Of a DNA stretch of 43,977 bases, positions 1-43,977 are shown piece by piece; positions within the stretch are counted from its first letter, which is position 1, and each line of letters starts with the position of its first letter. The stretch is from a virus. The notes below the pieces were generated by a model. That model ran no database searches and was not told the DNA's origin. It saw only the letters and a program-made list of their open reading frames with translations. Location of the stretch: the IMG/VR virus record IMGVR_UViG_3300046454_000739, positions 1-43,977 of that record; one strand, 5' to 3'. Both the position numbers and the translations under genes were made by a program.

Positions 1-553
1 CCAGGTCGGCCTCGAATTGCTTCCAACCTTCGATCAACTGCGCGGCGCGGCCGGCGACAGGCCGGTATTCCATGTGCACGAAGTTTTCGGCGGTGCCGTC
101 GGAGCAAACGAAAATCACGCGCTCGGCGCCGCTCACCAGCAGTTGCTGCTCAAGCTGCCAGTAGTAGTGCGGATCCAGTTCGCCGGCTTTCACCTGGGAG
201 ACCAACGATTCGTTCCAAAGCTTGTGCTCGAAAAGCGTCTCGCCCAACATCGTCGCGCCGTCCATGGAGGCGAGCAGATTGCCGTCGGTGCCCACGACTG
301 GATACAGCTCCTCGCCGATCATCGCTTCCACCAGAGGGCGGGCCATAGCTTCGGTGGCGTGACCTTTGTCGAAGATGTATTGCTGCGCGGGAGTGACGTC
401 GGCACTAATGCCGGTCTTCTTCTGCGTCAGCAAGTCGGTGCGGGTCTGGTACTTCGAAGCGCCCTTCATGGCAGGTGCTTCGGACGCGGTGAAGTGCTTG
501 GCGCGCAGTGCGTGCCACTCGGCGGAGCCTTGAGCTACGTTGTGAATTTTCAT
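1..553 (-). CDS. YqaJ-family viral recombinase/exonuclease, 3' end cut by window
   Basis: The visible 184 residues look like a lambda-exonuclease-type YqaJ nuclease, which resects double-stranded DNA ends 5' to 3' to give 3' tails for annealing. Seen: an N-terminal GSAEWHALRAKHFTASE block (residues 9-25), GHATEAMARPLVE (64-76), an Asp at 98 followed by EHK at 109-111 as a D...ExK metal site, and YYWQLEQQLL (130-139) as the final helix. The ATG at 553 overlaps the TGA of the upstream recT-like gene by four bases, so the two are translationally coupled, as expected for an exonuclease-annealase pair. The C-terminus lies beyond base 1. Function is inferred from motifs; the pairing with RecT makes it quite secure. 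Confidence 0.88.
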   Translation of the reverse strand, partial: MKIHNVAQGSAEWHALRAKHFTASEAPAMKGASKYQTRTDLLTQKKTGISADVTPAQQYIFDKGHATEAMARPLVEAMIGEELYPVVGTDGNLLASMDGATMLGETLFEHKLWNESLVSQVKAGELDPHYYWQLEQQLLVSGAERVIFVCSDGTAENFVHMEYRPVAGRAAQLIEGWKQFEADL

Positions 554-1368
554 GCTGCGTCTCCGTCGATTGGTTCCATTCGTTTGATGCGATCGATCTG
601 CGATTCGCTCAGCGTGTAGCGAGACTGAAGAAACGCGATGAGTGTTTCGGGATTGGTCTTCCCTTGATCGATGCCGCCTTGCCATGTGGGGAGCATTGAC
701 TCGAACTTTTCGTCCGGGTAATCAGGGTTTAGCGCAGATTCTTTGGCTGCCGACGGCTGCGGAGTTACATCGCGAGGAGCTTCGTCGAATGTCTTGCCTT
801 CCATCTCGTCCGCCGTCGGCGCCGATCCGACCTCGGGGAAGGCCTTGCGCAGCGCCTGGGCCTCGGCGCACTTGGCGAGCTGTGCGAAGGCGCGACGCTT
901 CCACATCGAGTTCGGGGCGACGGTGTCCTTGCTGGCCGTGGCGTAGTTCTCCAGCCAGCGTTCGTTAGCGGTGAACTCGGCGACAAGGCCGTTCGACATC
1001 TGCCGTTTGACGGTCACCCGGCACCACTCGGGATAGGTGACCTCTACGCCGCCCAGCTTGGCTGTAATCGGCGGCCCATATTCGGGGTCGCTTATTCCTG
1101 CGTACTGCCCCGTGCGCGCAGCCTGGATGCGGTAAAGGCCGATGCCCGGCATCACTGTGTCCTGCATCTTTCTCGCTTTGGTGTTCCAGATCGGCACGAT
1201 GTGCACAGGCTTCAGCATTGGGTCCAAATGCGCGGCCCGGCAGTACGCCAATACCATCACCACCGAATTCTTTTCTGCGCCTGGGTAGAGGCTGCTGCTC
1301 AGCACTTCAACAAGTGCCTCTTCCGACATCGCAGGCAACTGATCTTCCTGCTTCATTACTGCGCTCAC
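550..1368 (-). CDS. RecT/Bet-family single-strand annealing protein
   Basis: 272 residues, normal length for the phage Bet/RecT annealase family. It binds the single strand left by the exonuclease and anneals it to a homologous strand. Typical family blocks are seen: YCRAAHLDPMLKPVHIVP near residues 43-60, DTVMPGIGLYRIQAARTG near 70-87, GGVEVTYPEW, and PNSMWKRRAFAQLAKCAEAQ near 150-170. The start is a GTG at 1368 because AAGGA lies six bases upstream; the ATG four codons later has no such site. The C-terminal third is polar and variable, as usual. It sits immediately upstream of the YqaJ nuclease in the leftward early operon. Confidence 0.9.
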   Translation of the reverse strand: MSAVMKQEDQLPAMSEEALVEVLSSSLYPGAEKNSVVMVLAYCRAAHLDPMLKPVHIVPIWNTKARKMQDTVMPGIGLYRIQAARTGQYAGISDPEYGPPITAKLGGVEVTYPEWCRVTVKRQMSNGLVAEFTANERWLENYATASKDTVAPNSMWKRRAFAQLAKCAEAQALRKAFPEVGSAPTADEMEGKTFDEAPRDVTPQPSAAKESALNPDYPDEKFESMLPTWQGGIDQGKTNPETLIAFLQSRYTLSESQIDRIKRMEPIDGDAA

Positions 1369-1411
1369 GGGAAATCCTTGCCGCGCCCAGCGCAGCGATT
1401 GAATGCTTGTT

Positions 1412-1528
1412 TTATTGAGTGATGCGATCGGCGAGGGCGCTGAGCAGCATCAGAAAGGTGAAAATGCCGAGGGAAAAGAACGCGCCGCGCCAGATAATCA
1501 GGCGGCGCGCCCATTGGCGACCGGTCAC
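1412..1528 (-). CDS. 38-aa single-span membrane protein, unknown
   Basis: A short frame with a GTG start at 1528 that shares GTGA with the stop of the gene before it, and a GGTGAGAG ribosome site a few bases upstream. The product begins with basic residues (TGRQWARR) and then has one hydrophobic span (IIWRGAFFSLGIFTFLMLLS), ending ITQ. Tight overlap with the neighbouring small genes supports real translation. I do not recognise a family; a small inner-membrane protein of the early operon is all that can be said. It is too short for most automatic callers. Confidence 0.5.
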   Translation of the reverse strand: MTGRQWARRLIIWRGAFFSLGIFTFLMLLSALADRITQ

Positions 1529-1719
1529 GGCCGAACTCTCACCGCAATTCGCTTGCCCTTCATGGAAGGCGCCAGGCGCTGCGGGAGATTGGCGACCAGA
1601 TCCTCGCGCTTGCGGCCGATCACCTCGTTAAAGGGAAGGCCGAAACCGAGCAGGGCGATCTTGTGCTCGATGTCCTCGAGCTGCTCGTCGATCAGCGATT
1701 TAACCGGTGCCGTACTCAT
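1525..1719 (-). CDS. Small early phage protein, unknown (64 aa)
   Basis: 64 residues starting at an ATG preceded by a perfect AAGGAGG four bases away. The start overlaps the previous stop (ATGA) and the end overlaps the next GTG, so it belongs to a run of coupled leftward early genes. The protein is soluble and mixed helical with an amphipathic first half (LIDEQLEDIEHKIALLGFG) and a basic tail ending MKGKRIAVRVRP. No domain is recognised. Its position between recombination genes suggests an accessory early function, but that is inference only. Confidence 0.65.
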   Translation of the reverse strand: MSTAPVKSLIDEQLEDIEHKIALLGFGLPFNEVIGRKREDLVANLPQRLAPSMKGKRIAVRVRP

Positions 1720-1907
1720 GCGTCCTCCTTGCGCCGCTGACAGGTGTCACGCAGGCGTTTGCAGTAGTGGTTGAACTCGTCGATGGTGATTGCGCCGTCG
1801 GTGAAGAGGCGGGTGATCAGCGCCTGCACCAGCAGGCTGACGTCTTCTTCGCCGGCGGGCGCCGACACACCATCAAGGGCTTGATCGATCAGGATGTGAG
1901 GGCTCAC
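1716..1907 (-). CDS. Small acidic helical early protein, unknown (63 aa)
   Basis: Begins at a GTG that overlaps the stop of the upstream gene (GTGA), with a weak GGATGG upstream, and ends overlapping the next ATG. The product is acidic and helical (EEDVSLLVQALITRLFTDG, then a basic tail with CKRLRDTCQRRKEDA). No known domain is recognised. The overlaps on both sides and the codon use match the neighbouring operon genes, so it is likely real. Function unknown. Confidence 0.6.
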   Translation of the reverse strand: MSPHILIDQALDGVSAPAGEEDVSLLVQALITRLFTDGAITIDEFNHYCKRLRDTCQRRKEDA

Positions 1908-2341
1908 AAGTCGCCATCCACGTCGTCTTCTGCCGCTTCGTGTTCGGCAGCCACCGCGTTGGCAGCGTGCGGACGGAGGAAGTCGGCGGCGATCGCCTCA
2001 AGCTGTGTGACCGGACTGTTGCTGCCCAGCAGGTGCTTGGCGTGGGTAAGCGCCTCGGCCTGGCTGCCTACGACCACCGCCAACACCAGGTTGGCGAACG
2101 AGTCGCGATCATCAAGTCCGTCGATCTGTCGCTGGGTCAGATGCTGCTGAAGATGTTCGGCGTACTGCGCCGAGGTCACCTTCTGCACCAGGCCAAACCG
2201 GCGCTTCCATTCCACGTCCGAGCCGCACACCAGCTGTTCAGCGGCGCTTTCCAGCCATTCCAGCTGTTCTTCCGACTCGCTCACCGCCGGAGGCAACTGC
2301 GCGTCGTACATGGCCTGACAGAGTTTCATTGCTGCGTTCAT
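1904..2341 (-). CDS. Early operon protein of unknown function (145 aa)
   Basis: The ATG at 2341 is chosen over an in-frame ATG further upstream because CTGGAGG lies six bases before it. The protein is soluble, acidic and mostly helical, with one Cys-containing LVCGSDVEWKRRFG segment, an SAQYAEHLQQHLTQRQIDGL helix and a strongly acidic C-terminus (AAEHEAAEDDVDGDL). It is the first gene of the four-gene coupled run leading to recT, and its stop overlaps the next GTG. I do not recognise a family. A role with the recombination proteins is possible from position only. Confidence 0.65.
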   Translation of the reverse strand: MNAAMKLCQAMYDAQLPPAVSESEEQLEWLESAAEQLVCGSDVEWKRRFGLVQKVTSAQYAEHLQQHLTQRQIDGLDDRDSFANLVLAVVVGSQAEALTHAKHLLGSNSPVTQLEAIAADFLRPHAANAVAAEHEAAEDDVDGDL

Positions 2342-2509
2342 GGTCGCCTCCAGAGTGACGGGTGTTGATCCAACAAAACTCGGATGCACTCATCCGCTCC
2401 GCTGGTTGCCGTTGGGCGCGGAGGGGAGTGCATTCGTACTTGTGTTGTGAGAGCAAAACGGGAAAGGCCTGCTAAATTTCAGAAGGCTCTACAAGAAAAG
2501 GAGGTCAAC

Positions 2510-2737
2510 ATGAGTTGGTCAGATAGCAGTCGTAAAGCGACATGCAGGGATTGTGGTCACGAAGGTGTGCAAGTCAGCAGCTCGGATGACTTTGGCAGAA
2601 CAGAAGAGCACTGGCAGGGCTTCGATACAGTTCCAGCAAGCGATTATGAGTATTATCGAGGGCGATCCGAGGCTCGAGTTCCCGTGTGCAAATGCGGAAG
2701 CAAGAACATCATTATCGGTAGCCCTGCTCAGGCTTAG
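2510..2737 (+). CDS. Small zinc-ribbon-like protein (75 aa)
   Basis: The ATG at 2510 has an excellent AAAAGGAGGT site six bases upstream, which decides the start over an upstream in-frame ATG. The protein holds a CRDCGHEG pair near residues 13-20 and CKCGSKN near 62-68, an arrangement of CxxC...CxCG type typical of a two-knuckle zinc ribbon. The middle is acidic and aromatic (HWQGFDTVPASDYEYYRG). The gene runs rightward inside a region where early transcription from PL should run leftward, so it must have its own promoter or be expressed in the lysogen. Specific function unknown. Confidence 0.7.
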   Translation: MSWSDSSRKATCRDCGHEGVQVSSSDDFGRTEEHWQGFDTVPASDYEYYRGRSEARVPVCKCGSKNIIIGSPAQA

Positions 2738-2749
2738 ATAAATGGTGCC

Positions 2750-2866
2750 GCATCGGGGTGTGATCTGTCCGGGGCTCAACCGGAATTGAGCGGATGGGGC
2801 AGCCCTGAAGACTACCTGTTGGCACTTCCGCCGCCCGAGTCTTAGCCTCAGATCACACCCCGATGC
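2750..2866. ncRNA. Structured RNA element, C4-antisense-RNA-like
   Basis: Two perfect 17-base arms (2750-2766, GCATCGGGGTGTGATCT, and 2850-2866) would close a stem over an 83-base interior. The interior itself holds two perfect shorter stems, GCTCAA/TTGAGC around CCGGA and AAGACT/AGTCTT around a 24-base loop, so the whole folds as a three-way junction. Known: the phage C4 antisense RNA family (P1/P7) has a closing helix with internal hairpins and represses a phage gene. The match here is by shape and by the GGTGTGATC-type closing stem as I remember it; the strand is not settled, since the minus strand would lie in the PL transcript and the plus strand would precede the gene at 3011. Confidence 0.5.
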
Positions 2867-3010
2867 GCTCTCATAGAGAGGATCGGGCAGTTAACGACAG
2901 GGTGTGCTGACACCTGTTTTTACAGGGGCAGGCTCCCTGTTTCCTCGCTTTCCACAGTCGAGTGAAACCCATATGCTTCAACTTCCACAGTCGAAACAAG
3001 GGATGTTGTT

Positions 3011-3295
3011 ATGGCGGAATACATGGTTAGGGTTGAGCTCTTCAGAGCAGAAGGCGACGAATACAAAGAACTTCATGAGAGGATGGAGCTACTCGGATTG
3101 AAACGGACGGTTGTCTACGAGGACGGAAGCGTAAGAAAACTTCCTATTGGCACCTATTTCGGATCAAGTAGCTTCGGTATAAGCGACATTCGAGATAGGG
3201 TCAGAGCAATCGCAACGCCGCTTTCTCCTCCAGCCGGTCCATCTATCTTCGTGTCAGAATCTCAGACGTGGATGGCTTTTCTACCCTTGGCGTGA
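3011..3295 (+). CDS. GhoS/DUF2622-like small protein, possible orphan antitoxin
   Basis: 94 residues. The pattern of strand (YMVRVELF), helix (DEYKELHERMELLGL), strand with conserved Gly and LP (VVYEDGSVRKLPIGTYFG) and second helix (ISDIRDRVRAIATPL) resembles the ferredoxin-like, Cas2-type fold of the GhoS family, the antitoxin endoribonuclease of type V systems that cuts ghoT mRNA. No GhoT-like membrane peptide gene is evident beside it. The ATG at 3011 is preceded by two copies of TTCCACAGTCGA (about 2950 and 2981) and only a weak ribosome site. It runs against the PL direction. Family assignment is a by-eye guess. Confidence 0.5.
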   Translation: MAEYMVRVELFRAEGDEYKELHERMELLGLKRTVVYEDGSVRKLPIGTYFGSSSFGISDIRDRVRAIATPLSPPAGPSIFVSESQTWMAFLPLA

Positions 3296-3457
3296 GGCTT
3301 GCCCTCCAGCTGCGAACTCTCCTTTCGGCACGCTTTCAATGGCATGCAGCCTGAGCACTCCGACCGCGATTTTGAAGGCAGCATCGAAGCTGATGCTGTC
3401 GTCTGCTGCAATCTCCTGGACGATATCGTTAATCTGTTTTGCCTGGGCTTCGTTCAT
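3281..3457 (-). CDS. First leftward gene behind PL, unknown (58 aa)
   Basis: The ATG at 3457 is preferred over an upstream start because GGGAGCGAG lies just before it. The product is a short helical acidic protein (EAQAKQINDIVQEIAADDSI, then FDAAFKIAVGVLRLHAIES) with a Gly/Ala-rich tail. It is the first gene after PL and the boxA site, the position of lambda N, but it has no arginine-rich RNA-binding segment, so it is not an N-type antiterminator. Its 3' end overlaps the convergent gene at 3011-3295 by about 15 bases. Function unknown. Confidence 0.6.
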   Translation of the reverse strand: MNEAQAKQINDIVQEIAADDSISFDAAFKIAVGVLRLHAIESVPKGEFAAGGQASRQG

Positions 3458-3682
3458 TGTCTCGCTCCCGTTGATTTCCCGTCTGGCCCTGTCGCCAAGA
3501 CCAGCCAGTGAAATCTGTTTTCCATCACACGCGCAGCGCCGCGGTTTCCCCACCTGGCCGGCGTCACACATTTCGTGTTCGGTGTTCTTCGCCGGCTGGC
3601 TTGCATGGTTTGGCGTCCTCCCATATGGGGAGTCCGGCAGGTTCCAGAGCCTGCATGGGGATCGAAGTTTGTGTTTCGCGCT
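3458..3682. other. PL leader region without a gene
   Basis: No convincing coding frame on either strand. Together with 3683-3784 it would be the untranslated leader of the PL transcript (about 320 bases to the first start at 3457). It contains several short dyads such as GCAGG...CCTGC near 3637-3654. A long structured leader would fit an RNA-based control element, but I see no recognisable family here beyond the boxA described separately. Confidence 0.4.
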
Positions 3683-3733
3683 ATGCCCGTTTCCGGGGAT
3701 CGATCCGCGAAGATTCCTGACTTTTAAAGAGCG
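3683..3733 (-). promoter_or_regulatory. nutL-like antitermination site (boxA plus hairpin)
   Basis: Reading leftward, CGCTCTTTA at 3733-3725 is an exact boxA, the NusB/S10 binding element of lambda nut and rRNA leaders. About 27 bases further on, CCCG-GAAA-CGGG (3697-3686) forms a short hairpin with a GNRA loop, as a boxB would. The boxA begins roughly 45 bases downstream of the inferred PL start, similar to nutL in lambda. The hairpin stem is only four pairs, so the boxB part is tentative. No N-like gene is seen. Confidence 0.5.
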
Positions 3734-3784
3734 GCGGGTCTCTTGAGGCCCTTCGCAGTGGCTGCGTGTCGCTGCGATGGGTGT

Positions 3785-3813
3785 AAATTAACCGCCGGTT
3801 TCTTTGCGGTCAA
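3785..3813 (-). promoter_or_regulatory. PL, leftward early promoter
   Basis: On the minus strand, TTGACC (3813-3808) as -35 and TAATTT (3790-3785) as -10 are separated by exactly 17 bases. The two OL operators overlap the spacer and flank the -35, as expected of a repressor-controlled early promoter. It would drive 3457-3281 and, if transcription passes the region of opposite-strand genes, the recombination operon. Confidence 0.7.
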
Positions 3814-3826
3814 TACCGGCGGTTAA
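3788..3826. promoter_or_regulatory. OL operators (two repressor/Cro sites)
   Basis: Two copies of the dyad AACCGSCGGTT, centred at 3795 (AACCGCCGGTT, perfect) and 3819 (TACCGGCGGTT), 24 bases apart. The same core recurs three times between the repressor and cro genes at 6555-6618 with 24-25 base spacing, so these are very likely the OL sites of the immunity system. They overlap PL. Confidence 0.8.
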
Positions 3827-3863
3827 TTTAATTTCCGAAAGATTTGGTTATTCTTTGGCTTTA

Positions 3864-3879
3864 CTGTATGGATGTACAG
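3864..3879 (+). promoter_or_regulatory. LexA (SOS) box
   Basis: CTGTATGGATGTACAG is a perfect CTGT-N8-ACAG LexA site, 18 bases before the start of the DUF1654 gene. It indicates that the gene at 3898 is repressed by host LexA and induced by DNA damage. Confidence 0.85.
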
Positions 3880-3897
3880 CTATCAGGAGCGAAGTAG

Positions 3898-4218
3898 ATG
3901 GCGATGGCGAAAAAACAAAATCAACCTGAGAGAGTTGCTATGTCAGGCCTGGAGCGGCTATCGCTCAGGGTGTCGTCGATGATCAATCACCCGGTCGCGC
4001 AGATTCAGCGATGGGTGACGATCCATCGCTTGGACACGGATGGCGGCAGGGAGTGGGAGGAGGTGATGGGACTGCTTTCGGAGACGGAATGCATAGACAT
4101 GACATTCAATGACGACGAGTCGGTAACGCTCAGGTGGGATCCTCAAGGCGAGGAAGAGCGAGTAGGTGAGGTGGAAGATCTGTTTGAAGTGGCGATGGAG
4201 CAGGCAGCTCCTTTTTGA
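3898..4218 (+). CDS. DUF1654 protein, SOS-controlled
   Basis: 106 residues with the DUF1654 pattern common in Pseudomonas: a helical LSLRVSSMINHPVAQIQRWV segment (about 22-41), HRLDTDGGREWEEVMGLL, then the signature MTFNDDESVTLRWD (about 70-83) and an acidic tail. Genes of this family in Pseudomonas are often LexA-regulated; here a perfect LexA box lies just upstream and AGGAG precedes the ATG by eight bases. It runs rightward from the OL region, opposite to PL, and ends at a strong terminator, making a single-gene unit. Biochemical role unknown; expression on DNA damage, around prophage induction, is the inference. Confidence 0.8.
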   Translation: MAMAKKQNQPERVAMSGLERLSLRVSSMINHPVAQIQRWVTIHRLDTDGGREWEEVMGLLSETECIDMTFNDDESVTLRWDPQGEEERVGEVEDLFEVAMEQAAPF

Positions 4219-4227
4219 CAGGTGCAA

Positions 4228-4257
4228 AAAAGCCCGCTTGTGGGCGGGCTTCTTCTT
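4228..4257 (+). terminator. Intrinsic terminator after the DUF1654 gene
   Basis: AAGCCCGC / GGGCGGGCTT hairpin with a TTGT-type loop followed by TCTTCTTT; A-run on the left side makes it possibly bidirectional, serving the convergent repressor-toxin operon as well. Confidence 0.75.
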
Positions 4258-4276
4258 TAGCGTGCCTACTAGCAAA

Positions 4277-4714
4277 TTAAATAATTTGCATGCCCTCTGG
4301 AGCTGGCGATATCTGCATTCCATTGCACTCCAGATCTACCCCGTCAGCGATCACGGAAATTTTGATTTTGCCTGGCTCTTGGATATGCAACGGCGAAAGC
4401 ACGAACATAGCTTGCGCGGAAAGCCCTTTGGCATCATCGATTTGATTCGCAGCCTGCTCGTGCATTTGCTCCAACTGTTCCTTCTCTAAGGAAACGTCAA
4501 ATAGGACGGTTTCACCGATGGTGCCTTTGAACTGGAGAGACTCGAACGGATGGTCGTGCGTTGTATTTGCAGTTACCGAGACACACAGTTTGGACAGTAC
4601 AGCGGGGAAAGTTGGAATGTACATGAGGTTGCCCATGATCCCAATGTACGAGCTTTTGTTATTAACCTCATACCGAATGTCATCGCAGAAAATAGAGTAG
4701 GCAAACCGGTTCAT
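4277..4714 (-). CDS. DUF6941-type protein, third gene of the toxin operon
   Basis: 145 residues. The N-terminus FAYSIFCDDIRYEV...YIGIMGN...PTFPAVLSKLCVSVTA resembles the DUF6941 family (FCDDIR...G...IGVY...P.FPA...LC). The middle is a helical segment (SLEKEQLEQMHEQAANQIDDA, 21 residues split by no Pro) and the C-terminal half is beta-rich, ending in PLHIQEPGKIKISVIADG. No signal peptide or membrane span. Its ATG overlaps the antitoxin stop as ATGA, so it is translationally coupled to the toxin-antitoxin pair and is the last gene before the convergent terminator. Family function is not known to me; the coupling suggests a part in the same system. Confidence 0.65.
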   Translation of the reverse strand: MNRFAYSIFCDDIRYEVNNKSSYIGIMGNLMYIPTFPAVLSKLCVSVTANTTHDHPFESLQFKGTIGETVLFDVSLEKEQLEQMHEQAANQIDDAKGLSAQAMFVLSPLHIQEPGKIKISVIADGVDLECNGMQISPAPEGMQII

Positions 4715-5118
4715 TTTTTAGCCTTCGCTTGGTAAATTTTTTCTTGCCGATCAAGCATCTCGTCAAGCTCATCCGCTGAGACGCCGAGAACCTCACGAAG
4801 CCTCTTGCACGTCGATCGCTGTAGATCAACATTTCCTTTTTCTATTCGAGCAACCTGAGCCTGAGTTGTACCCAGTAGTTCGGCGAGCTGCGTCTGATTC
4901 AAGCCTTTTTTCAAGCGCAGTGTTCTGACCGTTTTGCCTTCGTCAACCAGAAAATCGTCAGCCAGCCACGTGCGAGCATCAACGATGCCCTCTTTGTGTT
5001 CCGCGCTTTCTTCAAGGCGTGCCATGAGACGCGAAAATGCAGTGTTTTTTTGGGCTAGTGGCGCTGGAAGCACGGATGCTTCGAATTTCAGCACAACACC
5101 AACACTGGCCGTACCCAA
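4711..5118 (-). CDS. Xre-family antitoxin (HigA-like)
   Basis: Contains a clear Cro/CI-type helix-turn-helix at residues 65-120 (RTLRLKKGLNQTQLAELLG, then TTQAQVARIEKG, then RLREVLGV) followed by a basic tail. The toxin gene ends seven bases upstream, the order (toxin first) typical of higBA. The start is uncertain: I chose the TTG at 5118 because it lies just after the toxin stop; an in-frame ATG at 5160 inside the toxin gene has no visible ribosome site. The protein would neutralise the toxin and probably autoregulate, although here transcription may come mainly from the repressor promoter. Confidence 0.75.
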   Translation of the reverse strand: MGTASVGVVLKFEASVLPAPLAQKNTAFSRLMARLEESAEHKEGIVDARTWLADDFLVDEGKTVRTLRLKKGLNQTQLAELLGTTQAQVARIEKGNVDLQRSTCKRLREVLGVSADELDEMLDRQEKIYQAKAKK

Positions 5119-5125
5119 TGTTTCT

Positions 5126-5659
5126 TCACCAGCCCTCTGCCTCAAGCTGCTTATAGGCATCAAGGACGCGCTGTGTGACAGGGTGGTTCGGATCATAGTT
5201 AAATGCTCTCTCAACGACAGCTAATACGAAATAAAGGTCCTTTGAAGGGATGTAGGCGTAGATAATTCGATACTCAAACCCCTCCTTGGACAGTTCGAAA
5301 TCCCTCAGCCTCCAAATATTCTTTCCCGTTCTGTAAAGGGAATAGACCTTTGAAACGCTGAATGTTGCTCCCTGCTCAGGCAGGTGCGGCTTTCCGCCGT
5401 ACTTGTCCCAAGAAAGCTTCTCCAGCAAGTCCTGATCGCACTCCAGCTCTTGCAGAAATACGCTCAAGCGATAGGCCGCCGGCGGATCTATTTCGAGGAT
5501 CCTTTCGAGATCATCGGTGGCGTCATCGCCGACTATTAGCTCGTACAATATATCTTCTCGGGTATATTCCCGCAAGGCGAGATGACGTTGATCTCTACAA
5601 ATCGGTTTGTGCCGATTGCCATTAAAAAGCCATATTTTGCACAGCGTTGCGGAGCTCAT
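5126..5659 (-). CDS. RelE/HigB-like toxin with N-terminal extension
   Basis: 177 residues from the ATG at 5659, 20 bases after the repressor stop. The C-terminal part has the RelE/ParE-fold look: IWRLRDFELSKEGFEYRIIY (115-134), AYIPSKDLYFVLAVVERAF (135-153), then a helix NHPVTQRVLDAYKQL (158-172). RelE-type toxins usually cut mRNA on ribosomes; HigB toxins are about 90-110 residues, so roughly 80 extra N-terminal residues, including an acidic helical stretch (DATDDLERILEIDPPAAYRL), are unusual. It is followed by an Xre antitoxin. The start is not certain, as the frame stays open further upstream into the repressor gene. Confidence 0.7.
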   Translation of the reverse strand: MSSATLCKIWLFNGNRHKPICRDQRHLALREYTREDILYELIVGDDATDDLERILEIDPPAAYRLSVFLQELECDQDLLEKLSWDKYGGKPHLPEQGATFSVSKVYSLYRTGKNIWRLRDFELSKEGFEYRIIYAYIPSKDLYFVLAVVERAFNYDPNHPVTQRVLDAYKQLEAEGW

Positions 5660-5678
5660 GACTGAGTTCCAATCCTCG

Positions 5679-6545
5679 TCAAAGCAGATGAGCGTTCCAA
5701 ACGAGCAAAACTCGAGCTTGAATGTAGGTGTCGCTTGCCCTGATCGTTTGCGGCTGGTGACGATCATTGTCGGAAATCATCTTGATCTGATCGTCTCCAA
5801 TCCACTGAAGCCGCTTGATGTAAAGATGGCCTTCCCAAGAAAACATGTAGATCCCATCCCCTACGAATTCTCGGATACTGATGTCGACCAGCAGCGGGTC
5901 GCGATGCTTTATCGTCGGCGCCATTGACTGACCCCAACCGGTCACCATTTTCAGATGAAAATGCTCTCTGAACTCGACACCCATCTCGCGAAGATGCTGG
6001 GGGCTTACTCGGACATCCTGCAGCATCTCTGGATAGTCGTGCGGGATCTGGCCGCCACCCATCGCAGCGCGAATGTCGTAGTGTGCGATCCACACTTCGT
6101 CACCCACAACGCCTGGCCTGTAGTAGTCAATCTCGATGGCGCCACCAGCATCATCTGCCTCAGCTGCCGCCATCAATCTTTGTCTGGCAGTGTCTGTAAG
6201 TCCTTTACCCTGCTTATCTAGCATCTGACGAACCATCTCAGCGGCTGAGAGCGCCGAGCTTGATGGCGCTTCGGCGACACTTGTCAGCCCGCTGATCTCG
6301 CGCGCAAGTCGCTTACTGAAGCGCTCGACTGGAACGCCAAGTAAGCGCGATAGAACCGCCGCAAACTTGGCGTTCAGAGGATTCGTACCGTTCAGGTACA
6401 TCGCTACCGCAGCGGCCGAGATATCAGCCTCCGCAGCCAGACTTGCCTGGGTCAATCCGAGGGCGTTCTTTTTCGATACGAAAAGCGCCTTGGCGGCGTC
6501 GCACTCAGCTTTCAGTTCCGGGGATAGCTCTTTCTTTTTGCTCAT
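5679..6545 (-). CDS. CI-like prophage repressor (HTH plus S24 peptidase-like domain)
   Basis: 288 residues. An Xre helix-turn-helix lies at about 18-72 (GLTQASLAAEADISAAAVAM, then LNGTNP) and a LexA/CI-type S24 domain at about 140-285. The catalytic pair is visible: Ser207 in GWGQSMAPTI and Lys244 in HLYIKRLQW, 37 residues apart as in LexA. A clear Ala-Gly cleavage pair at the expected distance before Ser207 is not seen; the nearest Gly-rich stretch is AAMGGGQ (160-166). It is transcribed leftward from OR, opposite cro, and leads a likely operon with the toxin, antitoxin and DUF6941 genes. It should bind the AACCGSCGGTT sites at OL and OR to keep the lytic genes silent. Confidence 0.88.
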   Translation of the reverse strand: MSKKKELSPELKAECDAAKALFVSKKNALGLTQASLAAEADISAAAVAMYLNGTNPLNAKFAAVLSRLLGVPVERFSKRLAREISGLTSVAEAPSSSALSAAEMVRQMLDKQGKGLTDTARQRLMAAAEADDAGGAIEIDYYRPGVVGDEVWIAHYDIRAAMGGGQIPHDYPEMLQDVRVSPQHLREMGVEFREHFHLKMVTGWGQSMAPTIKHRDPLLVDISIREFVGDGIYMFSWEGHLYIKRLQWIGDDQIKMISDNDRHQPQTIRASDTYIQARVLLVWNAHLL

Positions 6546-6554
6546 CCGTGAAAT

Positions 6555-6618
6555 TTAACCGTTGGTTAATTTTATTGCGGCAACCGCCGGTGTTGCTAGA
6601 AAACTAACCGGCGGTTAA
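6555..6618. promoter_or_regulatory. OR operators (three repressor/Cro sites)
   Basis: Three dyads share the core of the OL sites: AACCGTTGGTT centred at 6562 (with flanking TT/AA), AACCGCCGGTG centred at 6587, and AACCGGCGGTT centred at 6611. Spacings are 25 and 24 bases, close to the lambda OR layout. They fill the gap between the repressor and cro, and the rightmost one lies inside PR. Confidence 0.85.
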
Positions 6619-6621
6619 TAT
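6593..6621 (+). promoter_or_regulatory. PR, rightward early promoter
   Basis: TTGCTA (6593-6598) and TAATAT (6616-6621) with a 17-base spacer that contains the operator centred at 6611. Transcription would start near 6628, shortly before the cro gene. Binding at the two right-hand operators would block it. Confidence 0.75.
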
Positions 6622-6652
6622 CTGGTCTGACAAAGTTTGCTGAGGCAACGAC

Positions 6653-6859
6653 ATGAAAAAGACGCCACTGCCAGAACTGGTCGAGCGAATTGGTCAGTCC
6701 GCTGTCGCCAAGGGCCTTGGCGTTAGCGCACCAGCCATCTCCAAAGCCTTGAAGGCGGCCAGGGAAATCTTGGTCATCGAACACGAGGACGGGAAGTTGA
6801 CAGCGGAGGAGGTTCGTCCTTTTCCGTGCCAGTTGCCGGTTCAGAGAACCGCCGCCTGA
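6653..6859 (+). CDS. cro: Cro repressor, lambda Cro-like
   Basis: 68 residues, the size of lambda Cro (66). The alignment is evident by eye: GQSAVAKGLGVSAPAISKAL (14-33) corresponds to the lambda helix-turn-helix [20 protein letters not shown], and LTAEEVRPFP (49-58) to VYAEEVKPFP. A GAGG site precedes the ATG. First gene of the PR transcript, divergent from the CI-like repressor with three operators between. It should bind the same sites as CI with a different order of preference to favour lytic growth. Confidence 0.88.
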   Translation: MKKTPLPELVERIGQSAVAKGLGVSAPAISKALKAAREILVIEHEDGKLTAEEVRPFPCQLPVQRTAA

Positions 6860-6909
6860 CACCCCCGCACGCCAATCCGTTGAAGCCAGATTAGAAGAGA
6901 GCAGTTCCC

Positions 6910-7527
6910 ATGGAAACGTCCAGTCCAAGACATAGCGCCCAAACCCGTGACCAAGTGCTGGTAGCACACGCAGCAAACCAGATCGCCCGAACCAGTTTGA
7001 GCCAGGACGATTTCGCGCAATCGCTGGCCCGGGAGATCTATCTGCGAGTTCCAGCGGAGAGGATCAAGGAATCGAAGGTTCCTGACTTCAATGAGTTGGC
7101 GCGCCTTAACGACGTGGGTGAATTCGTGAAAGCGACCGGCCGATGGCTGAAGCGCGTGCAGCGCTGGCTCTCGGGCGATCAGGAAATGCCGTCTTGGCTG
7201 GAAGAGGCCTGGGTGAATGCACTGGAGCCTGAGTTTCGCGACAACTGCATCAATGAGTTGGCTGGCCGCCACGGTTTGACCGGCGCACGCCAGATGCAGA
7301 GCGACCAATGCGCCAATAAAAGCTTTGGTGCGCTGATCCGCGCACTGGGCGACGTGATCGATACCGGCAGCGAAGTATTTGACGACCAGGTGATGTGCGA
7401 AGAGGACCTGCCGCATCTTCCGGCGTTCGCCGAGCAATGCCGTCAGGTCGAGGCCCGGGCGGGGGAGTTGGGACGTAAAGCCGAGACCCTGCTTGCTAAA
7501 CACAAACCGAATTTGAAGCTTGCCTGA
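6910..7527 (+). CDS. CII/YdaT-position early regulator (205 aa)
   Basis: Occupies the place of lambda cII, immediately after cro. The segment ATGRWLKRVQRWLSGDQ (about 75-91) followed by PSWLEEAWVNALEP resembles the YdaT family of Rac prophage, which is paired with the Cro-like YdaS and has been proposed to act like CII. The C-terminal part is helical (LPAFAEQCRQVEARAGELG). A purine-rich GAAGAGAGCAG precedes the ATG. The similarity is weak and judged by eye; a plain statement is that it is an early DNA-binding candidate. A hairpin follows the gene, as tR1 follows cro in lambda. Confidence 0.5.
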   Translation: METSSPRHSAQTRDQVLVAHAANQIARTSLSQDDFAQSLAREIYLRVPAERIKESKVPDFNELARLNDVGEFVKATGRWLKRVQRWLSGDQEMPSWLEEAWVNALEPEFRDNCINELAGRHGLTGARQMQSDQCANKSFGALIRALGDVIDTGSEVFDDQVMCEEDLPHLPAFAEQCRQVEARAGELGRKAETLLAKHKPNLKLA

Positions 7528-7542
7528 ATCCCGGGCACAAAA

Positions 7543-7570
7543 AAGCCGGGATTGCGCCCCGGCTAATTCA
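7543..7570 (+). terminator. Early rightward terminator (tR-like)
   Basis: AGCCGGG / CCCCGGCT hairpin around ATTGCG, followed by AATTCATTAA rather than a pure T-run, so a weak or attenuating terminator. It would limit PR transcription before the antirepressor and replication genes. Confidence 0.5.
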
Positions 7571-7592
7571 TTAACACTTGATGAGGCCGATT

Positions 7593-8393
7593 ATGCATAG
7601 CCAACCCATCTCAAGCAATACCCCCAACAGTGTCGCGACACAATTTGGCAACGCTGAAAACGTGTCGCGTGAAAAAATGAGCAGCTTCGACTTGCTCGAC
7701 CTGGTCAACGCAGCGCGCAAGGAATTTGGCGAAAGCGAAGTTCGTCGCAATGATTTCACCGCGCGGTGCCGCGATGAGCTGGACGGCGAATACTACGAAA
7801 CTTTCGTAGTAAGGAATCAGCGCGGCCCGGCATCAGACGGCCTGATGCTCACCAAGGATCAGTGCCTGCTGGTCTCCATGCGAGAGTCAAAAGCGGTCCG
7901 CCGCAACGTGGTCGCCAAGATCAATGCGCTGGAAGTGCCTGAGCTCTCCACCATTCAAATCCTTCAGATTGCCATGGAGTCTGAAAAGGCCCGCTTGTTG
8001 CTCACCGCCCAAGTCGAAGCCCAAGCCTCGAAGATCCACTCCATGGAGAACCTCTTCAAGGAAGGGATGACCCACACCCAATTCTGCAAGGGCCTCAATG
8101 GGGTCAACGTCATGCAGGTAGGCAAATTCCTTGAGGGCCGCAACTGGCTCTACAACGAGAGCAAATCCGGCCTGCGCTTCCGTGTGGCGTCATACGCACG
8201 CGACAAGTACATGACCGAGCATCAGCACGAAGTCTCTCCCCACGGCAAAGAGCCGTTCGTTTCCTTCACGCCAGTCCTACTCAAGAAGGGTGCCGTGCGC
8301 CTGTATGACCTGTACCTGGCCGGCGCACTGCCTATGAAGAAAAACTGGGACGGCTTGTTCACTCACGACAAAGCACTGCGTGGTGCGGCATGA
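7593..8393 (+). CDS. Phage antirepressor with C-terminal KilAC (ANT) domain
   Basis: 266 residues from the ATG at 7593, chosen because GAGG lies six bases upstream. The N-terminal half (FDLLDLVNAARKEFGESEVR, DELDGEYYETFVV, GLMLTKDQCLLVSMRESKAV) resembles Rha/BRO-type regulatory domains; the C-terminal half has the KilAC pattern, with MTHTQFCKGLNGVNVMQVGK (about 160-180), FLEGRNWLYNE and VLLKKGAVRLYDLYLAG. Such proteins counteract repressors or reset lysogeny. The stop overlaps the next ATG (ATGA). With an S24 repressor that lacks an obvious cleavage site, this could be a route to induction, which is inference. Confidence 0.78.
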   Translation: MHSQPISSNTPNSVATQFGNAENVSREKMSSFDLLDLVNAARKEFGESEVRRNDFTARCRDELDGEYYETFVVRNQRGPASDGLMLTKDQCLLVSMRESKAVRRNVVAKINALEVPELSTIQILQIAMESEKARLLLTAQVEAQASKIHSMENLFKEGMTHTQFCKGLNGVNVMQVGKFLEGRNWLYNESKSGLRFRVASYARDKYMTEHQHEVSPHGKEPFVSFTPVLLKKGAVRLYDLYLAGALPMKKNWDGLFTHDKALRGAA

Positions 8394-9319
8394 GCATGGG
8401 CCTGATGGTTGCCGCAATGAAACTTCGCGTCGGCAATCCCCTGCGCAAGCTGGTACTCATCAAACTCGCAGACAATGCCAGCGATATGGGGGAGTGCTGG
8501 CCGTCCTATCAACACATCGCCGATCAGTGCGAGATCAGCAAGCGTTCCGTTATGAACCACATCACCGCGCTGTGTGAGTCAGGGCTACTGCGCAAGGAAA
8601 TTAGGAAGGGTGGGCCGAAGGGCAACTCGTCGAACGTTTACTTCCTGACCCTTGATGGTGGTGCACCTCTTGCACCAGGGGTAGTGCAGCAGATTCACCA
8701 GGGTGGTGCAGCAGGTTCACCCCCTAGTGAATCTCCTGCACTAGGGGGTAGTGCAGGAGCTGCACCCAGAACCAGTCACTCTTCTGAACCAGTCAATGAA
8801 CCGGTCATTGAACCAATTGCACCCCCGGCTTCCGCCGAGGTTGTGCCGGCTCAGTCCCGCAACTTGGTGCTGGTGGTTGATCGCACCGATACGCCACGGG
8901 TTGAGATTCCCGCTGACATGCCGGGCCCAAAAGACCAGTCCTGCAAAACCTTCAAAGTCTGGGCGAACTACGCCATGGCCTACCGCAAGCGCTACCACGG
9001 TGCTTGGCCGGTGTGGAACGCCAAGGTTGGCGGTCAGCTCGGCCAACTGGTCGACCGGCTCGGCGCCGATGTCGCCCACCACGTCGCCGCTCACTACCTG
9101 AAGACCAGCGACGCCGGCGTCCTGCGCAAGTGCCACAGCCTCAACGAACTGCTGGCCAACGCCGAGAGCTACCACACCCAGTGGGTGACTGGTCAGCGCA
9201 TCAATGGGACAACCGCTCGCCAGATGGAACGGACCGAAGCGAACGTCTCCGCCGCCGAGCAGGCCGCGCAAATGGTCTTGGCCAAGCGCCAAGCAGGGGA
9301 GCGCAATGAATACCTTTGA
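8390..9319 (+). CDS. O-like replication initiator with winged HTH
   Basis: 309 residues. The N-terminal 85 residues form a winged helix-turn-helix of the replication protein O / HTH_36 type: LIKLADNASDMGECWPSYQH, then IADQCEISKRSVMNHITALC and a wing ending SSNVYFLTL. A linker rich in Gly, Ala, Pro and Ser follows (about 90-145); the DNA coding this linker is the iteron array at 8657-8766. The C-terminal half (FKVWANYAMAYRKRYHGAWP, GGQLGQLVDRLGADVAHHVA) resembles domains found in Pseudomonas phage replication proteins that recruit helicase or its loader. Gene order, antirepressor, O, P-position, nin genes, is lambda-like. Confidence 0.8.
   Translation: MSMGLMVAAMKLRVGNPLRKLVLIKLADNASDMGECWPSYQHIADQCEISKRSVMNHITALCESGLLRKEIRKGGPKGNSSNVYFLTLDGGAPLAPGVVQQIHQGGAAGSPPSESPALGGSAGAAPRTSHSSEPVNEPVIEPIAPPASAEVVPAQSRNLVLVVDRTDTPRVEIPADMPGPKDQSCKTFKVWANYAMAYRKRYHGAWPVWNAKVGGQLGQLVDRLGADVAHHVAAHYLKTSDAGVLRKCHSLNELLANAESYHTQWVTGQRINGTTARQMERTEANVSAAEQAAQMVLAKRQAGERNEYL
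8657..8766 (+). repeat. Iteron array in the O-like gene, candidate phage origin
   Basis: Five 20-base units, each itself an imperfect dyad of the form GGTRGTGCA...TKCACC: 8657-8676, 8680-8699, 8702-8721, 8724-8743 (inverted) and 8747-8766. Starts are 22-23 bases apart. The right flank (8776-8815) is less GC-rich and carries GAACCRGTCA repeats. Lambda ori is built the same way: four dyad iterons in the middle of O followed by an AT-rich stretch. Confidence 0.75.
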
Positions 9320-10103
9320 AATGAATGACCAACAGGTTGCCGGGCTAGCTGCAGCGATCTGCGCCACCGCCGAGGCCATGGGTCAGGAAATGAACCCAGG
9401 CACCGCGGCGATGATGGCCGAAGACCTCTGCGCCTACTCGGTGCCCGCCGTAAAAGCCGCGCTGAAGGCCTGCCGCTTCGAGGTGAAAGGCAAGCTGGCG
9501 ATGGCTGACATTCTCCAGCGAGTGCAGGCCGCTGACGGCCGTCCGGGCAGGGACGAAGCATGGGCGATCGCCATGACCACCAACGATGAATTCGAAACCG
9601 TGGTGCTGACCGACGAAATCCAGCTCGCGCTGGCTGCTGCAAAACCTGTACTCGATGCTGGCGACAAGGTCGGTGCGCGAATGGCGTTCATCAGCGCGTA
9701 TGAGCGACTGGTCGGCCAGGCTCGGGAGGACAGCAAAGAGGTGAACTGGCATGTCTCTGTCGGCTTCGATGCTAACCGACGTACACAGGCGATCACCAAG
9801 GCCGTGCAGATGCAGCGCATCCCACAGGAACGCGCTCAGCAGTACCTGGCCGACTTGAGTGTCGCGCCGGTTACTGAAGACGGTCGGGCCGTGGTTGCGC
9901 TGCTCACCGGTGAGGTCGCGCGGCCTTCCCCAAAACTGCGCGAGAAGCTCGCCGCGGTGAAGGACTCGATGCTGGCCATGCGCAAGGCCTCGGACGAGGA
10001 AAAAACAGAACTGCGAATTTTGGCAGCCAACGAGCAGGCCGATCGCCGGGCGCTGCTGATTCGGCAGGCCGAACAATTGAAAGCAGGGAGCGCTGCTCAA
10101 TGA
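9306..10103 (+). CDS. P-position replication protein (265 aa)
   Basis: The ATG at 9306 is chosen because GGGGAG lies just upstream and the start overlaps the O-like gene by 14 bases. The N-terminal part (QQVAGLAAAICATAEAMGQE, then TAAMMAEDLCAYSVPAVKAA, then GKLAMADILQRVQAADG) resembles the small replicative domain found in helicase-loader-like phage proteins; the rest is helical with a long charged C-terminal helix (REKLAAVKDSMLAMRKASDE). Position directly after the initiator suggests the helicase loader or P analogue. No Walker motif is seen, so an AAA+ DnaC-type loader is excluded. Function is inferred from place and general character. Confidence 0.6.
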   Translation: MNTFEMNDQQVAGLAAAICATAEAMGQEMNPGTAAMMAEDLCAYSVPAVKAALKACRFEVKGKLAMADILQRVQAADGRPGRDEAWAIAMTTNDEFETVVLTDEIQLALAAAKPVLDAGDKVGARMAFISAYERLVGQAREDSKEVNWHVSVGFDANRRTQAITKAVQMQRIPQERAQQYLADLSVAPVTEDGRAVVALLTGEVARPSPKLREKLAAVKDSMLAMRKASDEEKTELRILAANEQADRRALLIRQAEQLKAGSAAQ

Positions 10104-10327
10104 ACATCGATAAACAAAAACTCCAGAAATTGCTCTGGGCTGAGGCCGCGTCATACCGCGCTGATTGCGCGAATTGGAAACGTAACACTGAGGCTCTTCA
10201 GGACTTCCTCGGCGAAAAGACTGTGGAAGAGGTGGCGCTGGAGCTGTTGGCAGAGAACGAACGACTGACGCAGCAGCTCAGTGAGTTGATCGACGGATTA
10301 CCCAACAAGGTGGCCGCCCATGGCTGA
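10100..10327 (+). CDS. Small helical early protein, unknown (75 aa)
   Basis: Starts at an ATG overlapping the previous stop (ATGA), with GGGAG upstream, and overlaps ninB at its end. The protein is helical: DKQKLQKLLWAEAASYRADC with a Trp/Cys, then EEVALELLAENERLTQQLSE, a leucine-zipper-like coil. No family recognised. Tight packing in the early operon supports it as real. Confidence 0.65.
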   Translation: MNIDKQKLQKLLWAEAASYRADCANWKRNTEALQDFLGEKTVEEVALELLAENERLTQQLSELIDGLPNKVAAHG

Positions 10328-10790
10328 CAAAATCTCCGTGAACTGTCAGGCCAAGCTTTCCGAGGCTATCACCGCTATCAGTGCCATGTACCGCGACAAG
10401 AAGTTCGTCGTGGTGTCGCTGCGCCCGGGTAAGGACCGCACGCTCGACCAGAACCGGCTGTGGTTCGCGATGTACAAGCGCATCGCAGAGATGACCCAGA
10501 TCGGCGACGAGGCGGACGCGCGCCGGTACTGCAAGCTGCACGTCGGTGTGCAGATCCTGCTGAACGAGGATGCCGGGTTTCAGGCTGAGTGGTACCGGGT
10601 GATGCGTCACCTCCCGTACGAGACGAAGCTGGCCATGATGGGCGGCTGCCATCTGTTCGGCCCGGACGGTTTCCCGGTGACCAGCCTCTTCAGCCGCGCC
10701 CAGGGCATCGCCTACACCGATCGCATTGTGGCGCGCTTCGCTCAGCAGGGCGTGTACTTCGATGATCTGTTGAGCCAGGAGGCTGCATGA
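10320..10790 (+). CDS. ninB: NinB-family recombination protein
   Basis: 156 residues. The NinB signature is present: KKFVVVSLRPGKDRTLDQNR (about 27-46) followed by LWFAMYKRIAEM, then KLHVGVQILL and MRHLPYETKLAMM. In lambda NinB (Orf) is a recombination mediator that lets RecA or an annealase load on single-strand-binding-protein-covered DNA, replacing RecFOR. The gene overlaps its neighbours on both sides and precedes ninG, the usual nin-region order. Confidence 0.88.
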   Translation: MADKISVNCQAKLSEAITAISAMYRDKKFVVVSLRPGKDRTLDQNRLWFAMYKRIAEMTQIGDEADARRYCKLHVGVQILLNEDAGFQAEWYRVMRHLPYETKLAMMGGCHLFGPDGFPVTSLFSRAQGIAYTDRIVARFAQQGVYFDDLLSQEAA

Positions 10791-11392
10791 CGATTGAACG
10801 GAAGCAGCCAAAACCGAAGAAATGCCGAGTCGCTACTTGCAGGGCCTCATTCGTCCCATCGCGGATGGGGCAGGCGGTTTGTAGTCCTGCATGCGCATTG
10901 ATCGACGCGCCGAAGAATCAGGACAAAGCCCGCAAGGCCATCGCCCAGCGCGACCGCCGAGATATCCAGGTGCGCAAGGAGAAGCTGAAGAGCAGGGCGG
11001 ATCACCTTCGCGAAGCCCAGGCGGCGGTCAACGAGTTCGTCCGCCTGCGTGACGCGCACCTGCCGTGCATCAGCTGCGACTCGATGCCGAACGACAACGA
11101 CCTGATGACGGGCAGCCGCTGGGATGCTGGGCATTACCGATCCGTCGGCGCCTGTCCGGAGCTGCGTTTCGAGCCACTGAACATTCATCGCCAGTGCGTG
11201 AAGTGCAACCGCAACCTGTCCGGCAACGCGGTTGAGTACCGCATCCGGTTGGTGCTGCGCATCGGCGCCGAAACCGTGGCTTGGCTGGAAGGGCCTCATG
11301 AGCCCCGCAAGTACACCGTCGAAGAAATCAAAACCATCAAGGCCGAATACCGGGCCAAGACCCGAGAACTGAAAAAGGGGCAGGCAGCATGA
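10787..11392 (+). CDS. ninG: NinG-family (Rap) recombination endonuclease
   Basis: 201 residues with two cysteine clusters of the NinG family: CRVATCRASF...QAVCSPACA (about 11-40) as an N-terminal zinc knuckle, a long charged coil (KARKAIAQRDRRDIQVRKEK), then CISCDS, WDAGHYRSVG and NIHRQCVKCNRNLSG, an HNH-like core. Lambda NinG/Rap is a structure-specific nuclease that cuts Holliday junctions and D-loops. Start ATGA overlaps the ninB stop, and the end overlaps the next gene. Confidence 0.9.
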   Translation: MTIERKQPKPKKCRVATCRASFVPSRMGQAVCSPACALIDAPKNQDKARKAIAQRDRRDIQVRKEKLKSRADHLREAQAAVNEFVRLRDAHLPCISCDSMPNDNDLMTGSRWDAGHYRSVGACPELRFEPLNIHRQCVKCNRNLSGNAVEYRIRLVLRIGAETVAWLEGPHEPRKYTVEEIKTIKAEYRAKTRELKKGQAA

Positions 11393-11970
11393 AAATCAAC
11401 TCAGCGCGCCAGGCTTGGCATGACTGCAAATACAACCCGGCCCCCGGCCAGACCTCCGACGTCGTCCAGCTCGGCGTGGTGGTGCAGAACACGGAGCGCG
11501 GGCCAACCGCAAACCATGCTGTGCACGGCGCACTGGCTGGGCACATCCAATCAGCGATCGAGCGCCTGCACCCGCAGATCCGCGTGTTCGGTGACTTCAT
11601 GTACGCGGCCGAGCAGAGCGACGACATCCGCGAGGCAGCGGAAGAGGTGGTGTTCAGCCTGGTGCAGAGCAGGTCGCCACGAATGACGGCGGCCAAGCGC
11701 GAGAAGCTCGAGTATGTGGTGAAGGGCGTTCTTGCTCGGTACCGTTACATGCACCAGGGCGGCCAGTCGGCCAACGAAGACCCGCTGGCCAACGCGGAGA
11801 AGTTCCGGGCGTGGCTCTGGGCCGAGATGGGTTGCCGGCTGGAGTCATGTGCCTGGACACGCGATTGGGAGCCTTTCATTGCTCGCGCATTCGAGTGTTG
11901 TGAGGAACTTGATAGGATGGCGCTCAGCCCAGTGGCGGCTGTCATTTATCAAATGAAGGAAGCGGCTTAG
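11389..11970 (+). CDS. Q-position protein, candidate late-gene antiterminator
   Basis: 193 residues, ATG overlapping the ninG stop. It lies where lambda-like phages carry Q, last of the early genes before the late region. Features: a polar N-terminus (KINSARQAWHDCKYNPAPGQ), a helical middle (IREAAEEVVFSLVQSRSPRM, then TAAKREKLEYVVKGVLARYR) and two Cys-Trp segments (MGCRLESCAWTRDWEPF, FECCEELDRM) near the C-terminus. I do not see a standard zinc-binding Q motif, so the call is by place. The many intrinsic terminators inside the late operon require some antiterminator, which supports it indirectly. Confidence 0.5.
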   Translation: MKINSARQAWHDCKYNPAPGQTSDVVQLGVVVQNTERGPTANHAVHGALAGHIQSAIERLHPQIRVFGDFMYAAEQSDDIREAAEEVVFSLVQSRSPRMTAAKREKLEYVVKGVLARYRYMHQGGQSANEDPLANAEKFRAWLWAEMGCRLESCAWTRDWEPFIARAFECCEELDRMALSPVAAVIYQMKEAA

Positions 11971-12425
11971 TGGATCTTTTAGAGTTCTCGGCAAAGATGA
12001 CGGAAGTCATGGTCTGGCCTGCGTCCATCGCAGTGACAGCAGTGGTGATGTATTTAAACCGAGGGAAAGGAGGCGAGTTTTTTGGCGATTTCGTTAAGCG
12101 ACTCAAGCAGTTCGAGGTTGGTGCGGTCAAGGTTTCTCTCGCAGAGACGAGTTCAATACCCGCTTTGAGCGCCGAAATTAAAGAAGCGAACTATAAAAAA
12201 TATACCAATGGGGTAATCGTCCAACGGTTCTGGTTCGTAACGATTCAAGATGGGAAAGAGTTCAGCTTTAGTTATCCCATTTCTTTTCCCAATGAGGTGA
12301 CAAGTTTTCAGTTCGTAGGCCGCGCCCCTCTTCCGATCAAATCGTTCACGAAAGATACTTTTGTAGTAGACGCTTCGAGCTGCAAGCCGCCTTTTAGGAT
12401 CGAGGTCATTATCACAGGAATGTGA
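11970..12425 (+). CDS. Hypothetical protein with one N-terminal membrane span
   Basis: Starts at a GTG sharing bases with the previous stop (TAGTG), with AAGGAAG upstream. The N-terminus has a hydrophobic span (VMVWPASIAVTAVVMYL, about 13-29) followed by basic residues and a polar beta-rich domain ending RIEVIITGM. The DNA is more AT-rich than the genes before it. It is the last gene before the terminator at 12500. No family recognised; a membrane-anchored accessory protein is the most that can be said. Confidence 0.6.
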   Translation: MDLLEFSAKMTEVMVWPASIAVTAVVMYLNRGKGGEFFGDFVKRLKQFEVGAVKVSLAETSSIPALSAEIKEANYKKYTNGVIVQRFWFVTIQDGKEFSFSYPISFPNEVTSFQFVGRAPLPIKSFTKDTFVVDASSCKPPFRIEVIITGM

Positions 12426-12499
12426 TGCTTGACTTCCCGCACGGCTGAGGGCATCATTTCGCCATATTGAGTATTTTGCCTGCGGCAACTTGCTCCACT

Positions 12500-12526
12500 A
12501 ACCCTGCTTTCGAGCGGGGTTTTTTG
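12500..12526 (+). terminator. Intrinsic terminator at end of early region
   Basis: CCCTGC / GCGGGG hairpin with a TTTCGA loop followed by TTTTTT. It would end the early rightward transcript or be the site where late antitermination acts. Confidence 0.7.
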
Positions 12527-12576
12527 CGTCTGTGATTTCTCAAAAACTAACGAAGGAATGCTGAATGATGAAGTGA

Positions 12577-12879
12577 ATGTCCGCTTACTTGGGTTTGGCG
12601 CTCGCCGCCTGCCCGTCCTGTTTCTCCATGTCGGCATTCGCCGAGCCAATCGCCTACCGCACCGCGTACTATCTGACCGCTCTCATCGAGCCGCAGGGTG
12701 TCGCCATGCAGCGCCTGAAACTGACCCTTGCTATGTGGCGAACGGGCAGCCAGTCCGCTGATGAAAGCTTGGCCTCCAATCTGCGCGCATCCAGCAACCA
12801 CTTCGTGATGGCCTCTATCGGCGCCGAAGAAGTAACTGCTGGCGAAGAAGAATGGCTTAAGCCTGCCGCAAGCTGCTGA
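12577..12879 (+). CDS. Hypothetical protein, possible signal peptide (100 aa)
   Basis: Codon use in this frame (many CTG, GCC, ATC) looks coding, better than in the overlapping frames. The N-terminus MSAYLGLALAACPSCFSMSA could be a signal peptide ending FA-EP; the rest is helical (MQRLKLTLAMWRTG, LASNLRASSNHFVMASIG, then EEVTAGEEEWL). The ATG has no strong ribosome site; a GAAGGA lies 23 bases upstream, before a competing ATG in another frame. No family recognised. It may be real but the start is unsure. Confidence 0.4.
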   Translation: MSAYLGLALAACPSCFSMSAFAEPIAYRTAYYLTALIEPQGVAMQRLKLTLAMWRTGSQSADESLASNLRASSNHFVMASIGAEEVTAGEEEWLKPAASC

Positions 12880-13257
12880 ATGCGCCTGGAAGCACCAGAA
12901 AAAGCACGGACATATGCGCCGGGCTTTTTTGTACCTCCGAGGAAAGCCGCTACCTGAGTGGATGCTTTCCCAGATGTACCGAGTTTCACCTGTAGCCAGG
13001 ACAGCCTTCGGGAAGGCCTGGACGTCGATAGCCGGATAGTGCGACGTACGGAATCAACACCGGCAGCCCGCGCACCCTGACCTCAAACTTGCTTTCGGGG
13101 TGGCGCGAGACTGGATCAGCGAGATCGATGCATATGGGGCGTTGACGTTGAGAAGGCCTTTGGCAGACAGCTCGGAAAGACGAGCGCACCTATTTACACC
13201 GCCTCTGCGTTTCGTCGAGGCGGGCTCAAGTCAACGATGTTTCTGAGCCGTTCTTGG
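12880..13257. other. Intergenic stretch with no clear gene
   Basis: No frame here has convincing codon use and a ribosome site together. A leftward frame (12986-13189) is open but looks unconvincing. The region is a candidate for the late promoter and antitermination site, since it lies between the Q-position gene and the holin, but I could not identify either. Confidence 0.35.
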
Positions 13258-13482
13258 TCAGCGGTTGTTGTCTCGGAGGTCGCCTGACGGCTCGCCCGTT
13301 TTGCTAGGCCAATTGCGATGACAATCAATGACCGAAACATCTTCTCCCCTTGCATGCATACGGTGCAGGAAAGAAATTGGTCGCACGTCGCTTGGTTCAA
13401 AAGGTGACCATGTACAAACAATATGATCTCCATGTTTTTTTATAGATTCGTTGAGTGCCGTGATCAATTCGCTGGCTTTCAT
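13258..13482 (-). CDS. Small leftward hypothetical protein (74 aa)
   Basis: The ATG at 13482 has AAGGAAT six bases upstream. The protein begins MKASELITALNESIKKHGDH, a form common in small phage proteins, followed by IVCTWSPFEPSDVRPISF and a polar tail. It runs leftward between rightward early and late genes, so it must have its own promoter. Function unknown; a lysogen-expressed small gene is possible. Confidence 0.55.
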   Translation of the reverse strand: MKASELITALNESIKKHGDHIVCTWSPFEPSDVRPISFLHRMHARGEDVSVIDCHRNWPSKTGEPSGDLRDNNR

Positions 13483-13551
13483 AGGATTCCTTGCCTTGCT
13501 GGATCTGCGTATTCACTGTGAGCAACTCTCTCGACGATAGCACTCAGCCAA

Positions 13552-13578
13552 CAGCCCGCCACTGCGCGGGCTTTTTAT
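13552..13578 (+). terminator. Intrinsic terminator before the holin gene
   Basis: AGCCCGC / GCGGGCT hairpin with a CACTGC-type loop, then CTTTTTATT. The holin ribosome site starts only about 20 bases further on. Confidence 0.75.
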
Positions 13579-13607
13579 TCCTAACTCCCTGACGGGGAGG
13601 AACCGAG

Positions 13608-13940
13608 ATGCCAAACATGCCAGACAAACCAGACACATGGGCGATAGCGCTTGCGTGGTTGAGCCAGCATTCGCCGATCCTCTATGCGGCTGCGCTGTCC
13701 TGCGCTATGGCCGTCTTGCGGATCACTTACGGCGGCGGTACTCGTCGCCAGATGCTAGTGGAAGGCGCCATCTGCGGCGGCCTCACACTGACCATAATCA
13801 GCGGCCTGGACTTCTTCGGCCTGCCACAGAGCATGGCCACCTTTGCCGGTGGCTGGGTTGGTTTCTTGGGCGTGGAGAAGATCCGCAACATCGCGGATCG
13901 GGTGACTGACTTCAAGCTGCCGACCCGCAAAACCGAGTAA
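13608..13940 (+). CDS. Holin, lambda/class II-III type
   Basis: 110 residues with three hydrophobic segments: SPILYAAALSCAMAVLRI (about 22-39), LVEGAICGGLTLTIISGL (about 50-67) and MATFAGGWVGFLGV (about 75-88), and a basic C-terminus. This fits the phage holin, lambda family. It forms inner-membrane holes that release or time the endolysin. GGGGAGG precedes the ATG. It lies at the front of the late region, 26 kb from the endolysin and spanin genes, so the lysis functions are split. Confidence 0.82.
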   Translation: MPNMPDKPDTWAIALAWLSQHSPILYAAALSCAMAVLRITYGGGTRRQMLVEGAICGGLTLTIISGLDFFGLPQSMATFAGGWVGFLGVEKIRNIADRVTDFKLPTRKTE

Positions 13941-14024
13941 GTCGCGACACGTTTCCCGAATCAGCAAATTGTGTCGCGACATTGGATATCGCTATTGCAG
14001 TTATTGCAAAGGCTTCGCATTTAT

Positions 14025-14786
14025 CTAGCGAGTCACTCCCCAAACCGGGCCGTTATACGATTGGCAGTAACATTGCAGTCCCATAGGAGTACCAAACCCT
14101 ATGCCGCAAGCTCCAATCGGGGTTGCGCAAACGCTAGCAGGGGGAGGTGGTGGTGGGGCAGGTAGTGGAGAAGGGGCGGGAATAGGGCCTTGGGCTACCT
14201 GATTCTGCCAGGCTTCAAAGTTGTTTCCAGCTGCGTAGGCCTCATCCTCGACGCTGTTCCAACTGCGCAAATAACGGATTGCGAAATCTCGTACTCCCCA
14301 GTTATTGAACTGCTGCACATGCTTCAGCTCATGGGCCCAAAGCTTGCTATTTCCATAAGCGTCATTAGCATTTTTGAATACGATCACATTTATCAACGTT
14401 ACCGCTTGTGCGTCACCGTATTGAATAGAGAGGTTCGCCAGATTGAGGACTCCCGGGTCTCCAACTTTAAACCTAACATTGTCCATGAGACCGTCAGGGT
14501 AGAAGCCGCGAAGGCTTTGGCGAATTTGAGGAGGTATGGGGTCTGAACCATTGCTAGCGTTGTTTCGTGACTCACGAAACCATTGATCCAATGCAGGGGC
14601 TGCAGCTTGCGCCTGAGCTTCCAGTCGCATGCGGTCAATTTCACGTCCTGCATTATCAGCTTCGCGACCTACGTTGCGAACGATACGATCGGGATGAGTG
14701 ATGTCACCAATTGGGTCCCAAGCGGCAGCATTAAATGATGTAGAACCTACCAACGCTAACAGCGCCGAAGTGAGCACGGTCTTCAT
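14025..14786 (-). CDS. Secreted DUF4157-like HExxH protein, lysogenic cargo
   Basis: 253 residues. A signal peptide is clear (KTVLTSALLALVGSTSFNAAA, cleavage near residue 22). A zinc-protease motif HELKHVQQF sits at 152-160, the form seen in DUF4157-type domains; upstream helices (IVRNVGREADNAGREIDRMR) and QIRQSLRGFYPDGLMDNVRF match the family's usual approach. The C-terminus has a proline-rich linker (PAPSPLPAPPPPPPA) and a four-Cys tail (CATPIGAC...QCYCQ). AGGAG precedes the ATG at 14786. It runs against the late genes and so is probably expressed from its own promoter in the lysogen. Periplasmic or secreted peptidase activity is inference. Confidence 0.72.
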   Translation of the reverse strand: MKTVLTSALLALVGSTSFNAAAWDPIGDITHPDRIVRNVGREADNAGREIDRMRLEAQAQAAAPALDQWFRESRNNASNGSDPIPPQIRQSLRGFYPDGLMDNVRFKVGDPGVLNLANLSIQYGDAQAVTLINVIVFKNANDAYGNSKLWAHELKHVQQFNNWGVRDFAIRYLRSWNSVEDEAYAAGNNFEAWQNQVAQGPIPAPSPLPAPPPPPPASVCATPIGACGIGFGTPMGLQCYCQSYNGPVWGVTR

Positions 14787-14912
14787 AGGTAATCTCCTAT
14801 GGATTAGTAATCATCTAGCGGGACTGCATCATCACACCGCCAAGCCCATTAAAAGCTGACCATTAAAGGTATAGCAGAGAGCATCTGCTATGCATCTAGG
14901 TAAGGAGTGCCA

Positions 14913-15536
14913 ATGAATAGGCCAAATCCTCCTGCCTCGATTCTGGAACTCTCTGAGCGTTCCGACTTAGGCATCTGCCTAACACCAGCGCCTGAGGTAT
15001 GGGAGTGGATAAGCACCGAGATTCTCGCCGACACCGGTAGCATCCACAACGAAGAGCACGCCCATCTGATCGATGCGGACATTCGTGTGATGTGGGCGTC
15101 TACAGCTTTCACGAAGAAGGGACGCACCGTAGTTGGCCAAGCCGAACAGGTAGCGTTCCGTGCCGGCGGTTGGCAGAAGGCGCGAATGGAACAGCAGATG
15201 ATGGATTGGTTTGGTGACGTGCCGTCCTACATCATCACCCTGGCTGCCGACTACTGCGCCCAGTGTTCAGACGCTGACTTCTGCGCGCTGGTTGAGCATG
15301 AGCTTTATCACATCGCCCAGGCGACCGATAAGTACGGACAGCCAGCATTCACCCGAGGCGGCTTACCCAAGCTTGAGATGCGCGGACACGACGTTGAAGA
15401 GTTCGTCGGTGTAGTGCGTCGGTATGGGGCGAGCCCGGCAGTTCAAGAGCTGGTGGACGCTGCAAACAATCCTGCTGAGGTAGGAAAAATGAACATTTCG
15501 AGGGCCTGCGGAACCTGTCTGCTCAAGTCGGCCTGA
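14913..15536 (+). CDS. Putative phage metallopeptidase (PhageMetallopep-like)
   Basis: 207 residues from the ATG at 14913, which has TAAGGAG five bases upstream. It carries VEHELYHIAQ (about 130-139), an HExxH zinc site, with preceding segments DIRVMWASTAFTKKGRTVVG and MMDWFGDVPSYIITLAADYC that match the phage metallopeptidase family found next to terminase genes in Pseudomonas phages. The C-terminus has a CGTC pair. The exact role in phages is not known to me; position before the small terminase suggests a packaging or head-maturation context. No signal peptide, so it acts in the cytoplasm. Confidence 0.8.
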   Translation: MNRPNPPASILELSERSDLGICLTPAPEVWEWISTEILADTGSIHNEEHAHLIDADIRVMWASTAFTKKGRTVVGQAEQVAFRAGGWQKARMEQQMMDWFGDVPSYIITLAADYCAQCSDADFCALVEHELYHIAQATDKYGQPAFTRGGLPKLEMRGHDVEEFVGVVRRYGASPAVQELVDAANNPAEVGKMNISRACGTCLLKSA

Positions 15537-15568
15537 TTCTAGACAGGCCCTAGACGGATAAACAATTT

Positions 15569-16030
15569 ATGGCAGCCCTGAAAAATGAGGTGAAGAGCTT
15601 CATCGTTCAGGCTTTGGCGTGCTTTGACACACCGTCTCAGGTGGCCGAGGCCGTCAAGAACGAATTCGGTGTGGTTCTGACACGCCAACAAGTAGAAAGC
15701 CACGACCCGACCAAGGCATGCAGCAAGGGGCTGGCGGTGAAGTGGCAAACCCTGTTCAGCGACACCCGCCAGCGGTTCCGCGAAGAGACCGCCGAGATCC
15801 CGATCGCGAACCGAGCGTTCCGCCTTCGTGCGATGAACCGGTTTGTGGAGAAGGCCGAGACGATGAAGAACATCGGCCTGGCCATGCAGATCCTCGAGCA
15901 GGCTGCGAAGGAAGTCGGCGACGTCTACGTCAATCGGCATCGGAAGGATGAGCCTGACGACGAACCGGCAATCCCGACGCGCATTCAGGTCGACGTAGTG
16001 GACGCGAGGAAGCCGAATGCCGAGCCTTAA
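15569..16030 (+). CDS. DUF2280 protein, terminase small subunit
   Basis: 153 residues with the DUF2280 pattern: an N-terminal HTH-like region (VKSFIVQALACFDTPSQVAE, then AVKNEFGVVLTRQQVESHDP), the helical REETAEIPIANRAFRLRAMN and a coil MKNIGLAMQILEQAAKEVGD, then an acidic/basic tail. The family sits directly before the large terminase in many Pseudomonas phages and is taken as the small subunit that recognises phage DNA. It overlaps the terL start by 14 bases. Confidence 0.82.
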   Translation: MAALKNEVKSFIVQALACFDTPSQVAEAVKNEFGVVLTRQQVESHDPTKACSKGLAVKWQTLFSDTRQRFREETAEIPIANRAFRLRAMNRFVEKAETMKNIGLAMQILEQAAKEVGDVYVNRHRKDEPDDEPAIPTRIQVDVVDARKPNAEP

Positions 16031-17318
16031 CGTTCCGCAGTCGCAGTTCCTCCTGTTGCCACACAAGTTTCGCGCCTTCGTTGCTGGATTCGGCTCCGGG
16101 AAGACCTGGGTCGGCTGCTCGGCGCTCAGCAAGCATTTCATGGAGTGGCCGGGCGTCAACGCTGGTTACTTCGCTCCGACTTACCCGCAGATTCGAGACA
16201 TCTTCTATCCCACGATGGAGGAGGTGGCCTACGACTGGGGGCTGAAGACCAAAATCAACCAGGCGAACCATGAGGTTCACATCTACAGCGGCCGGCAGTA
16301 TCGCGGCACTGTGATTTGCCGGTCGATGGAGAAGCCACAGACCATCGTCGGTTTCAAGATCGGCCACGCTCTGGTGGATGAGCTGGACGTGCTGACGTCG
16401 ATCAAGGCTCAGCAAGCCTGGCGCAAGATCATTGCCCGGATGCGTTACAACATCCCTGGGCTGAAGAACGGCGTGGATGTGACCACGACGCCGGAAGGCT
16501 TCAAGTTCGTCTTCCTCCAGTTCGTGAAGCAGCTACGCGACAAGCCGGCGCTGAAGGAAATGTATGGCCTGATTCAGGCAAGCACCTTCGACAACGAACT
16601 GAACCTGCCTGACGACTACATCGCATCACTGATGGAGTCGTACCCCGAGCAGCTGATCCGCGCTTACCTGAATGGCCAGTTCGTCAACCTGACATCCGGG
16701 TCGATCTACCACGCTTACGACCGCAAGCTGAACCAGTGTTTTGACACCGTGCAGTCCGGCGAGCCCTTGTTCATCGGCATGGACTTCAACGTCGGCAAGA
16801 TGGCAGCAATCACCCATGTCAAACGTGATCAGGGCCTGCCGCGCGCCGTGGACGAGTTGATGGATGGCTATGACACGCCGGACATGATCCGGCGCATCAA
16901 GGAACGGTATTGGGAACACACCGGCAACGATTACAAGAAGACCTGCGAGATTCGGATCTACCCGGACGCCTCCGGTGATTCGCGCAAATCGGTCAATGCA
17001 AGCCTTACCGATATCGCCATGCTCAAGCAAGCAGGCTTCACGGTCATTGCGCCGGCGGCCAACCCACCGGTGAAGGACCGGATCAACGCCATGAACGCCA
17101 TGTTCTGCAACGCGCAGGGCGAGCGGCGTTACCTGGTGAACCCGTTTACATGCCCGACCTACGCCGACGGCCTCGAACAGCAGATCTGGGCGCCCAACGG
17201 CGAGCCGGACAAGAGCCAAGGCAACGACCACGCCAACGACGGCGGCGGTTACTTCATCCACCGCGAGTACCCGATCATCAAACCGGTCACCGCTATCAAA
17301 ATGGGATACGCCCGATGA
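16017..17318 (+). CDS. terL: Terminase large subunit
   Basis: 433 residues. Walker A is GFGSGKT (24-30) and Walker B HALVDELD (117-124), the ATPase that pumps DNA into the head. The C-terminal nuclease domain shows GMDFNVGKMAAITHV as its first acidic strand and IYPDASGDSRKS as a second, with HANDGGGYFIHREYP near the end as the third. Length and motifs fit the PBSX/T4-like terminase superfamily. ATGA overlap with the portal gene. Confidence 0.92.
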   Translation: MPSLNVPQSQFLLLPHKFRAFVAGFGSGKTWVGCSALSKHFMEWPGVNAGYFAPTYPQIRDIFYPTMEEVAYDWGLKTKINQANHEVHIYSGRQYRGTVICRSMEKPQTIVGFKIGHALVDELDVLTSIKAQQAWRKIIARMRYNIPGLKNGVDVTTTPEGFKFVFLQFVKQLRDKPALKEMYGLIQASTFDNELNLPDDYIASLMESYPEQLIRAYLNGQFVNLTSGSIYHAYDRKLNQCFDTVQSGEPLFIGMDFNVGKMAAITHVKRDQGLPRAVDELMDGYDTPDMIRRIKERYWEHTGNDYKKTCEIRIYPDASGDSRKSVNASLTDIAMLKQAGFTVIAPAANPPVKDRINAMNAMFCNAQGERRYLVNPFTCPTYADGLEQQIWAPNGEPDKSQGNDHANDGGGYFIHREYPIIKPVTAIKMGYAR

Positions 17319-18733
17319 GCAACGACGTCTCCTTCAAGCGGGCGGACTACATCGAAGTGCTGGATCGCTGGTCGACCGTTCGCGACGTTTGCGCCGGACA
17401 GCACCGGGTTGTCGACCGACTGCCTTACATCAATGCTCACGATAAATCGCCGGAGAACGTTGATCGCAACAAGGCCTATCGCGAGCGAGCGGTGTTCAAG
17501 AATGCCACCGGGCATACGCGAAATGGCTTGCTCGGTTTGGCGTTTCACAAAGACCCAACGTTGGTTGTTGCGAAGAAGATGGAGTATCTGCAGGACAATG
17601 CCAACGGCTCTGGTGTGAGCATCTATCAGCACTCACAGGGCACGCTTGAAAAAGTGCTTGAGGCTGGGCGCCACGGTTTGTACGTCGACTATCACCAGGA
17701 CGCTGGCACCGGTGGCCACTCCGTAATCCTCTCGTACTGCGCCGAAGACATCATCAACTGGCGCACGGGCATGGTGAACGGTCACAGCGTACTGACCTTG
17801 GTGGTGCTGCGCGAGTCGCCGGAGATCGAAGACGGTTTCGGTTTCAAGGTGGTCGAGCAGTACCGGGAACTGGCTCTCGAGGATGACGGCTTTGTCTGCC
17901 GTGTTTGGCGCAGGTCCGGGCCGAAAGGCGGCGGGCCGCTGGCTGTTGTTGAGGAGTTCAAGCCTACCGGCGGCGCCGGCCGCCTGAAGGAGATCCCTTT
18001 CACCTTCGTCGGCGCGCAGAACAACGATCCGAGCATTGACGAGTCGCCGCTCTACGACATCGCCATGATCAACCTGGGCCATTACCGGAACAGCGCCGAC
18101 TACGAGGACAGCGTCTTCTGGTGCGGCCAGGCTCAACCGTGGATATCCGGCCTGGACGAGCAGTGGCGCGACTGGATGGAGAAGAATGGCGTCTACGTTG
18201 GTTCCCGTGCACCGATGATGCTGCCTGCCGGCGGACAGTTCGGCTATGCCCAGCCACTGCCGAACACGCTGGTGAAGGAGGCCATGGCCGACAAGAACCA
18301 GATGATGATCGAACTCGGCGCACGGATGGTCGTGGCGTCTCTCTCGTCCAAGACGGCGACCGAAGCCCGTGGTGATCAGTCAGCCTCGACGTCGGTGCTC
18401 GCCGGCTGCGTGGCCAACGTCAGCGAGGCTTACACCCGGGCGATCATGTGGTGCTGCACCTACATGGGCGTCGACGACGCGAAGGTTGCTTATCAGATCA
18501 ACCAAGAGTTCGTGGAGCTGACGGCTGATCCACAGATGATCACCGCATTGGTCGGCCTCTGGCAGAACGGCGGCTTCGCCAAAGCGGATCTTCGGGCCTA
18601 CCTTCGCAAACTCGGCCTGATTGCGCCTGAGCGCACAGACCAGCAGATCGATGGCGAGCTGGCAGAGCAGGGCGACGGCTTGGGCCTGGACGATGAGGAC
18701 AAAGTAGATGGCGGCAAACCAAGCAATCCTTGA
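17315..18733 (+). CDS. Portal protein, DUF4055 family
   Basis: 472 residues from the ATG at 17315, overlapping the terL stop. The N-terminal part (KRADYIEVLDRWSTVRDVCA, NVDRNKAYRERAVFKNATGH, TRNGLLGLAFHKDP) and later SILSYCAEDIINWR-type and PLYDIAMINLGHYRNSADYE segments match DUF4055 proteins, which hold the portal position between terminase and head morphogenesis genes. The acidic C-terminus ends with LGLDDEDKVDGG. The portal ring is the DNA gate at one head vertex. An upstream in-frame extension inside terL is not used. Confidence 0.87.
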   Translation: MSNDVSFKRADYIEVLDRWSTVRDVCAGQHRVVDRLPYINAHDKSPENVDRNKAYRERAVFKNATGHTRNGLLGLAFHKDPTLVVAKKMEYLQDNANGSGVSIYQHSQGTLEKVLEAGRHGLYVDYHQDAGTGGHSVILSYCAEDIINWRTGMVNGHSVLTLVVLRESPEIEDGFGFKVVEQYRELALEDDGFVCRVWRRSGPKGGGPLAVVEEFKPTGGAGRLKEIPFTFVGAQNNDPSIDESPLYDIAMINLGHYRNSADYEDSVFWCGQAQPWISGLDEQWRDWMEKNGVYVGSRAPMMLPAGGQFGYAQPLPNTLVKEAMADKNQMMIELGARMVVASLSSKTATEARGDQSASTSVLAGCVANVSEAYTRAIMWCCTYMGVDDAKVAYQINQEFVELTADPQMITALVGLWQNGGFAKADLRAYLRKLGLIAPERTDQQIDGELAEQGDGLGLDDEDKVDGGKPSNP

Positions 18734-19793
18734 CGCCACTATTCGGCACGCTGTCTTCCTCGAAAAGCTGAAGGCTGGGGAGGTCGGCAAGTTCGCCCCC
18801 TTCCTGAAGGAGATCGACCGCTCGATCCGCGACCGGCTCACCCAGTCGGATCTGACCGAGTACAACGTGAAGCGGCTGGAGGCGCTGCTGAAAGAGGTCG
18901 ACAGTCTGCTGCTGGGTATCTTCGACCGCTACAGCGCGCAGCTGAACCTCGACCTGATCGACATCGCCAACTACGAGGCTGAGTTTGAAGCGTCGAGCCT
19001 GGCCCGGTCGGCGCCGGTTGGTGTTTCGTTGGATGTGGTCGCACCGACGGCGGCGGCTATCCGCACCGCGGTGCTGACCAATCCCCTCAGTGTGCGCGGC
19101 ACCGGTGGCGGCAAGCTGCTGAAGTCGTTCATCAAGGGCTGGACCAGTGCTGAACGGGAGCGCGTCACCGGCACGATCCGGCAGGGCTTCTTCGAAGGGC
19201 AGACGAACTTCCAGATCATCCGAAACGTTCGCGGCACCAGGGCGGCAGGCTACAAGGACGGGATTCTCGCAACCACCAACCGCAATGCCAGCACGGTCGT
19301 GCACACTGCGATTCAGCATGTGTCGTCTCAGGCGCGCATGGAGGTGGCCAAGGCCAACACGGACATCGTGTCAGAAGTCGAAATGGTCGCAACGCTGGAC
19401 AGCAAGACCAGCCAGCAGTGTCGGTCGATGGATAAGCGACGGTATCCGGTCGATTCCGGGCCGAGGCCGCCGTTTCACCCTAATTGCCGAACTACGTTTG
19501 TCCTGCTGACCAAGCTCAGTGAGATGTTCGCCAAAGGCGCTACCCGGGCGGCGGTGGGCGCAGATGGAGCGGGGCAGGTCAGTGCGAGCCTCGACTATTA
19601 CCAGTGGCTTCAGCAGCAGCCAGCGTCGTTTCAGGACGTGGCAATCGGGCCGGTGCGGGCCAAGCTGTTCCGGGAGGGCGGATTGAGCGTTGAGCGCTTT
19701 GCAGAGCTGCAGCTCGATCGAAACTTCTCTCCGCTAACTCTAGTGCAGATGCGCAATCTAGAGCCTTTGGCTTTCGAGCGTGCAAAACTATAG
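18708..19793 (+). CDS. Head morphogenesis protein (SPP1 gp7 / Mu F-like)
   Basis: 361 residues. The C-terminal half carries the family signature: TVVHTAIQHVSSQARMEVAK, then VEMVATLDSKTSQQCRSMDK and PFHPNCRTTF near residues 257-266. The N-terminal half is helical (LKEIDRSIRDRLTQSDLTEY, VKRLEALLKEVDSLL). Such minor head proteins are packaged or act during head assembly next to the portal. The start overlaps the portal gene by 26 bases and has GAGG upstream. Confidence 0.88.
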   Translation: MAANQAILDATIRHAVFLEKLKAGEVGKFAPFLKEIDRSIRDRLTQSDLTEYNVKRLEALLKEVDSLLLGIFDRYSAQLNLDLIDIANYEAEFEASSLARSAPVGVSLDVVAPTAAAIRTAVLTNPLSVRGTGGGKLLKSFIKGWTSAERERVTGTIRQGFFEGQTNFQIIRNVRGTRAAGYKDGILATTNRNASTVVHTAIQHVSSQARMEVAKANTDIVSEVEMVATLDSKTSQQCRSMDKRRYPVDSGPRPPFHPNCRTTFVLLTKLSEMFAKGATRAAVGADGAGQVSASLDYYQWLQQQPASFQDVAIGPVRAKLFREGGLSVERFAELQLDRNFSPLTLVQMRNLEPLAFERAKL

Positions 19794-19825
19794 GCTGGCG
19801 ACCTTTTAGTCTGAGTCGCGCCTTT

Positions 19826-20152
19826 ATGCTTAAAAAATTGACAGCAAGTGAAATCAACCAGGTGGTAAGGATTTTCCAGTCCGCTATTACCAATCGCGAA
19901 AATGCGGCAGTGGTTTTGAATGAGGTGATGGCTATTCACAAGCTGAACACCGATTTAATTGTTCACTCAAAAGCTGTCGATCACGGCTTAGTCACTGCTT
20001 TATTAATAATGTTAGAAAATCCCGACATTTATGATCTCGAAGGCGAAAAATTGCCGCTTATCACCCCAATCATCGAAAAAATCTGCGTTGCCCGACCAAT
20101 CCTCAGTCTGCGTGATAGGGGACGGCGCTTTGAAGTTGAAATAGGTCTTTAA
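19826..20152 (+). CDS. AT-rich small gene in the head module, unknown (108 aa)
   Basis: An all-helical cytosolic protein (LTASEINQVVRIFQSAITNR, NAAVVLNEVMAIHKLNTDLI, AVDHGLVTALLIMLENPDIY). Codon use (TTA, ATT, GAT) is more AT-rich than its GC-rich neighbours, which suggests later acquisition. The ATG lacks a good ribosome site, so the true start could be further in. It is followed at once by a terminator, making a small insertion between the head morphogenesis and scaffold genes. No family recognised. Confidence 0.6.
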   Translation: MLKKLTASEINQVVRIFQSAITNRENAAVVLNEVMAIHKLNTDLIVHSKAVDHGLVTALLIMLENPDIYDLEGEKLPLITPIIEKICVARPILSLRDRGRRFEVEIGL

Positions 20153-20155
20153 CGC

Positions 20156-20180
20156 AAACCCGCTTCGGCGGGTTTTTTTA
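20156..20180 (+). terminator. Intrinsic terminator
   Basis: AACCCGC-TTCG-GCGGGTT hairpin followed by TTTTT, directly before the scaffold gene leader. Confidence 0.85.
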
Positions 20181-20222
20181 TGCCTGCAAAGCGGGCAACA
20201 CATACCCAAGGGGTGCATCAAC

Positions 20223-20951
20223 ATGGCAGAAGAAAACGAAATCGACCTAGACAACCCGGCAATCAAGGCCGCTATCGCGACTGCCGTTGAGGCCTCCGTA
20301 TCTGGTCTGAAAACCAAAAACTCCGAACTGCTGGGCAAGCTGAAGGAAACCACCGGCAAGCTCAGCCAGTTCGAAACTCAGTTCGAGGGCATCGACATTG
20401 ATGCCGTCAAAGGCTTGCTCAGCCGGGCCGGCCAAGATGAAGAAACCAAGCTGCTGACCGAGGGCAAGGTGGACGAGGTCTTCAACCGCCGCACCGAGCG
20501 CCTGCGTGGCGACTACGACAAGCAGTTGAAGACCGTCACAGCGCGCGCCGAGAAGGCCGAAGCATTCGCCGCCAAGTTCCAGGGCAAAGTCCTGGGCGAC
20601 TCGGTACGCGGGGCAGCACTCAAGGCCGGCGCACTTCCTGAAGCAACCGACGACATCATCTTGCGCGCCAAAGGCGTGTTCTCGTTGAACGAAGAGGGCG
20701 AAGCGGTCGCCGTTGATGAATCCGGCCAGGTCATCCTCGGTAAAGACGGCAAGACCCCTCTGACTCCGCTCGAATGGGCGGAATCTCTGCGCGAAAGCGC
20801 ACCTCATCTGTGGCCAAGGGCTTCAGGAACACAAGCCCCGGGCGGGGGTGGCGGCCAGGCTGCATTCAAGCGCTCCGAAATGACTGCCGAGCAAAAGCGC
20901 GACTACCAGCGCAAGCACGGCCAAACCGCATACCTGCAATTGCCCAAGTAA
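20223..20951 (+). CDS. Capsid scaffold protein
   Basis: 242 residues, acidic and coiled coil in the N-terminal two thirds (SELLGKLKETTGKLSQFETQ, TERLRGDYDKQLKTVTARAE), with a Gly-rich linker (PGGGGG) and a basic C-terminal segment (SEMTAEQKRDYQRKHGQ) likely to bind the capsid inner face. This is the usual build of phage scaffolds, which shape the prohead and are then lost. It lies right before the major capsid gene. Confidence 0.82.
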   Translation: MAEENEIDLDNPAIKAAIATAVEASVSGLKTKNSELLGKLKETTGKLSQFETQFEGIDIDAVKGLLSRAGQDEETKLLTEGKVDEVFNRRTERLRGDYDKQLKTVTARAEKAEAFAAKFQGKVLGDSVRGAALKAGALPEATDDIILRAKGVFSLNEEGEAVAVDESGQVILGKDGKTPLTPLEWAESLRESAPHLWPRASGTQAPGGGGGQAAFKRSEMTAEQKRDYQRKHGQTAYLQLPK

Positions 20952-20963
20952 GGGGATCCACCC

Positions 20964-21926
20964 ATGGCAACGACTGTGAACAGCGACCTGATCATCTACA
21001 ACGATGAGGCGCAAACCGCATACCTGGAGCGTGTCCAGGACAACCTCGACGTGTTCAACGCATCGTCCAATGGCGCGATCGTGCTCGACAACGAGCTGAT
21101 CGAAGGCGACTTCCGCAAGCGCTCTTTCTACAAGATCGGCGGCTCGCTGGAGCATCGCGACGTCAACTCCACCGGCAAAGTGACTGCGAAGAAGATCGGT
21201 GCGGGCGAAGCCGTTGGTGTCAAGGCGCCGTGGAAGTACGGTCCGTACCAGACCACCGAAGAGGCGTTCAAGCGTCGTGGTCGTCCGGTCGACGAGTTCT
21301 CCCAGATCATCGGCGCCGACGTTGCCGACGCCACTCTGGAAGGTTTCATCCAGTACGCCACTGCTGCGCTGCGCGCCTCCATCAGCTCCAACGCTGACAT
21401 GGTGGTTTCGGCCAACATTGAGACCGACGGCAAGAAGACCCTGACCCGCGGCATGCGCAAGTTCGGTGACAAGTTCGGCCGCATTGCGCTGTGGGTCATG
21501 CATTCCAGCGCTTACTTCGACATTGTCGACGAGGCGATTGCGAACAAGGTCTACGAAGAGGCGGGTGTCGTCATCTACGGCGGCCTGCCAGGTACTCTCG
21601 GCAAGCCGGTGCTGGTGACCGACACCGCGCCCGCAGATGTGATCTTCGGCCTGCTGCCAAACGCTGTGGTGATCACTGAGTCGCAGGCGCCGGGCTTCCG
21701 TTCGTACGCGGTGAATGACGAAGAGAACCTGGGCATCGGCTACCGCGCTGAAGGCACCGTCAACATCGATGTGCTCGGCTACAGCTGGAAGGAAGCCGCT
21801 GGTGGTGCGAACCCAACGCTTGCCGCCGTGGGTTCGGCTGCGAACTGGGTCAAGCATTCCAACAGCAACAAAGTGACAGCTGGCGTGCTGATCACCCTGA
21901 CCACCACGCCACCAGCCGGCGGCTGA
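20964..21926 (+). CDS. Major capsid protein
   Basis: 320 residues directly after the scaffold, with AAGGGGAT-type purine sequence before the ATG. Segments such as NGAIVLDNELIEGDFRKRSF, RRGRPVDEFSQIIGADVADA and GRIALWVMHSSAYFDIVDEA, and PADVIFGLLPNAVVITESQA are typical of HK97-fold capsid proteins of Pseudomonas siphophages. It forms the icosahedral shell. No protease gene of the HK97 type is seen nearby. Confidence 0.87.
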   Translation: MATTVNSDLIIYNDEAQTAYLERVQDNLDVFNASSNGAIVLDNELIEGDFRKRSFYKIGGSLEHRDVNSTGKVTAKKIGAGEAVGVKAPWKYGPYQTTEEAFKRRGRPVDEFSQIIGADVADATLEGFIQYATAALRASISSNADMVVSANIETDGKKTLTRGMRKFGDKFGRIALWVMHSSAYFDIVDEAIANKVYEEAGVVIYGGLPGTLGKPVLVTDTAPADVIFGLLPNAVVITESQAPGFRSYAVNDEENLGIGYRAEGTVNIDVLGYSWKEAAGGANPTLAAVGSAANWVKHSNSNKVTAGVLITLTTTPPAGG

Positions 21927-21971
21927 TACTGGCGCTGACAGCGGCCAGCAATGGCCGCTACGGAGACTCTT

Positions 21972-22583
21972 ATGGAACTGGTTTACTCTACTCAGAACTC
22001 GGACTTCGATCCGGAAAAGCGGTACCGCAATCCAGCGCACTTCGATCGGCCTGAAGCAGGTGTAACCCATGCAGTTGTGATTGGCGACTGGCCGAAGGTG
22101 GTCGGCGCTTATGAGGCGCTGGGCGTTGAGGTCTCGGTGACGAAGCCTTTGACCAGCCAAGCGGTCGATTCGGGTGAAGCTGACACCATTGCCAGCCTGG
22201 AACAGGAGAACGACGGCCTGCGAACTGAGCGCGACGGTATTCTGCGACTGATCGATGCCGCCGAAGGCCTGACTGAATTGGAACACCCGGGCGCTGGCGA
22301 ACTGCCGATCCGACTGTTCGATGCGCTCAACGGCATTCGCCTGCAGAGTGAGGCTCTGGCCGGTGAGCGCGACTCCGAAGTCGAGAAGTCGCGCCTCCTA
22401 CAGAAACAGGTAGACGACCTCTTGGCTCAAGCTGCTCAAGCAAGGTTGAATACGGATGAAACCAAAGAGGTAAAGGATATCGCTGAGCTCAAGGCCAAAC
22501 TTGACGTTGCCGGCGTGACCTACCGGGCCAACGCCTCGAAAGAGTCCTTGGAAAAGGCAGTTGCAGACCTGCAGCAGGCGTAA
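21972..22583 (+). CDS. Head-region protein with coiled coil and C-terminal HeH/LEM motif
   Basis: 203 residues from the ATG at 21972, chosen for GGAG nine bases before it rather than an upstream ATG. The N-terminal part (KRYRNPAHFDRPEAGVTHAV, VIGDWPKVVGAYEALGVEV) is a small globular region; a long coil follows (SLEQENDGLRTERDGILRLI, LAGERDSEVEKSRLLQKQVD). The last 35 residues (IAELKAKLDVAGVTYRANAS, KESLEKAVADL) match the HeH/LEM helix-extended loop-helix motif found in phage head or Rho-like N-termini. Function in the virion unknown. Confidence 0.7.
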   Translation: MELVYSTQNSDFDPEKRYRNPAHFDRPEAGVTHAVVIGDWPKVVGAYEALGVEVSVTKPLTSQAVDSGEADTIASLEQENDGLRTERDGILRLIDAAEGLTELEHPGAGELPIRLFDALNGIRLQSEALAGERDSEVEKSRLLQKQVDDLLAQAAQARLNTDETKEVKDIAELKAKLDVAGVTYRANASKESLEKAVADLQQA

Positions 22584-22639
22584 TAACCCGGGTGCCGACA
22601 AAGCGGCGCCCGATCCAGAACACCACAGCGAGCTGATTC

Positions 22640-23143
22640 ATGACTCTCATCATCGAGGACGGTACCGGCAAGCCTGACGCCGAGAGCTACGCATCCGCCG
22701 AAGACCTGGCCATGTACGCCGTGAAGTTCGGTGTGACCATCCCGGCGGAAGTGCCAGCACAGGAAGCGCTACTGCGTCGGGCCGCGCTGGCAATGGACGG
22801 CATGACGTGGAAGGGGCGAAAGTCCAACAGCGAGCAGGCCTTGTCCTGGCCGCGCCGAGGCGTTGAGCTGGACTACGAGATCAAGCCTGACAACTACCTG
22901 CCGGCGCGGATCCAGTACGGCCAGATGGCGCTGGCTGCCGAGATCCACACCGACGATATCGACCCGGTCGATCAGCGTCAGGGGGCGGTAATTCGCGAGC
23001 GAGTCGAAGGCGCGGTTGATGTTGAATACGCCCCGATCAGCAACAAAAGCGGCAGGCTATTGCCGGCCGCACCAGATCGCCCAAGCCGAACCCAGTTCGC
23101 CGACTACCTGGCCAAACGAGGCCTGTTTGCCGTGAGGGCCTGA
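22640..23143 (+). CDS. Head-tail connector, DnaT-like phage family
   Basis: 167 residues. The N-terminus (IEDGTGKPDAESYASAEDLA), the DGMTWKGRKSNSEQALSWPR segment and VELDYEIKPDNYLPARIQYG are characteristic of the phage family named putative DnaT-like ssDNA-binding protein, which sits in the gp6-like head-tail adaptor position. Given its place after the capsid gene, an adaptor ring below the portal is the likely role rather than replication. Confidence 0.75.
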   Translation: MTLIIEDGTGKPDAESYASAEDLAMYAVKFGVTIPAEVPAQEALLRRAALAMDGMTWKGRKSNSEQALSWPRRGVELDYEIKPDNYLPARIQYGQMALAAEIHTDDIDPVDQRQGAVIRERVEGAVDVEYAPISNKSGRLLPAAPDRPSRTQFADYLAKRGLFAVRA

Positions 23144-23145
23144 CA

Positions 23146-23517
23146 ATGAGCGCGTTCTACGACCGCACGGCTGCTACCGCTCTGCGGTTGATAACGCAGT
23201 TCGGCCAGCCGGTGACCATCAGCAAGACGGAGCCGGGCGAGTATGACCCGGAGACGGGCGGCGAGGCGCCGGGCGCCACCATTGAGCAGACTGCCCAGGG
23301 CGTCCTGCTCGACTTCACCGGCCAAGAATTCCAAAACAACAGCCTCATCAAGCAGGGCGACAAAAAATTGAAGATCGCCGCGCAGGGTTTGGCCTGGGTG
23401 CCGGGCCTGCTCGACAAGGTGGTCGCCCAGGGCCGTACCTGGTCAATTGTCCCGCCGCTGAAAGAGGTCAATCCCGCCGGAACGCCGATCCTGTATGAGC
23501 TGCAGGTGCGATCGTGA
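23146..23517 (+). CDS. Head closure / head-tail joining protein
   Basis: 123 residues, beta-rich: TALRLITQFGQPVTISKTEP, GVLLDFTGQEFQNNSLIKQG, then GRTWSIVPPLKEVNPAGTPI and a terminal LYELQVRS strand. This matches the phage head-closure (gp16/ FII-like) fold found between the adaptor and gp10-like genes. It begins two bases after the previous stop and overlaps the next GTG. Confidence 0.75.
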   Translation: MSAFYDRTAATALRLITQFGQPVTISKTEPGEYDPETGGEAPGATIEQTAQGVLLDFTGQEFQNNSLIKQGDKKLKIAAQGLAWVPGLLDKVVAQGRTWSIVPPLKEVNPAGTPILYELQVRS

Positions 23518-24110
23518 GCCGTGCAGGCGCCGGTCAGTCCGGGAGTTTTGCCCTAAGCCTGGCCGAGTTTGCCGCCCAGGCCAGCGAAGCCATCGACGCC
23601 AGTGTGCGCGAGATCATCATCGAGGTCGGCAGCAGCCTGATCCGTATGTCTCCCGTGGGTAACCCGGAGATCTGGGCGCAGAACGCTGTAGCGACCCAGT
23701 ACAACAAGGCCGTTGAAGACCACAACAGCTCGCTGCGCAGCGATCCGGCCAACCTGACCAAAGGCGGCAGGCTCAAGAAAGGTCGCAAGCTCAACGACGG
23801 CATGGACATCAAGGCGCCAGAGGGATACGTAGGCGGCCGGTTCCGTGCGAACTGGCACATTTCCCTCGGTGTGGTCGAGAGCGTCACGTTCGACGAGGTT
23901 GACCCTAGTGGCACCGAGACCGTAGCCGCCCTGGTCGCCGCGATGAGTGATTTCACCGCCGGCCAGATCGCTTACATCATCAACAACTTGTCCTACGCGA
24001 TTCCGCTGGAGTTTGGTCATTCGACCCAGGCCCCCGGCGGCATGGTCAGGGTAACCGTGGCTCGCTTCCAGCAGATCGTGCAGGAGGCCATCAGGAACAA
24101 TCAGGTATGA
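23514..24110 (+). CDS. HK97 gp10-like tail completion protein
   Basis: 198 residues starting at a GTG that overlaps the previous stop (GTGA). Contains SEAIDASVREIIIEVGSSLI, RMSPVGNPEIW, then GGRFRANWHISLGVVESV and NNLSYAIPLEFGHSTQAPGG, the P.G.....LR.NW and E.G.s...p.GM pattern of gp10/ minor tail completion proteins. It joins head and tail. The end overlaps the next ATG. Confidence 0.82.
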   Translation: MSRAGAGQSGSFALSLAEFAAQASEAIDASVREIIIEVGSSLIRMSPVGNPEIWAQNAVATQYNKAVEDHNSSLRSDPANLTKGGRLKKGRKLNDGMDIKAPEGYVGGRFRANWHISLGVVESVTFDEVDPSGTETVAALVAAMSDFTAGQIAYIINNLSYAIPLEFGHSTQAPGGMVRVTVARFQQIVQEAIRNNQV

Positions 24111-24535
24111 GTCACGCACGCGCCCGTCAGGCCATCGAAACGAAGCTGGCCGCATGGTCGGCTGCGCGCCCAATACGAGTGGCCTACTCGAGTCAGCCAT
24201 TTACACCGGGTCCATCTGAAACCTATCTGCGGGCCTTCCAGCTACCAGCCAGCACCACCTGCCGTTATCTCGGCGGGGACGCCTACGAGTACACCGGCGT
24301 CTATCAGATCAGCATCGTCTGTCCATCTGCCCAGGCCATGGCGACCGCAGAGACGCTCGTTGAAGAGCTGACACGGCTCTTTCGCGTGGACACGCCACTG
24401 GCCCGCAACGGGTTCGATGGACTCATCACTGAGCCGGTAGATCAGGGGCCAACCATCACAGAGTCGGCGACCTACACGGTCCCGGCCAGCTTCACCTACG
24501 CAGGTGTCGCAGACCAACCGCCCGCTGGGGCATAA
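24107..24535 (+). CDS. Tail terminator, DUF4128 family
   Basis: 142 residues. RQAIETKLAAWSAARPIRVA, YLRAFQLPASTTCRYLGGDA and YEYTGVYQISIVCPSAQAMA match the DUF4128 (lambda gpU-like) tail terminator proteins that cap the tail tube and fix its end. Its place between gp10-like and tail tube genes agrees. Confidence 0.82.
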   Translation: MSHARARQAIETKLAAWSAARPIRVAYSSQPFTPGPSETYLRAFQLPASTTCRYLGGDAYEYTGVYQISIVCPSAQAMATAETLVEELTRLFRVDTPLARNGFDGLITEPVDQGPTITESATYTVPASFTYAGVADQPPAGA

Positions 24536-24574
24536 CCTACCGCCGTCAGGCGGGCATTCAAGAGGAAACACACC

Positions 24575-25051
24575 ATGGCCGCACGCTTCCCGCTGCCGAA
24601 CGGCGCTGTGCTGGAGATCGCCAGCGTTATGGGATCCGCCGTCGCTTTCACCGCTCTGACCAATGCGAAGCCGCCGGTAGCTGCTTCTGTAGGGCACAGC
24701 ATCGAAAATGGCGACGTTTTGCTGATCAACTCTGGCTGGGCGCTGATCAATGACCGCGCAGTAAAGGCGTCCGGCGTTACCGCCGATGCATTTGCGTTGG
24801 CCGGTCTCAATACAACCAACACTGACAAGTTCACTGTCGGCGCAGGTTCTGGCTCTGTGATCCCGGTATCCGGATGGACGCAAATCTCGAAAGTGCACAG
24901 GAAAACGTCGTTCAGCTGGGGAATGCGCTGTCCTCGGGAGACTGGGGAAGTGGCGTACGCGCGGTCGCGCAATTGGGAGCCGGTGCAGGCGCGGGGGCGG
25001 CTGGACTGCTCGCCATTCTCGGCCCGCTCGCGCTGGCCACCGCTGCCGTAG
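24575..25051 (+). pseudogene. Tail tube protein, C-terminal part lost
   Basis: The first about 106 residues are typical of a siphovirus tail tube protein: AARFPLPNGAVLEIASVMGS, DVLLINSGWALINDRAVKAS, DKFTVGAGSGSVIPVSGWTQ, ending ISK. From about base 24,890 the frame leaves the family and reads SFSWGMRCPRETGEVAYARS, which is the tape-measure gene in another frame, until a stop at 25051. Tail tube proteins are usually about 240 residues, so the second half is missing. The start has AGAGGAAA upstream and looks intact. A deletion that joined this gene to the tape-measure gene explains the structure. Confidence 0.78.
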
Positions 25052-27423
25052 GCGGTCTGGCGTACGCTTTCTACAAGGGGAGCGAGGAACAGGACAGCTA
25101 CAACAAAGCGTTGATCCTGACCGGTAACTACGCCGGTGTGAGCGCCGGGCAGCTGGGCGACATGGCGCGTCAGGTCAGCGCAACCGTTGGCACCACTGGC
25201 CAAGCCGCAGCCGTGCTCGCTCTGCTGGCCGACAATGGCAAGATCGCCGGCGAGAGTTTCACCAGCATCACTCAAGCCGCTGTTTCGATGCAGGAAGCAA
25301 CTGGCAAGGCCGTAAGCGAGACAGTGGCGGAGTTCGCCAAGCTCGCCGACGATCCGGTCAAGGCGTCTGCAGCGCTGAATGAGCAGTACCACTACCTGAC
25401 CGCGTCGGTTTACTCGCAGATCGCCGCACTGGAGAAGCAGGGCGACCATGCCGGCGCCGTGAAACTGGCGACAGAGCAGTACGCCGATGCAATCAACGAG
25501 CGTACCCCGCGCATTCTGGAAAATCTGAGTTTCTGGGAGAAAGGTTACAACGCCGTTGCGCGTGCTGCGGACAACTTGAAGAACCTTGGCCGGCCGGATA
25601 TCAACGCCGATATCGAGCAGGCTCGGCGCAATCTGGAATCGGCCCAATCTGGCAATGTTGGTCTGTTCCAGAACAAGCAGGAGATGATTGATCTCTACCA
25701 GAATCGTCTCAACATGCTTGAGGACCAGAAGGCTGCGGAAGCCGATATCGCCAAATGGGAAGGGGAACAGGCAAAAGCCCAGGGCGAAGCTGTTACGGCC
25801 ATGGGCAAGATCGATGCACTCACCAAGTCTGCGTGGACGAATGAACAGAAGCGCACCGAGGCGATCAAGGAGTACAAGCGACAGCTCGAAGATATCCGCC
25901 AGGTCGCGCCCAACGACCCTCGCCTGAATCAGGCCGCAATCGACAAGAACCTGGCGAACATCAACGACCAATTCAAGGATCCGAAGGCTACCGGAACTCA
26001 GGTCGATTTGACCAGCTTCAACAATGCCAAGAACAACCTGACAGCCATCAGCGAAGAGTACAAAAACGCCCAGAAGGAACTGGACGCTGCGCAGAAGGCC
26101 GGGCTCGTTTCGCAAGTCGACTACGCCCTGAAACGCGAAGCGCTGATCGGAAACGAGCGCGATGAGGTGACTGCGGCCTACGAGGCGGAGATCGCCGCAC
26201 TGGAAGCCGCGAAGGCGAAAAAGACCACTTCTGCTGCGCAAAGCATTCAGCTCGACCAGAAGATCGCCGATGCGCGAGCCGGGATGGTCAAGGCGCAGAA
26301 AGAGGCGGACAGTCAGCTTGAGGTTCTGGCCACGAACGAGACCGGTCGCCTTGCTCGACAAGAGCGGTCGATCACGACCTACGTCCAAGCCTTGGCCCAG
26401 CAACAGAGGGCACTGGAATTGGCGGGGCAGCGCGCCGTTCTCGGCGTCGGCCAGGGCGATCGTCAGAACGCTCTCAACAACGAGCTGAACAGCCAGCAAG
26501 ACCGGTTCGCACAACAAGCGCTGGAACTCGCGAATCAGAAGTCAGATCCATCGCGGAACATGTCGGAGGAAGAGTTCTCCCGCAAGTCGCAGGCGCTCGC
26601 AGACGCGAACAAGGCGGCTACTGACCAGATCCGGCAGAACTACGCGGATGTGGAAAAGGCGCAAGGTGATTGGACCAAAGGCGCGACATCGGCCTGGGCC
26701 AACTACCTGGACTCGGCGAGCAACATTGCCGGCCAGACGAAAACCCTGTTCGGCAACGCCTTCAGCTCGATGGAGGATGCGGTCGTCAACTTTGCCATGA
26801 CCGGGAAGCTATCGTTCGCCGACTTCACCAAGTCCATTCTGGCGGACATGGCGCGGATCGCGACCCGTCAGGCCAGTTCTGCGTTGCTGAGCAGCCTTGT
26901 CGGTGCTGCCACCAGTTACTTCACTGGCGGAAGCGGCGGTAACGGGCTGGCGGCTGGATCTGCTGGTGCAACGTCTTCGAATCTCGGCGCGTCCTCGGCT
27001 GGTTATTCCAGCAACTACTTCCCGCAGGCGCTCGGTCGTGCCTGGTCGTCGGGCGTACAGATGTTCGCAAACGGCGGCGCCTTCACCAACAGCATCGTCA
27101 GCGCACCGACCGCCTTCGGGATGGCCGGCGGCCGGGCAGGGGTCATGGGGGAGGCGGGGCCGGAGGCGATCATGCCGTTGACCCGGACTTCCAGCGGCAA
27201 GCTGGGTGTTCTTGCGGCCGGCGGTGGCTCCGGGACTGCGATCAGCATCAGCGCACCGGTCACGGTGGTGACAGAGGATCGCAGCTCAGAAGGCATGCAG
27301 ATTGACCAGCAAGCCCTGTCGAAAAACCTTCAAACACAGATGCGAGCCGTGGCGGAAAGAGTCGTGGCCGATTCTTGGCAGCCAGGCGGTGCAAGCTTCC
27401 GACGTGCAAATGGGAGGGCCTGA
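24874..27423 (+). pseudogene. Tape measure protein lacking its N-terminus
   Basis: Tape-measure proteins set tail length. The 849-residue frame starts at an ATG inside the tail tube gene with no ribosome site. GLAYAFYKGSEEQDSYNKAL, ILTGNYAGVSAGQLGDMARQ and LNEQYHYLTASVYSQIAALE match the TMP_2 region of lambda gpH-like proteins, where this block begins after about 110 residues; here it begins at about residue 55. Long charged coils follow, then an Ala/Gly-rich C-terminus with AGVMGEAGPEAIMPL, a typical tape-measure end. The N-terminal part and the chaperone genes G/T that normally precede it are absent. The 3' end overlaps gene M (TGATG) and is intact. Confidence 0.75.
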
Positions 27424-27761
27424 TGGCCATCGAGAAATTCACCTGGCCAACCGAGCGCGGGGAAACACCCGATATCACCTATCGGGTGCGCACCTCGAAG
27501 TTTGGCAACGGCTACGCACAGAACGTCGGCGACGGCCCGAACAACAAAGAGGACTCATACCCGGTTACCTGCGTCGGCCAGAAGGCCAAGGTGCAGCAGA
27601 TCATGGCGTTCCTCGATCGGCACGCCGGGGCAAAGGCGTTCCTCTGGACAACCCCGCTCGGCGAGCTCGGGCTATTCACCTGTAAAAATCCCGCTCCCAC
27701 ACCAATGGGCGGCGGGGTCTTCAAACTCACCGCCACTTTCGAGCGGGCATTCCAACCATAA
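27423..27761 (+). CDS. Minor tail protein M-like
   Basis: 112 residues: FTWPTERGETPDITYRVRTS, KFGNGYAQNVGDGPN and AFLDRHAGAKAFLWTTPLGE match lambda gpM/ phage minor tail family (Phage_min_tail). It belongs to the tail tip complex. The ATG overlaps the tape-measure stop (TGATG). Gene order M, L, K, I, J is as in lambda. Confidence 0.88.
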   Translation: MAIEKFTWPTERGETPDITYRVRTSKFGNGYAQNVGDGPNNKEDSYPVTCVGQKAKVQQIMAFLDRHAGAKAFLWTTPLGELGLFTCKNPAPTPMGGGVFKLTATFERAFQP

Positions 27762-27770
27762 GGGGCAATC

Positions 27771-28520
27771 ATGCCGCTGATCAGTGACATCCAGGTGCTT
27801 GAGCCTGGCAGCGAAGTGCTGCTCTTTGAGCTGGACGGCACGGACTACGGTGCGGACGTACTGCGCTTCCACGGGCACGCGATCCCCCATACGGCGGCCG
27901 AGCTGATCGCTGCCGGCGACAACGCGGACCAGCTGCCGGCGAAGGCGATCTACTGGCAAGGCAACGAGTACAGCGCCTGGCCGATGCAGATCGACGGCAT
28001 CGAGGCGAACGGTGACGGCACTGCCGTCCGACCCACACTTTCGGTCGGCAACGTCAATGGGCGCATCACCGCACTCTGTCTGGCGTTCGAGGATCTGCTC
28101 GAGTTCAAGCTGACGATGCGCCACACGCTGGGCAGCTACCTCGATGCAGCGAACTTCCCGGCCGGCAATCCAACGGCAGACCCAACCCAAGAGACGATCG
28201 AAGTCTGGTACATCGACCAGAAAACGAACGAGGACGGGGAAAGCGTCAGTTGGGAGCTCGCCAGCCCGGGCGACGTCGGCAACGAGTCGATTGGGCGTCA
28301 GGCCACGACGCTTTGCCACTGGTGCCTCACCGGCGGCTACCGTGGGCCGAACTGCGGCTACACCGGCCCGTACGTGACCAAGGATGGCGTCGTCACCGAT
28401 AACCCCGAGCTGGACGAGTGCGACGCCACACTGGGCAGGGGCTGCATTCCTCGATTCGGTGAGGGGAACCCGCTGCCGTTCGGTGGCTTCCCCGCCGTTT
28501 CACTGATCGCACGGAGCTGA
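27771..28520 (+). CDS. Minor tail protein L-like (Fe-S tail tip protein)
   Basis: 249 residues. The N-terminal half (DIQVLEPGSEVLLFELDGTD, SAWPMQIDGIEANGDGTA) and the cysteines in ATTLCHWCLTGGYRGPNCGY and LDECDATLGRGC match lambda gpL, whose C-terminal domain holds a 4Fe-4S cluster. It links the tail tip to the tube end. GGGGCAA-type purines precede the ATG. Confidence 0.9.
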   Translation: MPLISDIQVLEPGSEVLLFELDGTDYGADVLRFHGHAIPHTAAELIAAGDNADQLPAKAIYWQGNEYSAWPMQIDGIEANGDGTAVRPTLSVGNVNGRITALCLAFEDLLEFKLTMRHTLGSYLDAANFPAGNPTADPTQETIEVWYIDQKTNEDGESVSWELASPGDVGNESIGRQATTLCHWCLTGGYRGPNCGYTGPYVTKDGVVTDNPELDECDATLGRGCIPRFGEGNPLPFGGFPAVSLIARS

Positions 28521-28521
28521 C

Positions 28522-29277
28522 ATGCGCAAACATATCTTGAGCGCGATCCAAGCTCACGCGGCGGCCGAGTACCCGAAAGAGTGCTGCGGGCTGCTGCTGG
28601 CCGTGGGACGAAAACAGCAGTATTACCCGTGCCGCAACATCTCTACCGAGCCGAACGAGGAGTTTCGAATCGACCCCGAGGAATACGCGGCGGCCGAGGA
28701 CGTCGGCGAGGTGATCGGCGTGGTGCATTCACATCCGGACGCGACCAGCAGGCCGTCGCCGCGCGACCTCGCAATGTGCGAGGCGACGGCCATGCCGTGG
28801 CACATTCTCAGCTGGCCCGAAGGCGATCTTCGAACGGTCATACCGTCCGGCGAGGTGCCGCTGCTCAAGCGGCCATTCGTGCACGGCGCCTGGGACTGCT
28901 GGCAGGTCTGCGCAGACTGGTACAAACGCGAGTGGGGGCTGGAGTTCGAAGCCTTCAAGCGCGCCGACGGCTGGTGGGAGAGCAAGAACAATACCAGCCT
29001 GTACGAGGCAAACTACGAGGCCGCCGGGTTCTATCGGGTAGACCAGCCACAGCGCGGCGACATGATCGTGATGGAAGTGGGGCGGACGGTTTATCCGAAC
29101 CATGCCGGGATCTTTCTCGGCACCGATCCGGCGTTGCCCGGCGAGGACGCCGGGACTTTCGGCCCCGGGCCGTTTCTGCTGCACCACCTGTACGGCAGGC
29201 CATCGGAGGTTTCTGTTTTCGGTGGGCCGTGGCTCGATCGCACGCGCCTGGTCCTCAGGCACAGCCAAACGAATTAG
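28522..29277 (+). CDS. Tail assembly protein K-like (JAMM plus NlpC/P60 peptidase)
   Basis: 251 residues. The N-terminal JAMM (Mov34) domain has Glu20, HSHPD (His69, His71) and RPSPRD (Asp82), a complete metal site. The C-terminal NlpC/P60 domain starts at WDCWQVCADWY with catalytic Cys126 and has GDMIVMEVGR and NHAGIFLG, whose His completes the dyad. Lambda gpK has the same two-domain build and is needed for tail tip assembly, perhaps by processing other tip proteins or cell wall. A 1-kb cargo gene and a lipoprotein separate it from gene I, unlike in lambda. Confidence 0.9.
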   Translation: MRKHILSAIQAHAAAEYPKECCGLLLAVGRKQQYYPCRNISTEPNEEFRIDPEEYAAAEDVGEVIGVVHSHPDATSRPSPRDLAMCEATAMPWHILSWPEGDLRTVIPSGEVPLLKRPFVHGAWDCWQVCADWYKREWGLEFEAFKRADGWWESKNNTSLYEANYEAAGFYRVDQPQRGDMIVMEVGRTVYPNHAGIFLGTDPALPGEDAGTFGPGPFLLHHLYGRPSEVSVFGGPWLDRTRLVLRHSQTN

Positions 29278-29606
29278 CGATGTTATCCGACAGGGCTATG
29301 GGTGTGCGTACCCATAGAGTTTCGTGTCGGGAACCGCTATGACCATGAAGTCGGCAGTAACTGGCTCCTTGTGCTAACAATTCAATGGCTCGCAGCTGAA
29401 TCTAATTGAAACGTTGGCCTTGAACCTCAACAAGGACCGACTAAGCTAGTCAGCAGTGGAGATGTCAAGGTGATTGGCTAGAACTTAGAAGTAGCAGTAA
29501 ATAATTTGGCAGCGCAATGTGGTTTTATTCGAAAAGTCTTTTGGCTTTCAATTGTGATGATTGGTTTTGTTGGCGGTCTCGGTAGGGTTAACATGGAGTG
29601 TGATCT
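29278..29606. other. Non-coding stretch before the AT-rich cargo gene
   Basis: No convincing gene. It holds a perfect hairpin CTATGGGT-GTGCGT-ACCCATAG (29296-29317), which may act as a stop or protection element after gene K, and an imperfect dyad at 29373-29418 (GCTAAC..TTCAAT..ATTGAA..GTTGGC). The base composition shifts to AT-rich within this stretch, marking the edge of inserted DNA. Confidence 0.5.
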
Positions 29607-30626
29607 ATGAGATACATAATTTATAATGTGACGCGCTCAGAGTTTCGCTTGGCTAAATTAATCCCTAGACTTAAGAAGTTTCCAGTTCAGCTCGATTCTG
29701 GAACTGCGTGGATACACCTAGAAGATGGTGATCTTGATAAAGGGCAAAAGGCAGCTTTAGGGGCGGGATTTAGAATTGCGACATTTAGTTATTTCAGGGA
29801 AGCGTACGAGCTGGCAAATCTCCTGAGGGTAAAATACCCAACTAGTAAGTTTATAGTCCCCGGTGCCTCGCCAAAAATCCTAAAATGGGCACTGCTGAGA
29901 TTGAATTGTAATGTTGTAAGTGTCGATGTAAGCGGTGTGGAACCGTATCGGGTCTCTGTTTTAACAGCGGCTAGCAAACTTGATAAGGGTGATAAGGTAA
30001 TTAAAGATGTAGGCCAAAGCTTTCATTTCAAGCTAGTGGCGCCCCAACCACAGTTTGTTGAATACCTGAAGCGTAAGGTACTGAAAGACCCACAAAGGTT
30101 GTTCGACACCATCGTTATTTTGGATTTTAATGACTCTGGTAGTGGTCTGTATGCGCTCAAAAGGGATACGGAAAGTCTGTTCAAGGATTTTGGCTTAAGA
30201 GTAAGTTATAATGGCGGGATGATAGTGCCTGAGGTTATTGCTGTTTCTATTGCCGATTCGCCGGAGCCCAGTGTAAATAATCCGACGGAAAAAGATGTAA
30301 TAAGGAAGCAAATGCGCGACCTGTACTTTAAGTCAATCGATGATTCTATTTCTCAGGGGCATAAGGCAGATTTTAAAAATTTTGGCGATGCGATGCAACT
30401 TGGACATCTGAAGGCTAGTATTGGAAGAAATGCTGAGAAGCGGGGGTATAGTAATCCCGAACACTGGCAAAGTCCTAAAGTTTTGACCGCTGGGAAGGCG
30501 CAGGAAAACTACCAATATAATAAAAAGCTTTATCAGTCAGCGTTTCAACTCGAAATTCCTAAGGAGTTGTACCAGTACATAATAGATGCAACTTTTGTTG
30601 GGGAGGGGCGACAAATCAATGACTAA
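29607..30626 (+). CDS. AT-rich cargo gene of unknown function (339 aa)
   Basis: Codon use is strikingly AT-rich (AAA, ATT, TTA, AGT) against GC-rich tail genes, a mark of separate origin. GGAG lies eight bases before the ATG. The protein is soluble and basic: an N-terminal domain with PVQLDSGTAWIHLEDGDL and YFREAYELANLLRVKYPTSK, a middle LFDTIVILDFNDSGSGLYAL strand-loop, and a helical C-terminal third (EKDVIRKQMRDLYFKSIDDS, AMQLGHLKASIGRNAEKRGY). No transmembrane span, signal peptide or catalytic motif that I recognise. Its location between K and I and lone, foreign character suggest a lysogen-expressed gene, possibly defence or exclusion; that is inference. Confidence 0.7.
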   Translation: MRYIIYNVTRSEFRLAKLIPRLKKFPVQLDSGTAWIHLEDGDLDKGQKAALGAGFRIATFSYFREAYELANLLRVKYPTSKFIVPGASPKILKWALLRLNCNVVSVDVSGVEPYRVSVLTAASKLDKGDKVIKDVGQSFHFKLVAPQPQFVEYLKRKVLKDPQRLFDTIVILDFNDSGSGLYALKRDTESLFKDFGLRVSYNGGMIVPEVIAVSIADSPEPSVNNPTEKDVIRKQMRDLYFKSIDDSISQGHKADFKNFGDAMQLGHLKASIGRNAEKRGYSNPEHWQSPKVLTAGKAQENYQYNKKLYQSAFQLEIPKELYQYIIDATFVGEGRQIND

Positions 30627-30832
30627 ACACAGCTGATGTTTTTTACAGCCGATATGGTGTCGGAGAGCCTATTGCTTGGATCCCTAGTAAGTTGAGGTGG
30701 TTATCCAGTCAAAGAGTCGTAAGTTAAAATAATTGAGTCATGTTTGACTGCACCATCCAACCCTGCGCCAGTTTTTTTCATTGCCGTCTGTCCCGGTGAT
30801 ATCGTGCATCCTTTCCCAAAGGAGTGACCTGC

Positions 30833-31231
30833 ATGAAATTGATCGTAGGAGCGCTGGCGGTAGCGCTGTTGGCGGGGTGTGCGACGTCGCCAGTTCCGTC
30901 CAGTGAAGCCGACCCGGTCCCATCGTCAAGATTGTTTGCGTTTCAAACCCCGGCGCATGGTGATTCGATACTCATTGTCACCCGGGATACGGGCTTTGTT
31001 GGCAGCGGCTGCAATACGACGGTGAGCATCGACGGTCGCCGGGCAGCAGAAATCGCCTCAGGCGAGACCGCGAAATTCCGCGTTGCTCCAGGTGAGCACA
31101 TTTTATCTGCTTCATCCTGCGGAAGCGGCCTGAAAGAAAGGGAAGCGAACATCAAAGCAGGAATCACCAAGAAATTCAGGATATCCATAGACTCAGCAAT
31201 GAGCATGGACTTATCACCCACCATGCAATGA
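30833..31231 (+). CDS. Outer-membrane-type lipoprotein, unknown
   Basis: 132 residues from the ATG at 30833, with AAAGGAG upstream. A lipoprotein signal is plain: KLIVGALAVALLAGC with lipobox LAGC, Cys16. The mature part has ATSPVPSSEADPVPSS as linker and a small beta domain (ILIVTRDTGFVGSGCNTTVS, KFRVAPGEHILSASSCGSG) with a probable disulfide. The residue after Cys is Ala, so sorting to the outer membrane is likely. Phage lipoproteins often block superinfection or receptor use; that role is only suggested here by its cargo position next to tail gene I. A terminator follows. Confidence 0.75.
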   Translation: MKLIVGALAVALLAGCATSPVPSSEADPVPSSRLFAFQTPAHGDSILIVTRDTGFVGSGCNTTVSIDGRRAAEIASGETAKFRVAPGEHILSASSCGSGLKEREANIKAGITKKFRISIDSAMSMDLSPTMQ

Positions 31232-31235
31232 CAGA

Positions 31236-31258
31236 AGCCGCCTTCGGGCGGTTTTTTA
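31236..31258 (+). terminator. Intrinsic terminator after the lipoprotein gene
   Basis: GCCGCC-TTC-GGGCGG hairpin followed by TTTTTT; the ribosome site of gene I follows within a few bases. Confidence 0.8.
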
Positions 31259-31275
31259 TGTCCGGAGAAAAAGCC

Positions 31276-31866
31276 TTGGCAGCCACGCTCAGTAATAACC
31301 CAGCCATGACCACCATTCTTCTTTCTGGCCCGCTCATCAAGCTGTTCGGCCGTGTTCACTATCGTGAGCTTGGCAGCAGATCCGTGGGCGAGGCCTTCAA
31401 GGCACTCAAGTGCACACTGGAAGGATTTGAGGCGGCGATCAAGGATCTTGAACGAAAGGGGATGCGTTTCGCGATTTTCAGGAATAGGAAAAACGTAGCT
31501 GAAAAAGATTTCGGCCTCGGTGGAACCCAAGAGATTCGCATCGTCCCGGTCATTTCTGGCAGCAAGCGGGCAGGCGTTCTTCAAACAATTATTGGTGCGG
31601 TTCTGGTAGTTGCCGGCTCGTACTTTGGCCAGCCCTGGGCCGTGCAATTGGGCGCTGGACTGGTAGCTGGTGGCGTCATTCAGATGCTCAGCCCTCAAGC
31701 TAAGGGTTTGAAGCAGAGCGCCTCCCCCGAAAACGCACCGTCCTACGCCTTCGGCAGCGCCAAGAACACTACGGCCAGCGGCAACCCGGTACCGATCTGC
31801 ATCGGCGAACGCCGGTGGGGTGGGATGATCATCTCGGCCTCGATTCTGGCCGAAGACAAAGTGTAA
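31276..31866 (+). CDS. Tail assembly protein I-like
   Basis: 196 residues from a TTG at 31276, chosen because GGAG stands just upstream in the same layout as the next gene; an ATG at 31306 (MTTILLSGPLIKLFG) is an alternative with no ribosome site. TILLSGPLIKLFGRVHYREL and VGEAFKALKCTLEGFEAAIK match lambda gpI; IVPVISGSKRAGVLQTIIGA and a hydrophobic AGSYFGQPWAVQLGAGLVAG follow, and the C-terminus ends SGNPVPICIGERRWGGMIIS, a family hallmark. It acts with K, L and J in tail tip assembly. Confidence 0.85.
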   Translation: MAATLSNNPAMTTILLSGPLIKLFGRVHYRELGSRSVGEAFKALKCTLEGFEAAIKDLERKGMRFAIFRNRKNVAEKDFGLGGTQEIRIVPVISGSKRAGVLQTIIGAVLVVAGSYFGQPWAVQLGAGLVAGGVIQMLSPQAKGLKQSASPENAPSYAFGSAKNTTASGNPVPICIGERRWGGMIISASILAEDKV

Positions 31867-31883
31867 GCAAGACAGCAGCACAC

Positions 31884-31909
31884 CAACCGCCCGTGAGGCG
31901 GTTTTTTTA
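31884..31909 (+). terminator. Intrinsic terminator between I and J
   Basis: AACCGCC-CGTGA-GGCGGTT hairpin followed by TTTTTTT, 16 bases before the J start. Confidence 0.85.
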
Positions 31910-31924
31910 TGCCTGGAGGAAAGC

Positions 31925-34900
31925 ATGGGCGCAGCAGCACACATCGATATTCACGGCGAGAAAGGCGGCACCAGCAAGCCCAAGTCGCCGACCGAATCCA
32001 GCGACAGCCTGCGCTCGACCAACCTGGCAAAGCTGCTGATAGCCGTGGGCGAGGGCGAGTTCGACAGCATCCCGACCGATTACGACATCTACTTGGACAA
32101 CACACCGATCCGCGACGCCAGCGGCAACTACAACTTCCCGAACGTGAAGTGGGACTGGCGCCCGGGTTCAGTGGATCAGACCTTCATCCCGGGCATCCCG
32201 TCCGTGGAGAACGAGACCTCGCTGAACATTGAGCTGCGCAGCGATGCGCCTTGGGTTCGCTCGATCAGCAACACGCAGTTGTCGGCGGTGCGCATGCGCC
32301 TGGCGTGGCCTGCGCTGCAACGGTCGGACGATGAAGGCAATGTCGGCGGTTACCGGATCGAATATGCGATCGACGTGGCCACCGACGGCGGCGCGTATCA
32401 GCAGGTGCTGATGGACGCCGTCGACGGCAAGACCACCACGCGCTACGAGCGATCGCGCCGCATTGATCTACCGGACGCCACCACTGGCTGGCAGATCCGC
32501 GTGCGCCGCCTGACGCCGAACCAGAACACTAACAAAATCGCCGACACCATGCTGGTGGCCGGCTATACCGAAGTCATCGACGCCAAGCTGCGCTACCCGA
32601 ACACAGCGCTGCTCTACATCGAATTTGACGCAGAGCAGTTCACCAACATCCCAGCGGTGACCGTGAAGTGCAAGGCCCGCCGCTGGATGGTACCGAGCAA
32701 CTACGACCCGATCCAGCGCACCTATACCGGGACGTGGGACGGTTCAATGAAGTCGGCCTGGACCAATAACCCTGCGTGGATCACCTACGGCATCTGCACT
32801 GAAGACCGCTTCGGCTTGGGCAAGCGCATCAAGCCGTTCATGGTCGATAAGTGGGAGCTGTATCGGATTGCCCAATATTGCGACCAGCTGGTGCCGAACG
32901 GGCTTGGCGGTCAGGAGCCGCGCTTTCTATGCGATATGAACCTGCAGGGCAAGGCTGACGCCTGGTCGCTGCTGCGCGACATCTCGGCCATTTACCGAGG
33001 CATGACGTATTGGGCGCAGGGGCAGTTGGTGATGCAGGCCGACATGCCGCGCGCGCAGGACTTCGATTACGTCTTCACCCGGGCCAACGTGATCGACGGC
33101 AAATTCTCCTATGGCAGCGCCTCGGCGAAGACCCGGTACACCCGGGCGCTGGTCAGCTACGACAACCCGGCGAATAACTACGACACCGACGTCATTCCGT
33201 TCGCTGACCTGGATCTGCAACGCCGTTACGGCGACCGGCCGACCGAGCTGAGCGCCATCGGCTGCACCCGCGCTTCCGAGGCCCAGCGTCGCGGCAAGTG
33301 GGCGATCTTGAGCAACAACCAAGACCGCACCGTGTCGTTCAAGACCGGCATGGAGGGCGTGATTCCGCTGCCTGGTCACATCATCCCGGTTGCTGACTCG
33401 TTGCTGGCCGGTCGGGAAGTTGGCGGGCGGATCTCGTCAGCTGCTGGCCGCGTCGTTACGCTCGATCGCGACACCCAAGCCAAGGCTGGTGATCGGTTGA
33501 TCATCAACCTGCCGGGCGGCCGCGCCGAGGGCCGCACCGTGCAGAGCGTCAATGGCCGCGCCGTGACGGTGACTGTCGCATACAGCGAGCCACCGGTTGC
33601 GCAATTGCAATGGGCGCTCGACGCCGATGATTTGGCGATCCCGCTGTACCGTGTGCTGCGCACCAAGCGCACTACCGAGGGCGACTTCGAGATCAGCGCG
33701 CTGCAGTTCGAGCCGAGCAAGTTCGCGCACATCGACACCGGTGCTCGCCTTGAAGAGCGGCCAATCAGTGTGATTCCGATCACCGTCGTACCGGCGCCGG
33801 CGAGCGTGTCCCTCGCGTCGACGTCTTCGGTGGTCCAGGGCTTGGCCGTGGCCACCATGACGATCAGTTGGCCCGCCGTGGACGGCGCAGTCGGTTATGA
33901 CGTGGAGTGGCGCAAGGACAGCGGCAACTGGATCAAGGTGCAGCGCACCGGCATGACCAACGTGGACGTGGTCGGCATTTACGCTGGCGGCTACGTGGCC
34001 CGGGTGCGCGCGGTGAGTGCGTTCGACATCTCGTCGCAGTGGCGCAACTCGGTTCTGACCAACCTCAGTGGTAAGCAAGGATTGCCACCCGCATTGGCGT
34101 ATTTGAAAACGATCAGCAAAGTTTACGGCATTGGTCTGGAGTGGGGGTTTCCGCCTGGCGCGGAAGACACTCAGCGCACCGAGATCTGGAACAACAATAT
34201 CAACGATCTGGCTACCGCTGTGAAGTTGGCGGATTTCGCCTATCCGCAATCGAATCACGAAATGCAGAACATCGTGCCAGGCACCAGTCTGTTCTTCTGG
34301 GGGCGACTGGTGGATCGCATTGGCAACGTGGGGCCATGGTTCCCGGCAGTAAATGGTGTCAACGGGCAGGTGAGCATCGACCAGTCCGAGTACGAGCAGT
34401 ACTTCCTCGGGAAAATTCAAGAGTCAGCCTTGGGAGAGCAGCTTTTCAAAGAGATCGGCAAGATATCCGGCGACGGTGAAGGCTCGGTCAACGAACGGCT
34501 TGAACAGGCCAAGCAGGAACTGGAAGACCTGATCGGCGAAATCACCGATGCGATGGTCTACGACCCGGCGAAACCGAATGGGAAGGGCGAGGTGGTGCGA
34601 CTCGATGGTCGCCTGTTCTCGGCCATCAAGGCTGTTCCCGTTGATACGCCTCCGCCGAATGCCGAGTTCTGGTACGACATGGGCACGATTGCCGAAACCT
34701 CCAATGCAATGGCGCTGCAGATCCAGAAGCACACCGCCCAGATCGATACCATCGACGGCAAAGTCACGGCGCAAGCTTCGACGATGCAGGCGCTGCAAGC
34801 GGCCTGGCGGGAGGACGACGGCACGGGGGCAATGAATGAGGCCCTGAAGGCGTACCAGAGCACGGCAAGTATCGTGACGAATGAGAAAGTCATTGCAGAG

Positions 34901-35530
34901 GAGAAGCTGGCCTCGGCTACTCGTTACACCACGCTCAATGCGGCGGTAGGCAAGAACGCCGCCAACCTGACCTCCCTCGAGGAAGTGGTTGCCACTGACA
35001 AGCAGGCCACAGCTCAGAAAATCGAGACACTCACGGCAACAGCCAATGACGCTACGGCCAAGGCAGAGATCGCCAGTACGGCTGTTTCTGGCCTCAACGG
35101 TAAGGTGTCTGCGCTGACCACGATCAAGACATCTACCACTGTTGGTGGGCGGACGGTGATGGCAGGTTTGGCGATCGGCGTGGAAGGCGATACCCAGGAG
35201 TCGCAGATCCTCGCGTTTGCTCAGCGTTTCGCGATTCTGGATGAGGTCAGTGGTCAGATGATTGCACCGTTTGTTGTCCAGGGCGGCCAGGTGTTCATGA
35301 ACACGGCGATCATCAGTCAGGCCTTCATCAAGGAATTGGTACTCGGCATGACGTTGCGCTCTGCGGCGCTGAATAATCAGGGGCTGCCGTTGTTGGAGAT
35401 CAACATTCCTGCCGGGACGTTTACGCTTCGCGGCCAGTCTGACAGCGGATACACCCTGCTGAACAACAACGGCATATACGTCTACGACCTGAACTACATC
35501 GAGCGCGCCGCGCTCGGGAAGATGACGTGA
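31925..35530 (+). CDS. Tail tip attachment protein J-like (host specificity)
   Basis: 1201 residues, the length of lambda gpJ (1132) and relatives. The N-terminal half shows DSIPTDYDIYLDNTPIRDAS, SGDGTW-type early J motifs, PAVTVKCKARRWMVPSNYDP and SAWTNNPAWITYGICTEDRF; fibronectin-like beta domains lie near 640-720 (ATMTISWPAVDGAVGYDVEW); a helical stalk and coil occupy about 860-1080; the C-terminal 130 residues would form the receptor-binding tip. GGAGG precedes the ATG. It decides which cell-surface molecule the phage binds. Confidence 0.92.
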   Translation: MGAAAHIDIHGEKGGTSKPKSPTESSDSLRSTNLAKLLIAVGEGEFDSIPTDYDIYLDNTPIRDASGNYNFPNVKWDWRPGSVDQTFIPGIPSVENETSLNIELRSDAPWVRSISNTQLSAVRMRLAWPALQRSDDEGNVGGYRIEYAIDVATDGGAYQQVLMDAVDGKTTTRYERSRRIDLPDATTGWQIRVRRLTPNQNTNKIADTMLVAGYTEVIDAKLRYPNTALLYIEFDAEQFTNIPAVTVKCKARRWMVPSNYDPIQRTYTGTWDGSMKSAWTNNPAWITYGICTEDRFGLGKRIKPFMVDKWELYRIAQYCDQLVPNGLGGQEPRFLCDMNLQGKADAWSLLRDISAIYRGMTYWAQGQLVMQADMPRAQDFDYVFTRANVIDGKFSYGSASAKTRYTRALVSYDNPANNYDTDVIPFADLDLQRRYGDRPTELSAIGCTRASEAQRRGKWAILSNNQDRTVSFKTGMEGVIPLPGHIIPVADSLLAGREVGGRISSAAGRVVTLDRDTQAKAGDRLIINLPGGRAEGRTVQSVNGRAVTVTVAYSEPPVAQLQWALDADDLAIPLYRVLRTKRTTEGDFEISALQFEPSKFAHIDTGARLEERPISVIPITVVPAPASVSLASTSSVVQGLAVATMTISWPAVDGAVGYDVEWRKDSGNWIKVQRTGMTNVDVVGIYAGGYVARVRAVSAFDISSQWRNSVLTNLSGKQGLPPALAYLKTISKVYGIGLEWGFPPGAEDTQRTEIWNNNINDLATAVKLADFAYPQSNHEMQNIVPGTSLFFWGRLVDRIGNVGPWFPAVNGVNGQVSIDQSEYEQYFLGKIQESALGEQLFKEIGKISGDGEGSVNERLEQAKQELEDLIGEITDAMVYDPAKPNGKGEVVRLDGRLFSAIKAVPVDTPPPNAEFWYDMGTIAETSNAMALQIQKHTAQIDTIDGKVTAQASTMQALQAAWREDDGTGAMNEALKAYQSTASIVTNEKVIAEEKLASATRYTTLNAAVGKNAANLTSLEEVVATDKQATAQKIETLTATANDATAKAEIASTAVSGLNGKVSALTTIKTSTTVGGRTVMAGLAIGVEGDTQESQILAFAQRFAILDEVSGQMIAPFVVQGGQVFMNTAIISQAFIKELVLGMTLRSAALNNQGLPLLEINIPAGTFTLRGQSDSGYTLLNNNGIYVYDLNYIERAALGKMT

Positions 35531-35826
35531 TGGATTACTACGGCGCAAGGACGAAGAACGCCGCTGGAATGGTCACACTGGACACATCAACGATGACAGT
35601 CCGGTCAGTCGTAACCAGGCAAGTTACGGTGCCGCCCATCACCAGTGACTTCACCAGCTTCATCAACATGCCGGAGATCACTGCTCAGTCGTTTGTATGC
35701 GTGACGCTGCCCAATCCAACCAATGAGGAAGCTGCACTGCCGGCCGTGTTCTGGTCGCCGGGCCAGCTCAGGGTTCGGCGCGGGCAGGGGCTGGTGCTCA
35801 ACGTTTTTATTTTGACCTATCAATAG
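35530..35826 (+). CDS. Small tail protein following J, unknown
   Basis: 98 residues; the ATG at 35530 overlaps the J stop (TGATG). Beta-rich and neutral: STMTVRSVVTRQVTVPPITS, FVCVTLPNPTNEEAALPAVF, GLVLNVFILTYQ. It looks like a small virion-surface or tail fibre adaptor of the kind that often follows J in Pseudomonas phages. No named family recognised. Confidence 0.65.
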   Translation: MDYYGARTKNAAGMVTLDTSTMTVRSVVTRQVTVPPITSDFTSFINMPEITAQSFVCVTLPNPTNEEAALPAVFWSPGQLRVRRGQGLVLNVFILTYQ

Positions 35827-35835
35827 GAGGAGGGC

Positions 35836-36561
35836 ATGGACTACGGATTCAGGTCGCGCAACGGCCAGAACTTCTTTCAGGTCGATAGCGAGAACAAAGT
35901 GCTGAACGTGGCGGCTTCTGGCACCTATACGATCGGAAAGCCAGCGACGGCGCCCGTAACGATCACGCAAGCAGTCATCACTTATCCATCACCGATAACT
36001 ACCACTGAAGCACCGCATGTGTTCCTGAACCCCTACAACCAAGGCATGTACCACTCGTTGGTTCAGATGGGCGGGCCGGGGAACTGGACGGGCTTCTATT
36101 TCCGGCTGCATCTGATGTCGCCGTTCAATAGCGCTGACTGCAGTGGGCGCTGGCTGGTCGCAACGTTCCGTTCGACTTCGCCGCCCAACGAATACGACCT
36201 GCGCTTGCGCAACGCTGCGGGCGAACAAATCTTTGTCGGTGCGGACAACCTTCTGGCGATGACCGGGCTGCCGATCAACGAAGGTTGGTCGCTCGATAAT
36301 CGCGGCGGCGAGGTTTCTGGAATCTATTGGAGCGGATGCCAGATGCCCTGGACGGGGTCTTACGATGACTATTTTTTAGCATCCACGCTACTCGGCGGAA
36401 AAATCTACAACGGCAACACCACACTGCAGACGCCATGCGGCTTTCATGCGGGCGTTCGTTCGACGCTCAACGGTTACGTGGGCGCCGTGGTGAGCTCGGA
36501 GGGCGGAACGGCCAAGAACGGGCGGACCACATTTGCGGCCAAGCCCATGCGGCCGCTGTGA
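35836..36561 (+). CDS. Tail tip/fibre protein, unknown (241 aa)
   Basis: Begins MDYGFRSRNGQNFFQVDSEN, similar in tone to the preceding gene's MDYYGARTKN start. The rest is beta-rich with many aromatic and Gly residues (GNWTGFYFRLHLMSPFNSAD, GRWLVATFRSTSPPNEYDLR, GEVSGIYWSGCQMPWTGSYD). AGGAGGAGG precedes the ATG. Place after J and before the fibre gene suggests a receptor-binding or tip decoration protein; no family is named. Confidence 0.65.
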   Translation: MDYGFRSRNGQNFFQVDSENKVLNVAASGTYTIGKPATAPVTITQAVITYPSPITTTEAPHVFLNPYNQGMYHSLVQMGGPGNWTGFYFRLHLMSPFNSADCSGRWLVATFRSTSPPNEYDLRLRNAAGEQIFVGADNLLAMTGLPINEGWSLDNRGGEVSGIYWSGCQMPWTGSYDDYFLASTLLGGKIYNGNTTLQTPCGFHAGVRSTLNGYVGAVVSSEGGTAKNGRTTFAAKPMRPL

Positions 36562-36578
36562 ACCCGCGGCACACCATC

Positions 36579-36602
36579 AGCCCGCCGAGTGCGGGTTTTT
36601 TA
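36579..36602 (+). terminator. Intrinsic terminator before the fibre gene
   Basis: CCCGC-CGAGT-GCGGG hairpin followed by TTTTTTATT. Confidence 0.8.
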
Positions 36603-36625
36603 TTGACCAAATTTAAGGAAATGCC

Positions 36626-37540
36626 ATGCCCTGGCTCAGAGGTGGGACCGTCGCGGTCACCAATGGATCAACGACTGTCATTGGCACAAATGCAGACTTT
36701 GCAGCGAACTCCCGGATCGGTGACGCATTCATCGGTCCCGATGGGGCCAGCTATGAGATCGGCAACGTCGCGAGCGCGACAGTGATTTCGATCATTCCGG
36801 CTTACAAGGGGCCAACAGCCAGCGGTGTCGCCTACGCCATCATGCCGGTGCAGGGCTATCCCAAGGCTCTGGCCGACTCCTTCAACAACATCAATCGTCA
36901 GTGGGGATCAAAGCTTGAGGCGCTTGGCAGCACCGGCAACTACGAAATTCTGCCGGTGGAAAAGGGTGGCACCGGAGCAACTACATCAGGGGGAGCGCTC
37001 GCAAGCCTAGGCGCGGCCAAGTCGGGCGCCAACAGCGATATCACATCCCTGTCAGGTTTGACTACAGCTCTGTCTCTCGCTCAGGGCGGCACCGGGGGCA
37101 AGAGTGCCGCCGAGGTTCGCACTGGGCTTGGGCTGGGCAGTGCAGCGATCGCCGCAATTCTAGGCACAGTCTCTCAGAGTGGCGGTGTTCCCACAGGCGC
37201 GATCTTTGAGTCTGGATCAAGCAGCGCAGGATCATGGGTGAAGTTCGCCTCTGGACTGATGATTACAGTGCAGTCGTTGAGTCTCACCCCAGGCTGGACT
37301 TCTGTTACAGCGAACCGGTTTGCCGGTCCAATCATCGGCAATATGCCTGCTTTATTCTCCGCTGCTCCGTTGCTTTTCGTTCAGGTGCGTGATCCGTCAG
37401 CGGCGGGGCGCGCAGCGTGGTGTCCTCTGGCAGATGCCACAAACGGAAACACGTTTAGCCTGTTCCTGGCCTCGCCTTCGGCGTCGACGGTTACAGCCAG
37501 CGTGTCATTCAATATTTTTGCAATTGGGAGGTGGTTCTGA
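36626..37540 (+). CDS. Tail fibre protein
   Basis: 304 residues. The N-terminus (PWLRGGTVAVTNGSTTVIGT, NSRIGDAFIGPDGASYEIGN) is the usual virion-attachment domain in Pseudomonas phage fibres. Two GGTG repeats (PVEKGGTGATTSGGALASLG and LAQGGTGGKSAAEVRTGLG) are the trimeric shaft motif of lambda-type side fibres. The C-terminal 100 residues form a beta-rich tip ending FNIFAIGRWF. Two small genes of fibre-assembly type follow. Confidence 0.85.
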   Translation: MPWLRGGTVAVTNGSTTVIGTNADFAANSRIGDAFIGPDGASYEIGNVASATVISIIPAYKGPTASGVAYAIMPVQGYPKALADSFNNINRQWGSKLEALGSTGNYEILPVEKGGTGATTSGGALASLGAAKSGANSDITSLSGLTTALSLAQGGTGGKSAAEVRTGLGLGSAAIAAILGTVSQSGGVPTGAIFESGSSSAGSWVKFASGLMITVQSLSLTPGWTSVTANRFAGPIIGNMPALFSAAPLLFVQVRDPSAAGRAAWCPLADATNGNTFSLFLASPSASTVTASVSFNIFAIGRWF

Positions 37541-37869
37541 TGAGGATTGAATTGCGTCCGATACGGAGTGACAACACCCTGAGTCTTATCCGGAGCGGCG
37601 ATTCCCTGCTGGTCAATGGTGAGGTGTTCGATTTCTCGCCGCTGGCCGACGGTGACACCTTGCCGGCGGCCGCGATCAGCTCGCAGTGGTTTGCGGGCCA
37701 GGTCGATCGCGTCGATGGCCAGCTGGCGCTGACTATTTTCCTGCCGCTGCCGATCAATTTCAGCCCGGAGCAGGCATATCCGGAGCCGCTGCTCAGTGTT
37801 CCTGACGGTGTTGTGGGCCTGCCCCAGCCATTGGCAGATCCTGCCGTCGCCGTGGAGGCTACGAAATGA
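37540..37869 (+). CDS. Small protein after the tail fibre, unknown
   Basis: 109 residues; ATG at 37540 with GGGAGG upstream and overlapping the fibre stop (TGATG). Reads IELRPIRSDNTLSLIRSGDS, LLVNGEVFDFSPLADGDTLP and a hydrophobic LALTIFLPLPINFS, ending in a Pro-rich tail. This type commonly lies between fibre and fibre-assembly genes in Pseudomonas prophages. Probably a fibre-associated protein; no biochemical role known to me. Confidence 0.65.
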   Translation: MRIELRPIRSDNTLSLIRSGDSLLVNGEVFDFSPLADGDTLPAAAISSQWFAGQVDRVDGQLALTIFLPLPINFSPEQAYPEPLLSVPDGVVGLPQPLADPAVAVEATK

Positions 37870-38231
37870 ATATCGATTGGAGCAAATTGGTCACCAGGGC
37901 GATGAAGGATGCCGTTTTGGCTGCAGAGGCGCTGGCGCTGGCAAAAGCTGAACTGGCCGCACGCAACAGCATGGCTGTGTCGCAGATTGCCCGCATTCAG
38001 GATCGAGTCGACACGATCGGCTTCGGGATTGAAGCGGGGGAGGCAACTGATGAGGATATTGCCGAACAGGCCTCGTTGCTCGCTACTCTGAAGGCTTGGA
38101 AGGTGTACAAGTTCGCGTTGGGCAAGGTCACCGTTCAGCCAACCTGGTATCAGGCTCCAGTGTGGCCGGCAGAACCTCCGGAACCGGAGATTGTGGCCGC
38201 GCCAATGCTGAGCGCCAACGAAACGATGTGA
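37866..38231 (+). CDS. Tail fibre assembly chaperone-like protein
   Basis: 121 residues. IDWSKLVTRAMKDAVLAAEA and the helical LATLKAWKVYKFALGKVTVQ-PTWYQAPVWP ending resemble Pseudomonas phage tail fibre assembly (Tfa-like) proteins, which have the pattern W..YR..L..V..Q..yP...WP near the C-terminus. The ATG overlaps the preceding stop. It would help fold or trimerise the fibre. A terminator follows. Confidence 0.65.
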   Translation: MNIDWSKLVTRAMKDAVLAAEALALAKAELAARNSMAVSQIARIQDRVDTIGFGIEAGEATDEDIAEQASLLATLKAWKVYKFALGKVTVQPTWYQAPVWPAEPPEPEIVAAPMLSANETM

Positions 38232-38248
38232 TCCGATGCGATCAACGA

Positions 38249-38276
38249 AACCCGCCACCGAGCGGGTATTTTTTTG
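38249..38276 (+). terminator. Intrinsic terminator after the fibre genes
   Basis: ACCCGC-CACCGA-GCGGGT hairpin followed by ATTTTTTT. Confidence 0.8.
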
Positions 38277-38290
38277 CCTGGAGAAAAGTG

Positions 38291-38470
38291 ATGATTGCAA
38301 CCGATAAAGACCGCGACATCCTTGCTCGCACCTTGTGGGGCGAGGCCCGGGGCGAAGGTACGGCCGGACAGATCGGCGCGGCATGGACACCGGCTATGAG
38401 GCCTGTGGGACTCTCTTCCAACTGGGACGATTACAGGAAGCCTACCGCATCCCGAGTGAAGCCCTCTTGA
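38291..38470 (+). pseudogene. Broken endolysin copy (N-terminal fragment)
   Basis: The first 31 residues (IATDKDRDILARTLWGEARG, EGTAGQIGAAW) match the start of the intact endolysin at 39707, including the catalytic-region WGEARGE, and the leader GAGAAAAGTG is the same. The DNA copies differ at many third positions, so this is not a recent duplication but a related endolysin from another phage. After that the frame departs into an unrelated 28-residue tail. It lies directly upstream of the acyltransferase gene and marks a recombination junction. It should not yield active enzyme. Confidence 0.8.
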
Positions 38471-38489
38471 TGCTTTAGGCCTCTAGAAA

Positions 38490-38525
38490 TGATATAAGCT
38501 CCATAGAAAACATGGAGCCTATATT
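38490..38525 (+). promoter_or_regulatory. Promoter overlapped by a hairpin that hides the ribosome site
   Basis: An extended -10 (TG-A-TATAAG, 38490-38498) suggests a promoter for the acyltransferase gene. The same bases form the left arm of a 13-base dyad (38492-38504 with 38512-38524, 12 of 13 paired, loop AGAAAAC) whose right arm contains the GGAG ribosome site. A transcript started here would lack the left arm and expose GGAG; read-through from late genes would hide it. Confidence 0.5.
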
Positions 38526-39644
38526 TTGTTGTCGCAATATAAATCTAGAGAAGAATCGCTTGATGCATTGCGTGGGGTCGCGGCACTTGCTGTGGTTGTA
38601 GCACATACAACTATAGCTGGGCTATATAATGTCGAACCGTTGTGGTCGTGGCTAAAGTGGTCTCCGTTAAAAATACTATGGTCTGGTCACCAAGCCGTAA
38701 TATTGTTTTTTGTTCTTAGCGGCTTTGCTCTTGTTAGAATGTGGCAAAGCATAAAGAATAACCGATACGATGCGTATCTTGTCGCTAGAATCGTCAGATT
38801 ATTTCCACCATATATCGCATCAGTTGCGCTGGCGTTTTTTGTATACAGTGCTGTCTCTGGAATTGTCGGCTGGAATAAAGGATGGATGGGCATTCCGAAG
38901 CCGGAGCTCAGTCTAGAGTTATTGGTTGCTCATTTTTTTATGATCGGTCATTTCAACACCTCGGAGGTAAATCCGCCTATTTGGTCTATTGTGCACGAGA
39001 TGCGCATATCCATCATATTTCCATTGATTTACCTTCTCGTTTCTCGGTTCGGTGGCTGGGCTGTGTGCGGGTTCTATATGATGTCAGTCTGGATTGGCTG
39101 GGCAATGCTTGGGAACGTACAGCTCTCTGCCATTCAAGGTGATCTGATACAGACGCTTCACTATTCAACATTCTTCGCTGTTGGTTCCTTTATAGCGTTG
39201 CGGCAAGATTCATTAAGCGGCGTGTTCTTAAAAATTGTATCGCTACCAAGAGTCTCTCTTTGGTTTTTTGCGTTGATGCTCTATGCATACCCATTTGATA
39301 ATCCGTGGAATCTCGGTTTTCGGGCGTTTGGTGATTTGGCTATAGGTATCGGCTCAGCGTTGATTGTTTGTCTTGCGCTGACTATTAGCTCTAGTGTGCT
39401 TGTTAAATTAGGCGGGTACCTTGGGAGGATTTCTTATAGTCTTTACCTGAACCACATACTCGTTCTTAACCTGTCGTTGTTGTTTTTGTATCAATCTTTT
39501 GGTGCTCCAGTTGTTTGGGTGGTCACTATTGCGGGAGCTGTTCTCTTGTCATCGTTGATGCACAAGCTTGTGGAGGCGCCATCAATTACGGTTTCTAGAT
39601 ATCTAAGGAAAAAAATTCTTCTTGGATATCGAGCTTCGGCTTAG
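38526..39644 (+). CDS. Membrane acyltransferase (acyltransferase 3 family), lysogenic conversion
   Basis: 372 residues. The start is a TTG at 38526 with GGAG eight bases upstream. ESLDALRGVAALAVVVAHTT is the family's first block (R..D.LRg.A...VV..H), followed by about ten membrane spans, GHQAVILFFVLSGFALVRMW and ARIVRLFPPYIASVALAFFV (R..R..P.Y), and FNTSEVNPPIWSIVHEMRIS. Such enzymes O-acetylate lipopolysaccharide or other glycans. In prophages this commonly changes the O-antigen and blocks reinfection by phages using it. The DNA is clearly AT-richer than the tail genes. It is bounded by the broken endolysin and a terminator. Confidence 0.87.
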   Translation: MLSQYKSREESLDALRGVAALAVVVAHTTIAGLYNVEPLWSWLKWSPLKILWSGHQAVILFFVLSGFALVRMWQSIKNNRYDAYLVARIVRLFPPYIASVALAFFVYSAVSGIVGWNKGWMGIPKPELSLELLVAHFFMIGHFNTSEVNPPIWSIVHEMRISIIFPLIYLLVSRFGGWAVCGFYMMSVWIGWAMLGNVQLSAIQGDLIQTLHYSTFFAVGSFIALRQDSLSGVFLKIVSLPRVSLWFFALMLYAYPFDNPWNLGFRAFGDLAIGIGSALIVCLALTISSSVLVKLGGYLGRISYSLYLNHILVLNLSLLFLYQSFGAPVVWVVTIAGAVLLSSLMHKLVEAPSITVSRYLRKKILLGYRASA

Positions 39645-39666
39645 TAGTAAATTTAATATTTAAACC

Positions 39667-39689
39667 GACCCGCTCCGGCGGGTTTTTTA
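39667..39689 (+). terminator. Intrinsic terminator before the endolysin
   Basis: ACCCGC-TCCG-GCGGGT hairpin followed by TTTTT, 18 bases before the endolysin start. Confidence 0.85.
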
Positions 39690-39706
39690 TTGTCTGGAGA
39701 AAAGTG

Positions 39707-40129
39707 ATGACTGCAACCGAAAAAGAACGCGACATCCTCGCACGTACGCTGTGGGGCGAGGCTCGCGGCGAGGGAACGGCGGGCCAAGTGGCTGTGGCCT
39801 GGGCGATCCGCAACCGTGTGAATGACGGCAAGCCCAATTCGTGGTGGGGCGAGGGCTATGCCGGCGTGTGCCAGAAGCCGTACCAGTTCAGCTGCTGGAA
39901 CAAGACCGACCCGAACTATCAGTTCCTGATCGGCGTGAAGCAGATCCCGTTCCGCGAGCTGGCGCAATGCCGAATCGCTGCTGACCAGGTGATCGACGGC
40001 AAGGTGCCTGATCCAACCGGCGGCGCCACGCATTACTACGCAACCAGCATCAAGGCGCCGGCCTGGGCGGTGAAGGCGAAGCAGACCCTCAAGCTGGGTG
40101 GCCACGTCTTCTTCAAGGATGTGCCGTGA
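39707..40129 (+). CDS. Endolysin, SleB-type cell wall hydrolase
   Basis: 140 residues from the ATG at 39707 (GGAGAAAAGTG upstream). ILARTLWGEARGEGTAGQVA (10-29) holds the catalytic Glu of the SleB/ Hydrolase_2 family, with AWAIRNRVNDGKPNSWWGEG, AGVCQKPYQFSCWNKTDPNY and PTGGATHYYATSIKAPAWA, all family blocks. It cleaves peptidoglycan between sugar residues for lysis. No signal peptide, so it depends on the holin. It overlaps the Rz start (ATGATG region). Confidence 0.9.
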   Translation: MTATEKERDILARTLWGEARGEGTAGQVAVAWAIRNRVNDGKPNSWWGEGYAGVCQKPYQFSCWNKTDPNYQFLIGVKQIPFRELAQCRIAADQVIDGKVPDPTGGATHYYATSIKAPAWAVKAKQTLKLGGHVFFKDVP

Positions 40130-40635
40130 TGATTGTTCCGTGGAAAGCGGTGGGCGTGCTAGCGCTGGTGCTGATCGGCGCCGCCAGTGCCTGGCAGTTT
40201 CAGGACTGGCGCTACGAGCGGCAATTGGCAGAGCAGGCTCGGCTGCACGCCGACACCCTCAACCAAATGACCCTGGCGGCCGCCACGGCCCAGCAGGCTG
40301 AGCATGACAAGCGGCTGGCGCTCGAGCAGAGGCTGTCGGCCAGTGAGCAAACCCACTTCAGGAAAATGACTGATGCCCAACGTGACCAAGATCGCCTGCG
40401 CGATCGCCTTGCCACTTCTGATCTGCGGCTGTCAGTCCTCCTCGACGCAGCCGACGCTGCCAAAGGCTGCGGTATGCCAGCCACCACCAGCGCCGGCGGC
40501 GTGGATCATGCAGCCGTACGCGCCCGACTTGACCCGGCGCATGCTCAACGAATTATCGCCATCACCGACACCGGCGACCGGGGATTGATCGCGCTTCAGG
40601 CGTGCCAGGGATACTTGCGAGAAATTATTCGCTGA
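40129..40635 (+). CDS. Rz: Rz-like inner-membrane spanin (i-spanin)
   Basis: 168 residues with one N-terminal membrane span (GVLALVLIGAASAW, about 9-22) and a long periplasmic coil (LEQRLSASEQTHFRKMTDAQ, RDQDRLRDRLATSDLRLSVL) followed by the Rz end SAGGVDHAAVRARLDPAHAQ, RIIAITDTGDRGLIALQACQ. It pairs with Rz1 to fuse inner and outer membranes at the last step of lysis. The ATG at 40129 overlaps the endolysin stop. Confidence 0.87.
   Translation: MIVPWKAVGVLALVLIGAASAWQFQDWRYERQLAEQARLHADTLNQMTLAAATAQQAEHDKRLALEQRLSASEQTHFRKMTDAQRDQDRLRDRLATSDLRLSVLLDAADAAKGCGMPATTSAGGVDHAAVRARLDPAHAQRIIAITDTGDRGLIALQACQGYLREIIR
40373..40588 (+). CDS. Rz1: Rz1-like outer-membrane lipoprotein spanin, nested in Rz
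   Basis: 71 residues in another frame wholly inside Rz. It has a lipoprotein signal (VTKIACAIALPLLICGC, lipobox with Cys20) and a short Pro-rich mature part (QPPPAPAAWIMQPYAPDL). Nested, Pro-rich lipoprotein within Rz is the hallmark of Rz1. The mature protein of 52 residues is usual. CAGGAAA precedes the ATG by a few bases. Confidence 0.85.
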   Translation: MPNVTKIACAIALPLLICGCQSSSTQPTLPKAAVCQPPPAPAAWIMQPYAPDLTRRMLNELSPSPTPATGD

Positions 40636-41308
40636 CAGGGCAGATCAGTTCGGGGCCTTGATTCCGGACGTTCCCCACGGCCCGATCAACCTTGTACCAC
40701 TCGAACACCTCTGTCGGTTCGCCCTGGTGCAGCACCATTTGCTCGGCGCGCTCTTTCGGTGTGGCCGGGCCCAGCCATTCCCGGGCCAACTCCGGCGACA
40801 ATGCCACCGGCCGCCGGTCGTGGATGTCGACCATTCCACCGGCACTGTCGGCGGTGATGATAACAAAGCCATCGTGTTCGCCGGGGTCGTGCTCCTCATT
40901 CGGATATTGGCCGATAGCAGCACACAAGATCGGCGATTGGTCTCGGTGCCTGATCAGGTAGGGCTGCTTCTTCGGCCCGCCTTCATCAACCCACTCGAAC
41001 CAGTTGTTGATCGCGACGATCGCCCGGTGGGGCCAGATTGCACGGAAGAACGGGCCGTGGGCGACTTTCTCTACTCGAGCATTGATCGGCGCGGCGCGAT
41101 CCTTGGCCCAGTGCGGGCGCCATCCCCAGCGGACCATGTCGGCGTGCAGGAACTGGCCTTCCTGGTGGAAGAGGGCGAGTTGGGCAGTCGGCGCGGCGTT
41201 GTACCGGTCGAAAGGCTGCTCCCCGGTCGAGTTGACCAGGGCGTTCGGCATGCTCAGCGCCGCCACGAAGTCGTGAATGCCGCTGTACTGAGAGAGTCGT
41301 CCGCACAT
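40625..41308 (-). CDS. SRAP-domain protein (YedK/HMCES-like)
   Basis: 227 residues. MCGRLSQ puts the catalytic Cys at position 2; later RYNAAPTAQLALF, VRWGWRPHWAK, INARVEKV, IVAINNWFEWVDEGGPKKQP and the final DIHDRRPVALSPE are all SRAP blocks, including the active-site Asn, Glu and His. The family links covalently to abasic sites in single-stranded DNA and shields them. Leftward, convergent with Rz, overlapping it by 11 bases; no LexA box is seen upstream. Common near the right end of Pseudomonas prophages. Confidence 0.92.
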   Translation of the reverse strand: MCGRLSQYSGIHDFVAALSMPNALVNSTGEQPFDRYNAAPTAQLALFHQEGQFLHADMVRWGWRPHWAKDRAAPINARVEKVAHGPFFRAIWPHRAIVAINNWFEWVDEGGPKKQPYLIRHRDQSPILCAAIGQYPNEEHDPGEHDGFVIITADSAGGMVDIHDRRPVALSPELAREWLGPATPKERAEQMVLHQGEPTEVFEWYKVDRAVGNVRNQGPELICPVSE

Positions 41309-41402
41309 TGCCAGTTCCTCGCGTGAGCTTTCAGCGTAGACCCGCTGGAGCTTACTTCGTCACAAAACCTTTTCTGGCTCGGCGGGTGGGCGGGGCTTGC
41401 AT

Positions 41403-41786
41403 TCAGGAGTTGTCCCGCTGATGGGGAAAGGAGGGCGCGTAGGGATTCTCGCCTTTAAGCGTTTTAACCTCTGTAGCCAGATGGGAGATGTGTTTGTCCT
41501 TCGCCATCAGTTCCCAGTTGCTTTTGATCTGGATGTCGCTAGCTCGCCGGTGAGCCTCGGCAGCTTCAGCCTTGGCTGCGGTCAGCTGTGATCGAAGAGT
41601 GTCGCACTCCTTGCTGATCTCGGTGTGCATCTCGACCATCTTGAATATTCGTTCCCTGGCTTGGCGCAGTTGCAGGTTCAGCTCCTCGAACTCATTTTCG
41701 TAGAGGGCGAGCTGGTGCCGGCAGGTTTCGAGCGGCGTCGGGCATCCGAGCCAGTCGTCGGTGTTTTCGATGTCGGAGGGATCCAC
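41403..41786 (-). CDS. SOS-controlled coiled-coil protein, unknown (127 aa)
   Basis: The start is a GTG at 41786 because AAGG precedes it and a LexA box lies just upstream (41806-41821); the frame stays open further but would run through the box. The protein is mostly coiled coil (CRHQLALYENEFEELNLQLR, EISKECDTLRSQLTAAKAEA, LMAKDKHISHLATEVKTLKG) with a short acidic N-terminus (DPSDIENTDDWLGC). No family recognised. Induction by DNA damage together with the prophage is the inference. Confidence 0.65.
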   Translation of the reverse strand: MDPSDIENTDDWLGCPTPLETCRHQLALYENEFEELNLQLRQARERIFKMVEMHTEISKECDTLRSQLTAAKAEAAEAHRRASDIQIKSNWELMAKDKHISHLATEVKTLKGENPYAPSFPHQRDNS

Positions 41787-41805
41787 GGAAGTGCCTTGCT
41801 TTGTG

Positions 41806-41821
41806 CTGTTTGGATATACAG
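41806..41821 (-). promoter_or_regulatory. LexA (SOS) box
   Basis: CTGTATATCCAAACAG on the minus strand, a perfect CTGT-N8-ACAG, 20 bases before the GTG at 41786. A second copy of the control seen at 3864. Confidence 0.82.
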
Positions 41822-41868
41822 TAATCGAGGCAGGGAAAGCGGGCGAGGGATATGCGACGAGCTGTAAT

Positions 41869-42467
41869 GAGCGGCTGCTTTCGGCCAAAAGCGGACATTC
41901 GTACCGCTAGTCAAATACACTGTCGCGACAATCGCATTCAAATTTGGTGCAAGTGTTCATCGGGAAAAAGGGAGGATTGATGAGTCTTGATCTGTGCTTG
42001 GAAGCTGATAGTACGCTCACAATTTTGACATTGAGCAATGCCCTTGAGAATGCTGGTGCTCGAAAAGTCGAGGTAACAGAAGATGGGCTATACGCTGAAT
42101 TTAGCTCAGGACTTAAATTACGTACCGATGACGCTTTCGGTGACCCCTCGATTTATGCTGAGAATACAATGGGTATCGACTTTCCTGTCGCTGTGCGTTG
42201 TACCATCAGAATTAAAGGGCCCGAACCAGAGGGAGAGTCGGCTATGGACGATTTGGAAAAAGTCGCCCAATCAATATCTCAGTCGTGTTCAGCCTTCTTT
42301 CTAGTTAGCTTTCAGTTCGAACAAACCATGTACTGGCGGGATGCGACAGGGTTACATCGTCCTTGAGGTCGGTGCCTGCGCGTCGTGCTACAGATATTTT
42401 TGAGTGGTGCTTTTCGGACAAAAGCGCCTTTAATTGATGGGCCGCAATTGGCCGAAAGCAGCCGCTC
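41869..42467. repeat. Perfect 20-bp inverted repeats flanking one gene
   Basis: GAGCGGCTGCTTTCGGCCAA at 41869-41888 and its exact reverse complement at 42448-42467 enclose 559 bases holding one gene (41980-42366). The sequence resembles a dispersed intergenic repeat seen in Pseudomonas (form close to CCGCTTTTGGCCGAWAGC); a diverged copy lies near 43474. It may be a repeat pair or the ends of a small cassette. Confidence 0.7.
41980..42366 (+). CDS. Hypothetical protein inside the inverted repeats (128 aa)
   Basis: ATG at 41980 with GGGAGG four bases upstream, preferred to an upstream in-frame ATG. The product is a soluble protein with DLCLEADSTLTILTLSNALE, EVTEDGLYAEFSSGLKLRTD, then VAVRCTIRIKGPEPEGESAM and a helical SFQFEQTMYWRD end. 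No membrane span or known motif. The flanking repeats may have moved it. Function unknown. Confidence 0.65.
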   Translation: MSLDLCLEADSTLTILTLSNALENAGARKVEVTEDGLYAEFSSGLKLRTDDAFGDPSIYAENTMGIDFPVAVRCTIRIKGPEPEGESAMDDLEKVAQSISQSCSAFFLVSFQFEQTMYWRDATGLHRP

Positions 42468-42488
42468 GAGAGGAGGTCGCTGGGATCA

Positions 42489-42686
42489 TTAACTCAGGGG
42501 CGTTCTTATCCGTTTTGGTGCCCCCCCCCACAGAGTTACTGAGGTGAAGATGACTACGACTGCAAATGAGTAGAGGCCATACCTTCCAACAAATTCGAGC
42601 CCCCACATGATCAACAGACCAAGTACGCAAAAGATGCACAGTATTTGGGTGCTGTAGACGATATCAGCAGTCGAAATAGTCTTCAT
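42489..42686 (-). CDS. Small two-span membrane protein with a G9 tract
   Basis: 65 residues, ATG at 42686 with GAGG seven bases upstream. Two hydrophobic spans (TQILCIFCVLGLLIMWGLEF and YSFAVVVIFTSVTLW) and a short basic tail. Nine consecutive G (minus strand, at 42521-42529) lie near the end of the frame, where slippage would change the C-terminus. No family recognised. Confidence 0.6.
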   Translation of the reverse strand: MKTISTADIVYSTQILCIFCVLGLLIMWGLEFVGRYGLYSFAVVVIFTSVTLWGGAPKRIRTPLS

Positions 42687-42795
42687 AATTCAACCTCGAA
42701 GACTCCTGGCCCTGCTCTTCGAAGCATAGCTGAGCAAGACCAGTGTCCTTCACCAAAAATCGAAGCCGCTCTTTTTTTCCGCCAGCTCACATCAC

Positions 42796-43356
42796 CTACT
42801 TCGGCATCAAAACTGTATCGACGACGTGTATGACGCCATTGGACTGCATGACATCGGCGATGGTGATGGCTGCTTTACCGCCTTTAGCGTCCTCCACCCA
42901 CAATTTGCCATCGTGAAGCCAGACAGTCAGAGGCTCGCCCTGAGCTGTGGTCAGTATGACCTTGCCACCATGCATTTTGGCGTCCCCCATCAGTTGCTTG
43001 GCGGTATGAGTACCAGGCACCACGTGGTAGGTGAGGATCTTGGTCAGATCTGCTTTATGCTCGGGCTTGACCAGCGTGTCGACTGTTCCGGCCGGCAACT
43101 TGGCAAAGGCCTCATTGGTAGGAGCGAAGACGGTGAACGGACCTTTGCTGTTGAGCGTATCGACCAGGCCGGCGGCTTTGACAGCCGCAATAAGCGTCGT
43201 ATGGTCTTTAGAGTTGACGGCATTCTCTACGATAGTTTTGTTTGGATACATGGCTGCCCCGCCAACCATCACGGTATCCGCAGCAAAGCTAAGGCCGGTG
43301 TTGAGGCATAGAAGGGTAAAGCAGGCAATCGCAAAGCGTTTGATGAGCGTGTGCAT
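42796..43356 (-). CDS. Exported FAS1 (fasciclin) domain protein
   Basis: 186 residues: a signal peptide (RFAIACFTLLCLNTGLSFAA), then one FAS1 domain with ENAVNSKDHTTLIAAVKAAG, LVDTLNSKGPFTVFAPTNEA-FAKLPAG and LTYHVVPGTHTAKQLMGDAK, ending GVIHVVDTVLMPK, all family signatures. FAS1 proteins are extracellular or periplasmic adhesion-type proteins common in Pseudomonas chromosomes. It looks like a host gene, so the prophage right boundary may lie left of it, unless it was carried in. Confidence 0.88.
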   Translation of the reverse strand: MHTLIKRFAIACFTLLCLNTGLSFAADTVMVGGAAMYPNKTIVENAVNSKDHTTLIAAVKAAGLVDTLNSKGPFTVFAPTNEAFAKLPAGTVDTLVKPEHKADLTKILTYHVVPGTHTAKQLMGDAKMHGGKVILTTAQGEPLTVWLHDGKLWVEDAKGGKAAITIADVMQSNGVIHVVDTVLMPK

Positions 43357-43473
43357 GATGCGTCTCCTGGACTATTCGACCCTTCGTATGAGGGGTGACA
43401 GATTTACGTAGGAGACTTCAAACTGGATGCACGTCTATAAAAAACTTTCAACCCAGTTTTGATAGGCGCCATT

Positions 43474-43499
43474 GAGCGGCAGCTTCTGGCCGATAGCTG
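43474..43499. repeat. Diverged copy of the repeat seen at 41869
   Basis: GAGCGGCAGCTTCTGGCCGA followed by TAGCTG matches most positions of the 20-base repeat at 41869-41888. It suggests a dispersed intergenic repeat family rather than a single event. Confidence 0.5.
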
Positions 43500-43709
43500 T
43501 CAGTCAGGTGTCATCAATACGGCCAGGGTCATCTTGATGAACTCCTCGTTCTTATCGATCGTCCAGAGTGCGCCGCGGATGTTCTCGGCGACATCGGCCG
43601 ATCCGCGCTGCTCAACCCAGTTGGACAGTTCCATTATGGCGGCCTCAAGGGCGAGCTGGTTTTCGTTGATCTTGAATAGCAGGGAAGGGAGCAGGTCGGA
43701 GTTGGGCAT
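43500..43709 (-). CDS. Small conserved Pseudomonas protein, unknown (69 aa)
   Basis: ATG at 43709, chosen for AAGGA seven bases upstream. The protein is helical and acidic: SDLLPSLLFKINENQLALEA, AIMELSNWVEQRGSADVAEN, IRGALWTIDKNEEFIKMTLA. I recall similar proteins in Pseudomonas genomes, often near prophages, without known function. It is the last gene before the tRNA-Ser. Confidence 0.65.
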   Translation of the reverse strand: MPNSDLLPSLLFKINENQLALEAAIMELSNWVEQRGSADVAENIRGALWTIDKNEEFIKMTLAVLMTPD

Positions 43710-43795
43710 TTTGGTTTCCTTGGCAGCCAAGGAATCAGCGTAGCACCGTGTTACATGAAGAGTGTTTTAACTATTGGCAGGACGCCGGAGAGGGG

Positions 43796-43832
43796 AAAGT
43801 TTTGTAACGCGTTGCAAAAAGTTTTGTAACGC
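43796..43832. repeat. Two 15-bp direct repeats, 22-base period, near the tRNA
   Basis: AAAGTTTTGTAACGC at 43796-43810 and again at 43818-43832. The first, extended, is a near-perfect dyad TTTTGTAACGCGTTGCAAAA. Position 80-110 bases from the tRNA 3' end would fit integrase arm sites or a promoter operator; not proven. Confidence 0.6.
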
Positions 43833-43868
43833 ATCGAAAAAAGCCGCTGGAAGTCCAAACCCCAGAAA

Positions 43869-43900
43869 CGACAAAGCCCTGAATAATCAGGGCTTTGTCG
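43869..43900. terminator. Strong bidirectional terminator after tRNA-Ser
   Basis: A perfect 14-base stem (CGACAAAGCCCTGA with its complement) around ATAA, between the tRNA-Ser 3' end and the repeats. Typical tRNA operon terminator. Confidence 0.88.
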
Positions 43901-43909
43901 TATCAGATA

Positions 43910-43977
43910 TGGCGGAGGCGATGGGATTCGAACTCATGGACCTGTTACAGTCGACGGTTTTCAAGACCGTTGCCTTA
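43910..43977 (-). tRNA. tRNA-Ser (UGA), 5' part cut by window
   Basis: On the minus strand the visible 3' part has an anticodon arm ACGGTC-TTGAAAACCGT with loop CTTGAAA, giving anticodon UGA, a variable arm, GTTCGAATCCC as T loop and acceptor ending GCCTCCG-CCA at 43912-43910. Long variable arm agrees with serine. tRNA-Ser genes are frequent phage integration sites; the 3' end points towards the prophage. Confidence 0.88.

Follow-up and report, generated by a model that had tools for sequence, protein, structure and literature searches.

The stretch of DNA analysed here (the window) is the whole of the virus record IMGVR_UViG_3300046454_000739 in IMG/VR, 43,977 bases with zero N. Its structural genes match those of lambda-like Pseudomonas prophages. 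Integration in a bacterial chromosome is indicated by a repressor gene and by an att-like end as in the relatives: the right end of the record falls inside the tRNA-Ser that forms the end of related prophages. The host flank lies outside the record, and the integration call rests on this att-like end and on the relatives found within host genomes. Judged by its genes and ends, the window is an integrated lambda-like Pseudomonas prophage, with the 3' part of the tRNA-Ser as its likely attachment site. The left end of the record is cut inside an early gene, and about 12 kb known from the relative G008 fall outside; further damage may lie in that part of the prophage. The features under discussion are collected in Table 1.

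Table 1. Features of the tail gene region and of the right end of the prophage (positions in the window)
Feature	Position	Strand	Basis
Tail completion / neck protein gene, intact	23514..24110	+	phrog_169; 198 aa, equal length in G001, G006 and G008
Tail terminator gene, intact	24107..24535	+	PF13554, phrog_179; 142 aa in window and relatives
Tail tube (major tail protein) gene, surviving 5' part, 106 of 219 codons	24575..24894	+	phrog_584 3-107/218, PF08813 1-56/165
Deletion junction	24894..24895	.	blastn of window against relatives breaks exactly here
Out-of-frame read-through of tube ORF into tape-measure DNA, 52 unrelated residues	24895..25051	+	Translation and DNA alignment
Truncated tape measure ORF; tape measure sequence confined to 24895-27423, preceded by 7 codons of tube DNA read in another frame	24874..27423	+	PF06791, PF09718, phrog_24 from profile position 298
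Minor tail protein M gene, first after tape measure, intact	27375..27761	+	PF05939, phrog_14; 128 aa in 5 of 6 relatives
Tail assembly protein I-like gene, open over full length	31228-31866	+	phrog_32 for 31228-31863; full-length matches in relatives
Central fibre J-like gene, open over full length	31925-35530	+	Full-length matches in relatives
3' part of tRNA-Ser, right end of prophage and record	43911..43977	-	Equals 3' part of tRNA-Ser(TGA), same end of relative G002, L085:795-882

The tube reading frame (24575-25051) encodes 158 residues, and family sequence ends at residue 106 with GWTQISK. Its matches to PHROG 584 and to the Pfam domain Phage_tail_3 stop near the middle of the first profile and at about one third of the second (Table 1); the intact tube protein of a relative (219 residues, L006:2079-2738) covers positions 3-215 of 218 and 1-163 of 165, and can be aligned with solved tail tube structures over residues 7-209. 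Profile matches and translation agree with a preliminary description of this DNA, in which the tube frame keeps its family sequence to GWTQISK and then runs out of frame through tape-measure DNA to 25051. An in-frame fusion protein of tube and tape measure is out, the two frames being out of register.

The tape measure reading frame encodes 849 residues and its ATG, at 24874, lies within the tube gene. The letters upstream of this ATG, TCTGTGATCCCGGTATCCGG, contain no Shine-Dalgarno-like sequence, and together with the translation they bear out the earlier view of a frame that opens in the tube gene without a ribosome site. All 80 viral-contig relatives match the frame from residue 8 only, i.e. 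from base 24,895. The intact tape measure of the same relative (L006:3479-6529) has 1,016 residues and matches phrog_24 from position 28; of these residues the N-terminal 174 are missing in the window. The truncation described before is thus real, but the loss had been put at 50-100 residues and is larger.

When positions 23001-28500 are aligned with the 80 viral contigs carrying the gene, collinearity ends at base 24,894 and resumes at 24,895, two points that stand about 1,600 bp apart in the relatives. Where both sides of the junction are matched closely over 300 bp (31 relatives), the intervening block measures 1,602 bp in 29 cases and 1,601 bp in the remaining 2. The junction is blunt: no base is common to both ends in any of the 31 (31/31) and zero bases are inserted. 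Lost with the block are the final 113 tube codons, the Phage_TAC_4 chaperone gene with the DUF1799 frame that overlaps it, and tape measure codons 1 to 174. In the relatives the first chaperone gene has a classical slippery site, GGGAAACTGA, at its end; the slippery site of the Phage_TAC_4 frame is GGGAAAC, to be compared with GGGAAAG in phage TP901-1 (PMC4493119). Neither chaperone is found by tblastn across the window, as had been proposed for the genes in the position of lambda G and GT. Queries with the block (tblastn and blastn) give chance matches only elsewhere in the window, which excludes its translocation within the window. No long direct repeat spans the junction within the window and the ends share 0 bases, so that a microhomology- or repeat-mediated deletion is excluded. 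A search for a new promoter or terminator at the junction found none. A single deletion, as suggested from the start, accounts for both broken frames and for the lost chaperone genes, since relatives with both arms keep the block continuous and the flanks collinear; only its size, estimated at about 1-1.5 kb, had to be revised to the measured 1,602 bp.

The compact arrangement is not shared by relatives. Every piece of the block could be sought in 79 relatives with both arms present, and all 79 keep the tube C-terminus, both chaperone frames and the tape measure N-terminus; the compact fused locus, which would have countered a deletion, occurs in none (0/79). In a few relatives whose tube genes are more distant, the block differs somewhat in length, in either direction, and is never absent. 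Loci that miss pieces of it start too near the gene or have no recognisable anchor. As an exact or degenerate pattern, the junction turned up in none of the other viral contigs searched, against at least 120 that contain the intact right arm. Among 399 Pseudomonas genomes, matches extend across the junction by a few bases at most, and where one prophage has both close arms their spacing is about 1.6 kb. Records very close to the window may be absent from the sequences covered by these searches. Plasmids yielded no copies.

Outside the junction, the structural genes are in good order. The terminase, portal, capsid, neck, terminator, M, L, K, I and J-like genes are full length when compared with six whole relatives, and the flanking structural genes are collinear with them. 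The expectation that the other tail genes are intact therefore holds for those common to the relatives. The relatives carry a complete lambda-like siphophage tail module in the order terminator, tube, G/GT with slippery site, tape measure, M, L, K, I, J; in the window this module lacks G/GT and has a truncated tube and tape measure. The surviving tape measure fragment shows 5 synonymous and 3 non-synonymous private codons among 842, and the non-synonymous share of its private changes is no larger than in relatives, although these counts are small. A general decay of the prophage is excluded: no other structural gene is shortened and private non-synonymous changes are not in excess, again with small counts. 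Because the surviving genes show no decay, the deletion is probably recent.

Several other loci deserve mention. Between the K-like and I-like tail genes, a 339-residue reading frame (29607-30626) matches neither a Pfam nor a PHROG family; as relatives differ at that place, it is probably a moron. Adjoining the late genes, a minus-strand frame (14025-14786) combines an eCIS core domain (PF13699) with a HELKH metalloprotease-like motif and has no PHROG match. A 125-nt direct repeat (81%; 38262-38386 and 39678-39802) lies on either side of an acyltransferase gene (PF01757, 38526-39644), possibly a surface-polysaccharide acetylase. In the relative G001 this gene is absent and its flanks are contiguous, so that it resembles a moron whose insertion next to the cell-wall hydrolase gene duplicated the 5' part of the latter. 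Near the tRNA-Ser end, the minus strand encodes a Fasciclin-domain protein (PF02469, 42796-43356) with a signal-peptide-like start, in a stretch missing at the corresponding place in the relative G002. Also near the prophage end, 26-nt inverted repeats (92%; 41869-41894 and 42442-42467) bound a 0.57-kb stretch that is perhaps a REP-like element.

A break in each of the tube and tape measure genes would explain the locus. The broken ends would then have been joined directly, without microhomology, and the simplest route would be Ku-type non-homologous end joining in the host. Ku (PF02735) is encoded in all ten Pseudomonas genomes with related prophages that were tested (10/10), which makes end joining a sufficient route. 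We infer this route of repair; by our estimate a blunt join would also arise by chance alone in roughly half of random deletions. Taken as a whole, the probable account is a recent 1,602-bp deletion in an otherwise ordinary lambda-like Pseudomonas prophage, closed by blunt end joining and leaving a tail-less phage. The deletion itself is seen by comparison with relatives, and we infer that the deleted form exists in the organism; that it is real we consider quite likely.

The main competitor is an assembly or library artefact, in which the two arms were wrongly joined and the prophage of the organism is intact. A single record shows the junction, which recurs in no independent sequence and was found nowhere else searched. 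Moreover, related prophages abound and are mosaic in structure, and the closest relatives of the left arm and of the right arm differ, as is possible for a chimaeric contig; the same difference is also expected for mosaic phages. On the other hand, assemblers based on k-mers depend on an overlap, which is also usual in amplification chimaeras. The ends have no base in common in any of the 31 close relatives, hence no k-mer overlap to mislead an assembler, and because of this lack of microhomology a k-mer assembly error is unlikely. The arms also stand in the right order and orientation, at sites 1.6 kb apart in relatives, which would be a rare outcome for a random ligation chimaera. An artefact is therefore unlikely, while keeping an appreciable share of our doubt.

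If the deletion is real, half of the tube protein is gone, along with both chaperones and the N-terminal part of the tape measure. Stop mutants of MTP or gpG in TP901-1, like a gpT mutant, give capsids, no tails and no infection (PMC4493119), and deletions in the N-terminal 154 residues of the tape measure abolish infection (PMC5099701). Because TP901-1 mutants of the corresponding genes lack tails, the prophage should make capsids but no tails. The induced phage would replicate, lyse its host and make filled capsids without tails; it would spread only with its host, or via tails from a related phage in the same cell. Having lost virion-essential genes that intact relatives keep (tube, chaperones, tape measure), the window is, as far as its sequence tells, an ordinary deletion-inactivated defective prophage.

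Such complementation leads to further readings. The prophage could be kept as a tail-less capsid donor that the tails of co-resident relatives regularly mobilise, a full-size tail-dependent satellite in the making, which we regard as very improbable. Also very improbable is an evolved satellite-like element that, like capsid-forming PICIs, would combine its own capsid genes with helper-phage tails. Its capsid and packaging genes are intact while tail genes are broken, and the capsids of tail-less TP901-1 mutants can be completed from elsewhere, added purified tails restoring transfer (PMC4493119). Against it, nearly the whole tail module is present at full length, one blunt event hits four adjacent genes only, the arrangement is not spread among relatives and the surviving genes bear no sign of age. 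Nothing in this analysis indicates an evolved dependence on helper tails. A functional compact lineage, with no separate chaperones, a shortened tape measure and a tube protein of half the usual size, finds a point in the tape measure frame that stays open through the junction from the ATG at 24874, but is scarcely tenable given that the retained tube part is only one third of the tube domain before the frame is lost, that no relative has the arrangement, that the tape measure start lacks a ribosome site and that the corresponding TP901-1 parts are essential (PMC4493119, PMC5099701).

A recent deletion thus remains the preferred reading, and it would provide a well-delimited example of a temperate phage turned defective by one end-joining-like tail deletion, with everything else intact. 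It also calls for caution: a virus record may seem to have its full set of genes and still be unable to form particles. The prophage would be a natural knock-out that closely related intact prophages could complement. Beyond these points the case matters little, this being an ordinary kind of prophage damage.

The closest known systems are the intact relatives, such as IMGVR_UViG_3300012097_000016 (the relative L006 used above, also G003) and the prophage of Pseudomonas sp. H1h (L100), which have the same gene order as the window. DNA identity with intact Pseudomonas prophages is about 87-94% over the tail module, and the tape measure fragment is up to 98% identical to intact relatives; these carry the 1,602-bp block with the tube C-terminus, G/T frames and tape measure N-terminus, whereas the window is without it. 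The TP901-1 mutants MTP::Ter, gpG::Ter and gpT::BamHI (PMC4493119) have lost the corresponding tail genes, as would the window; they are engineered and carry single-gene stop or slippery-site changes, whereas in the window one natural deletion would hit all of these genes and the tape measure N-terminus. Capsid-forming PICIs make their own capsids and use foreign tails, and the phage of the window would likewise need the tails of another phage. These satellites are small islands with capsid genes and no tail module; to our knowledge, they lack the module as a stable, spread trait. Unlike them, the window spans at least 44 kb, with the terminator, the remainder of the tape measure and M, L, K, I and J-like genes present, and holds a near-complete tail module with what appears to be one recent deletion.
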